Virus record (IMG/VR): IMGVR_UViG_3300030085_003649 | Coordinates: 1 to 54,420 of that record | Direction: 5' to 3' (one strand) | Source of the DNA: a virus | Length of the DNA: 54,420 nucleotides | Shown here: positions 1 to 54,420 of the stretch, one piece after another | Layout of the letters: the number at the start of each line of letters is the position of its first letter | How positions within the stretch are numbered: position 1 is the stretch's first letter | Notes under the pieces: generated by a model | Database searches by the model: none | Told to the model about the DNA's origin: nothing | What the model saw: the letters and a program-made list of their open reading frames with translations, nothing else | Translations under genes and position numbers: made by a program

Positions 1-5
1 GATGA

Positions 6-170
6 TCAGAAAATGTTGGTCCAGGAACGATGTTGTTTTTGAGTGATTCTGCCTTCTGCTAACATGTTGTCACAAACTCTAGCGAAGACTTGAAACTTTT
101 CTTCCCTTGTTAGTTTGTGAGCACGAGCAGTTGTCTTTACCACTCTGAGGAGTTGTGTTTTAGTAATCAA
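6..170 (-). CDS. Small conserved-looking phage protein, 54 aa, TTG start
   Basis: Read directly from the minus strand. A 54-codon frame starts at TTG (170-168), just inside the TGA of the upstream 54-aa gene, and ends at TGA (8-6). A GAGG Shine-Dalgarno element sits 7 nt before the TTG. A stop codon lies a few codons upstream in frame and no ATG is available, so TTG is the only reasonable start. The product is basic and helical-looking (starts ITKTQLLRVVKTT, contains LTREEKFQVFARVCDNML). Composition and translational coupling suggest a real gene. No function is recognised. Confidence 0.6.
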   Translation of the reverse strand: MITKTQLLRVVKTTARAHKLTREEKFQVFARVCDNMLAEGRITQKQHRSWTNIF

Positions 171-331
171 AAGTGTGCCTCAGAAGTGTCAAGATTGTCA
201 GACCATTTTGCTATCGCATCATAGCATTTTTTGTAGTCAACAAATTCATAAGAAAAGTTGTCGAGAAAGTGAAAAGAATAGTTGATGCGATTCTCAGGGA
301 TCGCTAGATGACGGTCGATGGCGCGGGTCAT
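167..331 (-). CDS. Small hypothetical protein, 54 aa
   Basis: ATG at 331 is preceded by AAGGGA at good spacing and the frame stays open to TGA at 167. The protein begins MTRAIDRHLAIPENR and is rich in aromatic residues (YSFHFLDNFSYEF). Its stop overlaps the TTG start of the next gene, which suggests a translationally coupled pair. No domain is recognised. Support is the ribosome-binding site, the overlap and phage-like composition. Confidence 0.6.
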   Translation of the reverse strand: MTRAIDRHLAIPENRINYSFHFLDNFSYEFVDYKKCYDAIAKWSDNLDTSEAHF

Positions 332-380
332 GTGGTGTTCCCTTGACTACCTTTATAGAATACAGGAAAACCGACCCATT

Positions 381-581
381 TCAACCGATAGTGGACAGTT
401 CCTCAGGTGTCACACCCCAACCGCAACGAGCATCCGTCTTGGTTTTATATGGACCATAAACATCATATGATCCGTCATCAAATTCCATTGACATATACCA
501 ACCAATTTCATCCAAACCATCATCATCATAAAAGTCTTCTTCATCAATGTAAAAAACCTGTGTGTTTGTGATGATTGACAT
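381..581 (-). CDS. Small acidic hypothetical protein, about 66 aa
   Basis: The frame ends at 381 and could start at ATG 611 (76 aa) or ATG 581 (66 aa, MSIITNTQVFYIDEEDFYDDD). The late-promoter box CTAAATA occupies 617-611, so its last A is the A of the first ATG. Transcripts from that box would begin inside the longer frame, which is why the shorter start is preferred. The protein is strongly acidic and aromatic, with a G-W-Y-M-S-M-E-F-D-D-G-S segment. Function unknown. No strong Shine-Dalgarno sequence precedes either start. Confidence 0.5.
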   Translation of the reverse strand: MSIITNTQVFYIDEEDFYDDDGLDEIGWYMSMEFDDGSYDVYGPYKTKTDARCGWGVTPEELSTIG

Positions 582-610
582 GGCAGCAGGTGCGATGGAA
601 TCTCCGTACA

Positions 611-617
611 TATTTAG
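611..617 (-). promoter_or_regulatory. T4-type late promoter box CTAAATA
   Basis: The minus strand reads CTAAATA here, matching the late box seen before several structural genes in this window. It precedes the small acidic gene and overlaps the first ATG of that frame. Confidence 0.45.
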
Positions 618-626
618 CAGATAGTA

Positions 627-1028
627 TCAACGAACATAGAGATAACCACCTGCCCAGTCAGCATTTTCAAGCAACCACTCACGATCACTCATGATGCAAA
701 GGTTGAAGCGAACGTGCTTAGCAGGTGCTTTGAATGATGCTGCTTTGTACAGATCACCAGTCTTCTTATCTACGAAAGCATGAACACTACGAGAGGGAGG
801 ACGATTGTTGTTAGGAACCTCCATGATGATTTTGTGATACTTACGTCCGCTCTCGATCACGAACTTGTACACAGGTGCCTCATACTTACCAGCAATCGTG
901 CCCTTGTTACGGGACTTGAAGTTATCTTCAAGAGCATCACACAGCATCAAAGTGTACTTACGCACATTCAATTCAATTGTGTTCCGTGCATCGCGTTGAG
1001 CAGCAAACTCAGCAAGGGTTTGAGTCAT
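627..1028 (-). CDS. Conserved hypothetical cyanophage protein, 133 aa
   Basis: The open frame extends upstream to 1148, but the extension lies over the neighbouring 65-aa gene. The methionine at 1028 (MTQTLAEFAAQRDARN) gives a compact 133-aa protein, so that start is used. The body has segments typical of a conserved cyanophage family (KYTLMLCDALEDNFKSRN, GRKYHKIIM, VHAFVDKKTGDLYKAASFK, ENADWAGGYLYVR). No catalytic motif is recognised. It sits in a run of small minus-strand genes. The gene is well supported; function is unknown. Confidence 0.75.
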   Translation of the reverse strand: MTQTLAEFAAQRDARNTIELNVRKYTLMLCDALEDNFKSRNKGTIAGKYEAPVYKFVIESGRKYHKIIMEVPNNNRPPSRSVHAFVDKKTGDLYKAASFKAPAKHVRFNLCIMSDREWLLENADWAGGYLYVR

Positions 1029-1102
1029 GTCTTTGTCTGAACTTTGTTCAGTATAAGATGGAAAGGGCGGTACGGGGCAAATAGTGGACAGCATGGCAAC
1101 TG

Positions 1103-1300
1103 TCACTTGATCACCTCCCAATTCGGATCGTTTGCTTTCTGCATCCAAAAATTGTAACGTCCGGAGATAGACGTGAGGAACATTTTTCCGTTGTCACTCT
1201 CTTGTTCTACGCGACAAGAGTGAAGACAATCCATAGCATTGGCGAAACGATTCTTCGCCTTGATACTCTTGGGTTGAACACAAATGAATTTTGTTTTCAT
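1103..1300 (-). CDS. Small conserved hypothetical protein, 65 aa
   Basis: MKTKFICVQPKSIKAKNRF start; the middle contains CLHSCRVEQES and the end is GRYNFWMQKANDPNWEVIK. Its ATG overlaps the stop of the upstream gene in the ATGA arrangement (1300-1297), indicating translational coupling. Two cysteines lie four residues apart (C-L-H-S-C) but there is no second pair, so a zinc site is not claimed. Function unknown. Confidence 0.7.
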   Translation of the reverse strand: MKTKFICVQPKSIKAKNRFANAMDCLHSCRVEQESDNGKMFLTSISGRYNFWMQKANDPNWEVIK

Positions 1301-1521
1301 TTTTTGGTGCGTGGTTTACGTTTGGGTTTGGTCTTCTCCGGAAACATTGATTCCAGAGTGTAGTCTTTCTTCTTCAGTTTATACCGTTCAATGTGTTTTT
1401 TGGCGTGTTCTTCACATTGAAACCATGCCAAGTTTAATCCATTTTTCTTAGGAGCAAACCGCCATGGAAATCCTGGGAAAGGAAACTTATCCTCACTCGT
1501 AACCGTTGTATTCTTCTTCAT
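1297..1521 (-). CDS. Small basic hypothetical protein, 74 aa
   Basis: ATG at 1521 (MKKNTTVTSEDKFPFPGFPWRF) starts inside the end of the upstream 54-aa gene and the frame ends with a lysine/arginine-rich tail (KTKPKRKPRTKK). A longer reading from GTG at 1590 adds an N-terminal CxxC, but it would overlap the 54-aa gene by 98 nt, so ATG is preferred. The C-terminal half contains C-E-E-H-A-K-K-H. The basic tail suggests nucleic-acid contact; that is inference only. Confidence 0.6.
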   Translation of the reverse strand: MKKNTTVTSEDKFPFPGFPWRFAPKKNGLNLAWFQCEEHAKKHIERYKLKKKDYTLESMFPEKTKPKRKPRTKK

Positions 1522-1657
1522 GCCACATCTGCTGCAGTTTAGTGTAACGTTCGTCTTCAGTCTCCTCCCCGGTGATGTCAAAAATCTCACCAGGCATGTC
1601 CATGATCTCTTCCCACATAGTTCGGATCCTGTTGATTACTTTGTAATAATATCCCAT
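1493..1657 (-). CDS. Small acidic hypothetical protein, 54 aa
   Basis: ATG at 1657 directly follows an in-frame TGA and is preceded by GGGGG at 5 nt spacing; TGA at 1495-1493. The protein begins MGYYYKVINRIRTMWEEIMD and ends HEEEYNGYE, with a strongly acidic C-terminal half. Its 3' end overlaps the start of the 74-aa gene. Too short for family assignment, but composition and ribosome-binding site support it. Confidence 0.6.
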   Translation of the reverse strand: MGYYYKVINRIRTMWEEIMDMPGEIFDITGEETEDERYTKLQQMWHEEEYNGYE

Positions 1658-1698
1658 TCAAACCCCCATGGCACATTTAGTAGACAGCCTGCAAAGTG

Positions 1699-2223
1699 TC
1701 ATATGATCTTTAGTTTTGCGCCACATTGTCGGAATAACATATAAAAATGCCACAACACAGATACTTCAAACTCATGAAAAGTTAGATCTTCCTCAGTATT
1801 ATCTCTGATGTAAGTATTCTCCTTATTGATCACCAACGTAGGCAATGTGGGATGTTGATATGGACAAACCAACAGTTTATGCGAATGTCTTACATCCAGA
1901 CTCTCCAATCCTTTGGTGATAGGTGAGTCCAACCTAGTGGTGATTCCAATCACAAAGTCTGCCTGATTGACGGCATATTTGATCCACTTGTCATGCCAAT
2001 CACCATCAGATCCACATGCTGTGAGATGAACTGCATCAGGTGCAAATGCAAACTTACCCAAATATCTGGACAAGTCACTTGCTGCGTGTTGTGCGATTGC
2101 CAAGTTTCCACCATTACCAACGATGGCGATTGCACGGGACATTTTGATATGTTCTACCGCACGATCAGTTTCAGTCTTGAACTTGTTTGAAGAAGTCATT
2201 GGAATTGATTGCTTTGTCGTCAA
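1699..2223 (-). CDS. gmhA: SIS-domain sugar isomerase, GmhA-like (sedoheptulose-7-phosphate isomerase family)
   Basis: The protein (174 aa; GmhA is usually about 190) has the SIS-fold signature AIVGNGGNLAIAQHAASDLSRYL followed by HLTACGSDGDWHDKW and ADFVIGITTRLDSPI. This pattern resembles GmhA, which converts sedoheptulose 7-phosphate to heptose 7-phosphate for surface-polysaccharide precursors. In typical GmhA the phosphate loop reads STSGNS; here it is TTRLDS, so activity or substrate may differ. The start overlaps the HAD phosphatase gene by about 50 nt; a second methionine 8 codons in would shorten the overlap. The neighbours (HAD phosphatase, KdsB-like enzyme) fit a glycan-precursor module. 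Confidence 0.7.
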   Translation of the reverse strand: MTTKQSIPMTSSNKFKTETDRAVEHIKMSRAIAIVGNGGNLAIAQHAASDLSRYLGKFAFAPDAVHLTACGSDGDWHDKWIKYAVNQADFVIGITTRLDSPITKGLESLDVRHSHKLLVCPYQHPTLPTLVINKENTYIRDNTEEDLTFHEFEVSVLWHFYMLFRQCGAKLKII

Positions 2224-2527
2224 TGTAAATGTCTCCGGAATACTTACCTAAGAACAGTTTGGTGTATTTGCAACCCCATGATAGTAACTGATCCTCTGTA
2301 AGTTTACCATATTTGGCATCGGCTTGGTTGATAGTTTGTTCATCAAATCTACCATCTGGGTTTGTCTTCGGCCCCATGCCTCTTGCAGTCATGTAGATGA
2401 TCTCATGACCGTTATCGTATAGATTATTTAACATATCAATGCGATCATAATAAACTTCACCAGAACCAAAATTAGGTCCATCGATATGCTCACAGATTGT
2501 TCCGTCTATATCAACAATATATCTCAT
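2171..2527 (-). CDS. HAD-superfamily phosphatase of the capsule/sugar-phosphate type
   Basis: 118 aa, beginning MRYIVDIDGTIC with the HAD nucleophile motif DxDGT (D6, D8). It continues with NGHEIIYMTARGMG (motif II Thr) and ends with GKYSGDIYIDDKAIN (motif IV DD). The size and this layout match small phosphatases found beside sugar-nucleotide genes. It is clearly paralogous to the 113-aa protein at 50049-50390. The start overlaps the kdsB-like stop by ATGA. Likely role: dephosphorylation of a sugar phosphate intermediate; the substrate is inferred from context only. Confidence 0.8.
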   Translation of the reverse strand: MRYIVDIDGTICEHIDGPNFGSGEVYYDRIDMLNNLYDNGHEIIYMTARGMGPKTNPDGRFDEQTINQADAKYGKLTEDQLLSWGCKYTKLFLGKYSGDIYIDDKAINSNDFFKQVQD

Positions 2528-3204
2528 AAGTTTGACTCTACAGTAACAACATCGGTTGGGCGGTCAACGGCGTGGGTCCGACTGGGTAGTTCATAGGGGA
2601 CGACAGGAACGATACCAATAAAAGCGAAAGTATCAAGACCTCTCCATGCTTCTACCAGTCTTGTATCATATAAGTCGAAATTGCTGATGGTTTCGTTGTC
2701 ATAAACATAAATTCCTGCAATTCCACAGAGATTCTCAGTGATAACCTCAGGATTACGAGTAAGATAGATGATTTTTCCGTTGTTTACAACTGCCTTTACG
2801 CAATCCTCATCATAGAGATCATCTTGACTGATGGGATAAGTTGCCTGAACCATCTGATGACCATACGATCGTTTGATCATGTCGTCGATCAACTCAGGAT
2901 CAACACATGGTTCATCACCTTGCAAATTCAAAATATAATCTGAGTCTAAAGATTTGGCAACTTCACATACTCTATGAGTGCATGTTGGATGTTTACCAGT
3001 CATGACTGATTTGTATCCGTTACGTTCTACAATATCAGCAATTTCTTTGTCTTCAGTTGCTACCAGAATCTCATTTACAGATGTCTGTGCAGCAATGTCA
3101 CACACTCTCAGGATTAGTTCTCTTCCTCTGATTTTCACCAGTGGTTTACCAGGAAACCTGCTAGAACTCATCCGTGACGGTATCACACAAGTGACATTTT
3201 TCAC
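2524..3204 (-). CDS. kdsB: CMP-KDO synthetase-like nucleotidyltransferase (KdsB family)
   Basis: 226 aa (family about 245). The N-terminus has the nucleotide-binding pattern IPSRMSSSRFPGKPL, then ILVATEDKEIADIV and the family hallmark DYILNLQGDEP. These are the signatures of 3-deoxy-manno-octulosonate cytidylyltransferase, which activates the sugar with CTP for lipopolysaccharide or capsule assembly. It lies in one ATGA-coupled chain with the HAD phosphatase and the 332-aa protein. Related CMP-sugar or SpsF-type synthetases share the motif, so the exact sugar is not certain. Confidence 0.8.
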   Translation of the reverse strand: MKNVTCVIPSRMSSSRFPGKPLVKIRGRELILRVCDIAAQTSVNEILVATEDKEIADIVERNGYKSVMTGKHPTCTHRVCEVAKSLDSDYILNLQGDEPCVDPELIDDMIKRSYGHQMVQATYPISQDDLYDEDCVKAVVNNGKIIYLTRNPEVITENLCGIAGIYVYDNETISNFDLYDTRLVEAWRGLDTFAFIGIVPVVPYELPSRTHAVDRPTDVVTVESNL

Positions 3205-4199
3205 AGTCTTGACTCCATCTCCTTAATCATATCAGAGACTACAACATTATGATATTTGGAACATTTGAAGTGCATCCTCTTGATCGCCTCATCTTTTGAA
3301 AGAAACTTAGCAGACTCGGGTAGATATTGAAAATCTATGGTTCCAACATCATTAGAATACATGTAGTCCTCACACGTTCTATTTGATTTAAGAGTTTTAA
3401 CTGTAGAGACAATGTTGAGTTTCAACAATGAATTAAACAAATCCTCAGGTAGTTCCCACTTATGTGGCGATAAGAATATCTTTACCAGTTGATCCATGAT
3501 GAGTGGATTGCTTGAATTATTTCTCCACAGATGTTCAAACTCACCATGAATAGGTTCTAATTTGGCATATGTATCTACAACATGTGCGGGGTCTTCCTTG
3601 TATGGATGACCCACATCATATGGAATTACATTTGCTCCATTATGATAAGCGTATAATACTGCGGAGGAGAACATGGATAGACACACATTCTTATGGATCG
3701 ACAACAGGAACGCCAATCCCAATTGAAACTCCTCTGCTTCAGCAGCATCAGCAATCGATGTCACATTAAGAGGAATATCTGCAAGTTTGAAGAATGTGGT
3801 CCAGATCTCTCTTTGTTCCGCTGGTGCTAACAACAAAACTGGTGGTTCCAATCGACCGATGAACTTAAAGAATTTCTCAAACTTAAAGTTGTCGAAATCA
3901 AGTTCTGAGGCAATATCCCACTTTGGCAATACAACTAAACTACCGCGACGTGTTCTCTCAGGAACAAAGGCATCAGCATAAAGATATGGAGAACATCCGA
4001 AATGCATGTGCTCCTTGGGTTTGGTTGATTTATTGTAGAGATACTCACTCCAAACATATGTTGCACCACAAAAGTGATCAGTATAATACTCTCTTCTACC
4101 GAAAGTTTCACATTGCAATCCAGGAATAAAGTTGTAATCTAAGTTTACTGGCGCATCACACCAATAGTTTAAGATTTCTTTAGTGCCAAATCTACTCAT
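3201..4199 (-). CDS. Hypothetical protein, 332 aa, probably glycan-related
   Basis: No family is recognised with confidence. The protein begins MSRFGTKEILNYWCDAPVN. It contains a hydrophobic segment PPVLLLAPAEQREIW and a later stretch (VCLSMFSSAVLYAYHNGANVIPY) that resembles the nucleotide-sugar-binding half of some GT-B-like glycosyltransferases. The stop overlaps the kdsB-like start and the start overlaps the next gene upstream (both 4-nt), so it is co-translated with the sugar module. Function as a glycosyltransferase or polysaccharide-export-type protein is inference from position. Confidence 0.65.
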   Translation of the reverse strand: MSRFGTKEILNYWCDAPVNLDYNFIPGLQCETFGRREYYTDHFCGATYVWSEYLYNKSTKPKEHMHFGCSPYLYADAFVPERTRRGSLVVLPKWDIASELDFDNFKFEKFFKFIGRLEPPVLLLAPAEQREIWTTFFKLADIPLNVTSIADAAEAEEFQLGLAFLLSIHKNVCLSMFSSAVLYAYHNGANVIPYDVGHPYKEDPAHVVDTYAKLEPIHGEFEHLWRNNSSNPLIMDQLVKIFLSPHKWELPEDLFNSLLKLNIVSTVKTLKSNRTCEDYMYSNDVGTIDFQYLPESAKFLSKDEAIKRMHFKCSKYHNVVVSDMIKEMESRL

Positions 4200-4555
4200 A
4201 TGTAATCAACCTCACCAGAAAGTTTCTCCAGTTCGATGGCGGAGATCAGATCTTTGTCAAACATGACCTTCAACAGACGATCAAACTTTCTGGAAATGTT
4301 TTTCACATCATAGAAATCTTCACCGTCCCAACCAGTATTAAACTTCCATTCACCATCAGTGTAGAAATACTTTCTAGGAGACCATTGACGTGGTAACACA
4401 TCACCAACGTCCACAACTTTCAACTTTTCTGGCATCTCTGCCATGTTGTAGGAGATCTCACCAATCTTTACTTCTTCATCTGAAACAACATCAATAGGAA
4501 TGAAATCAGGAACAATGAATAGACTCAAGTCACTTTCATTCAGAATTGTCTTCAT
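4196..4555 (-). CDS. Hypothetical protein, 119 aa
   Basis: MKTILNESDLSLFIVPDFIPID start; acidic, with a segment LPRQWSPRKYFYTDGEWKF. The stop overlaps the following 332-aa gene by 4 nt and its start overlaps the upstream 80-aa gene by 20 nt. No signal peptide or membrane segment. Function unknown. Confidence 0.65.
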   Translation of the reverse strand: MKTILNESDLSLFIVPDFIPIDVVSDEEVKIGEISYNMAEMPEKLKVVDVGDVLPRQWSPRKYFYTDGEWKFNTGWDGEDFYDVKNISRKFDRLLKVMFDKDLISAIELEKLSGEVDYI

Positions 4556-4778
4556 CTTGTTTTTTATTTGTTCTAATCATGTTAGTATCTATATCATACA
4601 GAGAGATGACATTATCGGCAACATCCTCCCATCGGATGACAACATTACATGCCATGCCTGATACTGTTTCGCCTATCAAAGTGACCGTCATATATGTCTC
4701 ACAGATAAAATTGACTCTACCATGTTTCCAAGAGTCACCACAACTGAATAAAACTGGATCACCATGATTGTACTTCAT
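4536..4778 (-). CDS. Hypothetical protein, 80 aa
   Basis: MKYNHGDPVLFSCGDSWKHGRV start, predicted mostly beta (VNFICETYMTVTLIGE), with a charged tail KKQDEDNSE. The ATG overlaps the helicase stop (4778-4775), so expression is probably coupled to the helicase. The opening G-D-P-V-L-F pattern is reminiscent of small barrel (Tudor/SH3-like) proteins, but that is only a suggestion. Confidence 0.65.
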   Translation of the reverse strand: MKYNHGDPVLFSCGDSWKHGRVNFICETYMTVTLIGETVSGMACNVVIRWEDVADNVISLYDIDTNMIRTNKKQDEDNSE

Positions 4779-5968
4779 CGGCGGACAACAGAAACGGCAG
4801 GTTCACCTTTGTGGAAGACAGTATCAACAACTGCCTGAACACTTCTAGAGGTGGAGATACCCACTTTATCATAGACAGGCACACAAATCAACCCAAATGT
4901 TTTCTGTCTGTCACCAAGACGAATCACACGACCAATAGACTGTGAGATACCAATGTAGTCCATGTTACGCATGAACAACACGGCCTCCAGTCCCTTGACA
5001 TTGATACCCTCAGACAGAATAGAGTGGTGGATGACAACAAACTTTTTGTCAGACTGTTGACCCCAGGCATTCAACGTGTTGAAGAAAGTCTCACGATCAA
5101 CCTTCTGTCCGTCGATGATTGCACCGGTCTTAGATGTAATCACCATCCAAGAATAACCACGTTGAGAGATGTCCATGCAGAACGTGGAGTTGTTCATCAG
5201 ATTGACAATCTGTTTGGTAGAACGAGCAGCAATCAGGATTTTGCTGAGAGAGTTGTCGTCAATAGTCTCCAAGAGATTCTGACAATCAGTGAGTCGATCG
5301 TCTCCGGTAGGCAACTCTTTGATGACAACCTTAGGAGGGAGAATGTAACCCTCATCCACAAGTTGCGGAGCAGGAACATTACAAATCACCTGACCATATA
5401 CTTCAGAATCATTCATTCCTGGTTTGAATACGGTCAGAGAATGTTTAGGTGTAGCGGTGTAGAAATAGCAACGATCAGCATCACCAGAGAAGAACTCAGT
5501 CGCGGGAAAAAAGTTACGTTGAACACTGTTATGTGCTTCGTCAAAGTATATTGTGTTGACCTCAATGTCGGCTTCCATCACACGATGAAGAGAATGATAT
5601 GTGGTGAAGATGATGACATTCTCACCAACACTGCGAGCACAGTTAGCATAGAGATGAATCTTTTCAGCGTTAGTGGTGCTAGTGAAGTGAGTCTCACCAC
5701 TGTGGACGTGCATCACATGCAGATATGGGTCACTGTTGTTAGGATCAATGACCTCCATAAATTCGTTACACAGTTGTTCTGCCAACAAAATACGGGGAGC
5801 AACCACAACTGTGGTAGTGCCGTTGTTGATAACATCAAGACGGCGTTGAGTATCAACAATCATGGTCAAAGTTTTACCACCACCAGTAGGCACAATGATC
5901 TGACCCTTTTCGTGGACCAGCATGGCGTCACAGGCGCGGTTCTGATGCGGTCGAAGGGTGATGGTCAT
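4775..5968 (-). CDS. Superfamily 2 DEAD/DEAH-type DNA helicase
   Basis: 397 aa with the full SF2 motif set: Walker A PTGGGKT (27-33), motif II DEAH (143-146), motif III TATP (171-174), motif V SEGI (319-322) and motif VI QSIGRVIR (343-350). Architecture resembles ResIII/UvsW-type two-RecA-domain helicases, which unwind branched recombination intermediates in T4-like phages. It lacks the N-terminal domain of T4 UvsW and is shorter (about 500-590 aa there), so it is not assigned as UvsW. The start is preceded by GGAG. A terminator at 5998-6022 separates it from the gene upstream. Confidence 0.85.
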   Translation of the reverse strand: MTITLRPHQNRACDAMLVHEKGQIIVPTGGGKTLTMIVDTQRRLDVINNGTTTVVVAPRILLAEQLCNEFMEVIDPNNSDPYLHVMHVHSGETHFTSTTNAEKIHLYANCARSVGENVIIFTTYHSLHRVMEADIEVNTIYFDEAHNSVQRNFFPATEFFSGDADRCYFYTATPKHSLTVFKPGMNDSEVYGQVICNVPAPQLVDEGYILPPKVVIKELPTGDDRLTDCQNLLETIDDNSLSKILIAARSTKQIVNLMNNSTFCMDISQRGYSWMVITSKTGAIIDGQKVDRETFFNTLNAWGQQSDKKFVVIHHSILSEGINVKGLEAVLFMRNMDYIGISQSIGRVIRLGDRQKTFGLICVPVYDKVGISTSRSVQAVVDTVFHKGEPAVSVVRR

Positions 5969-5997
5969 GGAACTCCGTCAGTCCTTATATATTACAC

Positions 5998-6022
5998 AAA
6001 AAAAGGGGGTCTGGCGACCCCC
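5998..6022 (-). terminator. Rho-independent terminator after the DUF262-like gene
   Basis: A perfect 7-bp stem, GGGGGTC (6005-6011) with GACCCCC (6016-6022), and a TGGC loop on the plus strand; seven A residues at 5998-6004 become a T-tract on the minus strand. It lies 9 nt past the stop codon of the 6031-7374 gene and would isolate that gene from the helicase operon downstream. Confidence 0.9.
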
Positions 6023-6030
6023 TAGGACAC

Positions 6031-7374
6031 TCATACACCTGGCACAGGGTTCCTCCCCAGACTCAGGTTGTCTCCACCCTCCTGAACCACGCAATTCTCC
6101 TGATCGGTGGCACCTCCATCAGCATATGGTTTAGCGTGTCCACCGTGATACTCACCAGGATCAAACAATTTGCCACGTTTGATTGGTTTTCCCTCAGGAG
6201 TTACCCAGTTCTGAGCAACAGAGGCAATGAACTTCTCATCCTTAGTAAAGTTTCGACGTGAATCTGTAAGAGTGCAATACTTTGTCGGATCCCACAATTT
6301 AGAGATGATCTCTTTACGAAGACGGTTGAAGTTTGCTTCACGCGAACGGAGCAATTCCTTGTAAGTTGCCTCACGACCGTTGTTGTAAGTGTAGGTGGTG
6401 AGATCTGTCAAAGATGTGGCATGTGCCTTGAAGTAGTCAACAAAGAAAGACTCACGATCATTGACAACATAGTTGTTGTCGTTCAAATCTTTGTATACAA
6501 GGAAGAGATCAAGGATGCAATTTTTGTTGGGTACAGCACCGATGTCATCACCAATAAAGGAGATGAAGTTCTTAAGATCAGACTCAAATTTGCGAATCAG
6601 TTTGTCTTCTGTCGATCCAGATTCATATGCAGACCAAAGATTTTTGTCCGAAACCTTGGTAGAAATACCATGGAAATACAAGAGAGCAAGACCAGCAATG
6701 AAGTCGTCAATCTTGCGTCGGTTGATGTCCTTCGGTGTGAAGAACTTGGAGAACGTATCCTGATAGGTTGTAGCAAGAGAGCGAATGACCGCAGAGAACT
6801 CTGAGATCACTGCATTACGTTTCTCCGGACCATTCAGAGAGATGCCATCATTCATGCGAATGAATAGTTCAGAAAGTTGTGAACGTGTTGCAGATGTAAT
6901 CACCTCGACAGTAACAACGGCATTCTTCAGTGCCTGAAGAAGAACATTAGGGAGAGTATCATATCTGTCATTCTCACCTTCAATCACCTCAATAACTTGA
7001 CCATTCACTTCATAAAATCCAGGTTGAATACCAAACTCACCACGAATATATTCACCAATGGTGGTAACACGATTGTTAGAATCGATGTTGAGATACTCAA
7101 TCAAACGTGAACGCCAAGATTCAAAATAAACTCGATCTCCAGGGTTCTTAGAAGTAACCTTACAGGCATCTGTAGACGCAAGGATAAACTTAGATGGAGC
7201 CATTCCCAGAATCAGAGATGTGATATAGGAAGACTTATTTTCGAGAGACCATCGAACCCTAGACTGAAAACTGTAGTCAGCCATAGTGACTGAATGAACT
7301 TCGTTGATAAACTCCTCGACGGTATACTTGTAGAAGTCCGAAACAATGGGATTGAACGTGTGCTTGTTAGACAT
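6031..7374 (-). CDS. DUF262-family protein with C-terminal HNH-like motif (GmrSD-like)
   Basis: 447 aa. The N-terminal half matches the DUF262 pattern: FQSRVRWSLENKSSYITSLILG (36-57), IDSNNRVTTIGEYI (97-110, at the place of the usual DGQQR nucleotide motif), and LFIRMNDGISLNGPEKRNAV (170-189), the most diagnostic segment. The C-terminus GGHAKPYADGGATDQEN...NLSLG (411-440) resembles an HNH nuclease (H413, N427, N436). GmrSD-type DUF262 proteins are NTP-dependent modification-sensing nucleases. Altered DGQQR and incomplete HNH residues may mean lost or changed activity. It has its own promoter candidate, palindromic leader and terminator, and no clear Shine-Dalgarno sequence. Natural role unknown; phage-phage competition is inference. 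Confidence 0.75.
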   Translation of the reverse strand: MSNKHTFNPIVSDFYKYTVEEFINEVHSVTMADYSFQSRVRWSLENKSSYITSLILGMAPSKFILASTDACKVTSKNPGDRVYFESWRSRLIEYLNIDSNNRVTTIGEYIRGEFGIQPGFYEVNGQVIEVIEGENDRYDTLPNVLLQALKNAVVTVEVITSATRSQLSELFIRMNDGISLNGPEKRNAVISEFSAVIRSLATTYQDTFSKFFTPKDINRRKIDDFIAGLALLYFHGISTKVSDKNLWSAYESGSTEDKLIRKFESDLKNFISFIGDDIGAVPNKNCILDLFLVYKDLNDNNYVVNDRESFFVDYFKAHATSLTDLTTYTYNNGREATYKELLRSREANFNRLRKEIISKLWDPTKYCTLTDSRRNFTKDEKFIASVAQNWVTPEGKPIKRGKLFDPGEYHGGHAKPYADGGATDQENCVVQEGGDNLSLGRNPVPGV

Positions 7375-7385
7375 GCTTTTTAATA

Positions 7386-7423
7386 AAACTGCATAGTGTC
7401 AGTTTAGAGCGATCCATGGATCG
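7386..7423 (-). promoter_or_regulatory. Palindromic leader of the DUF262-like gene (candidate operator)
   Basis: Two inverted repeats lie just before the start codon: the perfect 14-bp palindrome CGATCCATGGATCG (7410-7423) and AAACTG/CAGTTT with an 8-nt centre (7386-7405 region). Both fall between the candidate promoter and the ATG and could be protein-binding sites or RNA hairpins. Confidence 0.5.
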
Positions 7424-7442
7424 GTCATCCACCAACAGATCC

Positions 7443-7472
7443 AATGTAACACTAGCCAGAGACCCCTGGCAA
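7443..7472 (-). promoter_or_regulatory. Candidate sigma-70-type promoter for the DUF262-like gene
   Basis: The minus strand has TTGCCA (7472-7467), an 18-nt spacer and TACATT (7448-7443). Spacing is acceptable and both boxes match consensus in 4 of 6 positions. A GCCAG/CTGGC inverted repeat (7455-7470) overlaps the -35 and spacer. Confidence 0.45.
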
Positions 7473-7476
7473 CGTT

Positions 7477-8199
7477 TTAATTGATAACAGGTCCCATCCA
7501 CCCAGTCGCGATCAATTTGTCATTCTTATCAGTCACAGAACCGACGTGAGGATATGTCCACCCAGCAGGCCAGAACAGGGTTAAACCTTTTTTGCATGGG
7601 ATAGTAACTTTTTGTTGTGGAAAATGTGTCCCTCCAATAGGATCTCCCTCAGCATCTGTCTCGTCGATGTCATTGAGATACATCATCCATACAGCTTCAC
7701 GCAACAATCCACCATGAATAGTTGGAGCAGCTCTTTCAAAATGTTGGGTAAAAAATCCTTGACCAGGTTCATAGTATTGAAACTGACATCCACCACCCTC
7801 CCAAGACCATGGAGAATGAATAATCATCGGATTCATTTTTTTATATTCCAGCAAACAAGACTGTAACCACTGAAAAATATATGCTGTCGGACCATCTAGT
7901 TCCGTTGGCCAACACTTATTTTGTGGATTTACTTCTTGAATATCTGTTAGAACTTCGTTACTCTTCTTTTGTTTGGGATCGAGACCACCTGCAACAACAC
8001 CTTCAGTGGTGTTTCCCTCTTCATGAATAGTTTTTATCTTATCATATAACCAATCACAAAGATCTAAGTCAGGAAACTGCCAAGCAACAATATCAGTGCC
8101 ATCCAGCACATCATCCATCACCGTTGGAATTACTGGTTTGTATTGATATGATATTGGAAATTCCTTATATTTTTCAAACGTATGGGATCTGCATGTCAT
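7477..8199 (-). CDS. 2-oxoglutarate/Fe(II)-dependent oxygenase (prolyl 4-hydroxylase-like)
   Basis: 240 aa. The double-stranded beta-helix core carries a metal triad of the form H-x-E (H153, E155 in TQHFERA) and a distal H218 (WTYPHVGSVT), with K228 available for 2-oxoglutarate. WMMYLNDID (171-179) is the usual strand following the first ligand. Using Glu in place of Asp is uncommon but known in the superfamily. It overlaps the tail-chaperone-like gene upstream by 26 nt, so it is co-expressed with tail-fibre genes. The substrate is unknown; hydroxylation of a virion or host protein is inference. Confidence 0.75.
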   Translation of the reverse strand: MTCRSHTFEKYKEFPISYQYKPVIPTVMDDVLDGTDIVAWQFPDLDLCDWLYDKIKTIHEEGNTTEGVVAGGLDPKQKKSNEVLTDIQEVNPQNKCWPTELDGPTAYIFQWLQSCLLEYKKMNPMIIHSPWSWEGGGCQFQYYEPGQGFFTQHFERAAPTIHGGLLREAVWMMYLNDIDETDAEGDPIGGTHFPQQKVTIPCKKGLTLFWPAGWTYPHVGSVTDKNDKLIATGWMGPVIN

Positions 8200-8734
8200 G
8201 ATAACGTTCCGGAGAGAGATAATGTTCTGGTTGATGTCTATGAGGCGGTTCTGGCATTACAACTGCCCAAGGATCATCCATATGAACATCCGTCGAAAGA
8301 TCTCTCAATCTCCTTCTATACAATGCCCATTCTTTTTGCATCTCTTCAGGAATGTCTAAACACTGAGTCCAATCAGTTTCCCTTAAAAGAAAGTCTCTCT
8401 CAGCTCTAATCTTATTCCATCTAACTTCTATTTCGTGAGCAGTAAAATCCATAGTTTCTCCATTATTGAAAACGTAAACACCATTTTCCCAATCCCACCT
8501 CAAATTGTTCTCTGAATAATTGGGAGGATCATCACAACGGTAGTATCCTAATTTAGCCAAACTGCCAATATCATTATTATCGTACAATTTCCAAAGATCG
8601 GCAATTACATATCCAGTTTTATCCGTATGGTATCTAGGTAGAGCTTCCGGTCTTTCTCCAAAATAACTAAATTTAGGTACTCTCAACATGTAGTAATTGG
8701 ATTTTTTCCAATCTTCATTCACCTGTTCATACAT
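8174..8734 (-). CDS. Tail-fibre assembly chaperone-like protein
   Basis: 186 aa. The C-terminal half holds the pattern shared by many phage tail-fibre assembly proteins: IRAERDFLLRETDWTQ (about 109-124), then EEMQKEWALYRRRLRDLS (about 130-147), followed by a proline/histidine-rich end. These proteins help fold or attach the distal fibre. It lies immediately downstream of the collar-domain fibre (1-nt gap), the usual partner arrangement. The N-terminal half (YRCDDPPNYSENNLRWDWENG) is not recognised. Confidence 0.75.
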   Translation of the reverse strand: MYEQVNEDWKKSNYYMLRVPKFSYFGERPEALPRYHTDKTGYVIADLWKLYDNNDIGSLAKLGYYRCDDPPNYSENNLRWDWENGVYVFNNGETMDFTAHEIEVRWNKIRAERDFLLRETDWTQCLDIPEEMQKEWALYRRRLRDLSTDVHMDDPWAVVMPEPPHRHQPEHYLSPERYHDMQIPYV

Positions 8735-8735
8735 T

Positions 8736-10214
8736 TTATGTGCCTACCAAATAAAGTGTGATGTTTCCGTGTGGATATTCCATTGTATTGCCAGCGTTTG
8801 CTACGTTTGAGTTTACTCCTAAGTTATTATAAGTTCCTTTCGGTGTTTGACAATTTGGTCTTTGTGAGTGGTTACCCCAATATGGATCTCCACTATTACA
8901 TGGAGTTGCTTGATAACTATGACTATGACTCGTAAAAGCAAAGTTCTGACCTGTTCCAGCAATGTTACCACCAGTAGAGGAGGAATAGTTACTTAAGTGA
9001 GATCTATTACTCTGGTCTGGATCTTGTCCTCTACCACGATCGGTGGCTCGTAAATATCTTCCATCACAATCAAAAGCCTGAATAGTGCTACCAGATTTAA
9101 ATCCAGACTCAATGCTGGCTTGAATATCCGAACTTCCAGTGAATGTTTGTCCGTTAAATTCATAGAAGACAGCACTACCAACTGTTTTAGTGCTATCATT
9201 AAATCCACAGATGATAACTTCACCTTGTGCTATGCCGACTTCTTCCGTGGCAACATAACAATGAAATGCGACATTACTAGGTCTATTTTCATTTCCAGGA
9301 GATTGAGATGCTGAACTTGTATTGAATCCACTGGTATTAGTTCCTTTGCAGGAGTTACCACTAGTGTCTAATCTACTGACTGAGTTTTGAGTACAGTTGA
9401 AAAATGGTCCGTGTCTATGAGATGGGAAATTTGTATTTGTAGTTGTAGTGCCAGGTTTACTAAAACCAGTATTACACTTCATAAACATTCCCCTAACATC
9501 AGGAACATTAAAGGTGCTACCACCACCGCCGTAAGAGGTTCCTACTACAGCATAAAGAGTAGAATAAGTTGATTGAGAAAGACTGCTATTGTCAGCCGGA
9601 ACTAACTGAGTTCTAGTGTCGGTATAAAAAGAGTCTTGATTAGCAGTAAAAACCAAAGCCCCGGCGGGGACGGCTGCATCCGCCATGGCAATGATGGGGA
9701 GAAAGTCTCTGTTCATGGGTGCAGCTTCATTTGCTCCCTCGTAAGAGGTAAATGCTGGTGAGTTTCCAATAGAGTTGGAACTACCAGGATCAGCACCAGG
9801 ACGACACTGTTGATTATTATTTCCGGCAGTGATTGTTCCATGAAAATGTTGTTTCATCACCCAACCAGTATTGGTTCCACTCGCTCCATTATTATGTTGC
9901 AGGTAGAGTCCATTCAAACTGGGCAAGTTTCCAGACCCGAAGTTACTTCCGATGTTTGAATGTAATTGAGCGTAAGTGCTTGTGTCGTAACTCGCGCCAT
10001 TACAAATTGAATATCCGGTAGGAGCAGAGTTTCCCAGATACAGAAAAATAGTTCCGGCAGGGACATTGGCTCCACCGGCACTAGGAGCAAAAAATTCTCT
10101 CCAAGATCCACCATCTTTAATGTTTCCGCTAGTGATCTCTCTCCAAGATCCACCATCTTTAACATTAAGACCGGTCATTTCTCTGAATGAACCGCCATCC
10201 TTTACTGCTGACAT
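8736..10214 (-). CDS. Tail fibre protein with repeated phage tail-collar domains
   Basis: 492 aa. The N-terminus has three copies of a 14-residue unit, KDGGS(F/W)RE (about residues 5-40). This is followed by collar-like modules: PAGTIFLYLGNSAPTGYSICNG with NLPSLNGLYLQ, then PAGALVFTANQDS with FNVPDVRGMFMKC, and a third AQGEVIICGFND with IQAFDCDGRYLRATDRG. The A-P-x-G-[Y]-x-x-C-N-G and P-D-x-R-G patterns are classic for the phage tail collar (PF07484) fold at fibre tips. Flanked on both sides by chaperone-like genes. Likely a receptor-binding fibre. Confidence 0.85.
   Translation of the reverse strand: MSAVKDGGSFREMTGLNVKDGGSWREITSGNIKDGGSWREFFAPSAGGANVPAGTIFLYLGNSAPTGYSICNGASYDTSTYAQLHSNIGSNFGSGNLPSLNGLYLQHNNGASGTNTGWVMKQHFHGTITAGNNNQQCRPGADPGSSNSIGNSPAFTSYEGANEAAPMNRDFLPIIAMADAAVPAGALVFTANQDSFYTDTRTQLVPADNSSLSQSTYSTLYAVVGTSYGGGGSTFNVPDVRGMFMKCNTGFSKPGTTTTNTNFPSHRHGPFFNCTQNSVSRLDTSGNSCKGTNTSGFNTSSASQSPGNENRPSNVAFHCYVATEEVGIAQGEVIICGFNDSTKTVGSAVFYEFNGQTFTGSSDIQASIESGFKSGSTIQAFDCDGRYLRATDRGRGQDPDQSNRSHLSNYSSSTGGNIAGTGQNFAFTSHSHSYQATPCNSGDPYWGNHSQRPNCQTPKGTYNNLGVNSNVANAGNTMEYPHGNITLYLVGT
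10097..10162. repeat. 42-nt tandem repeat encoding KDGGSWRE units
   Basis: An identical 24-nt segment occurs at 10097-10120 and 10139-10162, spaced by 42 nt, with a third diverged copy (F for W) nearer the start codon. It encodes the repeated N-terminal unit of the tail fibre. Confidence 0.85.
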
Positions 10215-10217
10215 TTT

Positions 10218-11048
10218 TTAACTCTCCTTCTTGAAATACTCAGTTGGGTAGTGTGGTTCTTTTGGCCATTCAACATTATATATATCCGTCAGTTTTGACG
10301 GCAGGTCTCTCAACTCTTGTCTATATGATTTCAACTCATCACTAACTTCCCAACCCTTTTCGATAGCGAGAATGAAAGCGAAATCAGTGTATCTTAACAG
10401 TTCATTTCTGTCAGCAATGACAACTTGACGTTGTTCAAACTCCGATACAGGTCCATTGTCAACTTTTGAATATGTTACATGAATCTCATCTTCTGTTTCA
10501 TCCCACTCATCAATGGGGTTTTCCATATAAGTTTCTTGGTGTTTTTGACCAAGAACAAGTTTAGGAATTGGTGCGTTTTTTACAATTTTTTTAAGTTTAT
10601 ATTCTACCTTAATTAAGGTTCTATCGTCAAGTTTCTCCGATGTTTCGCCAACTTTACGACAAATATATTGATCAAGATCATAATCTTGAGGTTTGGAGTC
10701 TATAGTCTCGATAACAGTATATGTTGCATAGATGTTAAACTCTTCACCGGCTCTCACATGCCACTCTGCGGGTGGATTCATCTGAACAGATATTTTAGCA
10801 CCCTCATTCAGTGGAGTAAATTCAGTTTGAACTATCTGAAGATAACCAACATTTCTATACAGATATTCATCAGTAACATATGCACCACCATCAAAAACCC
10901 ATCGGGGGTGTGGGATTACTCCCCCATCTGGTTTTAGATATTTTTTTGAAGTTTGTTCTAATGTTTCATTTTTCTCAGGAATCACATCCGGTAACCAATA
11001 TCGGTCGGGGTGATCTGATTCCGGATGTGGATCATCTATCCAAGGCAT
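10218..11048 (-). CDS. Tail-fibre chaperone-like structural-module protein, 276 aa
   Basis: The C-terminal part reads IADRNELLRYTDFAFIL ... ELKSYRQELRDLP (about 205-250), the same R-x-x-L-L-x-x-T-D ... YRxxLRDLP pattern as tail-fibre assembly chaperones. The N-terminal 200 residues are acidic and unlike known chaperones (starts MPWIDDPHPESDHPDRYW). GGAGG precedes the ATG. It lies between two fibre genes, so it may serve the upstream 885-aa or downstream 492-aa fibre. Whether it stays in the virion is not known. Confidence 0.65.
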   Translation of the reverse strand: MPWIDDPHPESDHPDRYWLPDVIPEKNETLEQTSKKYLKPDGGVIPHPRWVFDGGAYVTDEYLYRNVGYLQIVQTEFTPLNEGAKISVQMNPPAEWHVRAGEEFNIYATYTVIETIDSKPQDYDLDQYICRKVGETSEKLDDRTLIKVEYKLKKIVKNAPIPKLVLGQKHQETYMENPIDEWDETEDEIHVTYSKVDNGPVSEFEQRQVVIADRNELLRYTDFAFILAIEKGWEVSDELKSYRQELRDLPSKLTDIYNVEWPKEPHYPTEYFKKES

Positions 11049-11071
11049 TATAAAACCTCCATCTTGTCAAT

Positions 11072-11079
11072 TATTTATT
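11072..11079 (-). promoter_or_regulatory. Late promoter-like box AATAAATA
   Basis: The minus strand reads AATAAATA about 25 nt before the ATG at 11048, overlapping the stop of the upstream fibre gene. One mismatch from the T4 late box TATAAATA. Confidence 0.4.
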
Positions 11080-13735
11080 ATGAATACTGATACCAGATGT
11101 CACCATTTGCTCCACCAGATGGCGAAGAAGTGCTGACAGTTCTAGTACCGTAAGCATTAGATGTTGCAGAGATTGTAATCGTATTACTAGAATACGTTAT
11201 CTGTGCAGTACCAGTGTAAGAAGTATGGGTGACTGTAATTGGCAGTGCGGTTAAATTAGCAGCAGATCCACTAAATGCCGTTGCAGTGAGAAGTCCAGTA
11301 GATGGGTTGTAAGTTAAACCCGTATCAGTCTCGGCACCCTGGGTTCCTGTTGCACCGTCAACAAATACTGGATAAACAGTCTCGTTCGTGCTGTTATTAG
11401 CAGTAACTGTAAAGTTAGTTGCTTCAGTAGCGGTAGAAGAGTTTCCGGTGAGAGCACCAGTAAATGTGGTGGCATAAACATTAGCAAACGCAGTGCCACT
11501 AGCACCAAGATCTCTTGTGTTATTTGCTTCAGGTAACATATTACCTGATATAGTTACACCGCCAGCTGAGGTTTCAAATTTCTTAGTGTCATCATAATTA
11601 AGTTCAACTGCTCCATTACCAACAAACTTTGCAGCCGTTTCACCACCTTGCACTTGAATAAAAACATCATCAACAGCAGTCAAGTAGATATCATCACCAG
11701 ATCCAGTGGTTCTGAGTCTTAAATCTCCTACATCGGTATCTACATATGAATCAGTACCATTGTGATATAGTTGTAAATCATCACCAGCACCAGCAGTGAA
11801 CTTACCGCTGTCATTTTGAATAGAAACATTACCACCAGAAGTAACACGAACTCTTTCTGCGGAAGCTGTGCCCAATCTCATACTATCATCATCATGATAA
11901 TATTCAATAAATCCTGAATATCTATCAGTACCACTTCCGTCAGTGCTATCACCGAACGCTAAAGTTCCAAATCCATCAGTGGCACTTGCAACAGTAATAC
12001 CTCTGTTTCCAGATGCATCACCAACAATAATGTCATCCATATTTGGATGAGCAACATTGACAGTTCCGCCAACATAAAAACGTCCACTCGAATCTATGCG
12101 AGATCTTTCTGTTGGTGATGCTGCCCCGTCGGCTGTTGTAGCGAACACAAGCCTTCCTGGCATATCATTGCTGCCAGTATCTGCGTCTACTTCTGCTTTG
12201 ATTAATGCTGCAGTGCTGTTGTAATCAGTGCCATCATCACCCCTAAAAGTAATCGATCCAATTACGTCATCGTCATTCAACTTGGTGAAAGATCCATAAG
12301 TTGTATTCCTAGACTTTGAAAGGGTGATACTTGAACCACTTGCGTCAGCGACTCCTCTGTGAACCTGTGCTCCTGGGTCGCCGATAACTTGTAGGAAGGC
12401 ACCAAGGCCAGAACTAGAATTTTCCCCAATTATCAACCTTTGACTGGAATCAACACGAAGTGCCTCACTACCACCAGTCTCTACAGTAAATGTATCAGCA
12501 GCAGGGAATCTTATTGCAGTATTAGTGTCACCTGTATGGACAATCTTGTCTGCAATAGAGAAATCACCCGATGCACCACTAGCGTCAGATGCAGTTCCTG
12601 AGAAAGTACCGGAGAAGGTAGTAGCAGTAAGAATACCGGTGACAACTAAACCAGTGCTTGTGGTTTCAAGTTTCTTGGCGCCATTGTGGAAAAGTTCTAC
12701 GGCACCATTTTCAATGAAATTGGCCATAGTCTCAGTATCACCAGCATCCGTAATTACAAGTTTACTTGAATTGATATAAAGATTGCCTGTGCCAGAATCT
12801 TTAATGTAACTATCATCACCATCATGATAAAGTTGTAAATCTTGTCCCGTACCAAGTCTTAATCTATCATCATCAAGTAAGTCTACATTGGCAGTAAAAG
12901 TGGCTCCTGCACCAGTAACGTGCATGAATCCGGAGACACTTAAGTTGTCATCAATGGTGGTAGTTCCACCAGCAGAGTCTATGGTTAAATTACCAGATGA
13001 AGTGTCAAGTTCATTATTAGCGGTAATACCGAGTTGAATGTTATCAATAGTGGCACCACCGTTAGCATCTATTGCTCCAGTGAATGTGGTGATACCACCA
13101 ACAGTAAAGTTAGAAGTAACATCAAGACTCGTAGCAGCAATACCTGCGATTGCAACAGAACTGGAGTCTAAAGTACCATCAATACGAACGTTTCCTTTAA
13201 CATAAAAAACAGTATCTCCAGTACCAACAACGCTGAATCTATATGGAGCAGTGTCAGTACCAATAGCAACCTGACCACCTTGAGTGGTTTGGAAGATAGT
13301 TCCACCCGTTCCAATAATCAATCTATTGGATAATGTGGTGATACCAGTTACATTTAATCCTTGGTTTAGTCGTAAAAATCCCTCATGAGTTGACATACCA
13401 ACTGCTCTGAAGTTGGTTACGGATGTCATACCCGTGTTATTAAACCTCTCGGTTACATCAATCCTACTATATGTACTACCAGCACTAACTGATAAGTTTG
13501 TGACAGCAAGTCCAACAAACGTTGCAATACCAGCAGCGTTAATGAATTCTAATCCTTGGTTCAATACAAGATTGTCCGCAGTGACTGTAGTAGCAATAAT
13601 GCCACCACGAACATCTAAATTATCTCTCGGCGTTGTTGTCGCAATGCCAGTTCTTCTATTAACATGATCAACAAATAACGTATCGGTATCAACTTCAAGA
13701 CCATTTTTGACAACAAAATTCTTAGATATGGCCAT
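11078..13735 (-). CDS. Repetitive tail fibre-like virion protein, 885 aa
   Basis: Composed of short beta-forming repeats rich in G, T, S and D, for example G-I-A-T/G-I-T-T units near the N-terminus (MAISKNFVVKNGLEVDTDTL). A module of about 80-90 residues is duplicated: residues 291-368 (DLQLYHDGDDSYI ... AVELFHNGAKKLET) and 645-734 (DLQLYHNGTDSYV ... AVELNYDDTKKFET). Such N-acetyl-sugar-type repeat fibres are common in marine cyanophages and pelagiphages. A GGGGGGAG ribosome-binding site and a late promoter box precede it. Probable host-contact fibre. Confidence 0.75.
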   Translation of the reverse strand: MAISKNFVVKNGLEVDTDTLFVDHVNRRTGIATTTPRDNLDVRGGIIATTVTADNLVLNQGLEFINAAGIATFVGLAVTNLSVSAGSTYSRIDVTERFNNTGMTSVTNFRAVGMSTHEGFLRLNQGLNVTGITTLSNRLIIGTGGTIFQTTQGGQVAIGTDTAPYRFSVVGTGDTVFYVKGNVRIDGTLDSSSVAIAGIAATSLDVTSNFTVGGITTFTGAIDANGGATIDNIQLGITANNELDTSSGNLTIDSAGGTTTIDDNLSVSGFMHVTGAGATFTANVDLLDDDRLRLGTGQDLQLYHDGDDSYIKDSGTGNLYINSSKLVITDAGDTETMANFIENGAVELFHNGAKKLETTSTGLVVTGILTATTFSGTFSGTASDASGASGDFSIADKIVHTGDTNTAIRFPAADTFTVETGGSEALRVDSSQRLIIGENSSSGLGAFLQVIGDPGAQVHRGVADASGSSITLSKSRNTTYGSFTKLNDDDVIGSITFRGDDGTDYNSTAALIKAEVDADTGSNDMPGRLVFATTADGAASPTERSRIDSSGRFYVGGTVNVAHPNMDDIIVGDASGNRGITVASATDGFGTLAFGDSTDGSGTDRYSGFIEYYHDDDSMRLGTASAERVRVTSGGNVSIQNDSGKFTAGAGDDLQLYHNGTDSYVDTDVGDLRLRTTGSGDDIYLTAVDDVFIQVQGGETAAKFVGNGAVELNYDDTKKFETSAGGVTISGNMLPEANNTRDLGASGTAFANVYATTFTGALTGNSSTATEATNFTVTANNSTNETVYPVFVDGATGTQGAETDTGLTYNPSTGLLTATAFSGSAANLTALPITVTHTSYTGTAQITYSSNTITISATSNAYGTRTVSTSSPSGGANGDIWYQYS

Positions 13736-13773
13736 TGGAGTTCACTCTCCCCCCGGTTATGTTTTATTAAAAC

Positions 13774-13780
13774 TATTTAG
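13774..13780 (-). promoter_or_regulatory. Late promoter box CTAAATA
   Basis: CTAAATA on the minus strand, 39 nt before the ATG of the 885-aa fibre, in the only gap of the fibre cluster over 50 nt. Confidence 0.65.
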
Positions 13781-13791
13781 TAAAAATAACC

Positions 13792-15318
13792 CTAGCCAAC
13801 GACTGTCCACCCTTTAGCAGCAGCGAGATCAACTAAACTCTGTTTGTCATATGTGTTATGTTGAACGTTATTATGGAAAGTAGTGTAACTACTATATCCA
13901 TATATTTGAGCAACTGCTTCAGCAAGACCTCTAGTTCTTCCACCGAAACTACTACTACTTGTCTGACGGCCTCCACCTCTGCCGCCGCCACCGCCGCCTC
14001 CGCCGCCACGACGGCCGCCACGTTGGAAAGTAGTTTCTGCGGGTCTAGACACCAATGTTGGCGATGTAAATGTTATACCATCCAATAAATCTCCAGTATA
14101 AATTTTTATCACCGCAAAACCATTGCCTTCAAATTGACCCTCGCCGGAATTTATTTCGGTTCTCGGATTATCGGGGTGGCCACCCTGTTGATTATCAACT
14201 AAAACAATGTTGTCGTCAGCCCATCCTGATCCGCCGCCACCTCCACCAGTGCCATTAGAACCACCGCCACCATAGTAACCACCACCGCCACCTCCACCAG
14301 AGGATCCGGATGGTGGAGCAGCATTTCCTCTTCCGGAGGCACCATTTCTAAAGGTAGCAGATCCGCAATCATTTTTAGGACATGTCCATAATGAATCATA
14401 CCTAGCTCCATTTCTATATTCTCCAGCACTAGACAAATTTGAACCATATCCATGTGAAGGACCGTCACCATTAGATGCCGCTACATTGCATCCACCACCA
14501 TCACCTCCATTGCCTTCTTTTCCGCCACCGCCGCCTCCGCCACAAACAGCGAAGACTCTATTTCCAATATAAATTATACTCATACCACCACCAAGTCCAC
14601 CTTCATTATCTTTCATGCCAGTAGGTGTACTCTGTGGACCATACAAAGAGTTACCAGTATTATATCCAATACTAGCCCAATCTGTTGCCGCTAACTTAAC
14701 TGTATATTCTTGACCTTTAAGCATAGTAAAGTAACAATATGCTGTTCCACCTCTTCCACCTTCTCCGCCGGTGCTGCCTCTCTTGTAACAATTTCCGTTT
14801 CCTCCACCCATGTAAACTTCAACGTTTACGTTAGATTCCGTAGGAACAACTCTAGTTTCTGCCTCTCCATTATATTTACCGACTTGATACGGAGTACCGG
14901 TAGATCCGTTAGTTTTTGCACCGGTTCTAGCTTTTGATGGGTACAAAGTTACACCATCATCATATTCAGATATGTTTATTCTTTCTGTGACAAGATTACT
15001 AGTATCGTTATTGACAGCCTTTCTAGTAAATGTCAAAAATGCGGCGGGAGGTTGAAATTCAATTTCCGCAATATTTGATATGGCAGATCCAGCAGTCTCG
15101 TGTTCAACTAGACACCAATAGTCAGCAGTTTCCGTGACAACGATTCTACTAGTTTTACTACCCTGAGTTCTTTGGTACAAAGTATCGTCGGCACCATCTT
15201 CACTTCCAGCAACTCTCTTATACCAATTATATGTAACCAGGTTGTAAGAGTTGTCAGAAACCTCTGTCGTCAACGTAAGTGCGACTCTTGACCCATTGGG
15301 AAATCTGTAATTTGCCAT
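13792..15318 (-). CDS. Glycine-rich adhesin-like virion protein with Ig-like N-terminus
   Basis: 508 aa. Residues about 1-95 look like an Ig-like beta-sandwich (LTLTTEVSDNSYNLVTYNWYKRV ... TADYWCLVEH, with W and C in the usual relation). Residues about 165-410 are extremely glycine-rich, with runs such as GGGGGGKEGNGG and GGGGGSGW, typical of polyglycine-helix adhesins. A third part (415-450) has GGRRGGGGGGGGGRGGG, then a short globular end (YGYSSYTTFHNNVQHNT). Co-located with the 150-aa Ig-like protein (5-nt gap). Likely a host-binding adhesin; function inferred from composition and location. Confidence 0.7.
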   Translation of the reverse strand: MANYRFPNGSRVALTLTTEVSDNSYNLVTYNWYKRVAGSEDGADDTLYQRTQGSKTSRIVVTETADYWCLVEHETAGSAISNIAEIEFQPPAAFLTFTRKAVNNDTSNLVTERINISEYDDGVTLYPSKARTGAKTNGSTGTPYQVGKYNGEAETRVVPTESNVNVEVYMGGGNGNCYKRGSTGGEGGRGGTAYCYFTMLKGQEYTVKLAATDWASIGYNTGNSLYGPQSTPTGMKDNEGGLGGGMSIIYIGNRVFAVCGGGGGGGKEGNGGDGGGCNVAASNGDGPSHGYGSNLSSAGEYRNGARYDSLWTCPKNDCGSATFRNGASGRGNAAPPSGSSGGGGGGGYYGGGGSNGTGGGGGGSGWADDNIVLVDNQQGGHPDNPRTEINSGEGQFEGNGFAVIKIYTGDLLDGITFTSPTLVSRPAETTFQRGGRRGGGGGGGGGRGGGRQTSSSSFGGRTRGLAEAVAQIYGYSSYTTFHNNVQHNTYDKQSLVDLAAAKGWTVVG

Positions 15319-15323
15319 GTTTG

Positions 15324-15776
15324 TTATTCTTCAGCGGAACCAATAGAACCAATAGTGAGAGATGGATGAACAATTAAGGTTGCAGTATCACTATCAACAT
15401 AGTCAATTGGTGCAGGTGGAGTTGGATTCTCCGTAGCAATTCCAGTGTAAGTCGGAGTGAAAGTAGCTTTCAAATAAAACTGTCTCTCATCATCATCCGG
15501 ATTGATCGGATTATCAATCGTCAATACAGTTGTTGCAGCTCCGGTGACTGTAATGTTACCTGAGGAAACCACTGGACTGGTTCCCTCATACCACTGGTAA
15601 GAAAAACTACCACTACCACTATTATCAGCACTATTAAATTGCACTGTAGCAATGCCAGTAAATGTGGCAGTGCTACCGTTAGAAACTGTTGCGTCAGTTG
15701 GTTGAATTGCAATAGAAATAGTTGGAGCGTTATAGTTTAAATGTGTGGACTGCCTTCTAAAAAATGTATTTCTCAT
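15324..15776 (-). CDS. Ig-like domain virion protein, 150 aa
   Basis: A single Ig-like domain: TISIAIQPTDATVSNGSTATFTG ... FSYQWYEG ... DSDTATLIV, the pattern Q-P-x-x-A-T-V-x-x-G-x-x-A-T-F ... Y-Q-W of bacterial/phage Ig-like repeats. The N-terminus MRNTFFRRQSTHLNYN is short and basic. Ig-like domains on phage virions bind host-surface carbohydrates weakly. It lies between the giant virion protein and the glycine-rich adhesin with gaps of 11 and 5 nt. Confidence 0.7.
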   Translation of the reverse strand: MRNTFFRRQSTHLNYNAPTISIAIQPTDATVSNGSTATFTGIATVQFNSADNSGSGSFSYQWYEGTSPVVSSGNITVTGAATTVLTIDNPINPDDDERQFYLKATFTPTYTGIATENPTPPAPIDYVDSDTATLIVHPSLTIGSIGSAEE

Positions 15777-15787
15777 ACCTATTTACC

Positions 15788-18700
15788 TCAAATTGCGGTT
15801 GCAAAGTTTTGTCCACTGACAAGACCATATAAAGTAGATCCAGAATCAAAAGTGGTGAAGGTATAGATGTCAATCTTATTGGCTGCGGTGGTAACTTGTG
15901 GAAGTAATCCACCACCCCAATAAACACTGACTGGGTTACCACCAGAATCCTTGAATGTAGAAATTCCAACTGTACGTCCACCCGTAGAATCTTGAACCAA
16001 CTTAATGGTGAAAGATGTAGATCCTGTTGGTGGGTTGGTAATCTGGAAGAAAGAAATATTCTCCGTCAGACTAAGATTGAACGTGTTGCCCTTGGAGAGG
16101 TCAACAGTTACCTCACCACTACTACTTGTAAGAGTTACAACTGGTTCAAAGTAAGTGGTCAATCTAGTAGAACCACCCAAATCAATCTGAGCAGAATCTC
16201 TTACAGTTGCAGTTCTAATACCGACCGTTCCATTAGCAGCAAAGATAGAATCTTTTGCAGAAAGTGAAGTCGCGGCAGTGACAATTCCAGCGTAAATTGT
16301 GCCAACACCCGCAGAAGAGGCAGTTAAGTCAAACTGATTTGCACTTAAGATTCCAGCAACATTTGCTCTGTGAATCATGCTGACAGTTCCAATGAACTTA
16401 GATTGTCCATTGTTCAATACTGTCACCGTGTTAAGTGCAGTACCTTGTGTGCTACCAATCGTCAGTAAGTTACTAACGGTAGTGGTTCCGATACCAACAC
16501 TTGCACCAGTGGTAATACCTGTACTATTGGAAACCCAGAAGGAATCAACAGGAAGATTTGTTAATCCTTGTCCATTTCCGTAGAAGATGGATGCGGTGAG
16601 AGATCCAGCAATAGAAACTACATCTCTAACATCCAAATCAGCGATTGGATTTGTAGTGCCTATGCCAACAGAACCTGCAGCAGAAACGACAACAACATCA
16701 GATCCACTTCCATTTACTTGGAATAATGAAGTATCTAAGATACTTGTGGTTCCAATACCAACTTGATCGAATCTATACTTATTGGTAGATACATCATCAG
16801 AAATTGCACCCCATCTTCTCCACTCATTATTCTCAGTAAATATCCAACCAGCATATTGACCGGTAGAAGGAACAGAACTAAACGTAATATCACCAGGAGT
16901 TCCGTTGATTGTTGGTGTGGTAGTTCCTACACTAATCTTTCTAGAGACAGCAGCATTACCTTGTAAGAAGAGGTTTACTGCTTCCATACCCCTCGCAGAG
17001 GAAGAGGTAATTTTCTCGTTGAAGTTTACAGGACCGTCAAAGATAGAAACACTGGTTCCATCAGTTCCACCTTCAACTTTGAGTGCCTTAGCAATGGTAA
17101 CATCATCAGGAGTAAGAGAACTTGCAAACTCTTCCTTCTGAGGATCTTCTTCACCAACAACCTTAGAGATTGGTGTGTTGAAGGTAAATTCTTCACCAGT
17201 GGTAAGACTTAAGATATTACCAATGTAGAAGTCACCCTTATTATTCATTCCAGTGTAGTTGACCAGACCACCATCCAATCTTCTAGCCTGTGATCTGAAC
17301 GATTCTGCAGGAGTAAGAACTCTATCCTGTTTCTCTGGCAGAGCAGTAGAGTAGTTACCAGGACCAAATCCAACGTATTCAAATGTATGTCCAGAAGCAC
17401 GAATGATGGAGTTTCTTCTCAATCCAATTGGAATTGGTTTGAGTTTAGTAACTACAGATCCGGTGAGGTGAGTTGTAGCTTTGGTTCCAAATAAACCACG
17501 GAATACCGACGTTACGTTAGTATTTCTAACTCTCATGATTTCATCATCAACCATGATGTAATCACCCAATTTCAATCCACTAGAGGATGCGTTAGTAATA
17601 GAGATAGTGGTGGTAGTGGCAGTAGCCATTGCACCAGAAAGCGTAGTGGTGATACCAGCATTGGTTGGAACCATTCTACCACCAACATTCTCATTACCAA
17701 GGGTAATTGCACCACTGTTGTTAGACATACCTCTTGGGAAGATGTACATCTGAGAATCTTTTGTGGTCGAATATTGTGGTGCATATGTGTTAACACCAAC
17801 ATGCAGAGCAACAGATGTAATACCACTTACACCCAGAACTGTGTGATCACCATCTAAGAATGTTGCACCAGTTCCAACAACCTTTACAACCTGTCCAGGT
17901 CTAAAGGCATGAGCATTGCTGGTGGTAAAGGTTGCAACACCTGCAACATTATCATATCCGATTCCGGTATCTGTTACTTTCGCAGCATCACCAACAATGG
18001 TGAATGTTCCAATATCAGAAACCTCATTAAACATACCACGCACTGCTGGCGTGACAACTGTTTCTCTAGTGGCGACTTGGAACTTGGTATGAGTCGAAAC
18101 ACCAGTAATCCTAAAGAGACCGTTGTAATCATTATAAGTATCAGATCTTACACCAGATACTCTGATTACCTTATCGATTGCATTATCGATCTTGGTAACA
18201 GTGACCATACCCTCAACATAACCACTGGTTGTTGCAGTTCCAGTAACAGCCATTGTCTGACCAATAGCATATGCAGAACCAGGGTCAATGATGGTAACTC
18301 CGGTGATTCCACCAGCAGCATCAACAGTGATGTTTGCTGTTGCACTTCTACCAATGGTTCCACTTGCACCGACCAATCTAGCATTATGTAAGGTTGCAGA
18401 AACTCCACTACCATATCCTGATCCGGAGTTTCCAATACTTACAGCGACAACACCATTCAACTTGTGTTCTACATCAGTAAAGATAGTGTGTGCAGTACCA
18501 ACGGCAGTGGAGAAAATATCAGTAACGGCAACACCAACTCCAGAATCCCAGAGCATACAATCTAAAGACTCTCTGGTGATACTTCTACGAATGTCATCAC
18601 TGACAACTTTTGCTAATTCATCGGACTTAGCGTAACTTCTAGTTGCAACAGGATCACTATCTGGATTATCCCTATCCATCTGAGGATAAAGATCTTCTAA

Positions 18701-21649
18701 GTTTTGACTATACTTATCAGAAGCAAATTGAGACAGTGTTGGAGATACAGATGACTTCAGAACACTGATGTGGTAAATACCATCCTGTTCATTAGGGACA
18801 TGCTGTTTAATAGTCTCTGTTCTGTAAATGTTGTATGTGTCCTTATACCTCTTTCTCTTGAAGAAAGGTAGAGAATCAACCTCTCTTGTAGAGGTACTAT
18901 TCTGGAAAGTGCCAGGATTTCTAGACAAACCAACAGTAAATGCGTTGGTGCTAGTAATACCCGTAACAGTATAAGAATCGTTAAATCCTGAGGTTCCAAT
19001 ACCAGTAGTGTTGTTGGAACTCTTGACATTTACAATTTCAACAGAAGATCCGACATTCAAATCGTGAGGTAACTCAGTGCTGAAGGTAACGACTTTTGTC
19101 GATCCATTGTAATCAGCATTTGAAATAAATCGGAAGTTTCTCTGGTCAACAGAAGATGTCAACGTGGTTTGAGAAATCTCAGAGTCGGTGGTTCCAGTAT
19201 TGGAAGATTCAGATTCCTGCAACACATAACCATCGATAGGTGGTCGAGCAGAAGATACACCAGCAGGGACAACATATCTGTAACGATATATCTGATCAAT
19301 CAAACTTCTGGTATCAGCAGTTCTATTAACGTAAGATCTTGGAGTGTTAGTTCCAAATGCCGTGGATCCGAATCCAACGATGGTGGGATAAATGGAGTTT
19401 TCGGTTGCAGCAGAAGCAACGTTTACATACCAGTTAGTCTGATCACTATCAAACTGTACTGGGTGTCCAGCCTCTCCAGCTAACTTATCAGATACTCTAC
19501 TTTCTACATTTAATACACCACCAGTGGAGTTGAGAGTAATTTTCTCTCTGTTTACTGCATCATTTAAGGTCTTAGCAACTTGAATTTGGTTATCAGCAAG
19601 AGGAGATCCTACGATAGCAAAGTAAACCGAAGTTTCCTTTGCACCGTCAGGCAAGTGACCATTTTCAGAAATAATTCTGATAGTTTCGCCTTCTAAGAAT
19701 TGGTGATCCTCGGTGAATGTTAAGATCGAATCAGCGTCAATACTGTTAATACCAGCAACACTTCTATTAACCTTCGATTTCTTGGTTCCAGTTCTTTCTA
19801 CGCTTTGATATGCTGTATTATCCATGATAATACGAGCAGAATACTCTTGAGAAGTTCCTGCAGGAGAAAGAAGAACTCTTAATGAATCATTAGAGGCAGC
19901 ACCAACTCGATAACCACCCAAAACAACTTCCGGAGGTGAGTCTTGAGTTACCTCATTATACAAATATAATCTGCTGGTGTTAGCAACTCCAAGAGTCTTA
20001 TTGACATCAATACTAGGAAATTCTAGTGAAATTGGTGTGTTGGTAGCCGTCTTTGGTGGGATAACATGTGTAATATAACCAACATCATCTCTAGTAAATG
20101 GTGCGTTCTTAAATCCTCTAGAGATGAGTGCAATAGAACCAAAGTTTGAGTTGGAGTTGGTGATAGAATAGTCACCACCAGTGTCAGATACAAAGTGTTC
20201 TGCATAACCAATAGCGAACACAGAAACCACCTGCAAGATGGCATCATTAGTTGCATTGATATGGAAGTTTTTCCACTCATTTCTGTGGATTGCTCTAGAA
20301 TCCGTATGAATATTATCAACTGTGGTAGAATCATCAAATGATCCTGTTGTGGAATTATATTTTACAAATGCCCTATCATCTTTTTGTAGTCCGATACCCG
20401 TAAACTGGGCAAGAACCATAGATTTAAATCCAGATGCCTTTGAACCATCTGCCAACAATCCACACATTCCATACACAGATCTCATAGAGATGTTAAAGAT
20501 GTATGGAGATGCAGAAGTTACGGTGTCAACAGAGATTTGCAGAGTTGCACTAGATGGATTCTCTAAAACGGTAGTAGGAGTATTCTGTACGGTATACTGA
20601 ATCTCAGAAGTGCTATTAATAGCACTAACAACATACTGACCATTATATCCAGACGCACTGACACCATCAATAATAATAGGAGTATCTACATCGATTCCAG
20701 GTAGAGGAGAGGCAAGAGTTGCGGTGATAGTTGTAGCAGCACCAGCAAGAGTTCCATCGCCAGCCTTGATACTGGTGATTCCGACTTCACCAACCTTAGA
20801 ACCAACAATTCTGTATTCATCAACCTTAGGTTCAATATCAACACCAGCAAGTGGGAAGTCTGGGGTGATTGGTCTACCAGAACCCTGATCATATACATCA
20901 CCGACTTTCTGATAGTACATCTCAAGATCAGTTCTGTTCGTACTGAAAGTGAGGAAGTCGTCAGAGATGTTTACATTGTTTACACCATCAGCATATTCAA
21001 AACATGCAAGTTTGTGGTGAGAAAAGTTTGGTACGAATCGGTTGAAAGTATAATCCTTAAAACAAACTCCGTTAGGATCGGCATCAAGAATACTGAACTG
21101 CCAAAGATAACATCCACCAGTAAGTCTGAAGAGACAAGATCTAGTTATCTCATCATTCTCAGGGTCTGGAACATACTTAGGTCTAATTACAGTTTTACGA
21201 AGGTCCAATCCAACAATAGAAGTACCTCTAGGAACGATTACGCCACCGTAAATACTGTTAAGAGGATATAAATCGTTGTCTAAACTATTGAGATCGAAGT
21301 TTGAAGTAGGATCAAAAGTAGGTAAGTTTCTACCAGCAACACCATCTCTACTATAGTAAGCAATAGATTCTCCGGAGGGATTATAAGGAATCCATCCAGG
21401 TCTATTGTCTAAGACGTGATCTCCTGGATACAAGAGAATGGTGGTTTTGTTAAACCTATCATTGTTTTCGCCAGCTTGATAAGAGAATCTGGCAGCTTCA
21501 ATTAAAGCTCTTTGAATTGTCTTGAAGGGTCTCGTCAGTGAGTTACCCTGGTTCTCAATAGCATCCGTAGAATCCAGATCATTTGGATTCACATACAAGA
21601 TATTACCACGAACGTTCTTAAGAAAATTATCTAAACGGCTGAGAGACAT
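15788..21649 (-). CDS. Giant virion structural protein, 1953 aa
   Basis: Largest gene of the window. The N-terminus (MSLSRLDNFLKNVRGNILYVNP ... PFKTIQRALIEAARFS ... ILLYPGDHVL ... VPRGTSIVG) resembles the start of a pectin-lyase-like parallel beta-helix. The rest is a long series of G, V, T, S-rich beta segments (for example ITGVSTHTKFQVATRE, GVGTTTVSNLLTIGST near the end). Such proteins in cyanophages are annotated as baseplate or fibre structural proteins. A late box (21682-21689) precedes it. It begins the fibre transcription unit. The specific position in the virion is not known. Confidence 0.75.
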   Translation of the reverse strand: MSLSRLDNFLKNVRGNILYVNPNDLDSTDAIENQGNSLTRPFKTIQRALIEAARFSYQAGENNDRFNKTTILLYPGDHVLDNRPGWIPYNPSGESIAYYSRDGVAGRNLPTFDPTSNFDLNSLDNDLYPLNSIYGGVIVPRGTSIVGLDLRKTVIRPKYVPDPENDEITRSCLFRLTGGCYLWQFSILDADPNGVCFKDYTFNRFVPNFSHHKLACFEYADGVNNVNISDDFLTFSTNRTDLEMYYQKVGDVYDQGSGRPITPDFPLAGVDIEPKVDEYRIVGSKVGEVGITSIKAGDGTLAGAATTITATLASPLPGIDVDTPIIIDGVSASGYNGQYVVSAINSTSEIQYTVQNTPTTVLENPSSATLQISVDTVTSASPYIFNISMRSVYGMCGLLADGSKASGFKSMVLAQFTGIGLQKDDRAFVKYNSTTGSFDDSTTVDNIHTDSRAIHRNEWKNFHINATNDAILQVVSVFAIGYAEHFVSDTGGDYSITNSNSNFGSIALISRGFKNAPFTRDDVGYITHVIPPKTATNTPISLEFPSIDVNKTLGVANTSRLYLYNEVTQDSPPEVVLGGYRVGAASNDSLRVLLSPAGTSQEYSARIIMDNTAYQSVERTGTKKSKVNRSVAGINSIDADSILTFTEDHQFLEGETIRIISENGHLPDGAKETSVYFAIVGSPLADNQIQVAKTLNDAVNREKITLNSTGGVLNVESRVSDKLAGEAGHPVQFDSDQTNWYVNVASAATENSIYPTIVGFGSTAFGTNTPRSYVNRTADTRSLIDQIYRYRYVVPAGVSSARPPIDGYVLQESESSNTGTTDSEISQTTLTSSVDQRNFRFISNADYNGSTKVVTFSTELPHDLNVGSSVEIVNVKSSNNTTGIGTSGFNDSYTVTGITSTNAFTVGLSRNPGTFQNSTSTREVDSLPFFKRKRYKDTYNIYRTETIKQHVPNEQDGIYHISVLKSSVSPTLSQFASDKYSQNLEDLYPQMDRDNPDSDPVATRSYAKSDELAKVVSDDIRRSITRESLDCMLWDSGVGVAVTDIFSTAVGTAHTIFTDVEHKLNGVVAVSIGNSGSGYGSGVSATLHNARLVGASGTIGRSATANITVDAAGGITGVTIIDPGSAYAIGQTMAVTGTATTSGYVEGMVTVTKIDNAIDKVIRVSGVRSDTYNDYNGLFRITGVSTHTKFQVATRETVVTPAVRGMFNEVSDIGTFTIVGDAAKVTDTGIGYDNVAGVATFTTSNAHAFRPGQVVKVVGTGATFLDGDHTVLGVSGITSVALHVGVNTYAPQYSTTKDSQMYIFPRGMSNNSGAITLGNENVGGRMVPTNAGITTTLSGAMATATTTTISITNASSSGLKLGDYIMVDDEIMRVRNTNVTSVFRGLFGTKATTHLTGSVVTKLKPIPIGLRRNSIIRASGHTFEYVGFGPGNYSTALPEKQDRVLTPAESFRSQARRLDGGLVNYTGMNNKGDFYIGNILSLTTGEEFTFNTPISKVVGEEDPQKEEFASSLTPDDVTIAKALKVEGGTDGTSVSIFDGPVNFNEKITSSSARGMEAVNLFLQGNAAVSRKISVGTTTPTINGTPGDITFSSVPSTGQYAGWIFTENNEWRRWGAISDDVSTNKYRFDQVGIGTTSILDTSLFQVNGSGSDVVVVSAAGSVGIGTTNPIADLDVRDVVSIAGSLTASIFYGNGQGLTNLPVDSFWVSNSTGITTGASVGIGTTTVSNLLTIGSTQGTALNTVTVLNNGQSKFIGTVSMIHRANVAGILSANQFDLTASSAGVGTIYAGIVTAATSLSAKDSIFAANGTVGIRTATVRDSAQIDLGGSTRLTTYFEPVVTLTSSSGEVTVDLSKGNTFNLSLTENISFFQITNPPTGSTSFTIKLVQDSTGGRTVGISTFKDSGGNPVSVYWGGGLLPQVTTAANKIDIYTFTTFDSGSTLYGLVSGQNFATAI

Positions 21650-21681
21650 GAGATCTACTTCAGTGATGGTCTTTGCTTATG

Positions 21682-21689
21682 TTATTTAG
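21682..21689 (-). promoter_or_regulatory. Late promoter box CTAAATAA
   Basis: CTAAATAA on the minus strand about 32 nt before the ATG of the 1953-aa virion protein; same octamer as before talC. Confidence 0.65.
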
Positions 21690-21698
21690 ACAAATTCT

Positions 21699-22301
21699 TT
21701 ATGATGGATTAAAGAAGCAAGACCAGATGATTTTTTTATATCCAGATGACACCTTAGTTCCTCTATGTATGAAGTGAGGACCGCAAGGAAAAACCAAAAT
21801 AGAATTCTTTTTTGCATCTACACCCAGTTTGTCAAGGAGAAATAGTGTTTTTCCTCCAACAAAATCATCATTCAGGTATAAAATGAAGGCGAGAACTAAA
21901 TCTTTATCAACAGACTTGTCAACGTGCCATTTATATTGTTCGTCTACATCATAACACCTGTAAATATACTCTGAACCCAAAACTCTATCATCACTTATCC
22001 CGGAGTGATATATGTCCCATAAGTAATTATTTTCGGTATATAGATTATACGCTTTAGAAAAAATATCATTGATTAACGTATCTGCTTCTTCTAGTTTTTC
22101 TCTAACATCAGCATCTGGATGATTCTGTGATGTTATAGTTACATTATATGATTTATTATTTCGTACATCATTCTGTTCTATAAAGAGACACTCATTGTCG
22201 TCTCTATAATCATGACACAGTTCTGCTATCCGATCACTTTGTTCGTCGGTACAAATATCAAAATACTGATAAATCTGTGGAGTATGTTTTTCTATTCGCA
22301 T
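21699..22301 (-). CDS. 2-oxoglutarate/Fe(II)-dependent oxygenase, 200 aa
   Basis: Metal triad H126-x-D128 (YKWHVDKS) and H179 (HFIHRGTKV), with K189 for 2-oxoglutarate. The segments LVLAFILYLND and GGKTLFL are the usual conserved strands of P4H-type enzymes. The start overlaps the talC stop by 10 nt, so it is translated with talC. It is one of four such enzymes in the window, each divergent in sequence, so they are not recent duplicates. Substrate unknown; protein hydroxylation is the most common role of the family. Confidence 0.8.
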   Translation of the reverse strand: MRIEKHTPQIYQYFDICTDEQSDRIAELCHDYRDDNECLFIEQNDVRNNKSYNVTITSQNHPDADVREKLEEADTLINDIFSKAYNLYTENNYLWDIYHSGISDDRVLGSEYIYRCYDVDEQYKWHVDKSVDKDLVLAFILYLNDDFVGGKTLFLLDKLGVDAKKNSILVFPCGPHFIHRGTKVSSGYKKIIWSCFFNPS

Positions 22302-22939
22302 ACAATATTAGCCGCATCTCGATCAAAAATTTCTAAACCTTTATCCGTAAGCATGTGATCATACATTTGATCAAATACTTTAGGTGGCATAGTGCAGATC
22401 TCAGCACCATTATACCATGACCTGATAGCACGTTGCACGCTACGAATAGAAGCAGACAGAACCTGAGTTCTGATTCCATGGATGCGATACAGTTCAGAGA
22501 TAGAACGCACCACTTCTAAACCAGCAACAGATTGATCATCCAAACGACCAACGAAAGGAGACACATAAGTTGCACCAGCCTTTGCAGCAAGAACAGCTTG
22601 AGCAGCACAGAAAATCAATGTGACATTAGTACGAATCTTCTCCTTAGACAATTCTTTGCAAACTTTTAAACCATCACGGGTCATTGGAAGTTTGATTGTA
22701 CTTACACTACCGAACTTATCTACCAATCGAAGTGCTTCATTCAACATAGTCTGAGCATCACCCATGACTTCCATGCTGATGTCTTGTACCCCAATATCTT
22801 TGATTTGTTGATATACCTCTTCAGGATTTCTACCACTCTTCATGATAAGAGTTGGATTCGTCGTAACACCATCTACCAATCCAGTGGCAAAATATTCTTC
22901 AATCAAAGAAGTATCAGCGGTGTCCAAAAAGATTTTCAT
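22292..22939 (-). CDS. talC: Transaldolase-like protein TalC
   Basis: 215 aa, the length of the short bacterial TalC/fructose-6-phosphate aldolase class. The N-terminal MKIFLDTADTSLIEEY and GVTTNPTLI are family hallmarks, and the Schiff-base lysine is K83 in STIKLPMT. GATYVSPFVGRLDD is also conserved. Transaldolase links sedoheptulose 7-phosphate and fructose 6-phosphate in the pentose phosphate pathway. Cyanophages carry it as an auxiliary metabolic gene that diverts carbon from the Calvin cycle towards NADPH and ribose for nucleotide synthesis. Preceded by a late promoter box and flanked by two 2OG oxygenases. Confidence 0.93.
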   Translation of the reverse strand: MKIFLDTADTSLIEEYFATGLVDGVTTNPTLIMKSGRNPEEVYQQIKDIGVQDISMEVMGDAQTMLNEALRLVDKFGSVSTIKLPMTRDGLKVCKELSKEKIRTNVTLIFCAAQAVLAAKAGATYVSPFVGRLDDQSVAGLEVVRSISELYRIHGIRTQVLSASIRSVQRAIRSWYNGAEICTMPPKVFDQMYDHMLTDKGLEIFDRDAANIVCE

Positions 22940-22958
22940 GGCAATTGTTTAGTTGACG

Positions 22959-22966
22959 TTATTTAG
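22959..22966 (-). promoter_or_regulatory. Late promoter box CTAAATAA before talC
   Basis: CTAAATAA on the minus strand, overlapping the last codons and stop of the upstream oxygenase gene, about 20 nt before the talC ATG. Confidence 0.6.
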
Positions 22967-23571
22967 AAATGATTGCAATACTGAGCATTCAAGAGTTCTG
23001 ATTGAACTAGAAAACTCACTAAAGAGTATTTTTTACCGGATGTGACCGGTTTTGTCATGTGAGGATAGAGATATGAACCAGGGAATATTATACTATCTCC
23101 AACTTCAATATTATAACACATATAATCTAGTTTAGGAAAGATAAGTTCTCCTCCATCGTAATCATCATTCAATTTTGTTATGATGCTGAACGTTGATAAA
23201 TCACAATGTTCTTTAATATCAACAATAGTATCTTTACTATACCTAGCAATGTATGGGTCCAACAAAGAAAAAGCAGGTCTTTGTGGAATTTTATAGAAGG
23301 ATGTAATAGAATTAATTATATAATCATTCAATACTGTAGCAAACTGTCTACAAAATAAAGTGCCAAAATATTCCAGTCTTAAATGATCAACCGTATATGG
23401 TTTTCCAGGACAAGATATTGTAAATTCATCAGATAATTGTTCACAAGTATCTACAATATCTCTACAGTATTCTTCTGAAAAGGTTTTACACTTAAAAATA
23501 TTATCTTTTAATTCTGTGCATTCGCCAACAGATCTATGAAAAGATCTAGACACATCAAAAATTGACATCAA
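22963..23571 (-). CDS. 2-oxoglutarate/Fe(II)-dependent oxygenase, 202 aa
   Basis: Metal triad H122-x-D124 (IKEHCDLSTF), H171 (LYPHMTKPV) and a lysine pair K180/K181 (TSGKKYS). TIITKLNDDYDGGELIFP fits the P4H core. Its ATG overlaps the upstream glycine-zipper gene stop by ATGA. Belongs to the auxiliary cassette with talC and the second oxygenase. The N-terminal 60 residues are cysteine-rich (five Cys) and not recognised. Confidence 0.8.
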   Translation of the reverse strand: MMSIFDVSRSFHRSVGECTELKDNIFKCKTFSEEYCRDIVDTCEQLSDEFTISCPGKPYTVDHLRLEYFGTLFCRQFATVLNDYIINSITSFYKIPQRPAFSLLDPYIARYSKDTIVDIKEHCDLSTFSIITKLNDDYDGGELIFPKLDYMCYNIEVGDSIIFPGSYLYPHMTKPVTSGKKYSLVSFLVQSELLNAQYCNHF

Positions 23572-24020
23572 CCACCATCAATTTGGCACCCAACCATACT
23601 TCCACCAACGATTCCAAGAGGAATCGCCCACAGACGACCATCACCACGGGATAACGCAGCACCTAAACCAGCGCCACCAATTCCACCCAAAACGGCACCT
23701 TCAACGCAAGAATTATCATCTTTTTTACCTCTACCTACATTAGGATACTCTTCTTGATAGTAGTGGTGGTGGTGATGATGATTCCTTCTTCGGCCGCGAC
23801 ATGGGATACGAACTTTATCATAAACATAATCAACTCGACCACGATCATACGGGCCCGTTCCGGGAATATACTCCTCTCGATATACTTCTTTCCAACACTT
23901 TTTCTCTACCCAACCACCATAATGTCTAGTTCTTGGTCCTCCCGCTTCCACTCGGGGAGCGGAAAGGACAGGTAGGACAACCGCTGCCGCAGCAACCAGG
24001 GAAATAATACTTTTTTTCAT
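23568..24020 (-). CDS. Exported glycine-zipper protein with natural polyhistidine stretch
   Basis: 150 aa. A signal peptide is clear: MKKSIISLVAAAAVVLPVLSA with a probable cleavage near LSA-PRVEA. The middle is basic and aromatic with R-G-R-R-R-N-H6-YY at about 76-89. The C-terminus GAVLGGIGGAGLGAALSRG ... LGIVGGSMVG (about 109-145) is a glycine-zipper 2TM segment like that of 17-kDa surface-antigen/SlyB-type proteins. Likely sits in the host periplasm or outer membrane. ATGA-coupled to the 58-aa gene upstream. The His run may bind metal; that is inference. Confidence 0.75.
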   Translation of the reverse strand: MKKSIISLVAAAAVVLPVLSAPRVEAGGPRTRHYGGWVEKKCWKEVYREEYIPGTGPYDRGRVDYVYDKVRIPCRGRRRNHHHHHHYYQEEYPNVGRGKKDDNSCVEGAVLGGIGGAGLGAALSRGDGRLWAIPLGIVGGSMVGCQIDGG

Positions 24021-24193
24021 TGGTAATCTTCATTAACAGGGTTGTACTTCAAAAACTCATGAAACGTCATCTTCATTTCCCTTAGAGTGAATCCGCAATG
24101 TTTCGCTGCCTTTGGGAGATTCCATTTTGCGTGAAACAATGCTTCGTTCGACTCTCGAACGGAAGTCGGATTGGTAATAGATGCAGATTTCAT
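24017..24193 (-). CDS. Small protein, 58 aa, helix-turn-helix-like
   Basis: Read from the nucleotides: ATG at 24193, TGA at 24019-24017, overlapping the next ATG (ATGA). The sequence begins MKSASITNPTSVRESNEALF and contains WNLPKAAKHCGFTLREMKMTF, a helix-turn-helix-like spacing typical of a small conserved cyanophage protein. No good Shine-Dalgarno sequence is visible, but it is the first gene after the sigma-70-type promoter. A competing frame from an ATG upstream gives a less protein-like product and was not chosen. Confidence 0.75.
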   Translation of the reverse strand: MKSASITNPTSVRESNEALFHAKWNLPKAAKHCGFTLREMKMTFHEFLKYNPVNEDYQ

Positions 24194-24241
24194 CGTAGAT
24201 TTTGGGAGAATACCGGTTCATGGCGTCTCAGTTACTCCATT

Positions 24242-24270
24242 AATATATAGGAGTTCTCCCCCAATGTCAA
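24242..24270 (-). promoter_or_regulatory. Sigma-70-type promoter of the auxiliary metabolic cassette
   Basis: TTGACA (24270-24265), a 17-nt spacer and TATATT (24247-24242) on the minus strand; the -35 overlaps the stop codon of the structural gene upstream. It would direct host-polymerase transcription of the 58-aa gene, glycine-zipper gene, oxygenases and talC. The spacer contains GGGGGAGAACTCC. Confidence 0.7.
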
Positions 24271-24974
24271 GACTGAACCCGTTCACCTGTGACAGGATCT
24301 CGTCTGTCATAGTCCCATCCACCAACCAAGAACCTAGTCTTGTCGCCAGGATAATCATTGGGTGATGTGCCTTCATACTCAACATGAAGTTTCTCATCCG
24401 GATTCAATGGATCAAGATGTCTGGCTGCCCAAATTTCATAGTAACAGTTGATGTTCGCACCATTACCAGATTTAACTTTAACAACCTTACCCCATTCAAC
24501 TCCTTCAACAATAAGATCCTGCGAATATCCAATCTGAGTTAGTGTTACAGTGATGGATTCTGGATCGACAAAACCATCCCAATATTCTGGAAGAACAATT
24601 TTATTAGAATCTTTCAGTTTTCCACGAACGTAAATGCCTGCTTCTGGTCCTTCTGGAATAACATGACGAACTCTCCAACCTGGCTTTTTCAGGTTAGGAA
24701 TATCAAATGCACCTCCAATACTTTTTGCTGAGGTGGCATTTCCCTGCAAATTTCCAATGAATGTGGGACATGTAGTTGTACCAGCACACTCAGTGTTTCC
24801 TTCTACTTCAAGATCTGCCTCAAACAAACCATTTTTCAGGTGGCATGAGATGTCGTTACAACAATCATCCTCTTTTTCGTCTGCTCGACCAAAAGTTTTA
24901 TCCTGTTGCCATACACCTCCACCGCATCCCGCTTCGGGATCTGGATATAATCCTTGGCATCCTCCATGTGGCAT
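24267..24974 (-). CDS. Virion structural protein, 235 aa (paralogue of 24985-25686)
   Basis: The N-terminal 50 residues are cysteine-rich (seven Cys, e.g. CGGGVWQQD, DDCCNDISC). The C-terminal half (about 100-190) has a module shared with the adjacent gene: EGPEAGIYVRGKL, VLPEYWDGFVDPESITVTLTQIG, LIVEG. This beta-rich module recurs in many cyanophage virion proteins. Located downstream of the baseplate spike genes with a 10-nt gap to its paralogue. Exact place in the virion is unknown. Confidence 0.7.
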   Translation of the reverse strand: MPHGGCQGLYPDPEAGCGGGVWQQDKTFGRADEKEDDCCNDISCHLKNGLFEADLEVEGNTECAGTTTCPTFIGNLQGNATSAKSIGGAFDIPNLKKPGWRVRHVIPEGPEAGIYVRGKLKDSNKIVLPEYWDGFVDPESITVTLTQIGYSQDLIVEGVEWGKVVKVKSGNGANINCYYEIWAARHLDPLNPDEKLHVEYEGTSPNDYPGDKTRFLVGGWDYDRRDPVTGERVQS

Positions 24975-24984
24975 GATTTACCTC

Positions 24985-25686
24985 CTATTGTCCTACAAAT
25001 TTATCACTTAAAAGATCTTCTGATGGGAAGACATTTGGTTCTCTCGGAGTATCAGCTCTTTCTCCTACAATCGTATAATGACAATTGATTGGAGTTTGAC
25101 TATTAGTCCAAATTACAACCTGAGAGTTATTAATTGATTTCACCCACAAAGTTTGAGGAGCTCCAATCGGAGTTAAATTCACGGTGATGGTATCTTCATG
25201 AACCAACCACATCCATTCTTCTGGAAGGTTAATAACGTTATCCCCAACCAATTTACCACGCACAAAAACATCCTTGGTAGGACCTTCCATGCAAGTATAA
25301 CGAAGTTTATGTCCTGGTTTTGTTTGATGATCAATGACAAAATTACAAGATCCCTTATTGATCGTTGTAATAAATGCCTTTCTAACGTCAATCTTGTCAG
25401 CGACAAGAGTCTTCGTTTTAGTCTCTTGTTCTACCCAGAGATTATCACGGATGTGTTGATCATCCTGAACTTCCATGGCAAAATCACCCTGTTGTTCAGA
25501 ACTTTTATTGACCATGCAAGTTCCTTCCATCAACCCAAAGGCATCAGGGGTTCCCACATGCACACCATTCTCAATGTGAGCACTACCTAAAACTTTTTCT
25601 TCATCACCCTTACCCACAGAGGATGAAGTTGTACCACCAACGATTAGTTGTTTGTGTACCTGTTGGTCATCACTTGTCCAGGCCAT
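24985..25686 (-). CDS. Virion structural protein, 233 aa (paralogue of 24267-24974)
   Basis: Carries the same C-terminal module as its neighbour: EGPTKDVFVRGKL, NLPEEWMWLVHEDTITVNLTPIG, LWVKSI, then a strand ending CHYTIVGERAD. The N-terminal half is different (TSDDQQVHKQLIVGGTTSSSV ... KGDEEKVLGSAHIENGVHVG) and looks beta-helical. Start overlaps the spike-tip protein stop by 1 nt. Probably part of the baseplate or its decoration. Confidence 0.7.
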   Translation of the reverse strand: MAWTSDDQQVHKQLIVGGTTSSSVGKGDEEKVLGSAHIENGVHVGTPDAFGLMEGTCMVNKSSEQQGDFAMEVQDDQHIRDNLWVEQETKTKTLVADKIDVRKAFITTINKGSCNFVIDHQTKPGHKLRYTCMEGPTKDVFVRGKLVGDNVINLPEEWMWLVHEDTITVNLTPIGAPQTLWVKSINNSQVVIWTNSQTPINCHYTIVGERADTPREPNVFPSEDLLSDKFVGQ

Positions 25687-26258
25687 TATTCAGATGATCC
25701 TCCAATTTGTGGATTTTGTGTTGTTCCTTTCTTTCCATATTTAGATGATGCAGACTGACAATCTCCATGCAGCCCATACATTTGCATCTTACCTTGAGAT
25801 TTGATATTAACTAGTTGTGCGCTGTTGATTTCTGTTTTTTGGTCACCCGTAATAGAAACGTTTGGTGCCTCAAGTTGAATCTTTTGAGATGCCTTCAAGG
25901 TAATGACACCTTCCTGTCCCTCACCATTTGCTTCGACTGTCACATTTTTTCCAAGAATTTCAACGTCACCAGCCTGACAAGAGAGTGAAAGTTTTCCATT
26001 CTCTACTTGAATTAAGAAAGTAATATCAGGACGTTCTCTATCTTGACCACACTTTATATTGATACCACCTGGTGCTTCGACTGAAGTTTTTCCCTTTCTT
26101 GGATCATCAATGTCCATGAACAAACGATGTCTAGCATCTTGTTTGTTTTGAATATAAACGGCAGCACGAACTTGATCTGGTGAAGTTTCTCCAAAGGAGA
26201 TCCCACCATAATTATTCATCCACCAGTTGGCGAACCAATTAAATAAATTCTTGTCCAT
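25686..26258 (-). CDS. Baseplate spike beta-helix protein, 190 aa
   Basis: The central part is a run of short beta-strands at regular spacing (SVEAPGGINIKCG, KLSLSCQAGDVEILGKN, VTVEANGEGQEGVITLKAS, IQLEAPNVSITGDQK), as in the intertwined beta-helix of gp5/VgrG-type spikes. It lies directly after the gp5-like gene (3-nt gap). It may form the needle that T4 makes with the gp5 C-terminus plus gp5.4. N-terminal MDKNLFNWFANWWMNN is aromatic. Assignment is by fold-like pattern and context. Confidence 0.65.
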   Translation of the reverse strand: MDKNLFNWFANWWMNNYGGISFGETSPDQVRAAVYIQNKQDARHRLFMDIDDPRKGKTSVEAPGGINIKCGQDRERPDITFLIQVENGKLSLSCQAGDVEILGKNVTVEANGEGQEGVITLKASQKIQLEAPNVSITGDQKTEINSAQLVNIKSQGKMQMYGLHGDCQSASSKYGKKGTTQNPQIGGSSE

Positions 26259-26261
26259 AAG

Positions 26262-29200
26262 TTAATACCCGTATGGGGATGGTGATGGCGATGGGGAAGG
26301 TGATGGTGATGGGGAAGGTGATGGGGATGGAGATGGAGAGGGTGAAGGTGTTGGAGCAGGAGCTGTGGCAGATGATGTTCCTGCGGGTCTAGGTGAAGAT
26401 GAAGCAGGTCCGCTAGAATCAGGAGTTTGTGTAGTCACCGGATTCGGAGTGTCAGTTTCGTAGACAATTCCAGGAACAAGTCCAGTTTCACTATCTGTTA
26501 TTGGAGTATCTGGTGTAGCAGCCTGAATTGGTTGTCTTGGAGCAACAGTTCTAGTTATACTTTCTTCGACTGTATTGTAAATTATATCATGTGGAGTAGA
26601 GACATGCACTGCACCAACCATACGTTGACCCGTTGATGGATGAATGTGTGATGGTCCATAATATGGTCTTCCATTTACATATCCAACTGGTGTAGCACCA
26701 ACACAATCAATTACACTAATAACGGCAGCCTGACTGAATCCTTCTTGGAAGGCTTGAGTTATTTCAAATTCCCCACGATATTTTACTTTCAAATATGGAA
26801 TAAGTCCAGCCCCGGCACCCGTTTTAGTATTTACCCTCACCAGAGGTGGTTCTACGAATCCAATGTTTTGTTCTATATCATTATCATCAAACTCTACTCC
26901 AAATAATTCACCGTTTCTACCGACAGAAAGATTTCCAGTAAGGGAAATTTCTTGGCCATTACCATCAAAACCAGAAACAGTTACCGTATCTCCGGGGTTA
27001 TATCCAATTCCAGTTTGATCAATCTGAACTCCACTCAACGCCATGATAACTGGATATTGGTCAGAAGATCCAACATTATCCGCAGCAGTAGACAAAACAC
27101 CACTATCCGTAACTGTTGTGGGAGGAACCACAGGTGCTGAAACTTGTCCGCCGTTTACAAAAACGTATCCACTACCATATCCAGGTAAACCATCACCATC
27201 AACAGTCAGAGTGCCATCAACCCCAGTAAAACCACCACCAGTTTCAGTAATACCACCACCAGTTTCAGTAATACCACCAACAGGAGTGCCATCAATCTGA
27301 GTAAAACCTCCACCAACAGGAGTGCCCTCATATGTGGTGCCTGGAGGTACTGGATTGTTTATGCTACCCGCTGGAAAATATACAGTTGTTCCGGGAGGTA
27401 CAACACATTCATCGCCGGGATTGAATTTAATTATATCACCCTCAGGCAAAATACAAATAGTATCTAATGCTTCTCCAGTGACAACTCCATTTCCTCCAAC
27501 AGAACCATCGGGGCGTGGTAGATAACCCCCACCAGTATTAGAAAATACTATATCAGTTAGAGATCCATTCTCATCTAATATTGGTCTTCCATAACCACCA
27601 CTTCCCTTGCCGCACTTATCCTGCACAGCAATATTCATTCCCAAAAGATCAGCACCAGCATCAAGAATATCAGCACCCAACAATTTGCCAGAAGGACTTA
27701 CGATAGCATTCATGAGAGGAGGAGTACTAAATTCTTTACCAAATGCTTTTAAAGTGGGGGTTCCACATCCTTGAGGTCCCATATCACAAGCACCAAGAAC
27801 TTCAGAAATTCCAGCACCACCTTTTATAAAGTCCGCGACACCAGTAACAGAATCAATTATACCACCAGCAGCACCAGTGACATCATCTATAGCACCAGTA
27901 ACAGAGTCAGCGACTCCAAGAATACCACTCTTAGCATTATCGATAGAAGATCTGAAATCATCAGCTGCACCCATCACAGATCCAATAGGTTCTGGGAAAG
28001 ATCCGGCTTGACCACTCATAATTCCACCAACCATACTCAAGAAATCACCACCTGCTGTTGGAGCATTACCGGTGAGCATACTAGCTTGTTTGATATCAGT
28101 ACACTTCGTTTCTTCTTCACATGAGAAGAGTTCTTTCAATCCATTGATAAGTTCTTGAATATCGGGGAGATCAAAACTAATATTGATACTACTAATTTGA
28201 TCAAATCCGCCTTGGAACATATTACCAATGTTACCAATAGCTCCACCGACTGCACCAATTGCATCACCTGCGGCTCCGACAGCGCCAGTGACTGCATCTA
28301 CAGCACCCATGGCAGAATCAGCAACATTGTTTATACCATTACTAACAGCAGCTATTGTATTGTTTACTCCAGATAATGCTCCCTGAACTCCATTTTGAAG
28401 TGTTCCAAGAACACCACCAACCACATTGCCAATCATGGTATCGATACCACAAGGACTACTATTGGCAGTTTTGCCGATAAGATCTCCAAGTAAAGGCCCC
28501 AACATACCTTTGAGACCGTCTATCATATTATTAAATACGCATCCAACTTTCTCTAGAGCATCATTGATACCCTGAGCAACCTCATTGACGGCCTCAATAG
28601 GAACTAATGCAGCAATCTTCGCTCCCTCTTCCGCAATTTTTTCTAAAGTTTTAATTCTAATTTTATTTACGATCTTCTTCATGTATGATGCACAGTTGTC
28701 CGTGCATCTTTTTGTTTCTTTTGCTATGTCCGTAAGTTTTTGGGTAAGTGGATTAGCAAAAGTTTCACCATACTTTTGAGCAAAAGCAGTTACTTTCTGC
28801 AACCTCTTCTGTTCTAATGCGATTCCTGATTGAGGTTCATCGTTAGGACATGGATTAGCAGGCATGACATCGCCTGTTGCATCAGCATTCTGTTGTGCTG
28901 CCTGTCTTCCATCAGTCTCAACATCTCCACCGAGAAGTCCAGGTTGTTCTAATACGGCACTTTCATCACGAACAGTTGGTTGAACTTGTACTTGAGATCC
29001 ACCAGGTCTTGTACTAGTTACAGGAATGGGAGGAGCAAACTTATCTACCTGTCCGGAACCACCACCTGCTTTAATGTTGTGTCTAGATTCTACTGAACCA
29101 TTGGCATATCCACTGAATGGAACAAACCCCGCCTCCGGTAGATCTTTAGAGAGTGTCTGTTGTGTTGATTTATCCAACACACCCATGACAACTGGTTGTT

Positions 29201-29537
29201 GACCATCTTCACCATCTAAGAAAAATCCAAAGACGATTTCTCCACCAGAGAAAGAAGAACTACAACTCATTCCACCACCGCCGCCACCGGCAGTGACTGG
29301 GAACATCAGATACGCCCAAGGCAAATCTTCATCTGGTAATTGTTCAAAACTCGCAGTATGGTATCCCATAATGCGAACTTTAACTCTCTGTTTAAATCCA
29401 GGCAGATCACCAGCAGATCCCTGGGTTCCGGAGGGCATATTTCCGGTCCAGGTATTTGCTGGGGCGACTTGGCCCATCCACCAGAAGAAACCGTCTCTTC
29501 CGACAAAATGTTTTTTAAACAGAGATTCTTCTATCAT
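26262..29537 (-). CDS. 5: Baseplate hub spike protein, gp5-like, 1091 aa
   Basis: Start set at ATG 29537 (MIEESLFKKHFVGRDGFFWWMG), where TGATG couples it to the 75-aa gene; a 7-residue longer frame is possible. Residues about 5-140 match the gp5 OB-fold domain (RVKVRIMGYHTASFEQLPDEDLPWAYLMFPVTAGG ... GEIVFGFFLDGEDGQQPVVMGVLD). The centre is a long alanine/glycine helical region (GAVDAVTGAVGAAGDAIGAVG). The C-terminal part is beta-rich and ends in a long Ser-Pro repeat. Unlike T4 gp5 no lysozyme domain is visible. Sits at the tip of the tail tube. Confidence 0.85.
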   Translation of the reverse strand: MIEESLFKKHFVGRDGFFWWMGQVAPANTWTGNMPSGTQGSAGDLPGFKQRVKVRIMGYHTASFEQLPDEDLPWAYLMFPVTAGGGGGGMSCSSSFSGGEIVFGFFLDGEDGQQPVVMGVLDKSTQQTLSKDLPEAGFVPFSGYANGSVESRHNIKAGGGSGQVDKFAPPIPVTSTRPGGSQVQVQPTVRDESAVLEQPGLLGGDVETDGRQAAQQNADATGDVMPANPCPNDEPQSGIALEQKRLQKVTAFAQKYGETFANPLTQKLTDIAKETKRCTDNCASYMKKIVNKIRIKTLEKIAEEGAKIAALVPIEAVNEVAQGINDALEKVGCVFNNMIDGLKGMLGPLLGDLIGKTANSSPCGIDTMIGNVVGGVLGTLQNGVQGALSGVNNTIAAVSNGINNVADSAMGAVDAVTGAVGAAGDAIGAVGGAIGNIGNMFQGGFDQISSINISFDLPDIQELINGLKELFSCEEETKCTDIKQASMLTGNAPTAGGDFLSMVGGIMSGQAGSFPEPIGSVMGAADDFRSSIDNAKSGILGVADSVTGAIDDVTGAAGGIIDSVTGVADFIKGGAGISEVLGACDMGPQGCGTPTLKAFGKEFSTPPLMNAIVSPSGKLLGADILDAGADLLGMNIAVQDKCGKGSGGYGRPILDENGSLTDIVFSNTGGGYLPRPDGSVGGNGVVTGEALDTICILPEGDIIKFNPGDECVVPPGTTVYFPAGSINNPVPPGTTYEGTPVGGGFTQIDGTPVGGITETGGGITETGGGFTGVDGTLTVDGDGLPGYGSGYVFVNGGQVSAPVVPPTTVTDSGVLSTAADNVGSSDQYPVIMALSGVQIDQTGIGYNPGDTVTVSGFDGNGQEISLTGNLSVGRNGELFGVEFDDNDIEQNIGFVEPPLVRVNTKTGAGAGLIPYLKVKYRGEFEITQAFQEGFSQAAVISVIDCVGATPVGYVNGRPYYGPSHIHPSTGQRMVGAVHVSTPHDIIYNTVEESITRTVAPRQPIQAATPDTPITDSETGLVPGIVYETDTPNPVTTQTPDSSGPASSSPRPAGTSSATAPAPTPSPSPSPSPSPSPSPSPSPSPSPSPYGY
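26275..26345. repeat. Hexanucleotide-type repeat encoding Ser-Pro tail of the spike protein
   Basis: Plus strand shows imperfect GATGGx/GGGGAAGGTGAT units at short regular spacing. On the coding strand these are alternating Ser and Pro codons, giving about 12 S-P dipeptides before the terminal YGY. Likely to vary in length between relatives. Confidence 0.85.
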
Positions 29538-29764
29538 CAGTCGTCGTATACTAAGCACTCAGGTTCAGATGGGTTCTGATCACAGAACAATTCCAAATAA
29601 CTGGGATCATGATGATCTCCGGCTTCAATTTCTTTTTTATGGTGTTCTGCATACTCTTCTAGATCATGCAATTCACCTTCGATATGACGACGTTGTTGTG
29701 GTGAAATGGTGGGATCGTGAAGAATCTCCTTGTCCGTTTCAATATGCTTTTCGATGCTTTCCAT
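29537..29764 (-). CDS. Small acidic protein between hub genes, 75 aa
   Basis: MESIEKHIETDKEILHDPTIS start, mostly alpha-helical and charged (RRHIEGELHDLEEYAEHHKKEIEAG), ending NPSEPECLVYDD. AAGGAG precedes the ATG. TGATG overlaps the gp5-like start. Its constant place beside the hub spike gene suggests an assembly factor; no family is recognised. Confidence 0.7.
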   Translation of the reverse strand: MESIEKHIETDKEILHDPTISPQQRRHIEGELHDLEEYAEHHKKEIEAGDHHDPSYLELFCDQNPSEPECLVYDD

Positions 29765-29784
29765 TTTAGTATTTCTCCTTGATA

Positions 29785-31137
29785 CTATTTAAGAGCTTTT
29801 TTACCGTAAGAATCTCGGATCAGTGTCATACTAGTGATTGTGTTATCGGAACTGATTTGATGACATAGACTCGCAATAACAAAATGTCCACTGATATCAT
29901 CATTTATCACATCACCAGTTTCACTAACGTCAGGGAATTCACAATAAACTGTTTCTCCAGCTCTTAGAGCGAAATCCCCAGGAACGGTTATTGATAGTTG
30001 GTATGTAAACATTTGATTATATCTCATCACCGATTGAACGGTGTTCTTATCCATTTCATCATTACTTTTTTCTGGTTCTGCTTTCCAAGATTCTAGTTGT
30101 TGTGATGCAGTTGCGCCTGTTGGAAGAGCACCATTATCTTTTACTCTCCACAACAATCTAGTTGGTCCTGCCCTGAATTCTTCAGGAACATAATCAACAT
30201 TTTCTTTACCACCAGTTTTTACCTTATCAAACTGTTTCTCATCAATTTTGTATTCTTGAATTTCAAACTTGAAATTCCATGGATCAAAAAATAAAGTTCT
30301 GTTTGTATAAGTTCCAAGTTGTAAGTTGGACTGTAAATCGATGGTATTGTCCACATTATAACTCAAAATGTTGCCCTTTTCATCAGCGTCCTCAAAATTA
30401 GATCCTCTATATTTGAATCTCTTGACTTCTTTCTTATCACCACTTGATGGTTTTAGATCACTCAAAAGACCGTCAATTGACTTGAATTGAAACCCGTCTT
30501 GGGTCTCGAAAAAGAAAAATCCGGAAGATGCGCCTGGTGATGCGTCAGCAGGAATAGACTTGTTAGCTAACCAGGTAAGAATGTGAAAGGGTTTTCTATC
30601 ATTACCAATAAATTCATAACTCTGTTGAGTCTCTTCAATATCCTCTGTTCTAAAGTTCTGAGTTTTTAAAACATTTTTCAAAATCTCTGTTACATGTTCA
30701 GAGATTTTCTTAGGTCTCTTATACCGTTTTACAACTCTAGTTTGTTCATTCGCCAAAAATTCTTTTGTACAAAAATTTAATGCATATGTCAATCTTTTCG
30801 TACTACCTATGACATTACTAACTCTGTTGACATATAATTTCTTTTCACCCTTAAACGATATAACATTTCCCGCCTTATCTTCAGCTTCAAATTCCACGGC
30901 TTCACCACCACGAAGAGGCAGTCCGTCCACTATATTTCTCAATTTACCATCTTTTCCTTCAATAGAAAATCCAGTCTCAACCAGAACACAAGACGCAGTA
31001 ATATGATTGGATAATATATTTTCATAATATGAAAATACTGGCGTTCCTTCCTTTACATCAACTTCCTGACCACTCTTAACATTAGTGAGCGTAAATGTGG
31101 TTATTGTTGAATTTTCTGGTTGTTGTTGCGTTGCCAT
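29785..31137 (-). CDS. 27: Baseplate hub subunit, gp27-like, 450 aa
   Basis: The length (T4 gp27 is 391 aa) and position directly upstream of the gp5-like spike support a hub subunit. Sequence features fit a tube-like double-barrel protein: ENILSNHITASCVLVETG (39-56), LYVNRVSNVIGSTKRLTYAL, PFHILTWLANKSIP (about 183-196) and the C-terminal LRAGETVYCEFPDV ... GHFVIASLCHQI ... MTLIRDSYG, which is very similar in style to gp27/gpD hub proteins. It forms the ring joining spike and tail tube. Confidence 0.75.
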   Translation of the reverse strand: MATQQQPENSTITTFTLTNVKSGQEVDVKEGTPVFSYYENILSNHITASCVLVETGFSIEGKDGKLRNIVDGLPLRGGEAVEFEAEDKAGNVISFKGEKKLYVNRVSNVIGSTKRLTYALNFCTKEFLANEQTRVVKRYKRPKKISEHVTEILKNVLKTQNFRTEDIEETQQSYEFIGNDRKPFHILTWLANKSIPADASPGASSGFFFFETQDGFQFKSIDGLLSDLKPSSGDKKEVKRFKYRGSNFEDADEKGNILSYNVDNTIDLQSNLQLGTYTNRTLFFDPWNFKFEIQEYKIDEKQFDKVKTGGKENVDYVPEEFRAGPTRLLWRVKDNGALPTGATASQQLESWKAEPEKSNDEMDKNTVQSVMRYNQMFTYQLSITVPGDFALRAGETVYCEFPDVSETGDVINDDISGHFVIASLCHQISSDNTITSMTLIRDSYGKKALK

Positions 31138-33855
31138 TTATCCCTGCCTGTAGAGGAAGACCTGTAATTCGGTTTTTAACATAGCCTCCGATATATGTAG
31201 TCTAGAAATGTTGGAGGAGAATCCACCGCCACCACTTCTACGTTGACCTTTAGATCCACCCATAGAGACAACGGGGAAGACATTAGATGTGTCACCACTT
31301 CCTCCTCCGCCACCACCTGAACCAGAACCCGACATTGGCGAATCATATGGCGCCGAATGTGATATACCACCAGCATCAGCACCACCAGATCTTTCAATTG
31401 GAGGCGCTGGAGGAGTTAGGTCAGAACCAGTATTATCACCTGGTCTAGGAGCATCGGAAATACTAGGTTTCAGATCTGGGTTGCCAGCAGTATTGAAATA
31501 GTGATTCTTAAACTTAGTTACATTCACATTCTGAGAGGAATCTTTTTTTGCAGAACCAGTTCTAAATCCTGTAGCGGCCATCAGTTTAGTAATTTCTCCG
31601 TCCGAAACACCAGCCGATTTAAGTTGTTGTTTTAGTTTCTCGGGATCACTTGCAAGTTCTATCGCCTTATGTGCCTGTTCCATTTGAGATGCAGATCTCT
31701 GAGCATTGATAGATCCATCTCTAACTGGTTGATATTGATTTTTACCCATGATAACACCCGTGATGGTTTTATCCTTAGCAAGGAAAGTTCCTGTAGTTGC
31801 CTTTCCGGACTGAATCAATCCAGCACGATTCATTACACTTCTGGCTACGAGAGCCATACCAAGTAAACCTTCTCCTCCAGCCTCAGCGTATACCAATCTC
31901 TTAAACAGGTCAAGTTCACTACCTTTGGCAGCAGATGCGCTTAAGGTTGGGACCAAAGATGCCTGCGGTTGAACTGATTTTGGTTCTGGTGTCGTTGAAG
32001 GTTTGGGTTTGGATTCGGGTTCAGGTTTAACAGGAGTGGGAGATTTTTTACCAACTCTTTCAGCGAACTCTGGATCTTCTTCCAGTTTCTTCTCCATCTT
32101 TTCATTAAGTTTCTTTATATCAGCATCAGTGCCTGCAGGTTTGGGTTCTGCAAGAGGTTTTTCACCTGCCATCATTGGAAGACCAAAGGCATCGGAGATC
32201 TTGTCACCAAGTATTCTACCAAAACCACCGGCAGCCATATCTGCACCCATATATGCAGCGTAGATCGCTGTTGCAAGAACACCAGATGCACCACCAGTAA
32301 ATGGTGCGGCAACACCAAGAGCACTCATTAATGCTGTAAATCCGGCATCAATACCAATACCGGTTATCATACGAATTAAAGCACGTCTCCAATCAACACC
32401 GCCAATAAGATCCATTCCGAATCCAAGGGCGTCTCCAATGAAGGGGAGATACTTACCAAGTTTTTTTACAACAGGTTGTGCTTTCTTAGCAAAATTACCA
32501 AGAACACCTTTTTGTTTAGTTAACCACTCAAGAACAGAACTAAGTTTTGGAGAATTCTTTTTTGCCCAGTCTGATAGTCCAGTTGTGACCCTTTTATATT
32601 GATCGGTTACAAACCTACCGAATCTTGAACCTTGTTCTAAAACAAACTCAGTACCCTGTTCTAATTTCTTGACAACCTTTCTACCACCTTCAAGAATTCC
32701 TTCACCAAAACCTCTAGCTCTATCTAAGAAGGATGGACCACCGGTAACTCTAGGTCTACGACGGAATGGTTCCCCCAGTCTATCAAGGAATCCACCAAAT
32801 CCCGTTCTTCTACCGCCACTTGTAGTTACCTGACTAGAACCCCCTGGTGTAAATAACTCTCGTACTCTGTCAGTTACTCCCTGAAATCCTGTTCTTCTGC
32901 CACCGGATTGTGTTACTCCAGGTTTAGGTCGGAATGGTTCTCCCATTCTATCAAGGACTCCACGAAATCCTGTTCTTCTGCCACCACTTTCGGTAATACC
33001 ACGGAAACCACGACCCCTAGGAGAGTCGGGAGTGTTTGGACCCCTATTACGACCTCCTCCCCTATTACGACCTCCTCCACGATTTCTTCCACCTCCTCGG
33101 CCGCCAAGGGCATTGAAAAGTTCCATTGCCACCATAGCGGCAAAGAGAGCATCAATGATAGGAATTTTCTTGTCGATTTCATTGAGTTGTTGTAGTACTG
33201 TGTCTTTCTCATCAGTATCAACGCCTAAACCTTTTGCAATTAGTTTTATACCTTCAACCTTGACAAATTTAATTGCGTCAAGAATTGGCATCAGGATTGG
33301 ACCTAATGCCGCACTAACTTGTTCAAAAGATTCTTTTAACTGTTTGAAAACTTCTTTGAATTCTAAAATTGTGTTTAGAACCCATCCAAGAAAAACAAGT
33401 CCTATACCACCAAGTATGGAATCAAATATTCCCTTGGTTCTTTTTTTAACCGCACCAAGAGGACCAGAGTCTTTCTTTCTCCTCTCAGCTTTACTTTCCT
33501 TCTTCTTTCTATCTCTCAGTTCTTGTTCGTCTTGATTCTTCTGTCTTCTAGAATTTACAAATCTACTTCTTCTACCAAGTAATCTTTCAATTTTGACAAC
33601 TTTCTTTCTGAGACGAATTAACTTGGCTCGTGTAGTTTCATTTTTTGATTTACCTTCGGGAACACTTTCACCGGGTTTTAAATCTTCTGGAATAAAGGAA
33701 ACAATATTAGAAGTTGGTAATAATTTTTGTGATGGAGAGGGAGACTCAACAGCGTCTTGAGATTCTTTTTCAACTAATTTGTTTAGAGGAACTGGCTTAT
33801 CAGCCTTCTTCTTTGAAAGCATACTAGAACCAGCTTTGAGAAGTAATGGTAACAT
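31138..33855 (-). CDS. Tape-measure/hub-like protein with SleB-type cell-wall hydrolase domain, 905 aa
   Basis: Very basic N-terminus (76-145), hydrophobic helix IGLVFLGWVLNTIL (about 151-164), an RGG repeat (251-272), three SGGRRTGF units (290, 317, 347), a hydrophobic region (470-565), a proline-rich linker (600-640), then a Hydrolase_2/SleB-like domain (about 648-775). The domain starts LFKRLVYAEAGGEGLLGMALVARSVMNRA, where E658 matches the catalytic Glu. A glycine-rich end follows. The position matches T4 gp29 (tape measure). The hydrolase would open peptidoglycan during DNA injection; family assignment of the N-terminal part is inference. Confidence 0.7.
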   Translation of the reverse strand: MLPLLLKAGSSMLSKKKADKPVPLNKLVEKESQDAVESPSPSQKLLPTSNIVSFIPEDLKPGESVPEGKSKNETTRAKLIRLRKKVVKIERLLGRRSRFVNSRRQKNQDEQELRDRKKKESKAERRKKDSGPLGAVKKRTKGIFDSILGGIGLVFLGWVLNTILEFKEVFKQLKESFEQVSAALGPILMPILDAIKFVKVEGIKLIAKGLGVDTDEKDTVLQQLNEIDKKIPIIDALFAAMVAMELFNALGGRGGGRNRGGGRNRGGGRNRGPNTPDSPRGRGFRGITESGGRRTGFRGVLDRMGEPFRPKPGVTQSGGRRTGFQGVTDRVRELFTPGGSSQVTTSGGRRTGFGGFLDRLGEPFRRRPRVTGGPSFLDRARGFGEGILEGGRKVVKKLEQGTEFVLEQGSRFGRFVTDQYKRVTTGLSDWAKKNSPKLSSVLEWLTKQKGVLGNFAKKAQPVVKKLGKYLPFIGDALGFGMDLIGGVDWRRALIRMITGIGIDAGFTALMSALGVAAPFTGGASGVLATAIYAAYMGADMAAGGFGRILGDKISDAFGLPMMAGEKPLAEPKPAGTDADIKKLNEKMEKKLEEDPEFAERVGKKSPTPVKPEPESKPKPSTTPEPKSVQPQASLVPTLSASAAKGSELDLFKRLVYAEAGGEGLLGMALVARSVMNRAGLIQSGKATTGTFLAKDKTITGVIMGKNQYQPVRDGSINAQRSASQMEQAHKAIELASDPEKLKQQLKSAGVSDGEITKLMAATGFRTGSAKKDSSQNVNVTKFKNHYFNTAGNPDLKPSISDAPRPGDNTGSDLTPPAPPIERSGGADAGGISHSAPYDSPMSGSGSGGGGGGSGDTSNVFPVVSMGGSKGQRRSGGGGFSSNISRLHISEAMLKTELQVFLYRQG
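33041..33094. repeat. 18-nt tandem repeat encoding RGG-type motif
   Basis: Three consecutive 18-nt units (33041-33058, 33059-33076, 33077-33094); the first two are identical and the third is diverged. They encode repeated R-G-G-G-R-N in the 905-aa tail protein. Confidence 0.85.
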
Positions 33856-33860
33856 CTATC

Positions 33861-36251
33861 TTACCCCACGACTCCGTAAATTGCTTTACATGCTATAATA
33901 CTAATGTTGGAACCATCAACAGAGGAAACATTAGGAGAGTCATTACCTTGTGCAGGTATTTCCTGTTGTCCCCCCTCACCAACAACAGAAACAGATTGTC
34001 CTCCACCTTGACTTGATTGATTAGAAGAACTGGGAGAGGATGACATCAACGTATTGGCTGATGGAGCAGCAGGAGAACCAGTTTCTGGTGGAATAAAGTC
34101 GCCACCAGATGGAGCTCCCGCAGCCTCTGGTATTTCAAGAGCATTAGGATCTCCCATAAACTTCTTCATTTTTTGACGAAGTTTGTCTCCACCACTTCCA
34201 GGAGTATCTGTTTCTTTTAATTGTAACCAGTCCCAACGTTCACCATTTCCACCCCACATCACTGGACCATAATTATCATGCATCACTTTACCATCTTTGT
34301 TTGACCCAGCCTCGGCATGAGTCATCACATTTTTAATACTAACGTCACCAGGTTTCCATCCCCAACCTAAAGCGATCTTTGCCGCTTCTTTCATCATACT
34401 GTCAATCTGAATATCCTTTGGTGGATAAGTCTTCCATGGAACTCCACCCATAGAAGCAACAGACAATCCTACATTATTGGTGTTTCTACCGTAGGTATGT
34501 CCTGTACGAACATCATAATCGCCACCAGTGTGTTTATAAATTGAACCATCGCCTTGTATGGTGCTATGATATGGACCAGATCTATGATTATAACCACCCG
34601 CAGTCCAGTGGAGATATATCTGTCTGTTTTTATTTCCTACCTGACCACCGTCTTGATATCCTTGTATTCCACCACGAACCTTTGGTTTGTTAGCATTTGG
34701 TCCAACATTGAAAGCGAGTGGATCAACACCAATCGTGTTCATCATTCTTTCTCTCGCACCAACTTGAAGAACCGTCTCTCCCGGTGTGAGCATGGCAGGA
34801 ACAGTATCCGTTCCCATTGGAGCTGGAATCATTCTCGCATCAGGAACAACCCCACCAACATTTAACTTTAATGTTGGGAATTTTGCAGTCGAAGAATCAA
34901 AACCGCGTTCACCTTCCCTCCTTCCAACCCTATCGCGTAAGGTTGAGAAGTAGTCATTAAATCTCTCTTCTATGGTAGCACCTTGAACACGGAAAGTTCC
35001 AGTCTTGGTCCTTGTTTGCCCGTCTTTTTGATATAAGATATTACCATCATTAGCAGCGACAACTTCATAACCTGCTTCAGTTGCTCTTTCATAAGGAGTT
35101 TTACTTACCGGTGCAGGTGCAGGTGTTTCTACAGGTGCTGGTGATTCTGTTTGTGCTGGTTTAGGTGTTTCCGGTGTTATTTTTTCTGGCGTTTCTGATT
35201 CAGTAGTTGTCACTGGATCTCTTGATCCCAGAGCATCACCAATGGTTCCTTCGTCTCCAGCATCACTTGTTAGTCCAGGTGGAGCCTTTTGGTTGGCCTC
35301 CATAATTTTTTGGACACCAATAACACCACCAACAGCGAGAAGAGCACCTCCAGCTGCAAGAGGATTTCTAGCTGCTAATCGCAATATAGCACCACCTAAT
35401 GCCGCAACTAATTTTATTGCGCCTTTCAATATAACAGCACCAAGTTTTATAAGAATACCTAAGAATGGTTTTGCCTGTAAGAAAACATACAGAGCAAATA
35501 ATTTACCCATGTTTCTCTGTAGAAACTCAGCAACTGCTGTTACGTCTTCTTTATTCTTCGGATCTTTTAACCAGTCTAAAAGAGTATTGAGAGTCCATCC
35601 AACTATGACAAGTTTTACACCGTCAATAATTTTTTTCAGAATATTTACAGCAGGTGCTAAAACTGCAGTACTAGTTTTCTTTATAAATTTCTTAAATCCT
35701 TCAAGTTTATCTTCAGACTTTTGTCTTTTCTCAAGTTCTCGTTCATCATCTAATTTAGATTTTGCCTTTCTATCTTTCTTGAAAGACTCTTTTAAGATTG
35801 AAAATATATTATCTAAACTACCAAAAATAGAATTGAAGATACTGTCTTCAGATTCTCTCTCTTTTTTCTCTTTCCTTTCTTCTGATGGTGAGATTTCTGA
35901 CGTTTTTCCAGCAGGAAGAAGTTTAGAGGGATCTACTACTTTACTTGGCCCTGATGGCTCTTTTTGAATCTCAACCTTTACTTTTTTATTTTTTATCTTA
36001 AATCTACCAGTTTTAGATCTAACTCTCTTTCTTTCGTTTGCAAGGACGGCTAACTCTTCATCAGGTAATTTGTTATCGCCAAAAGAACCCTTTGCTATTG
36101 CCTCTCTGAGGAGAGTCATATAGGTATCATAATCAATATCAAAAACATCCTCCAATCCAAGAAGACGCAAGATTCTTTCGTCAATATTTTCGTCAGATAT
36201 CGACTGTTGATTCTTCTCAGTGTCGGGTTCGTATTTAACGATAGCCGCCAT
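33861..36251 (-). CDS. Tape-measure-like protein with Amidase_2 peptidoglycan amidase domain, 796 aa
   Basis: The charged N-terminal part (60-190) is followed by hydrophobic helices (198-315, e.g. LGILIKLGAVILKGAIKLVAALGGAILRL is two helices), a Pro/Thr linker (345-385), the tape-measure-type motif PAPMGTDTVPAMLTPGETVL (476-495) and an Amidase_2/PGRP domain (about 542-678). Zinc ligands H548 (YLHWTAGG), H645 (MTHAEAG) and D674 (RWDW) are all present, so it should be an active N-acetylmuramoyl-alanine amidase. Paired with the SleB-type protein with a 5-nt gap. Role: tail core plus local cell-wall digestion. Confidence 0.75.
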   Translation of the reverse strand: MAAIVKYEPDTEKNQQSISDENIDERILRLLGLEDVFDIDYDTYMTLLREAIAKGSFGDNKLPDEELAVLANERKRVRSKTGRFKIKNKKVKVEIQKEPSGPSKVVDPSKLLPAGKTSEISPSEERKEKKERESEDSIFNSIFGSLDNIFSILKESFKKDRKAKSKLDDERELEKRQKSEDKLEGFKKFIKKTSTAVLAPAVNILKKIIDGVKLVIVGWTLNTLLDWLKDPKNKEDVTAVAEFLQRNMGKLFALYVFLQAKPFLGILIKLGAVILKGAIKLVAALGGAILRLAARNPLAAGGALLAVGGVIGVQKIMEANQKAPPGLTSDAGDEGTIGDALGSRDPVTTTESETPEKITPETPKPAQTESPAPVETPAPAPVSKTPYERATEAGYEVVAANDGNILYQKDGQTRTKTGTFRVQGATIEERFNDYFSTLRDRVGRREGERGFDSSTAKFPTLKLNVGGVVPDARMIPAPMGTDTVPAMLTPGETVLQVGARERMMNTIGVDPLAFNVGPNANKPKVRGGIQGYQDGGQVGNKNRQIYLHWTAGGYNHRSGPYHSTIQGDGSIYKHTGGDYDVRTGHTYGRNTNNVGLSVASMGGVPWKTYPPKDIQIDSMMKEAAKIALGWGWKPGDVSIKNVMTHAEAGSNKDGKVMHDNYGPVMWGGNGERWDWLQLKETDTPGSGGDKLRQKMKKFMGDPNALEIPEAAGAPSGGDFIPPETGSPAAPSANTLMSSSPSSSNQSSQGGGQSVSVVGEGGQQEIPAQGNDSPNVSSVDGSNISIIACKAIYGVVG

Positions 36252-36414
36252 TAGATTGCTGCTGTTGTTTTAACTTTTCATCATCTAAGTGCGCCTTCAA
36301 AAGAGATATGTAAACATCTCTTTCCCATGGTATCATGTTTTCAATCTCTGTTAATGAGTATTTATGGTACTGCATCAGAGCGAAATTTATCTTGAAATAA
36401 GATTCAAGATCCAT
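36235..36414 (-). CDS. Small baseplate-hub/tail assembly protein, gp51-like, 59 aa
   Basis: Read from nucleotides: ATG 36414, TAA 36237-36235, overlapping the start of the 796-aa gene by 17 nt. The sequence MDLESYFKINFALMQYHKYSLTEIENMIPWERDVYISLL has the pattern ...I-x-x-M-P-W-E-R-x-x-Y-I-x-L-L that is widespread in small phage tail assembly proteins and the gp51-like catalyst of hub assembly in T4-like phages. It lies between gp26 and the tape-measure genes, as expected. Confidence 0.75.
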   Translation of the reverse strand: MDLESYFKINFALMQYHKYSLTEIENMIPWERDVYISLLKAHLDDEKLKQQQQSNGGYR

Positions 36415-36425
36415 GTGTGAAAGCG

Positions 36426-37145
36426 CTAGCCGAAAAAACTAGAGAGTCCTTCCAGAACAACGGTGCTTTCAACGTTTGTATTCGGATTGGTAATCGTAAC
36501 TTCATGAGAAAGTTTAGGCATGGTCGTAAAGAATTTCTCAATCTGTTTGAACTGAGATGAATTCATAGACTCCATGAAGTCCATAAGTTCTTTCTTAGTA
36601 CAATCAGATGCAGCCCAAGACTCCTCTTCATTGTAAACAATATCAATACAGGATGATAACAATTCAAATGTTTGTTCTACATTTGCTTCATCACTAAAAT
36701 CAAAGTTAGTTTTGATGAATTGTTCCAAAGATGGATACTTCATCTGCATTTTCAATCCCGAACCCAAATCAATCTCATTGACATGTTCAGGATCTCTCTT
36801 GATTTCAATCTCGTCAAGGAAAATACCAACATCAACAGTAGATCTGCCATCATCAGGACATACCAACCTAACATCCACTTTCTCACCAACAGATTTTCCT
36901 CGGATATGAAGGAAAATATATTCGATGTCAAATGTTGGAAGATTGTCTACTTTTACCCCTCTAGTCTTAATGCAATTCTTCAGTACATTTTTGACTGCAG
37001 TGGTGATGTCTTTTTGATTTTCGGTTTCCATTGCCAACATCAGAACCTTTTCTTCTTTTACTAAGAAAGGTCGATACTCAATCTTTTTTCCGGTAGAAGG
37101 CAAATCAAGAGAATAATATGGAGTTTCAATTTTTGGTAAAGGCAT
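36426..37145 (-). CDS. 26: Baseplate hub protein gp26-like, 239 aa
   Basis: Size (T4 gp26 is 208 aa) and sequence style fit the T4 baseplate family: MPLPKIETPYYSLDLPSTGKKIEYRPFLVKEEKVLMLAME, a strongly conserved opening, then DITTAVKNVLKNCI and NLPTFDIEYIFLHIRGKSVGE. gp26 takes part in hub assembly. It is preceded by a perfect TATAAATA late promoter and followed by the gp51-like gene. Confidence 0.85.
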   Translation of the reverse strand: MPLPKIETPYYSLDLPSTGKKIEYRPFLVKEEKVLMLAMETENQKDITTAVKNVLKNCIKTRGVKVDNLPTFDIEYIFLHIRGKSVGEKVDVRLVCPDDGRSTVDVGIFLDEIEIKRDPEHVNEIDLGSGLKMQMKYPSLEQFIKTNFDFSDEANVEQTFELLSSCIDIVYNEEESWAASDCTKKELMDFMESMNSSQFKQIEKFFTTMPKLSHEVTITNPNTNVESTVVLEGLSSFFG

Positions 37146-37174
37146 AATGTCCTATAACGTTTTTTCAGTGTGAT

Positions 37175-37182
37175 TATTTATA
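37175..37182 (-). promoter_or_regulatory. Late promoter box TATAAATA before gp26
   Basis: Exact match to the T4 late consensus TATAAATA on the minus strand, about 30 nt before the gp26 ATG. Confidence 0.75.
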
Positions 37183-37183
37183 G

Positions 37184-37999
37184 TTATCTTAGGAAGTCTG
37201 CTAAATCCTCCCCGGCAGGAGAAATAGTTTCAACTGCTCTACTCAATATTGAATTAGGATCTCCGAAAGATCCCAATCCCTGACTCGATGCTGTTTCATC
37301 TAAGGTTGTTTGAACTCTTGCGGGTTTATCAACCACATATCTGTCATATGTAAAAGAACAAGTGCATTGTAACAAGGACGCTGCTCCATAAGAAACTTCC
37401 ATCGATGATATATTGGTAGGAAAAGCATTGATAAAAGTATATGTAATCATATCATTCCTATCCACATCTTTATTAAACTTGGTAAGATAAATGGAGTGTT
37501 TATAATTATCCGGATAATTAAATTCATAAAAAGCGTTTTTCGCTGCACCATTTTCAAGTTGACCTTGAGGATTACTACTAGAAATGTAGTCCATCCATGC
37601 CTCTAAGAATTGAATCTGTCTGTACTCAGAGTCAACATAAAAAGTGAAACTAGCATCATCAAATGTTCTTCTATATGCGTTTTTCTGAGTTACACCATAA
37701 TAATGTGCGGCATTTTCAGTAGTCGCAAAAAACGATCCAGGTAATTGAGCACTAGTCGCCATAATACCAGACTGTTCCAACTGGAATCCAACGTCTAGTC
37801 CTCTCTGCACCAAAAAGTCTTTCAAAGAGGTTATAGGTTCACCCTGACCACCACCATCCGAAGGTGTACTAACATTGGCAGAAATACCAAATGTCACCTG
37901 ATACTGGTTAGTTTGAGCTAACGAACTAAATCTGGATAAAAAATCCTGAGTTCTATACTGTTTGGCTATGCCTGGTTTTGTTCCAGATGTTTGTGCCAT
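37184..37999 (-). CDS. 54: Baseplate tail-tube-type protein, gp54/gp19 family, 271 aa
   Basis: The protein resembles tail tube and tube initiator proteins. After a flexible N-terminus comes GIMATSAQLPGSFFATTENAAHYYG, then RRTFDDASFTFYVDSEYRQIQFLEAWMDYI (the tube-fold signature of displacement and W), YLTKFNKDVDRNDMITYTFINAFPTNISSMEVSY, and a final beta strand CTCSFTYDRYVV. In T4 the gp54 gene follows gp48; here gp48 is across a divergent promoter, so gp54 is the more likely identity, with gp19-like tube protein as the alternative. The start codon lies only 7 nt from the late box. Confidence 0.65.
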   Translation of the reverse strand: MAQTSGTKPGIAKQYRTQDFLSRFSSLAQTNQYQVTFGISANVSTPSDGGGQGEPITSLKDFLVQRGLDVGFQLEQSGIMATSAQLPGSFFATTENAAHYYGVTQKNAYRRTFDDASFTFYVDSEYRQIQFLEAWMDYISSSNPQGQLENGAAKNAFYEFNYPDNYKHSIYLTKFNKDVDRNDMITYTFINAFPTNISSMEVSYGAASLLQCTCSFTYDRYVVDKPARVQTTLDETASSQGLGSFGDPNSILSRAVETISPAGEDLADFLR

Positions 38000-38027
38000 G
38001 AATAAATATTTAAAGTGCTTTATTCAT
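37998..38027. promoter_or_regulatory. Palindromic divergent late promoter
   Basis: A 10-bp perfect palindrome TAAATATTTA (38003-38012) places TAAATA on both strands, and a 9-bp inverted repeat ATGAATAAA/TTTATTCAT (37998-38006, 38019-38027) surrounds it. Plus-strand box AATAAATA (38001-38008) would serve gp4; the minus-strand copy TTTAAATA (38014-38007) would serve the gp54-like gene. Confidence 0.65.
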
Positions 38028-38028
38028 A

Positions 38029-38463
38029 ATGAGTTATAAAGGAAAGTTTAGACCTTCATACCCTTCAAAATACAAAGGGGATCCCACAAATATTATTTAT
38101 AGGAGTTTGTGGGAACTTAGGTTCATGAACTGGTGTGATAGAAATGAAAATATAATCGAGTGGGGCAGTGAAGAGTTTTTTATTCCATACGTCTCTCCTC
38201 TGGACAATAGAATTCATAGATATTTTCCAGATTTTTACATGAAAGTAAAAGAGAGTAATGGTTCTAATAAATCATATGTGATTGAAGTGAAACCAAAAAA
38301 ACAAGTCACTGGTCCCAAAAAACAAAAGAGAAAGACAAAAAGATATTTGGCAGAGGTCATGGAATTTGCAAAGAACAAAGCAAAATGGAAAGCCGCAGAA
38401 GAATTTTGCGCTGATCGTTTGTGGGAATTTAAAATAGTAACGGAGGACGAACTTGGCATCTAA
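38029..38463 (+). CDS. 4: Head completion protein gp4
   Basis: 144 aa (T4 gp4 is 150). Characteristic segments: SYKGKFRPSYPSKYKGDPT, IYRSLWELRFMNWCD, WGSEEFFIPYVSPLDNRIHRYFPDFYM and YVIEVKPKKQV. These align well with T4 gp4, which is needed to finish the packaged head before tail joining. The E...D-F...E-x-K layout is also nuclease-like (PD-(D/E)XK-type endonuclease fold is proposed for this family). First gene of the only plus-strand block. Its stop overlaps the TTG start of the next gene. Confidence 0.9.
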   Translation: MSYKGKFRPSYPSKYKGDPTNIIYRSLWELRFMNWCDRNENIIEWGSEEFFIPYVSPLDNRIHRYFPDFYMKVKESNGSNKSYVIEVKPKKQVTGPKKQKRKTKRYLAEVMEFAKNKAKWKAAEEFCADRLWEFKIVTEDELGI

Positions 38464-39082
38464 AACTCTGTTTTCTCAGGTGCATGAAGAATTAGACATG
38501 GAAGAGGGTAAATCACCCTTTTTCTATAGACGTGCTATGAGAAGATTAATAACCAGATATAAACAAGATCCAAGTAAAATTATATTAGATGAAAAAAGAG
38601 ATACTGGCGATGCGGATGAGAACACTCTAAGAGTCATTCCCAAACCAGGTCATATCATGATGTTTGACTACATGCCAGAAAAAGATAAAAACGTAAAGTA
38701 TTTTGATTCATTCCCACTAGTTTACATAGTTTCTATTTCTGGCGATTCTTTTCTTGGTTCAGATCTTCGTCGAATAGACCCAATGAGGAGACAAAAAGTT
38801 ATCGATGCGTTGAGTGATGATAGATTGATGTTACCTAGGTCAACCTTGTCTAAATACTTAATAAAAAATGTGAAGGGGTTCTTTTTAGATATCGCCCACG
38901 ATGAGTGGGAATCGGCCTCTCTCCTACCTCTAGAAAATTTTGTTTCTATCAAAGATGGAAAACAAGAATCGGTGAAAACAACTGATGTTTGGAAAAACAC
39001 TAGAAGTTCTTTTGGAAAGATGCTGAGGGGTAGAAGAATATACAAATCATATGGCAAAAATGATGAATCTTTCAGAGGCTAA
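38453..39082 (+). CDS. Conserved T4-like virion-module protein, 209 aa, TTG start
   Basis: The start is TTG at 38453 with a strong GGAGG 6-7 nt upstream, inside the end of gp4. No ATG fits before residue 16. The central segment MMFDYMPEKDKNVKYFDSFPLVYIVSISGDSFLGSDLRRIDPMRRQKVID has the Y-[YF]-D-x-F-P-L ... FLG-x-(N/D)-L-(H/R) pattern seen in T4-like genomes next to gp4 and gp48. Basic and soluble. Function unknown; a structural or packaging role is suggested by location only. Confidence 0.7.
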   Translation: MASKTLFSQVHEELDMEEGKSPFFYRRAMRRLITRYKQDPSKIILDEKRDTGDADENTLRVIPKPGHIMMFDYMPEKDKNVKYFDSFPLVYIVSISGDSFLGSDLRRIDPMRRQKVIDALSDDRLMLPRSTLSKYLIKNVKGFFLDIAHDEWESASLLPLENFVSIKDGKQESVKTTDVWKNTRSSFGKMLRGRRIYKSYGKNDESFRG

Positions 39083-39084
39083 AG

Positions 39085-40479
39085 ATGGCAGAATTTAAAT
39101 CTGATAAAACTAGATTAAATTTTACATATAAAGAACAAACCAGACGTGGAAGTAGATCCAAGTCTACTTTTTTGGAGGTGCAAACGACTTTCAATGATGA
39201 GACCGGAGAAACTGTTGTAACCTCCACAAAGACAGGGAATGTGTTAGCGAGAAAATCTAAAACTGGAGATTTTGAACTGACTCAAGATGGTAAAGATATT
39301 CCCAATTTTGAAGGTGCTTTCGCGAATGATCAAAACGTGAAGGCACAGATGAGTAATCTGACACGTCAAGGTATCACAAAAACACTGAAAGAACAAGGAA
39401 AGTCAGCAGGGGCAGGAAACGCAGGAAATATAAATTCGGTAGAAGACCTTGGAAATGAAAACCCACCAAAAGAAGAAGCAGATCAACCAGAGGAAAAAGC
39501 AGGACCAACACCCACGAACAACTCAGCCACTGCATCAGGTCAATTGGGTGGAGAGGCTTCATATAGAAAGAGTTACGGAAATCTTTACTATCCAGAAGAT
39601 TTGCCCGACAGTGGAATGGATGTATTGCGATTTGTCATGTATCGACACGTTGCGAATAGCAAATTAAACATCACTGGTGGCTCTGGAGAAGCATCATTAT
39701 CGTCATTTTTTGACTTAGGTAGAGCAACTGAAAGATTCAGAGGTAAAAAGACTCTTGGATCGGTAATGGTTCCGATTCAAGGATCAATAAACTCAAGTGA
39801 TAGTGTCAGTTGGGGTCCCAATGAATTGAATGCTTTCCAAGCATATGGTGCAAGTGCTCTGAGTGCCATCATGGGTTCTGGTCTGGATGTTGGTAAACAA
39901 CTTGGAGCCTCTTTGAATCAATTGGGAAGGGATGTTACAGGAAATTCAGAGGAATTATCACAATCATTAACTTCAGCGATTGCAAGTAGAATCGTGGGTG
40001 GAGGTAGAATTTTAACCAGAGCCACTGGTGCTGTTGTCAACCCAAACATGGAATTATTATTCAATGGACCATCACTGAGAAATTTTACTTTTCAAATTAG
40101 ATTGTCTCCTAGAAATGCCAAGGAGACTCAGATGTGTAAAAAAATCATCAGGTTCTTTAAACAGGGAATGTCGGTAAAAGCGACATCTAAACAACTCTTT
40201 TTACAAACTCCCAATGTTTTCCAAATTTCATATGGCAGAAAAGGGACTGAAGTAACTGTTGATAATGTAAATGAGAATCATGAGTTTATGAACTGTTTTA
40301 AAATGTGTGCTCTCACCAGTTGCAGTGTTGACTACAATCCGGATGGGTCATTTATGACTCTTCCAGACGGATCTATGACAGCATATAATATAAGTATGAC
40401 TTTCTCGGAACTGGAGCCTATCTACGATTCCGATTATTCAGCATTAGATAGCGACCAAGACACCATGATAGGATACTAA
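39085..40479 (+). CDS. 48: Baseplate tail tube cap gp48-like, 464 aa
   Basis: The C-terminal third contains the family signature VNPNMELLFNGPSLRNFTFQIRLSPRNAKE and KKIIRFFKQGMSVKATS, matching the T4 gp48 tube-cap/initiator family. The N-terminal third is charged and repetitive with a Pro/Glu-rich linker (about 123-150) and then YYPEDLPDSGMDVLRFVMYRH. T4 gp48 is 364 aa, so this one carries about 100 extra N-terminal residues. It caps the baseplate for tube polymerisation. 2-nt gap to the previous gene and 1-nt gap to gp53. Confidence 0.85.
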   Translation: MAEFKSDKTRLNFTYKEQTRRGSRSKSTFLEVQTTFNDETGETVVTSTKTGNVLARKSKTGDFELTQDGKDIPNFEGAFANDQNVKAQMSNLTRQGITKTLKEQGKSAGAGNAGNINSVEDLGNENPPKEEADQPEEKAGPTPTNNSATASGQLGGEASYRKSYGNLYYPEDLPDSGMDVLRFVMYRHVANSKLNITGGSGEASLSSFFDLGRATERFRGKKTLGSVMVPIQGSINSSDSVSWGPNELNAFQAYGASALSAIMGSGLDVGKQLGASLNQLGRDVTGNSEELSQSLTSAIASRIVGGGRILTRATGAVVNPNMELLFNGPSLRNFTFQIRLSPRNAKETQMCKKIIRFFKQGMSVKATSKQLFLQTPNVFQISYGRKGTEVTVDNVNENHEFMNCFKMCALTSCSVDYNPDGSFMTLPDGSMTAYNISMTFSELEPIYDSDYSALDSDQDTMIGY

Positions 40480-40480
40480 A

Positions 40481-41149
40481 ATGTCAAACTATTTCCGTTA
40501 CCTACCAGATTTTGAATATGTCTCTAGATTTGACGATAAGTCAAGTTCAGACTTTGTGTTGTCTAAGAATATCTTCCGAAAAGTGAGACTTAGAGAAGAC
40601 GTTGCAGGCAACATGTTCTTCTTTGACAAATATATCGTCAAAGGAGACAGTAGACCAGACAACGTTGCAGAAGAACTATATGATGATCCAGCATTAGATT
40701 GGATTATTTTGACTTGCAATAACATCATCAATGTCAGAGATGAATGGCCAATGAGTCAAAGAATGTTTAATTCATACCTTGAACAAAAATATGGATCTAT
40801 GACAAATGCAGAAAAGGTTAAACACTACAAAACGACTCAAATTGTAGATGGTATCGGTCGAGTTGTTTTACCTGCTGGTAAGATTGTCGATAAAGACTTT
40901 ACTTTTACATATTATGACTCTGGAAGAGAAACTGAGACCATAGCCACAAATATCACTACAGAAGTAACTTTCAAAGACTTTGAAGAACAAGAGAATGACG
41001 CAAAAAGAGAAATAAACGTCATTAGACCCATTCATGTTCAGACTTTCATCGATGATCTAAAATCGACCATGGAGTATAAAAGAGGTGGCACTCAATACAT
41101 GAGTCCGACACTTAAACGAGGATCTAATATAAACAACAATATCCTATAA
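40481..41149 (+). CDS. 53: Baseplate wedge protein gp53-like, 222 aa
   Basis: Length is close to T4 gp53 (196 aa). The diagnostic part is NVAEELYDDPALDWIILTCNNIINVRDEWPMSQRMFNSYLEQKYG, which matches the L-x-Y-G-D-x-x-L-x-W-I-I/L-L-x-x-N-x-I-x-x-P-x-x-W-P region of gp53, plus a C-terminal HVQTFIDDLKSTM. It binds the wedge and recruits hub/wedge joining. Last gene of the plus block, followed by the bidirectional terminator. Confidence 0.85.
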   Translation: MSNYFRYLPDFEYVSRFDDKSSSDFVLSKNIFRKVRLREDVAGNMFFFDKYIVKGDSRPDNVAEELYDDPALDWIILTCNNIINVRDEWPMSQRMFNSYLEQKYGSMTNAEKVKHYKTTQIVDGIGRVVLPAGKIVDKDFTFTYYDSGRETETIATNITTEVTFKDFEEQENDAKREINVIRPIHVQTFIDDLKSTMEYKRGGTQYMSPTLKRGSNINNNIL

Positions 41150-41187
41150 AAAAACCTGGCCACTGAAAAATGGCCAGGAATTTTTTT
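41148..41187. terminator. Bidirectional terminator between gp53 and gp32
   Basis: Perfect 8-bp stem CCTGGCCA (41155-41162)/TGGCCAGG (41171-41178) with an 8-nt loop. A run of seven T (41181-41187) follows on the plus strand and seven A (41148-41154) precede it, so it works in both directions at this convergent junction. A weaker AT-rich hairpin CGCTTTTT/AAAAAGCG (41190-41212) follows. Confidence 0.9.
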
Positions 41188-41220
41188 AGCGCTTTTTTTG
41201 AATTAAAAAGCGAAATTGAC

Positions 41221-42135
41221 TCAGGACTCCGCCAGTTTTTGGAAGTAACTCAGAGCATCATCCTCATCTTCAGTTGGTGAGGGGATGGTCGGTTCTTCAG
41301 CAACCACTTCAGGTGCCTTGGATTCAAAGGTAGGAGTGAAAGATCCACGACCTTCGCTCTCGTCTTCCAAACTCTCGTCCATGCGGGGAGTTGAGACCTT
41401 CTTCATACCAAGAACCATGTCAAGACGCTTCTTGAGATCCTCATAGGACTTGAACTTATCACGAGCAGTGATCTCGGTCAGAGAATATTGCTTCTTCCAG
41501 ATACTTTCCAAAGCATCATCGTCGGGAAGAAGAGGTTCAACAGGACCAAACTCGGAGGAGTCATAGTTCCAGTAACCAGCGACCTTCTTGATCTTCAGTT
41601 TGAAGTTAGCACCCTGCCAGAAATCAAAGGGATTGATAGCAGTCTCGTCTTCAAACTCAGGTTGCATTGCTTCCATGATCTTATCAAAGATCTTCTTACC
41701 AAACTTATAGAGGAAGACTTGACCTTCGTTCTGAGGATTGGTGGGATCCTTCACAACGTAGATGTTGGCGTAGTAAGACAGTTTACGCTTCTGTTTACGA
41801 ACGGTATCTTTGTCTGCATCGATACCACTGTTCCACAGTTCGCGGTTATATTCAGACACAGGATCTTTCTCATTCAGGGTGGTGAGAGAGTTCTCAATGT
41901 ACCAACCACCAGGACCTTGGAAGGCATGAGTCCAGATCTTTGCCCAAGGAATGTCTTCACCCTCAGGAGCAGGCAGGAAACGGATGACTGCATAACCGTT
42001 GCCAGTCTTATCCATTTCAGGTTTCCAAATGCGATCATCGACATTGGAATTAGTATTCAGTTTTTCTACTTCCTTGACCAGTTTAGATGTCAGGGAACCA
42101 AGTTTGGATTGCTTTTTAAGATCAGAAAAAGACAT
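41221..42135 (-). CDS. 32: Single-stranded DNA-binding protein gp32-like, 304 aa
   Basis: Start at ATG 42135 (MSFSDLKKQSKLGSLTSKLVKEVEKLN, with the LAST-type basic cooperativity motif), preceded by GGAG. The core has WKPEMDKTGNGYAVIRFLPAPEGEDIPW, WTHAFQGPGGWYIENSLTTL and FLYKFGKKIFDKI, matching T4 gp32, and the tail is acidic (about 265-304). T4 gp32 holds a zinc ion with three Cys and one His; this protein has no cysteine at all. A longer frame from 42258 is a chance extension. It protects replication and recombination intermediates. Confidence 0.92.
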   Translation of the reverse strand: MSFSDLKKQSKLGSLTSKLVKEVEKLNTNSNVDDRIWKPEMDKTGNGYAVIRFLPAPEGEDIPWAKIWTHAFQGPGGWYIENSLTTLNEKDPVSEYNRELWNSGIDADKDTVRKQKRKLSYYANIYVVKDPTNPQNEGQVFLYKFGKKIFDKIMEAMQPEFEDETAINPFDFWQGANFKLKIKKVAGYWNYDSSEFGPVEPLLPDDDALESIWKKQYSLTEITARDKFKSYEDLKKRLDMVLGMKKVSTPRMDESLEDESEGRGSFTPTFESKAPEVVAEEPTIPSPTEDEDDALSYFQKLAES

Positions 42136-42146
42136 TCGTATTCTCC

Positions 42147-42182
42147 GTATTGTTTGTATTGTGTGGATTGATTGTATTTTAA
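42147..42182 (-). promoter_or_regulatory. G-free leader of the gp32 gene (candidate translational operator)
   Basis: The 36 nt before the gp32 ribosome-binding site contain no G on the coding strand and repeat ACAATA-type words, so the RNA should be unstructured. T4 gp32 represses its own translation by binding unstructured leader RNA; this leader has the composition such a site needs. Confidence 0.5.
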
Positions 42183-42187
42183 CAAGG

Positions 42188-42523
42188 TCAACTCGTGGAG
42201 TCAACCTCTTTTCGCATACTGGTAAGCATCTTTGAAAGATTAGCAAATAATACTGCAACGTCGGTTCCTTTAGGGATACCCATCACTTCACATTGATCAA
42301 TGATTTGTTGCTTCATTTTTATAGCATCAGGATCATCTGATAGAGACATTCTTGTGTAAAGAATCCTCTGTTTATCTAGGAGAGTTTCAAGCATACCAAT
42401 GTGCTCAAGTTTTTCTACCTTAGACATTGATGGAAATCTCATGACACTTTGGTAGATCTCCTCCTGAAGTCTTTGGACCTCAGCCATCTCTGATCTAACT
42501 AAGTCGGAATTGAAAAAACTCAT
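42188..42523 (-). CDS. DUF1825-family protein, 111 aa
   Basis: MSFFNSDLVRSEMAEVQRLQEEIY opening, HIGMLETLLDKQRILYTRMSLSDDPDA centre and MGIPKGTDVAVLF near the end match the DUF1825 family shared by cyanobacteria and their phages. Entirely helical. ATGA overlap with the gp59 gene, and gp32 follows, so it is produced with replication proteins. Function is unknown; a host-derived or host-interacting protein is plausible. Confidence 0.8.
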   Translation of the reverse strand: MSFFNSDLVRSEMAEVQRLQEEIYQSVMRFPSMSKVEKLEHIGMLETLLDKQRILYTRMSLSDDPDAIKMKQQIIDQCEVMGIPKGTDVAVLFANLSKMLTSMRKEVDSTS

Positions 42524-43113
42524 TCGCCTAATACTTTTTGCTTAAGAACCTTTTTATAACGAAATACATCAATATTTAGAAATGGTTCATATTTCTTCAT
42601 CTTCATACTTACGGATTCCCACACCGGATCCGTCAGTTTATTGTCAAATTGTTTACGATATCCAAGAATCTTATCCAGAATTATCATAGTTTCGATTGAC
42701 ACGTCACCACCCAAATATTTCTTGAGTACAGTTGGATGGCCACTCTTACTTGTAAAAACCGAATCAATATCCTGATCTACAAGAATACTATCAACTTCCT
42801 CCCCAAAGATGTAGGAAAGAGACTGAGTTCTTTTCTTCCATGCTGTGTATCTACCTTCACCTTGACTTATCATTTCTCCTATCCAAAGCTTACTTGGATC
42901 AGTGCAGGTGATAAAGTTAGATACAAAGAAATCTACTACTTCTTTGTCAGATTTTGACCGTGATAGTTTCTCAAACCAATATCGGTCTTTGCGTTTATAG
43001 AAAGATTGTACAGTTGCTCTCGTCTTACCATTGTATTTGTGGTAATCATACTTGTCCTTTGTAAAATGATTCTTCAAGGACAAATAACATTTATAAGCAT
43101 CAAAGGGCATCAT
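42520..43113 (-). CDS. 59: Helicase loader gp59-like, 197 aa
   Basis: Length is near T4 gp59 (217 aa). Features: MMPFDAYKCYLSLKNHFTKDKYDYHKYNGK, YKRKDRYWFEKLSRS (the R-x-D-K/R-Y-F-F-x-K-L-S motif of gp59), VDFFVSNFIT, and a helical C-terminal half. gp59 brings the replicative helicase gp41 onto gp32-coated DNA. Located in the conserved order gp33-gp59-(DUF1825)-gp32. The second methionine may be the real start. Confidence 0.88.
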   Translation of the reverse strand: MMPFDAYKCYLSLKNHFTKDKYDYHKYNGKTRATVQSFYKRKDRYWFEKLSRSKSDKEVVDFFVSNFITCTDPSKLWIGEMISQGEGRYTAWKKRTQSLSYIFGEEVDSILVDQDIDSVFTSKSGHPTVLKKYLGGDVSIETMIILDKILGYRKQFDNKLTDPVWESVSMKMKKYEPFLNIDVFRYKKVLKQKVLGE

Positions 43114-43129
43114 TACAAAAGGATAAAAT

Positions 43130-43384
43130 TTAGAGAGGAAGTTTGGCGTAACTTGTCTTCTTCAGAAAGTTGAGTTCGATCGCCTCACCCTTCAGTTTTT
43201 CTTTGAGGGGTTTTGAAATCAGTTTAGATACTGATTCTACATCGATACTATTTTGTTCACAGAAATGTACGATTGCATCGATGTAATTCATCTCTTTGTT
43301 GTCATGAACAAGAGTCTCAATCGCACTAGAAAATCTAGATTGGCACATAAATTTTTCTTCTAAAACTTCTTTAAGTTTTGGCAT
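43130..43384 (-). CDS. 33: Late transcription coactivator gp33-like, 84 aa
   Basis: The segment MNYIDAIVHFCEQNSIDVESVSKLISKPLKEKLKGEAIELNFLK corresponds to T4 gp33 (MSYLEATTAFLEENSI ... IQSEAIDENLL). The last residues KLPL stand where T4 gp33 has its hydrophobic sliding-clamp-binding tail. It is shorter than T4 gp33 (112 aa), lacking the N-terminal third. It links host RNA polymerase to the sliding clamp at late promoters, consistent with the late boxes seen here. The start overlaps the exonuclease gene by 14 nt. Confidence 0.82.
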   Translation of the reverse strand: MPKLKEVLEEKFMCQSRFSSAIETLVHDNKEMNYIDAIVHFCEQNSIDVESVSKLISKPLKEKLKGEAIELNFLKKTSYAKLPL

Positions 43385-44054
43385 TAGATTCTAATTTGAA
43401 GGTTACGAACTCCTTGATGTATCTAACCAGGAGTTTAATATAGTCCCCTTTGTTCCTTTTGTCAAAGACATGATATTCACCATCAGGAGTGACCATGATG
43501 GTGATCAGTTTTTCAACAGGGATGCCCGTCATCTCATAGTACATACATGCGTATGCAACTTCCTGAACAAAGTAGTTCTCCAACCAACTTTCGGGCTTGA
43601 TCTTGGTTGAGGTTTTAAAGTCTATAACTGCGAGTTCTCCCTCGTATTCAGCAATACAATCAACTCGCCCAGCAAGTCCGAAGTATTCTGAGTAGAGAGT
43701 TCTCTCTATGGCGTGTATATTATTTATATTGTTTAACACACCCTTTACAGAATTAAACATAAAAGGAGATGCGGGCGCGTAGTTCTCCGTTAGAATCTTT
43801 TTGTTTTCAAGATAGTCTTGACAGATTTGGTGAAAATCTGTGCCTCTTGCGGTTGCTTTTCTTGTAATTTTATTTGCCTCTTCCTCACCAACTCTCTTTC
43901 TCCAATCAATAAACGTTTGTCGATTGTAGAAGGACGTTACAGAAGTAATAGAGGGAACCCATTGCCCATCAGGAAGATGGTAGAAACGGGTTCCCTCTAT
44001 TTCTTTCTTTTCTAGTTCAACGTCACCGAGGTAATTATGATGAACAAATTGCAT
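43371..44054 (-). CDS. PD-(D/E)XK exonuclease, 227 aa
   Basis: The nuclease core is readable: GTDFHQICQDYLEN (about 71-84, histidine of RecB-like motif I), GLAGRVDCIAEYEGELAVIDFKTS (125-148, with D in GRVD and D-F-K in the D-x-K motif) and QEVAYACMYYEMTG (about 163-176, Q-x-x-x-Y). This is the layout of Cas4/RecB-like phage exonucleases in cyanophages. Likely DNA end processing in recombination or host DNA breakdown. Overlaps the phoH-like stop by 1 nt. Confidence 0.82.
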   Translation of the reverse strand: MQFVHHNYLGDVELEKKEIEGTRFYHLPDGQWVPSITSVTSFYNRQTFIDWRKRVGEEEANKITRKATARGTDFHQICQDYLENKKILTENYAPASPFMFNSVKGVLNNINNIHAIERTLYSEYFGLAGRVDCIAEYEGELAVIDFKTSTKIKPESWLENYFVQEVAYACMYYEMTGIPVEKLITIMVTPDGEYHVFDKRNKGDYIKLLVRYIKEFVTFKLESNAKT

Positions 44055-44809
44055 TAAACAAGACCAAGATAATTTTTCGCTAAGATGTACTCTTTAACCA
44101 ATCCTGAACGAACAATGTCATCGACTCCAAATTCTACCAAGGAGAATGAAGGCATTTTGTTTAGAATACTAATGAAAGTATGCAGACCTTCTCTCTCAGA
44201 ATTCTTTGTCAAGTCACTCTGAACACCATCGCCACAGAAAATAATTTTAGAATTCTCACCAACTCTTGTAATTATACTATCAAGTTCATGGAAATTCAAG
44301 TTTTGGCATTCATCGACAATGATGATCGCATCGTCCAGAGTAGTTCCTCTAATGAAAGAGGTGCTCCAAAAACCAATGGTCTCTTGTGTTTTTAGATTCC
44401 CGTACAGCATCTCAAAGTCAGCGTCAGTAGGCATCTCAAACATATACTTCACCATATTCTTATAAGGAATCTGGTAAAGAGAGGACTTGTCTTCATGATC
44501 ACCAGGGAGGAAACCAATCTCTCTGGTAGAAACTAAAGACCTGACGATGTAAATCTTCTTGTATGGGGAATCATCCCTCAGAACATCATGTAATGCTTTG
44601 TATAAAGCAATGAACGTCTTTCCGGTTCCCGCACATCCATAAGCAAAAAGGTGTTTGTTCTTATCATATTCCTCAAAGAATTTCTTTTGATTTTCTGTGA
44701 GTGGTTCAATATCAACCAAAAAATCATTGTTGATTGGTTTCTTCCGACGCATTTGTTTTGCCGTAAGTCCAACCCCAATGGGATCCGAAGACGATCTTTT
44801 TCTAGGCAT
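44054..44809 (-). CDS. phoH: PhoH-like P-loop ATPase, 251 aa
   Basis: Walker A AYGCAGTGKT (56-65) and Walker B IIIVDECQN, followed by IITRVGENSKIIFCGDGVQSD, are the signatures of PhoH family ATPases (helicase-like core). LTENQKKFFEEY before Walker A is a typical Q-motif. Widespread in marine phages; the function is not established despite the Pho name. Basic N-terminal tail (MPRKRSSSDP). Confidence 0.88.
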   Translation of the reverse strand: MPRKRSSSDPIGVGLTAKQMRRKKPINNDFLVDIEPLTENQKKFFEEYDKNKHLFAYGCAGTGKTFIALYKALHDVLRDDSPYKKIYIVRSLVSTREIGFLPGDHEDKSSLYQIPYKNMVKYMFEMPTDADFEMLYGNLKTQETIGFWSTSFIRGTTLDDAIIIVDECQNLNFHELDSIITRVGENSKIIFCGDGVQSDLTKNSEREGLHTFISILNKMPSFSLVEFGVDDIVRSGLVKEYILAKNYLGLV

Positions 44810-44818
44810 AGACGTTCT

Positions 44819-45070
44819 CTAGTTGTTGGGTTTGATACGTGCTCCAGGAGCGGTTGCTGCCTTGCGAAGGACATCATTCCACCCCGGATGACTCTTGTTC
44901 AATTTATCTTTCCATTCACCAACCTCACCTACACCAGGCATGGTTGATGGATCTGAATAATCCCGAGTCCAATCTGGATTATCTTCTCTCCACTGGTCCC
45001 ATTCATGAACACTCATTTTCACTTCTTTTTGTTCACCGGTTTCTGTATTGATAACGGGGTAAGTAGCCAT
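44819..45070 (-). CDS. Small conserved cyanophage protein, 83 aa (FmdB-like opening, no cysteines)
   Basis: The start MATYPVINTETGEQKEVKMSVHEWDQW resembles the FmdB-type zinc-ribbon proteins MPTYxFxNxxTGE, but there are no cysteines, so no zinc site. The rest has DNPDWTRDYSDPSTMPGVGEVGEWKDKL and SHPGWNDVLRKA, a pattern I associate with conserved cyanophage proteins. Late box GATAAATA precedes it. Function unknown. Confidence 0.75.
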   Translation of the reverse strand: MATYPVINTETGEQKEVKMSVHEWDQWREDNPDWTRDYSDPSTMPGVGEVGEWKDKLNKSHPGWNDVLRKAATAPGARIKPNN

Positions 45071-45092
45071 ATTGTAAAATATTGTGTACGTT

Positions 45093-45100
45093 TATTTATC
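45093..45100 (-). promoter_or_regulatory. Late promoter box GATAAATA
   Basis: Minus-strand GATAAATA about 25 nt before the 83-aa gene, overlapping the thyX stop codon. Confidence 0.55.
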
Positions 45101-45746
45101 AGATCCACTCCATCGCTTCAGCGACGGCAGGGAACTGTTCACAGAAGACTTCCTTAGCAGACAGTGCAATGTCCATGTGTTCCTTCTGAGTACCGTTGGC
45201 AGACCGCAGATCGATATAATGGATCCATGATCTTACAGAACCGGTCATGTAAATTTTAGTTGGCGTGGCCAATGGCAGTACAAAACGAGCACATTCCTTT
45301 GCAATCGATGCATCAAGCATCTCTTTGTAGAGTTTCATTCCCTCATCAAAGTGTTTCTTCATTTTGATCTGAAACTCTTGACGGACAAACGGGTCAATAT
45401 CATCAATAGAGTTCTGACGATTCTTGGTGTCTTGACGCCGTAGTTCAGGTAGAGGGATCTCCTCCGCGAGTAGGGAAGAATCAGCATAACGTTGTGAAAA
45501 TTCTTGATATGTAAATGAGCGATGGCGGAGCACTTGAGCCGCTATACCCCTGGTAGTATTCAACTCCAAGGTCATGTATGCCTGTTCAAAGATACTCCAG
45601 TGCTGATGTTTCACACAATACCTCAACAGACCAGAGAACTTTTCGTTTTCCTGGTTGTTAGGATTACTTACACGGGCACAGTAGGCCATGTGTTTCTCAG
45701 CATCAGGAGTGACACTAATTAATTTTACCGAATTACTCATTTGCAT
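45099..45746 (-). CDS. thyX: FAD-dependent thymidylate synthase ThyX, 215 aa
   Basis: The ThyX signature RHRSFTYQEFSQR (74-86; RHRx7S pattern) is present, with YCARVSNP, HWSIFEQAYMTLEL before it and RSWIHYIDLR near the C-terminus. ThyX makes dTMP from dUMP with methylenetetrahydrofolate, FAD and NADPH, supporting phage DNA synthesis. Length matches the family (about 210-230). Methionine 3 (MSNSVKL) may be the true start because the 73-aa gene overlaps the first codons. Confidence 0.92.
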   Translation of the reverse strand: MQMSNSVKLISVTPDAEKHMAYCARVSNPNNQENEKFSGLLRYCVKHQHWSIFEQAYMTLELNTTRGIAAQVLRHRSFTYQEFSQRYADSSLLAEEIPLPELRRQDTKNRQNSIDDIDPFVRQEFQIKMKKHFDEGMKLYKEMLDASIAKECARFVLPLATPTKIYMTGSVRSWIHYIDLRSANGTQKEHMDIALSAKEVFCEQFPAVAEAMEWI

Positions 45747-45954
45747 AGTATGCTTGATAATATTTGACGATTCCGTTTGTGTTTACATTACCCTGTGAAA
45801 CCCAATCATGAACACAGCTGTAAATACTTTCGTTTGAATACTTTGGAGAACTATCTTCATTGAGTTCTGATCCAAACCTTTTGAGGAGGACTGACAAAGC
45901 AGACTGTCTCAGTTTCATCTTCTGATCACTATATCGCCAGTCAGTCGGGGTATC
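45733..45954 (-). CDS. Small conserved hypothetical protein, 73 aa
   Basis: A perfect AAGGAG lies six nt before the third ATG of an ATGATGATG run, placing the start at 45954 (MDTPTDWRYSDQKMKLRQSALSVLL). A longer frame to 46032 overlaps the upstream gene and is not needed. The body includes YSNESIYSCVHDWVSQGNV. Coupled on both sides (overlaps upstream 56-aa gene and thyX). No function recognised. Confidence 0.75.
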   Translation of the reverse strand, partial: DTPTDWRYSDQKMKLRQSALSVLLKRFGSELNEDSSPKYSNESIYSCVHDWVSQGNVNTNGIVKYYQAYYANE

Positions 45955-46111
45955 CATCATCATCTCCTTCAGTGAAGACTTCATCATAATTACTGTCAGG
46001 TGTGTAAACAGGTTGTGAATATGCTTCAACATCTGAATACACTTCAGACTTGAGACATTCTACCAAAGACTCCATGTTTCTGATGATCAGCTTGAGCTTT
46101 TCTTTGTCCAT
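45941..46111 (-). CDS. Small acidic hypothetical protein, 56 aa
   Basis: ATG at 46111 with GGAGG 9 nt upstream; a longer TTG-started frame (to 46129) includes the ribosome-binding site and is rejected. Sequence MDKEKLKLIIRNMESLVECLKSEVYSD, ending DEVFTEGDDDGYPD. Helical first half, acidic second half. Function unknown. Confidence 0.75.
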   Translation of the reverse strand: MDKEKLKLIIRNMESLVECLKSEVYSDVEAYSQPVYTPDSNYDEVFTEGDDDGYPD

Positions 46112-46143
46112 TCTTTTGTACCTCCACAAAGGTAATTATATAC

Positions 46144-46170
46144 AAAAAAAGAGGGTCTGTCAAGACCCTC
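46144..46170 (-). terminator. Rho-independent terminator after the DUF4278-like gene
   Basis: 8-bp stem GAGGGTCT (46151-46158) with AGACCCTC (46163-46170), tetraloop GTCA, and seven A (46144-46150) giving a minus-strand T-tract. It ends the short unit containing the 55-aa and 56-aa genes. Confidence 0.9.
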
Positions 46171-46190
46171 AGAAAAGTAAGTTTGTGTGA

Positions 46191-46358
46191 TCACTTAGTG
46201 TAAGTCTTACCGCGATAGCAGAATGTGCCATGGGTTTCCTTACTCTGTACACAACGAGTATCATACTCAACGCCACGATATGCGGTGTGAGAGATCTGAG
46301 CGTCGTGAAGTGCAGCAGCTTTGTTAATCTGCTTTTTGATTAGATTAAGTGTGTTCAT
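46191..46358 (-). CDS. DUF4278-like small protein, 55 aa
   Basis: Read from nucleotides: CAGGAG precedes ATG 46358; TGA at 46193-46191. The C-terminal half AYRGVEYDTRCVQSKETHGTFCYRGKTYTK matches the DUF4278 pattern (Y-R-G-x-x-Y ... YRG-x-x-Y), which is found in cyanobacteria and is typical of cyanophages. Two cysteines may pair. The terminator follows directly. Function unknown. Confidence 0.85.
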   Translation of the reverse strand: MNTLNLIKKQINKAAALHDAQISHTAYRGVEYDTRCVQSKETHGTFCYRGKTYTK

Positions 46359-46390
46359 AATTTTACTCCTGAAATACTAGGGATTTACGC

Positions 46391-46621
46391 CCCGTTCCTT
46401 CAGTCGTTTGCGTCCCAATAATAATCACATTCTGGTACAGTTTCCTTTACGGTCTCTACCAGTTCTAAAACCACTTTTGAAGATAGGTCTGATTTGTTTG
46501 CTCTGATCTTGAAGATCAAAGCATCCGCATCAGCACACATCATACTAGAGGATAGAAGAAATTCAAACATGGGATGAACGCTCCGTTCCGCGACTTACTT
46601 GCGTCCCATAAGGGATGAACG
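46391..46621. repeat. Dispersed short repeats around the 56-aa gene
   Basis: An imperfect 26-27-nt motif, CCGTTCC-N9/10-TTGCGTCCCA, occurs at 46392-46418 and 46583-46608. The decamer GGGATGAACG occurs at 46571-46580 and 46612-46621. Together they flank the 56-aa gene and its ribosome-binding region. Confidence 0.8.
46400..46570 (-). CDS. Small hypothetical protein, 56 aa
   Basis: Read from nucleotides: ATG 46570, TGA 46402-46400. Sequence begins MFEFLLSSSMMCADADALIFKIRAN and ends ECDYYWDAND. GGAG lies 11 nt upstream, rather far. It lies about 60 nt downstream of the sigma-70-like promoter and its ends coincide with the repeated motifs, which is odd for a coding gene. Function unknown. Confidence 0.65.
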   Translation of the reverse strand: MFEFLLSSSMMCADADALIFKIRANKSDLSSKVVLELVETVKETVPECDYYWDAND

Positions 46622-46623
46622 AC

Positions 46624-46640
46624 AGGTCTATTATAGACCT
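46624..46640. promoter_or_regulatory. Palindrome AGGTCTA-N3-TAGACCT over the -10 box (candidate operator)
   Basis: Two 7-bp arms (46624-46630 and 46634-46640) separated by 3 nt; the centre contains the -10 hexamer TATAAT of the minus-strand promoter. Such placement is typical of a repressor site. Confidence 0.6.
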
Positions 46641-46658
46641 CATGCAGTATTTATGCAA
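46630..46658 (-). promoter_or_regulatory. Sigma-70-type promoter TTGCAT-17-TATAAT
   Basis: Minus strand: TTGCAT (46658-46653), 17-nt spacer, perfect TATAAT (46635-46630). It directs the 56-aa and 55-aa genes up to the terminator at 46144. Confidence 0.75.
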
Positions 46659-46676
46659 GTTCTAGTGTATCGCATG

Positions 46677-46916
46677 TTACAAAAACATACCTTTCTGACT
46701 CATGTAGTTCATGGTTTCTTTCAAGGTGCCCCTGAACATGCCAATAGAGATCATAGGATACTCTACTTCATCACCAAACTCGTCAATGAATTGTTTATTA
46801 GTGAAATGTTTATCAAGTTCATACACAACCACTTCGTCGAGATGAACCGACTTCAATAAAGAAGACGCTCTCTCACACTCTTGACTACCGTTAGAATAAA
46901 TTGATACCTGTGTCAT
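46677..46916 (-). CDS. Glutaredoxin-like protein with incomplete active site, 79 aa
   Basis: The thioredoxin-fold layout is clear (VSIYSNGSQECERASSLL, then VVVYELDKHFTNKQFIDEFG, EYPMISI, GTLKETMNYM), matching short phage glutaredoxins. The redox motif CxxC is S-Q-E-C here, so only the second cysteine is kept. The gene is preceded by AAGGAGG and its ATG overlaps the stop of the 45-aa gene. It resembles the CPYC glutaredoxin at 48892-49128. May act through a monothiol mechanism or not as a reductase. Confidence 0.75.
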   Translation of the reverse strand: MTQVSIYSNGSQECERASSLLKSVHLDEVVVYELDKHFTNKQFIDEFGDEVEYPMISIGMFRGTLKETMNYMSQKGMFL

Positions 46917-47053
46917 TATTCCTCCTTGTATACGATTGATATTTTTCTTTTTTCTACACCTTTATGATCAACTAAAAGAGAACGCTGAACCTCCGCATTC
47001 AAAAGTTCAGCGATCTTTTCCACTAAGTTATTTGCAATATTCAGTTTAGTCAC
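46916..47053 (-). CDS. Small hypothetical protein, 45 aa, GTG start
   Basis: Fills the gap between two genes. GTG at 47053 lies within the end of the upstream gene; TAA (46918-46916) overlaps the glutaredoxin ATG. Sequence (M)TKLNIANNLVEKIAELLNAEVQ ... RKISIVYKEE is a plausible helix plus strand. Exact fit between neighbours by overlaps on both sides is the main support. Confidence 0.6.
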   Translation of the reverse strand: MTKLNIANNLVEKIAELLNAEVQRSLLVDHKGVEKRKISIVYKEE

Positions 47054-47360
47054 GTTGTCGCCAGTCATCAGGTTTATCGCGTTGGAACCAGTCTACAATT
47101 TCATCAGCACCATCAAACCCCGTCTTATGGTTGGATGGGTCGGGGTCTCCTAGTCCCATCCTATTCATAAAATCATCTATACTGCCTTCTTGGATGTCTT
47201 GAGAGGCTTGTCGTCTTGCTTTACGCAACCATTCACGGGCAGTAGTGTTTGCTTTGGACAATTTTTCTGCCCAAATCATATCATCTAACTGTACCTCCTC
47301 TTTGTTTGCGATCTTTTTGCAGATGAACTCCAGTCGGAGTCGGTACTGGGTAGATAGCAT
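47046..47360 (-). CDS. Conserved hypothetical cyanophage protein, 104 aa
   Basis: MLSTQYRLRLEFICKKIANKEEV opening; TTAREWLRKARRQA and GLGDPDPSNHKTGFDGADEIVDWFQRDKPDDWRQRD form well-defined segments of a conserved cyanophage family. Helical first half; acidic second half. 1-nt gap to the upstream gene. Function unknown. Confidence 0.8.
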   Translation of the reverse strand: MLSTQYRLRLEFICKKIANKEEVQLDDMIWAEKLSKANTTAREWLRKARRQASQDIQEGSIDDFMNRMGLGDPDPSNHKTGFDGADEIVDWFQRDKPDDWRQRD

Positions 47361-47361
47361 T

Positions 47362-47559
47362 TTACTTCTCTAAGAATTTGGATTCTAAGTCTGAAACTCT
47401 GTGGTACTCACCGAGTGAGGCATTCATGCGTTCACTGAGAATACTCATGATGTCTCTATAAATCAGATCGACCTCAACATAGTCGTCAAAGTATTGACCT
47501 AATGCTTCGGACAGATACCTTTTACGGTGCCACTCTTGTGAGTATGGTTTGTAGTCCAT
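47362..47559 (-). CDS. Small conserved hypothetical protein, 65 aa
   Basis: MDYKPYSQEWHRKRYLSEALGQYFDDYVEVDLIYRDIMSIL start and ESKFLEK end. All-helical and polar. Preceded by a late box CTAAATA (47578-47584). Function unknown. Confidence 0.75.
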   Translation of the reverse strand: MDYKPYSQEWHRKRYLSEALGQYFDDYVEVDLIYRDIMSILSERMNASLGEYHRVSDLESKFLEK

Positions 47560-47577
47560 GATAAAAATGATTCGTAG

Positions 47578-47584
47578 TATTTAG
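47578..47584 (-). promoter_or_regulatory. Late promoter box CTAAATA
   Basis: Minus-strand CTAAATA about 20 nt before the 65-aa gene, overlapping the stop codon of the 60-aa gene. Confidence 0.5.
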
Positions 47585-47763
47585 TCATCAGATAGTAGTT
47601 TATCGATGTATGTTTCTTCTCCATCAATTTGATGTAGAGCAAACAAATTAGACCTCTGATACTTTTTAATTTTTTTATATCTCTTCATGAGTTTGTCGAG
47701 TTCATCCAAATTAATTTTGGCGTTAACACTCTTCTTACTGGAAGAATCAAATCCTTCAGTCAT
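47581..47763 (-). CDS. Small basic hypothetical protein, 60 aa
   Basis: MTEGFDSSSKKSVNAKINLDELDKLMKRYKKIKKYQRS start, followed by an acidic end (IDGEETYIDKLLSDD). ATGA overlap with the upstream gene. Function unknown. Confidence 0.65.
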   Translation of the reverse strand: MTEGFDSSSKKSVNAKINLDELDKLMKRYKKIKKYQRSNLFALHQIDGEETYIDKLLSDD

Positions 47764-48053
47764 CGTTCTTTCTTTTTCTTGTTATCTGGGGCAACGTAGT
47801 CCCATGTCTTGGGATTTCTGGTGCCTTCTGTTTGTTTGAATGTCATGAAATCATATCTGTAATGATCCCAATAGTGATCAAAGAGATCAACCTGTTTGTT
47901 TGCCATAGCGATGTCATAACAAACTCGACCATCCAACTTGTATGTTACTAAAAATGCTGAGGTAGGGAGACCCTTGTCCTCAGCGAGTTGTGGATCGCAA
48001 TCCTCATGAATAATTGCGATCTTTCCTTTTTTAATCAAGAACGACCTCCCCAT
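47760..48053 (-). CDS. Conserved hypothetical cyanophage protein, about 97 aa
   Basis: Start at ATG 48053 (MGRSFLIKKGKIAIIHEDCDPQLA) is chosen; a TTG at 48038 has GGGGAGG at ideal spacing and overlaps the previous stop, so the real protein may begin at IKKGK. A longer frame to 48134 runs over the neighbour. Conserved-looking segments: SAFLVTYKLDGRVCYDIAMANK, YWDHYRYDFMTFKQTEGTRNPKTWDYV, then a lysine-rich end. Function unknown. Confidence 0.75.
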   Translation of the reverse strand: MGRSFLIKKGKIAIIHEDCDPQLAEDKGLPTSAFLVTYKLDGRVCYDIAMANKQVDLFDHYWDHYRYDFMTFKQTEGTRNPKTWDYVAPDNKKKKER

Positions 48054-48502
48054 TGAATGTCCGGAAACGCAGTCTCCACAACTGAACGAGTCAGTTTGTA
48101 CTTCTCCTGAAGTTTCTTGTCCTTCACAAGACAAAGAATTTCTGCTTCATCCGGATGAAGAGTCTCCAGGATCTGAACAAACATAGTCTCTCTTCGGATG
48201 TTGTTAAGACCATCATTACCACCTTTCACAAAGTTGTAAAGATGTTTAAATTCTCTTCGGAGAGACGTGTGTTCTGTTCCTGCAGGGGCATCATTCTCCT
48301 TGTAGGGAGGAGTGCCTTCAGGAAGGATAGAGAGAACCGTGTCATCAAAGTTCCAGATAAGGATTGACACCAGAGCATCATTACGATACTCCTTTAGAAC
48401 CTCAACCTTTTTTGCATTACTGCGTGCTTTAGAAACTCTTTCCAGAATCTCAGATTGAAACGCATTTGTGGGCAGTTTAGCTTGTTTAGTCTTCGTCGTC
48501 AT
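48035..48502 (-). CDS. Conserved hypothetical cyanophage protein, 155 aa
   Basis: Start at ATG 48502 (MTTKTKQAKLPTNAFQSEILERVSK). The 22 extra residues of the longer frame lie over the upstream membrane-protein gene. Contains ALVSILIWNFDDTVLSILPEGTPPY, TSLRREFKHLYNFVKGGND and FVQILETLHPDEAEILCLVKDKKL. The last part resembles helical adaptor proteins. Strongly protein-like but no function recognised. Confidence 0.8.
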   Translation of the reverse strand: MTTKTKQAKLPTNAFQSEILERVSKARSNAKKVEVLKEYRNDALVSILIWNFDDTVLSILPEGTPPYKENDAPAGTEHTSLRREFKHLYNFVKGGNDGLNNIRRETMFVQILETLHPDEAEILCLVKDKKLQEKYKLTRSVVETAFPDIQWGGRS

Positions 48503-48713
48503 GTTCTTCAAAATCGTTTTCAAATCTAACAGCAAGAATCTCATCTGGGAGAACATTGCCGTTCGCATCTAGAAATTCTGGATGCAGTTGTTGTTGGATG
48601 TTACTGTACTCCAACGCCATCAGTTGTTCTTTTACAATCCAACCAATAATAACACCTACCATCAACGCAAGGAAGCAAAGGATACCACTAAAGGTAAGGG
48701 TTGCTGCTAACAT
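48486..48713 (-). CDS. Small membrane protein, 75 aa
   Basis: One transmembrane helix at about residues 9-27 (SGILCFLALMVGVIIGWIV) with an N-out short start, followed by a cytoplasmic or periplasmic acidic tail (LHPEFLDANGNVLPDEILAVRFENDFEEHDDED). AGGAG precedes the ATG, just downstream of a sigma-70-like promoter. Function unknown. Confidence 0.75.
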   Translation of the reverse strand: MLAATLTFSGILCFLALMVGVIIGWIVKEQLMALEYSNIQQQLHPEFLDANGNVLPDEILAVRFENDFEEHDDED

Positions 48714-48728
48714 GGTGCTACTCCTATA

Positions 48729-48757
48729 ATACTATTGGATTTTTCTCTTTATGTCAA
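48729..48757 (-). promoter_or_regulatory. Sigma-70-type promoter TTGACA-17-TAGTAT
   Basis: Minus strand: consensus TTGACA (48757-48752), a 17-nt spacer and TAGTAT (48734-48729). It would start transcription about 10 nt before the small membrane-protein ATG, so the leader would be very short. The -10 overlaps the stop of the 55-aa gene. Confidence 0.6.
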
Positions 48758-48899
48758 TAGAAAATCCAAATTTTACCGTTACATGCCTACGAAAGGCTGC
48801 AATTGACCTATCAAAACCCACTTGAAATGTTGGTTTTGGTTCTGGTTTCCTCCTTCTTAATAAAAGTTCAACACCTTTATTTATTTCAAGATCAGACAA
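48732..48899 (-). CDS. Small basic protein, 55 aa, TTG start
   Basis: Fills the 178-nt gap between the glutaredoxin and membrane-protein genes. TTG at 48899 overlaps the glutaredoxin gene end and has GAGGGAG 7 nt upstream; TAG at 48734-48732. Sequence (M)SDLEINKGVELLLRRRKPEPK, then PTFQVGFDRSIAAFRRHVTVKFGFSIDIKRK. Basic, with two likely beta strands. The ribosome-binding site and complete filling of the gap support it. Confidence 0.65.
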   Translation of the reverse strand: MSDLEINKGVELLLRRRKPEPKPTFQVGFDRSIAAFRRHVTVKFGFSIDIKRKIQ

Positions 48900-49128
48900 G
48901 TTTTTTCTCCCTCAAAAACTTAATTGTTTCGGTGCAACCACCAATATTGCCGGTCTCACACACAACTTGTGGGAAGGTAGAACCGTTACCAAATTTTTGA
49001 TAGAACTCGGATCGGGTGTAGTCACGATCCAATTTGTAAATTACATGTTTGCACTCGGCGAGTTGCAAGACCTGTGCAATCTTGGTGCAGTAAGGACAAC
49101 CATCCTTAGAATAAACGATAAATGTCAT
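48892..49128 (-). CDS. Glutaredoxin, 78 aa
   Basis: The active site CPYC (11-14, DGCPYCTKI) is intact, followed by VIYKLDRDYTRSEFYQKFG, the TFPQVV cis-Pro loop and GGCTETIKFL. The length fits phage glutaredoxins (T4 NrdC is 87 aa). It could supply electrons to ribonucleotide reductase, typical in these phages. ATGA overlap with the upstream oxygenase. Confidence 0.92.
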   Translation of the reverse strand: MTFIVYSKDGCPYCTKIAQVLQLAECKHVIYKLDRDYTRSEFYQKFGNGSTFPQVVCETGNIGGCTETIKFLREKKLV

Positions 49129-49706
49129 ACAACGTAGATGAATGAAGTGGCAGCGTATTTGGGACTAGTGATAGGGATGTTTCCCTTGTGTTCGTACATA
49201 TAATTGCAGGGGAACATAAGAGATCGGCCTTTCTTTGGTTTTACCTTCACGTCCAGGAAGGGAAACTCAGTCTCTCCTCCAGATTCTACATCATTTAGAT
49301 ATAAAATCCAAGCGAAAATACGAGATCCGATTTCAGGTTCGCCCTGTGACAAAGAGTTGTCAACATGTTGTTTGAAGAATCCCACCCCTTGTTCATAGAC
49401 ACGAAGAGAATAATCTTTTGATTCTAATTGAACAGCATTTGGAAGTATGGGACACTTCTCAAAGTAATTGACCAGATCTTTGGAGATGAGTTCATACATC
49501 GTGGCATCAGGAGGACATCCACATGGTAGTTTTAGTTGTTTACACTTTTTCTGAGACGGATCTGGGACATTATCTCCATACTTTACAACCATATCATGTT
49601 GCATGTCCTCTGGATTATTGATAAACCATTTAACCAATTGATCACAGTCATCCGCAGTGGCAGACTCATCATTAATAATAATCAAATCTTGTAAATTGGT
49701 CATCAA
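49125..49706 (-). CDS. 2-oxoglutarate/Fe(II)-dependent oxygenase, 193 aa
   Basis: Metal triad H114-x-D116 (FFKQHVDNS) and H173 (YEHKGNIPITSPKY), with K183 for 2-oxoglutarate; FAWILYLNDVESGGETEFP is the conserved P4H core. Has a cysteine-rich stretch KKCKQLKLPCGCPPD (53-67). Overlaps the cupin gene by 4 nt, so it belongs to the sugar-module transcript or to the small-gene region. Closest in type to prolyl 4-hydroxylases. Substrate unknown. Confidence 0.85.
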   Translation of the reverse strand: MMTNLQDLIIINDESATADDCDQLVKWFINNPEDMQHDMVVKYGDNVPDPSQKKCKQLKLPCGCPPDATMYELISKDLVNYFEKCPILPNAVQLESKDYSLRVYEQGVGFFKQHVDNSLSQGEPEIGSRIFAWILYLNDVESGGETEFPFLDVKVKPKKGRSLMFPCNYMYEHKGNIPITSPKYAATSFIYVV

Positions 49707-50077
49707 TCTCCCGGAATAATTCTGTGGCTGTCTTCATCAAAGTGTTCTGTACTGAATTCAAATAATTCAGTGTCTTCTAAAGCATACATCCTATGTTTTA
49801 GTCTAGTTGGTACATGAAATTTATCACCCCTCTCTAAGATCAATGTCTTCGCCAACTCAATGTCATCGTCCCAACCATAATAAAGTTTGACAGCACCAGA
49901 TTGAATGAAGAATACTTCATCCTTCTGTCTATGGTAGTGCCATGAACACTGTTTCCCCTTTGCAATAAACAAAAGTTTACCACAGTATTTTTCAGAGTTG
50001 GCAATCCACTTCTCAAATCCCCATCCCTTTGGAACAAACTTGATTGGATCAGCTGCTCGTGGTGTCGAAGAAATCAT
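49703..50077 (-). CDS. Cupin-domain protein, 124 aa
   Basis: The cupin metal site is readable: CSWHYHRQKDEVFFIQSGAVKLYYG (H-x-H ... E, about 44-68) and RGDKFHVPTRLKHRMYAL (about 85-102, second cupin motif with H). Such small cupins beside sugar-nucleotide genes are often epimerases or mannose-6-phosphate isomerase-like proteins. The start overlaps the HAD phosphatase by 29 nt. Its role in the sugar module is inferred from context. Confidence 0.8.
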   Translation of the reverse strand: MISSTPRAADPIKFVPKGWGFEKWIANSEKYCGKLLFIAKGKQCSWHYHRQKDEVFFIQSGAVKLYYGWDDDIELAKTLILERGDKFHVPTRLKHRMYALEDTELFEFSTEHFDEDSHRIIPGD

Positions 50078-50390
50078 TGTCGTTGATACCTTTATCGTCG
50101 ATGTAATAATCTCCAGCAGGTTTTCCTAGAAACAATTGATGATACTTACATCCCCACAAACTTAATTGTATCTCAGTAAATTCATAGAATTCTTTCGTTG
50201 CCAGGTCAACAATATTATTATATCGACCCATCCCTCTGGCAGTGAGATATACGATGATATGTCCCTCATCGTATAGTTTATTTATTTTGTCAATCCTACT
50301 CTGGATTGGCATCGCTTGTTCGTATCGCATCTCCTCTGTTGGTCCGGGAGTGCAGATCGTTCCATCAATGTCAACAACGTACCTGGCCAA
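50049..50390 (-). CDS. HAD-superfamily phosphatase (paralogue of 2171-2527)
   Basis: 113 aa. Nucleophile motif VDIDGTIC (D6, D8), YDEGHIIVYLTARGMG and KPAGDYYIDDKGIN are nearly the same as in the paralogue at the other end of the window. It overlaps the kinase gene by 20 nt. Beside an HldE-type kinase and cytidylyltransferase, it may do the GmhB step (heptose bisphosphate phosphatase), although GmhB itself is larger; this is inference. Confidence 0.8.
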   Translation of the reverse strand: MARYVVDIDGTICTPGPTEEMRYEQAMPIQSRIDKINKLYDEGHIIVYLTARGMGRYNNIVDLATKEFYEFTEIQLSLWGCKYHQLFLGKPAGDYYIDDKGINDNDFFDTTSS

Positions 50391-51165
50391 TGTCCTCCTC
50401 CTTTAGTATGTAAGACCCCATGCGTTTCACAGACTGTGTAGCCAATTCAACACATGCAGGTATGGTTCGGTAAAAATCTTTTGTGTTGAGATAATAATAA
50501 CATAGACAGGCAAGAAAAACATCACCAGCTCCCGTCACGTCCCACACATCAACTGGAGGAGCACGGAATATTTTTTCTTTATAGATCGCACCTTTCTTTC
50601 CATGAGTGACAATCAATTCATTAGTGTCACTCCAATTCGCATTCTCCCATTCATATTGATTGATCTTCAGAATGGCATTTGGAAACACCGTCAGATCTTT
50701 TCTCTTACTATCAACAAAAATGGGACCATCAAATGTCTCACAAATATTTCTTATATTCTCTTCCGAAATTAAACCTTTATTATAATCAGAAATTACAATG
50801 GCATCATACTCTTTATCTAAAGTAATCTCTTTTGACTCTACAAAGTATCCAACATCTTGTCTAAGGATCTGTTGATTTGATTTGCTATCAATAAACCTTG
50901 TCTTGACTAATTCCTTTGCGTCATTGGTAATAAAATCACAGTCAATCCCAAAGGCTTTCAGATTCAAAAAAACATTATTAGCCATACCATGAATACATTC
51001 CTGATGAGTGTGTTGTAAAACAGGTACGGGAGCCTCTGGACTTATGCGATCACATGTTCCATACTCATATATGTCAGTGCATGTCTCACCGATAAGTAAG
51101 ACCTTGTATTGTTTTTGTGGTGGAGTAATCTCCGATTCTATCAAAAAACCGAACTTCTTTGGCAT
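50371..51165 (-). CDS. PfkB-family sugar kinase, HldE N-domain-like (heptose-7-phosphate kinase)
   Basis: 264 aa. CDRISPEAPVPVL (39-51) is a signature of the HldE/RfaE kinase, and WDVTGAGDVFLACLC (about 210-224) is the PfkB family signature with catalytic D. IHGMANNVFLNLKAFG and DAIVISDYNKGLIS also fit. Shorter than the usual 310-residue domain. The start overlaps the cytidylyltransferase gene by 80 nt. HldE normally fuses kinase and nucleotidyltransferase; here they are two genes. It would phosphorylate a heptose 7-phosphate in surface-glycan precursor synthesis. Confidence 0.8.
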   Translation of the reverse strand: MPKKFGFLIESEITPPQKQYKVLLIGETCTDIYEYGTCDRISPEAPVPVLQHTHQECIHGMANNVFLNLKAFGIDCDFITNDAKELVKTRFIDSKSNQQILRQDVGYFVESKEITLDKEYDAIVISDYNKGLISEENIRNICETFDGPIFVDSKRKDLTVFPNAILKINQYEWENANWSDTNELIVTHGKKGAIYKEKIFRAPPVDVWDVTGAGDVFLACLCYYYLNTKDFYRTIPACVELATQSVKRMGSYILKEEDIGQVRC

Positions 51166-51481
51166 ACTGAGAACCTACAACGTCTTTTCCTTTCCAATCA
51201 GATCCAACAACTAATATATCCGGTCTATACGAATCAATTAAAGATTCTAATTCATATCTAGTATCAAAGGTGTGAACGTTGTCCACGCCCCTGATAGATT
51301 TCATTTGGTAAACTCTATCTTCCAGGGGGTAAATTGGCCTCATCATACCCTTATCCTGAGAAACTTTTCTATCGGAGTCCAGAGCAACTACTAAAGTATC
51401 CCCAAGAGAGGAGGCATACCTCAGTAGTTCAAAGTGACCCCGATGAAGGACATCAAAACACCCATTTACGAAGACTATCAT
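51086..51481 (-). CDS. Cytidylyltransferase-like enzyme, HldE C-domain type
   Basis: 131 aa. NGCFDVLHRGHFELLRYASSLGD (6-28) holds the GxFDxxHxGH nucleotide-binding motif, and RVYQMKSIRGVDNV and DILVVGSDWKGKDVVG are characteristic of the RfaE/HldE nucleotidyltransferase. It ends TKTIQGLTYR, equivalent to the STTxII motif. It would activate heptose 1-phosphate with a nucleotide (ADP in bacterial HldE). ATGA overlap with the dehydratase gene. Confidence 0.85.
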   Translation of the reverse strand: MIVFVNGCFDVLHRGHFELLRYASSLGDTLVVALDSDRKVSQDKGMMRPIYPLEDRVYQMKSIRGVDNVHTFDTRYELESLIDSYRPDILVVGSDWKGKDVVGSQYAKEVRFFDRIGDYSTTKTIQGLTYR

Positions 51482-52458
51482 ACAGACATCTTATCGTACC
51501 AGTAACGGAGAAGATCCATGAGTGTCGTTTCGATGTCATACTCTTCTTTAAATCCAGTCATCTCCACAAGGTTAGTAGAGTCTCCATGCTGATAATGAAT
51601 TTCATGTGGTCTCCAGAATGGTTCATGAATTTTCTGTTCAACATTAGTCAGACCAGATAGTTCAATGAGTTTATCCGTGAAGAACTGCATCTTTCGTGGA
51701 GTATCTCCACAAATATTGAAGACGTGATTAGTCACATCCGGATTGATCATTGCCAGATAATATGCGCGAACTGTGTCACGGACATCCATCACTACACGGG
51801 TAGTCTGAAGGTTACCAATCTTCAGAACAGGATCTTGCAGACCCTTCATCATCCTAGCAATTTGATAGGCGTCTGAAGAGATAGAGAAAATTCTACCTCG
51901 TCGGGGACCAGTGTGGGAGAAGGCGCGAGTGATGAATCCTTTAATGAATCCATTGTGCATCCTCTCCTGAAGGTACAGATCGGTAGCGGCCTTGGACGCC
52001 CCGTAGGGGTTAGCGGGAAATATTGTATCTTCCCAATGAATCTTCCTACCGTCCTGGCCGACGTTGCCATAGACCTCTGACGTGGAACAGAACATAAGTT
52101 TGCAATCTGGTTGATGATCTTGAATCACCTGGATCAGATTTGCACTACCGATAACGTTCGTTTCCATCGTCCCGATAGGGTCAATGAAACTAGTTGGAGG
52201 ATGAGACTGTGCAGCGAGATGAAACACGCCGTCAAATTCATTCTCTTCAAACACTTTCCTAAGAGACCTGTAATTACAAAGGTCAGCATAGAAGAATGTA
52301 ATAGATTCATATACTTCGTCAGGAATCACATCACGAATATCACTCTCCATACCATTGGTACGACGAATCAATCCATATACTTCATGTCCTTCTTTATGAA
52401 GTAGGTTCGCGAGGTGAGGACCGGCAAAACCAGTGATGCCAGTGATTAGGAATTTCAT
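51478..52458 (-). CDS. gmd: NAD-dependent sugar-nucleotide dehydratase, GDP-mannose 4,6-dehydratase-like
   Basis: 326 aa. Rossmann motif TGITGFAGPHLANLL (GxxGxxG; 6-20), YGLIRRTN, catalytic STSEVYGN ... NPYGASKAATDLYLQ (Ser/Tyr-x-x-x-Lys) and GHNVRRG-type segment FSHTGPRRG. These fit the Gmd/Rmd branch of extended short-chain dehydrogenases, which convert GDP-mannose (or GDP-manno-heptose) to 4-keto-6-deoxy sugars. ATGA-coupled on both sides within the second sugar module. Substrate cannot be fixed from sequence alone. Confidence 0.88.
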   Translation of the reverse strand: MKFLITGITGFAGPHLANLLHKEGHEVYGLIRRTNGMESDIRDVIPDEVYESITFFYADLCNYRSLRKVFEENEFDGVFHLAAQSHPPTSFIDPIGTMETNVIGSANLIQVIQDHQPDCKLMFCSTSEVYGNVGQDGRKIHWEDTIFPANPYGASKAATDLYLQERMHNGFIKGFITRAFSHTGPRRGRIFSISSDAYQIARMMKGLQDPVLKIGNLQTTRVVMDVRDTVRAYYLAMINPDVTNHVFNICGDTPRKMQFFTDKLIELSGLTNVEQKIHEPFWRPHEIHYQHGDSTNLVEMTGFKEEYDIETTLMDLLRYWYDKMSV

Positions 52459-53192
52459 ATTACTTGGTAATCAATATTATCGAATAAGAAGAGGTTTCCT
52501 CTGTTTACATGATGATTATACCATGCAGAGTCCATGATACAAATACTATTCAAATGTGGTGCATATTTTTTGATAGCAGAAGATAGATGACTCGCTCCAC
52601 TACTCAATGCAACCATACCAAAAGAGGATGCGATCAAGTCACAGTATTCAAAGATGCTGCTGATCTCAATGATTTCATCAACATCAACTCCATACTGATT
52701 GAACTTGCTAGAATTTAAACTCTTTGCAAAAGTCACTCCAGTAAATTTATTGTCTGGATATGACTGCTTGATACTATTAAATTTATCATACAAAGATTTG
52801 TGGTCATAATCAATACTGATTGATGACAGATCTACCAAAAAATTGTTCCGAAATCCAGAAACCTTAAATGGTTCGTAGTAAATTTTTGGAAACTTATTTT
52901 TTGGTTCAAGTCCATGTAACTGTTCCCAATTAGAAATGCATGTTCCAGCTACGTTTGAGTATTCAATTGTAGGAAGATCCCCTGCATTCCATTCACCATC
53001 CTTTACTCCATGGACATAGGGATTGGCTCCCCACACCAAATCATAGATTTCTTGGTTACGAAAAGTAGCACCTCCCCATACATATGTTTTTCTTCCTTTC
53101 TGTTTATAAAACTCTTCTGGGAGAGTGGAGAATTGAAGACTGTCTCCAAGTCCCCCATGAAAAGATGCTATGAAAACATCCGAATCACTCAT
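52455..53192 (-). CDS. Glycosyltransferase-like protein (GT9-type), 245 aa
   Basis: The opening FIASFHGGLGDSLQFSTLPEEFYKQKG resembles the G-x-G-D-x-x-x-x-x-P start of ADP-heptose:LPS heptosyltransferases. ASSFGMVALSSGASHLSSAI near the C-terminus resembles the nucleotide-binding DSGxxHLA motif. Shorter than full GT9 proteins (about 320 aa). Position directly upstream of the sugar-nucleotide genes supports a transferase for the deoxy- or heptose product. Could instead be a polysaccharide-modifying protein of the same fold. Confidence 0.65.
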   Translation of the reverse strand: MSDSDVFIASFHGGLGDSLQFSTLPEEFYKQKGRKTYVWGGATFRNQEIYDLVWGANPYVHGVKDGEWNAGDLPTIEYSNVAGTCISNWEQLHGLEPKNKFPKIYYEPFKVSGFRNNFLVDLSSISIDYDHKSLYDKFNSIKQSYPDNKFTGVTFAKSLNSSKFNQYGVDVDEIIEISSIFEYCDLIASSFGMVALSSGASHLSSAIKKYAPHLNSICIMDSAWYNHHVNRGNLFLFDNIDYQVI

Positions 53193-53487
53193 GATGTGCT
53201 TTTAAATCTGGGTTTGGTTGAGATGGAACAGTGGGGTTGCGACCCCTATTTTTGATAACAATGAACGCATCCTTATTATATTTACGGGTTCCTTTAATTG
53301 GCGCCCACTTGGTTCCAGCACCATCAATCTCATAGACAGATGTGCCACCAATCTCTACGGCAACATCGTCACCATAATCCCATCCCAAAGCCTCCAATGC
53401 TAGGGCAAGTTGTCCCAACATTCCACCGGGATACATTACTCGATCTTCCATAACGTTTTCTTCTGGGTCAAGTGAACCATGCATCAT
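53185..53487 (-). CDS. Conserved hypothetical cyanophage protein, 100 aa
   Basis: Starts at ATG 53487 (MMHGSLDPEENVMEDRVMYPGG) with AAGAGA nearby. Contains LGQLALALEALGWDYGDDVAVEIGGTSVYEIDGAG and a basic segment KNRGRNPTVPSQPNPD. The start overlaps the stop of the 48-aa gene (ATGA) and its end overlaps the glycosyltransferase-like start. Function unknown. Confidence 0.7.
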   Translation of the reverse strand: MMHGSLDPEENVMEDRVMYPGGMLGQLALALEALGWDYGDDVAVEIGGTSVYEIDGAGTKWAPIKGTRKYNKDAFIVIKNRGRNPTVPSQPNPDLKAHHE

Positions 53488-53630
53488 TTTTTTCTCTTGA
53501 TAATTATGCGGTCGTTTTCGTAATCAGCCGAGAATTCTAGAGGTACATCTGGTTCCCAACACAACTCTTCATATAAAGCGTTGAGGGTTGCCATGTCCTC
53601 CCATAAATCCGTTGGTTCTTCTTCAAACAT
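53484..53630 (-). CDS. Small conserved hypothetical protein, 48 aa
   Basis: A frame reaches 53723, but the internal ATG at 53630 (MFEEEPTDLWEDMATLNALYEELCWEPD) lies just downstream of a strong sigma-70-like promoter, whereas the first 31 residues would span the promoter. Ends in a basic tail RIIIKRKK. Helical. ATGA overlap with the next gene. Function unknown. Confidence 0.7.
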   Translation of the reverse strand: MFEEEPTDLWEDMATLNALYEELCWEPDVPLEFSADYENDRIIIKRKK

Positions 53631-53654
53631 AAAAATAGGAGGATTGCTCCCCCT

Positions 53655-53683
53655 ATTGTATATGAAAAAGGTTGTGGTGTCAA
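53655..53683 (-). promoter_or_regulatory. Sigma-70-type promoter TTGACA-17-TACAAT
   Basis: Minus strand: TTGACA (53683-53678), exactly 17 nt, TACAAT (53660-53655). Only one mismatch to consensus. It would drive the 48-aa gene, the 100-aa gene and the second sugar module downstream. Confidence 0.75.
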
Positions 53684-53719
53684 TTTTGGCCGGGATTTTT
53701 TTTCCGACTTTTTTGAAAC

Positions 53720-53950
53720 TCAAACCCGATTTTGATCTGGGTCTTGGTTGTAAAGACCTTCCAGTTTCTCTCTGGATAGATCAACATACATCACTTCATC
53801 ACCAGGTGCTGGTGCTTCTGGGTGACGTGGTTTAGGGGGTTCGTCCATCATCTTATTGATGTCACGAATGTTAGACCACATCAAAGCAAAGGCTCCTCCC
53901 GCAATGAGAGAGAAACAGACACCCCATATGAAAGCGAGATAGTGATTCAC
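53720..53950 (-). CDS. Small membrane protein, 76 aa, GTG start
   Basis: GTG at 53950 overlaps the psbD stop. One transmembrane helix at about 5-25 ([21 protein letters not shown]), then a soluble tail with [30 protein letters not shown]. It follows psbD directly, so it is expressed with the photosystem gene. Function unknown; no photosystem family is recognised. Confidence 0.72.
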
Positions 53951-54420
53951 AGTGCATTACCTCTAGGAAGAACTTCCTCAGGGAACACAAAGTTTTCATG
54001 TGGTTGATCGACTGGTGCCAACCATGCACGGAGACCTTCATTCAAGAGAATGTTCTTGGTATAGAAGGTTTCAAACTCAGGATCTTCTGCTGCTCTGATC
54101 TCCTGACTTATAAAATCATAAGCACGTAGATTAAGAGCAAGGCCAATAATCCCGATACTACTGGTCCAAAGACCCATAACAGGAACAAATAACATAAAGA
54201 AATGAAGCCACCTCTTGTTGCTAAAGGCGATACCGAATATCTGACTCCAGAATCGGTTTGCGGTGACCATTGAGTAGGTTTCTTCTTCTTGCGTCGAGTC
54301 GAATGCTTTGAACGTGTTTGCTTGTTCACCATCTTGATACAACGTGTTCTCTACTGTAACACCGTGGATCGCAGAAAGCAACGCACCACCTAAGATTCCT
54401 GCCACTCCCATCATATGGAA
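53947..54420 (-). CDS. psbD: Photosystem II D2 protein (partial, C-terminal 157 residues)
   Basis: The frame is open to the window edge; only the C-terminal part of about 352 residues is seen. It begins [14 protein letters not shown], where the His corresponds to the iron/quinone-site histidine of D2. [24 protein letters not shown] contains the second iron ligand. [20 protein letters not shown] and [12 protein letters not shown] are invariant D2 C-terminal segments. Phage-made D2 replaces the host reaction-centre protein during infection to keep light energy flowing. The 5' end lies outside the window. Confidence 0.97.

Follow-up and report, generated by a model that had tools for sequence, protein, structure and literature searches.

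A DUF262–HNH cargo gene of a T4-like cyanophage: a candidate endonuclease against non-self DNA, and an apparently mobile partner gene in its relatives

A T4-like cyanophage carries, as optional cargo at a site of cyanophage gene exchange, a gene for a DUF262–HNH protein, and we put about even chances on this being a phage-carried, NTP-regulated DNA endonuclease of the GmrS/SspE type that acts on non-self DNA. The comparison of relatives also suggests an unexpected lead, the most interesting of this analysis, i.e., a partner gene, phrog_19197, that appears to be mobile. The window, which is the whole stretch of DNA analysed, is a 54,420-base IMG/VR fragment, and its nearest DNA relatives, Synechococcus myoviruses such as Bellamy and S-SM2, place it among the T4-like cyanophages. 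The features of the locus are collected in Table 1.

Table 1. Position of the DUF262–HNH gene, its motifs, its putative signals, and its neighbours in the window
Feature	Positions	Strand	Basis
UvsW-like helicase, downstream neighbour, fixed right edge of the cargo slot	4775..5968	-	phrog_16, E 1e-64
Intrinsic terminator, AGGGGGTC-GCCA-GACCCCCT and T-run	6004..6023	-	Pattern match
CDS, DUF262 (ParB/Srx-like) and HNH protein, 447 aa	6031..7374	-	ORF list, family profiles, model pLDDT 89
HNH beta-beta-alpha core, residues 409–439 (G412, H413, P416, N427, N436)	6058..6150	-	Structure elements, Cas9 HNH matches, conservation
F171..N175, FxxxN motif of GmrS-type domains	6850..6864	-	Invariant in alignment of 21
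D98-S-N-N-R102, at the place of the GmrS DGQQR motif	7069..7083	-	Alignment of family
Q37..R41, 'QR' motif of GmrS-type domains	7252..7266	-	Invariant in all aligned members covering the column
Putative hairpin/palindrome CGATCCATGGATCG in leader, pairing kept, sequence not	7410..7423	-	Comparison of leaders
Conserved leader box TGTTGGTGGATGACCGA	7421..7437	-	One site in window within 3 mismatches
Sigma-70-like promoter, TTGCCA-18-TACATT, probably functional	7443..7472	-	Pattern match; conserved upstream in relatives
2OG-Fe(II) oxygenase, upstream neighbour, end of tail-fibre cluster	7477..8199	-	Pfam 2OG-FeII_Oxy_3; phrog_61

Results

Domains and predicted structure of the protein

A previous, sequence-only reading of this DNA had described an ORF of 447 aa with the DUF262 segment LFIRMNDGISLNGPEKRNAV, the motif DSNNR at residues 98–102, and the HNH-like residues H413, N427, and N436, and all of these were present as read; the start codon is ATG. 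It had also proposed a profile comparison with GmrSD, and here the outcome was divided: family profiles backed the assignment, but Pfam GmrSD_N matched the protein at 16.5 bits, below its cut-off of 33.2, and therefore the DUF262 assignment is based on family profiles together with motifs and structure. Two PHROGs families matched the protein, both annotated as function unknown. No match to the protein was obtained with NCBIfam or PADLOC, a phmmer search of PDB with the single sequence gave no credible match, and Rfam had none for the whole 54,420-base window.

An AlphaFold model, for which the alignment input was 21 relatives, showed a mean pLDDT of 89 and a pTM of 0.76. At the C-terminus, the model placed a strand at residues 409–413, a second strand at 428–432, and a helix at 433–439, the order expected of a His-Me finger. 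When compared with PDB by Foldseek, this C-terminus matched Cas9 HNH domains with a probability of 0.99–1.00, for several of them at an rmsd of about 2 over 70 columns, and Cas9 HNH domains were also found by the family profile, at E 7e-6. The top Foldseek match was ParB bound to CDP, and it was weak (E 0.09, probability 0.63); BrxU was also matched, lower in the list. Among the BFVD viral models, 21 matched at E 0.001 or better; of those with names, the majority were GmrSD_N or DUF262 proteins, and the matches to 'GmrSD N-terminal' viral proteins reached E 1e-11. In these models, the HNH fold is well supported, and the DUF262 fold is supported, backed by viral relatives and motifs, so that the two-domain composition first read from the sequence was borne out by the modelled beta-beta-alpha core, the Cas9 HNH matches by fold and profile, and the viral GmrSD_N folds. 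At the putative metal site, Gly412 stands at the place of the usual Asp.

Motifs and the two clades

The motifs QR, (I/V)D...R, and FxxxN of GmrS-type proteins, and the H-N-N of their nuclease, have been defined previously (PMC4619093). At the second of these, the window protein reads IDSNNR against (I/V)DGQQR in GmrSD, with the D and the R kept and G-Q-Q changed. In the alignment of 21 diverse relatives, D98, N101, R102, F171, N175, H413, N427, and N436 were invariant. The protein tree contains a separate, fully supported clade B, of the S-SSM7 type, with DGGNR and a canonical D-H HNH, while clade A, which includes the window protein, has DSNNR in every member and a G-H HNH; D98, N101, R102, F171, N175, H413, P416, N427, and N436 are common to both. 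Throughout aligned clade A, Gly412 replaces the Asp or Glu that usually precedes the HNH histidine, and a nearby residue, His or Gln at position 410, might substitute for the missing Asp. These changes, Gly412 and DSNNR, may point to altered chemistry or to an enzyme that has lost part of its activity, and so strict a conservation speaks for some function. One relative, L068, combines DSNNR with the canonical DH HNH. Loci L061–L067 have DSNNR relatives with no HNH domain, encoded by a 393-aa gene (e.g., L061:7992-9173), and in L061 this gene directly precedes an ATP-dependent DNA ligase (phrog_114).

Distribution of the family

In the collections searched, the DUF262–HNH family was found only in phages. 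It comprises about 60 IMG/VR loci (scans returned 36 and then 46, with overlap between the two sets), and when clade-A patterns were run in one scan against 84,980 species genomes of bacteria and archaea, no relative was found. Among named phages, four records had relatives at 22–24% identity, namely S-SSM7 (two entries), S-SSM6a, and Sf-FS3, and when 18 reference phages were searched, the family profile matched at full length only in S-SSM7 and Sf-FS3. A uvsW relative was present in 419 phage records, against these 4.

A cargo slot between the tail-fibre genes and uvsW

The gene had been placed between a helicase and tail genes, and this position was confirmed, with the UvsW-like helicase on one side and the end of the tail-fibre cluster on the other. 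A synteny comparison across cyanophages showed that the slot is empty in S-SKS1, where the tail gene and the helicase are 123 bp apart, and otherwise occupied in S-SM2 (an MjaI restriction enzyme, L042:12122-12649, PF09568, E 1e-46, plus one gene), S-PRM1 (a glycosyltransferase), and Sf-CH5 (a 425-aa gene); S-SSM7 has there a DUF262–HNH gene whose product is 24% identical to the window protein, and nine further cyanophage records contain other genes. Absence or replacement at the same site upheld the earlier suggestion of a cargo (moron) gene. The DUF262 gene of L008 is 45% identical to that of the window and about 23% to that of S-SSM7, and the other L008 neighbours, in the same order, are mostly 42–74% identical to their S-SSM7 counterparts. 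Since these neighbours are closer to S-SSM7 than the DUF262 genes are, different alleles alternate at one site.

Other occupants of the slot were also recorded. In P-SSM2, the gene before uvsW, PSSM2_038 (L171:4531-5919), has a weak DpnI_C match and, by eye, a ParB-like NGNHR motif, and it resembles c55, a gene found after phrog_19197 (E 8e-6); a dam methylase follows uvsW in this phage. P-TIM68 and S-B05 (L170, L172) have DUF6267 proteins before uvsW. The Sf-CH5 slot gene was considered as a homologue of c33, another gene found after phrog_19197, but the similarity was only weak (pairwise E 1e-4, E 0.002) and was not used.

Promoter, leader, and terminator

The own sigma-70-like promoter that had been claimed for the gene was, as a pattern alone, no better than chance (4 found, 2.9 expected); however, relatives 63–69% identical also have TTGCCA with a -10-like element after it, as well as the box TGTTGRTGGATGAC, ahead of the gene, and this recurrence indicates that the window promoter is probably functional. 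A search of all IMG/VR viral contigs with promoter and leader box joined in one pattern gave eight sites, of which seven lie in contigs of the DUF262–HNH family. The leader match in L157 was treated as chance because no DUF262 gene lies behind it.

The leader had been said to contain two palindromes, bound by a factor that tightly represses the gene. Only one of them is perfect, the 14-bp CGATCCATGGATCG, which is one of six perfect palindromes of at least 14 bp in the window and occurs only here and in the near-identical L001, while the other is an imperfect pair of 9-bp arms that shares an arm with it. In relatives, different arms at this position still pair, with 29 of the 30 possible pairs formed over five leaders, and upon permutation of the arms only 2 of 120 arrangements, the true one included, reached 29 pairs, which for five related sequences is modest evidence. 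Because the pairing is conserved and the sequence is not, an RNA hairpin explains the leader better than an operator; the palindrome thus looks like a hairpin, and repression by a palindrome-binding factor was rejected. When compared with L007, the L006 leader (L006:7895-8000) has an inserted, partly repeated stretch, CGGCACACTCCG. The intrinsic terminator that had been noted is present, and most close relatives have one of this type after the gene.

Linkage with phrog_19197 in relatives

Outside cyanophages, clade-A genes were often found directly downstream of phrog_19197, in several unrelated neighbourhoods of marine T4-like phages. When clusters at 80% identity were counted, 6 of the 14 from outside cyanophages, and 0 of the 9 from cyanophages, had phrog_19197 on the same strand no more than three genes upstream. 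On the protein tree, which has some open forks and long branches, this adjacency changes five times, at least four of them forced, and the cyanophage clade-A group falls near the phrog_19197-adjacent L080/L084, with support of 92/96 on an open fork. L080 and L084 share 2301 bp at 88.9%, from 37 bp before phrog_19197 through the DUF262 gene; this block ends at the contig end of L084, and the upstream flanks are unrelated, with replication genes in one case and structural genes in the other. L017 and L020 have in common 2471 bp at 71.6%, with no more than the phrog_19197–DUF262 pair inside this block. Shared blocks with differing flanks suggest that the two genes travel together from one site to another, unrelated one. 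The description of the window gene as a free-standing cassette is therefore true of this copy, whereas in relatives elsewhere the gene is one of two that make up a unit.

The phrog_19197 gene, of about 376 aa, matched Pfam DruA above the cut-off (E 7e-11). Its AlphaFold model was poor (pLDDT 69), and the best PDB matches of this model were nearly all GNAT acyltransferases. The possibility of a Mom homologue was discarded, as a profile comparison with phage Mu Mom was negative (0.2% probability). In line with the Mom-REase proposal for jumbo phages (PMC7824862), phrog_19197 may mark DNA.

With phrog_19197 as the query, 80 loci were fetched and the following genes compared. These varied: some were DUF262 genes, of clade A or more distant, others were HNH-HTH or ParB-like genes, and many had ordinary roles in replication or no apparent connection, e.g., uvsX or, by eye, a radical-SAM-like gene. 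The neighbours taken as PD-(D/E)xK-like (L081, L103, L146) and as ParB-like (c33, c55, L090) were classed by eye only, and as neither Pfam nor PHROGs confirmed these classes, no weight was put on them. In one locus, an EcoRI homologue lies two genes after phrog_19197 (L076:7679-8353, PF02963, E 8e-18), and another has two tandem phrog_19197-like genes (L106:1457-3994).

The 54-kb window fragment contains no phrog_19197, and the window gene is not beside one. A 148-kb contig of a 68%-identical relative carries both DUF262–HNH and phrog_19197, the latter near gp62, as it also is in S-SSM7, and Sf-FS3 carries phrog_19197 too. This gene is common without an adjoining nuclease (HTVC008M, S-CAM9), and roughly two in three of the cyanophage records sampled have it whether or not a DUF262 gene is present, so that co-occurrence in cyanophages is no evidence of joint function and was set aside as such.

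Discussion

Proposed mechanism and known systems

SspE couples its DUF262 GTPase strictly to its HNH, and GTPase and nicking alike require the motif arginine (PMC13251355). Because of the analogy with this enzyme, we propose a mechanism in which the ParB/Srx-like domain, upon binding NTP and some DNA feature, would release the C-terminal HNH to nick or cut; it is testable at D98, N101, R102, and the HNH residues. The target would be DNA other than the phage's own, from a competing phage or the host, and the gene would be made early from its own promoter. We infer NTP use, cutting, target, and early timing alike. Self-DNA may be spared through a mark set by a separate GNAT/DruA-like enzyme, phrog_19197, a step suggested by relatives only. 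Against the endonuclease reading, we counted DSNNR in place of DGQQR, Gly412, the HNH-less L061–L067, the weak N-terminal PDB matches, the sub-threshold Pfam score, and the window fragment without phrog_19197.

Like the GmrSD/type IV proteins (DUF262 plus DUF1524 or HNH, e.g., BrxU and Eco94GmrSD), the window protein has a ParB/Srx-like domain followed by a His-Me finger, and QR, (I/V)D...R, FxxxN, and H-N-N are common to both (PMC4619093). GmrSD differs in having DGQQR and an E/D before the HNH histidine, where the window protein has DSNNR and Gly. Unlike GmrSD, the window protein scores below the Pfam GmrSD_N cut-off, and its HNH is closest to Cas9 among solved structures; its family is found in lytic marine phages, whereas GmrSD belongs to bacterial defence islands. 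By the published motifs, with neither DGQQR nor E/D-H-N-N, it is not a GmrSD, but it likely works like one. SspE, a phosphorothioate-sensing DUF262-HNH GTPase, has the same domain order and makes a recognise-hydrolyse-activate scheme plausible (PMC13251355), but the window protein is shorter (447 aa, against SspE residue numbers to at least 724), its motif is changed, and the ssp/dnd sulfur-modification genes linked to SspE were not noticed among the neighbours of the window gene, as judged by annotation only. SSSM7_035 of S-SSM7 and SfFS3_32 of Sf-FS3, annotated as HNH endonucleases, have the same pre-uvsW slot and the same two domains at 22–24% identity; unlike the window protein, they have DGGNR and the canonical DH HNH. 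Mom-REase fusions, in which a GNAT DNA modifier is tied to a phage-borne nuclease, have been proposed in jumbo phages (PMC7824862). The phrog_19197–DUF262 pair shares this idea, with separate genes, a first gene that is DruA-like rather than Mom-like by sequence, and DUF262–HNH as the partner; in the window, the two are not adjacent.

Alternative explanations

A more specific form of the endonuclease explanation, which we hold tentatively and with less confidence than the general one, is that the functional unit is a mobile restriction-modification-like cassette, in which phrog_19197 would mark phage DNA and DUF262–HNH would cut what is unmarked. Marine T4-like phages would then have a two-gene module of a GNAT/DruA-like marking enzyme and an exchangeable partner (DUF262–HNH, EcoRI, HNH, or ParB-like), used by lytic phages as restriction-modification against rivals, and the window gene would be a separated branch in the tail–uvsW slot, with the marking enzyme elsewhere in the genome; this module is a possibility of the same tentative order. 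It is consistent with clade-A genes that follow phrog_19197 immediately in several unrelated neighbourhoods, the L080/L084 and L017/L020 blocks, the changes of adjacency on the tree, and the HNH-HTH, EcoRI, other DUF262, and ParB-like genes that also follow phrog_19197. The DruA match, the GNAT matches of a low-confidence model, the 148-kb cousin contig with both genes, and the same logic proposed for the jumbo-phage Mom-REase fusions (PMC7824862) point the same way. However, phrog_19197 is neither beside the window gene nor in the fragment, it often has no nuclease beside it (HTVC008M, S-CAM9), it shows no measurable similarity to Mu Mom, and its presence in most sampled cyanophages means that co-occurrence proves little.

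That the HNH has little or no catalytic activity, and the protein instead serves as a ParB/Srx-fold regulator or clamp, aiding a DNA-modifying enzyme or controlling expression, we consider unlikely. Such a role would fit Gly412 at the place of the Asp/Glu metal ligand, the relatives without HNH in L061–L067, and the ParB-like genes after phrog_19197 in which no nuclease domain was recognised. Nevertheless, even where protein identity is about 35%, H413, N427, and N436 do not vary, and unless they serve catalysis or a strict structural role, such constancy is difficult to account for. The canonical DH is also retained in clade B, whose genes occupy this slot in other cyanophages.

Decidedly improbable is a homing-type endonuclease that acts selfishly, carrying its gene into phages that lack a copy. 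The HNH domain, the movement between phages, and the very different alleles that alternate at one site would agree with it, but the gene has its own promoter and terminator, and the family occupies several unrelated sites, where it is carried as a pair with another gene. The DUF262–HNH architecture is not known from homing enzymes. Lastly, degradation of host DNA for nucleotide recycling, which a lytic T4-like cyanophage and a predicted early promoter would suit, is the least probable by our estimate, since presence in few cyanophages, next to the far more numerous uvsW records, indicates that DUF262–HNH is not a core need.

Biological meaning

The preferred reading remains that of a phage-carried endonuclease of the GmrS/SspE type. 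If it is correct, then abundant marine phages are equipped with portable nuclease modules, and these could decide the winner in a co-infected cell; a candidate DNA-marking enzyme accompanies one of the modules. A DUF262–HNH family with a fixed non-canonical motif also tests how far DGQQR and the HNH metal site tolerate change, and phrog_19197 with DUF262–HNH offers a concrete gene pair for phage-encoded discrimination between self and non-self.
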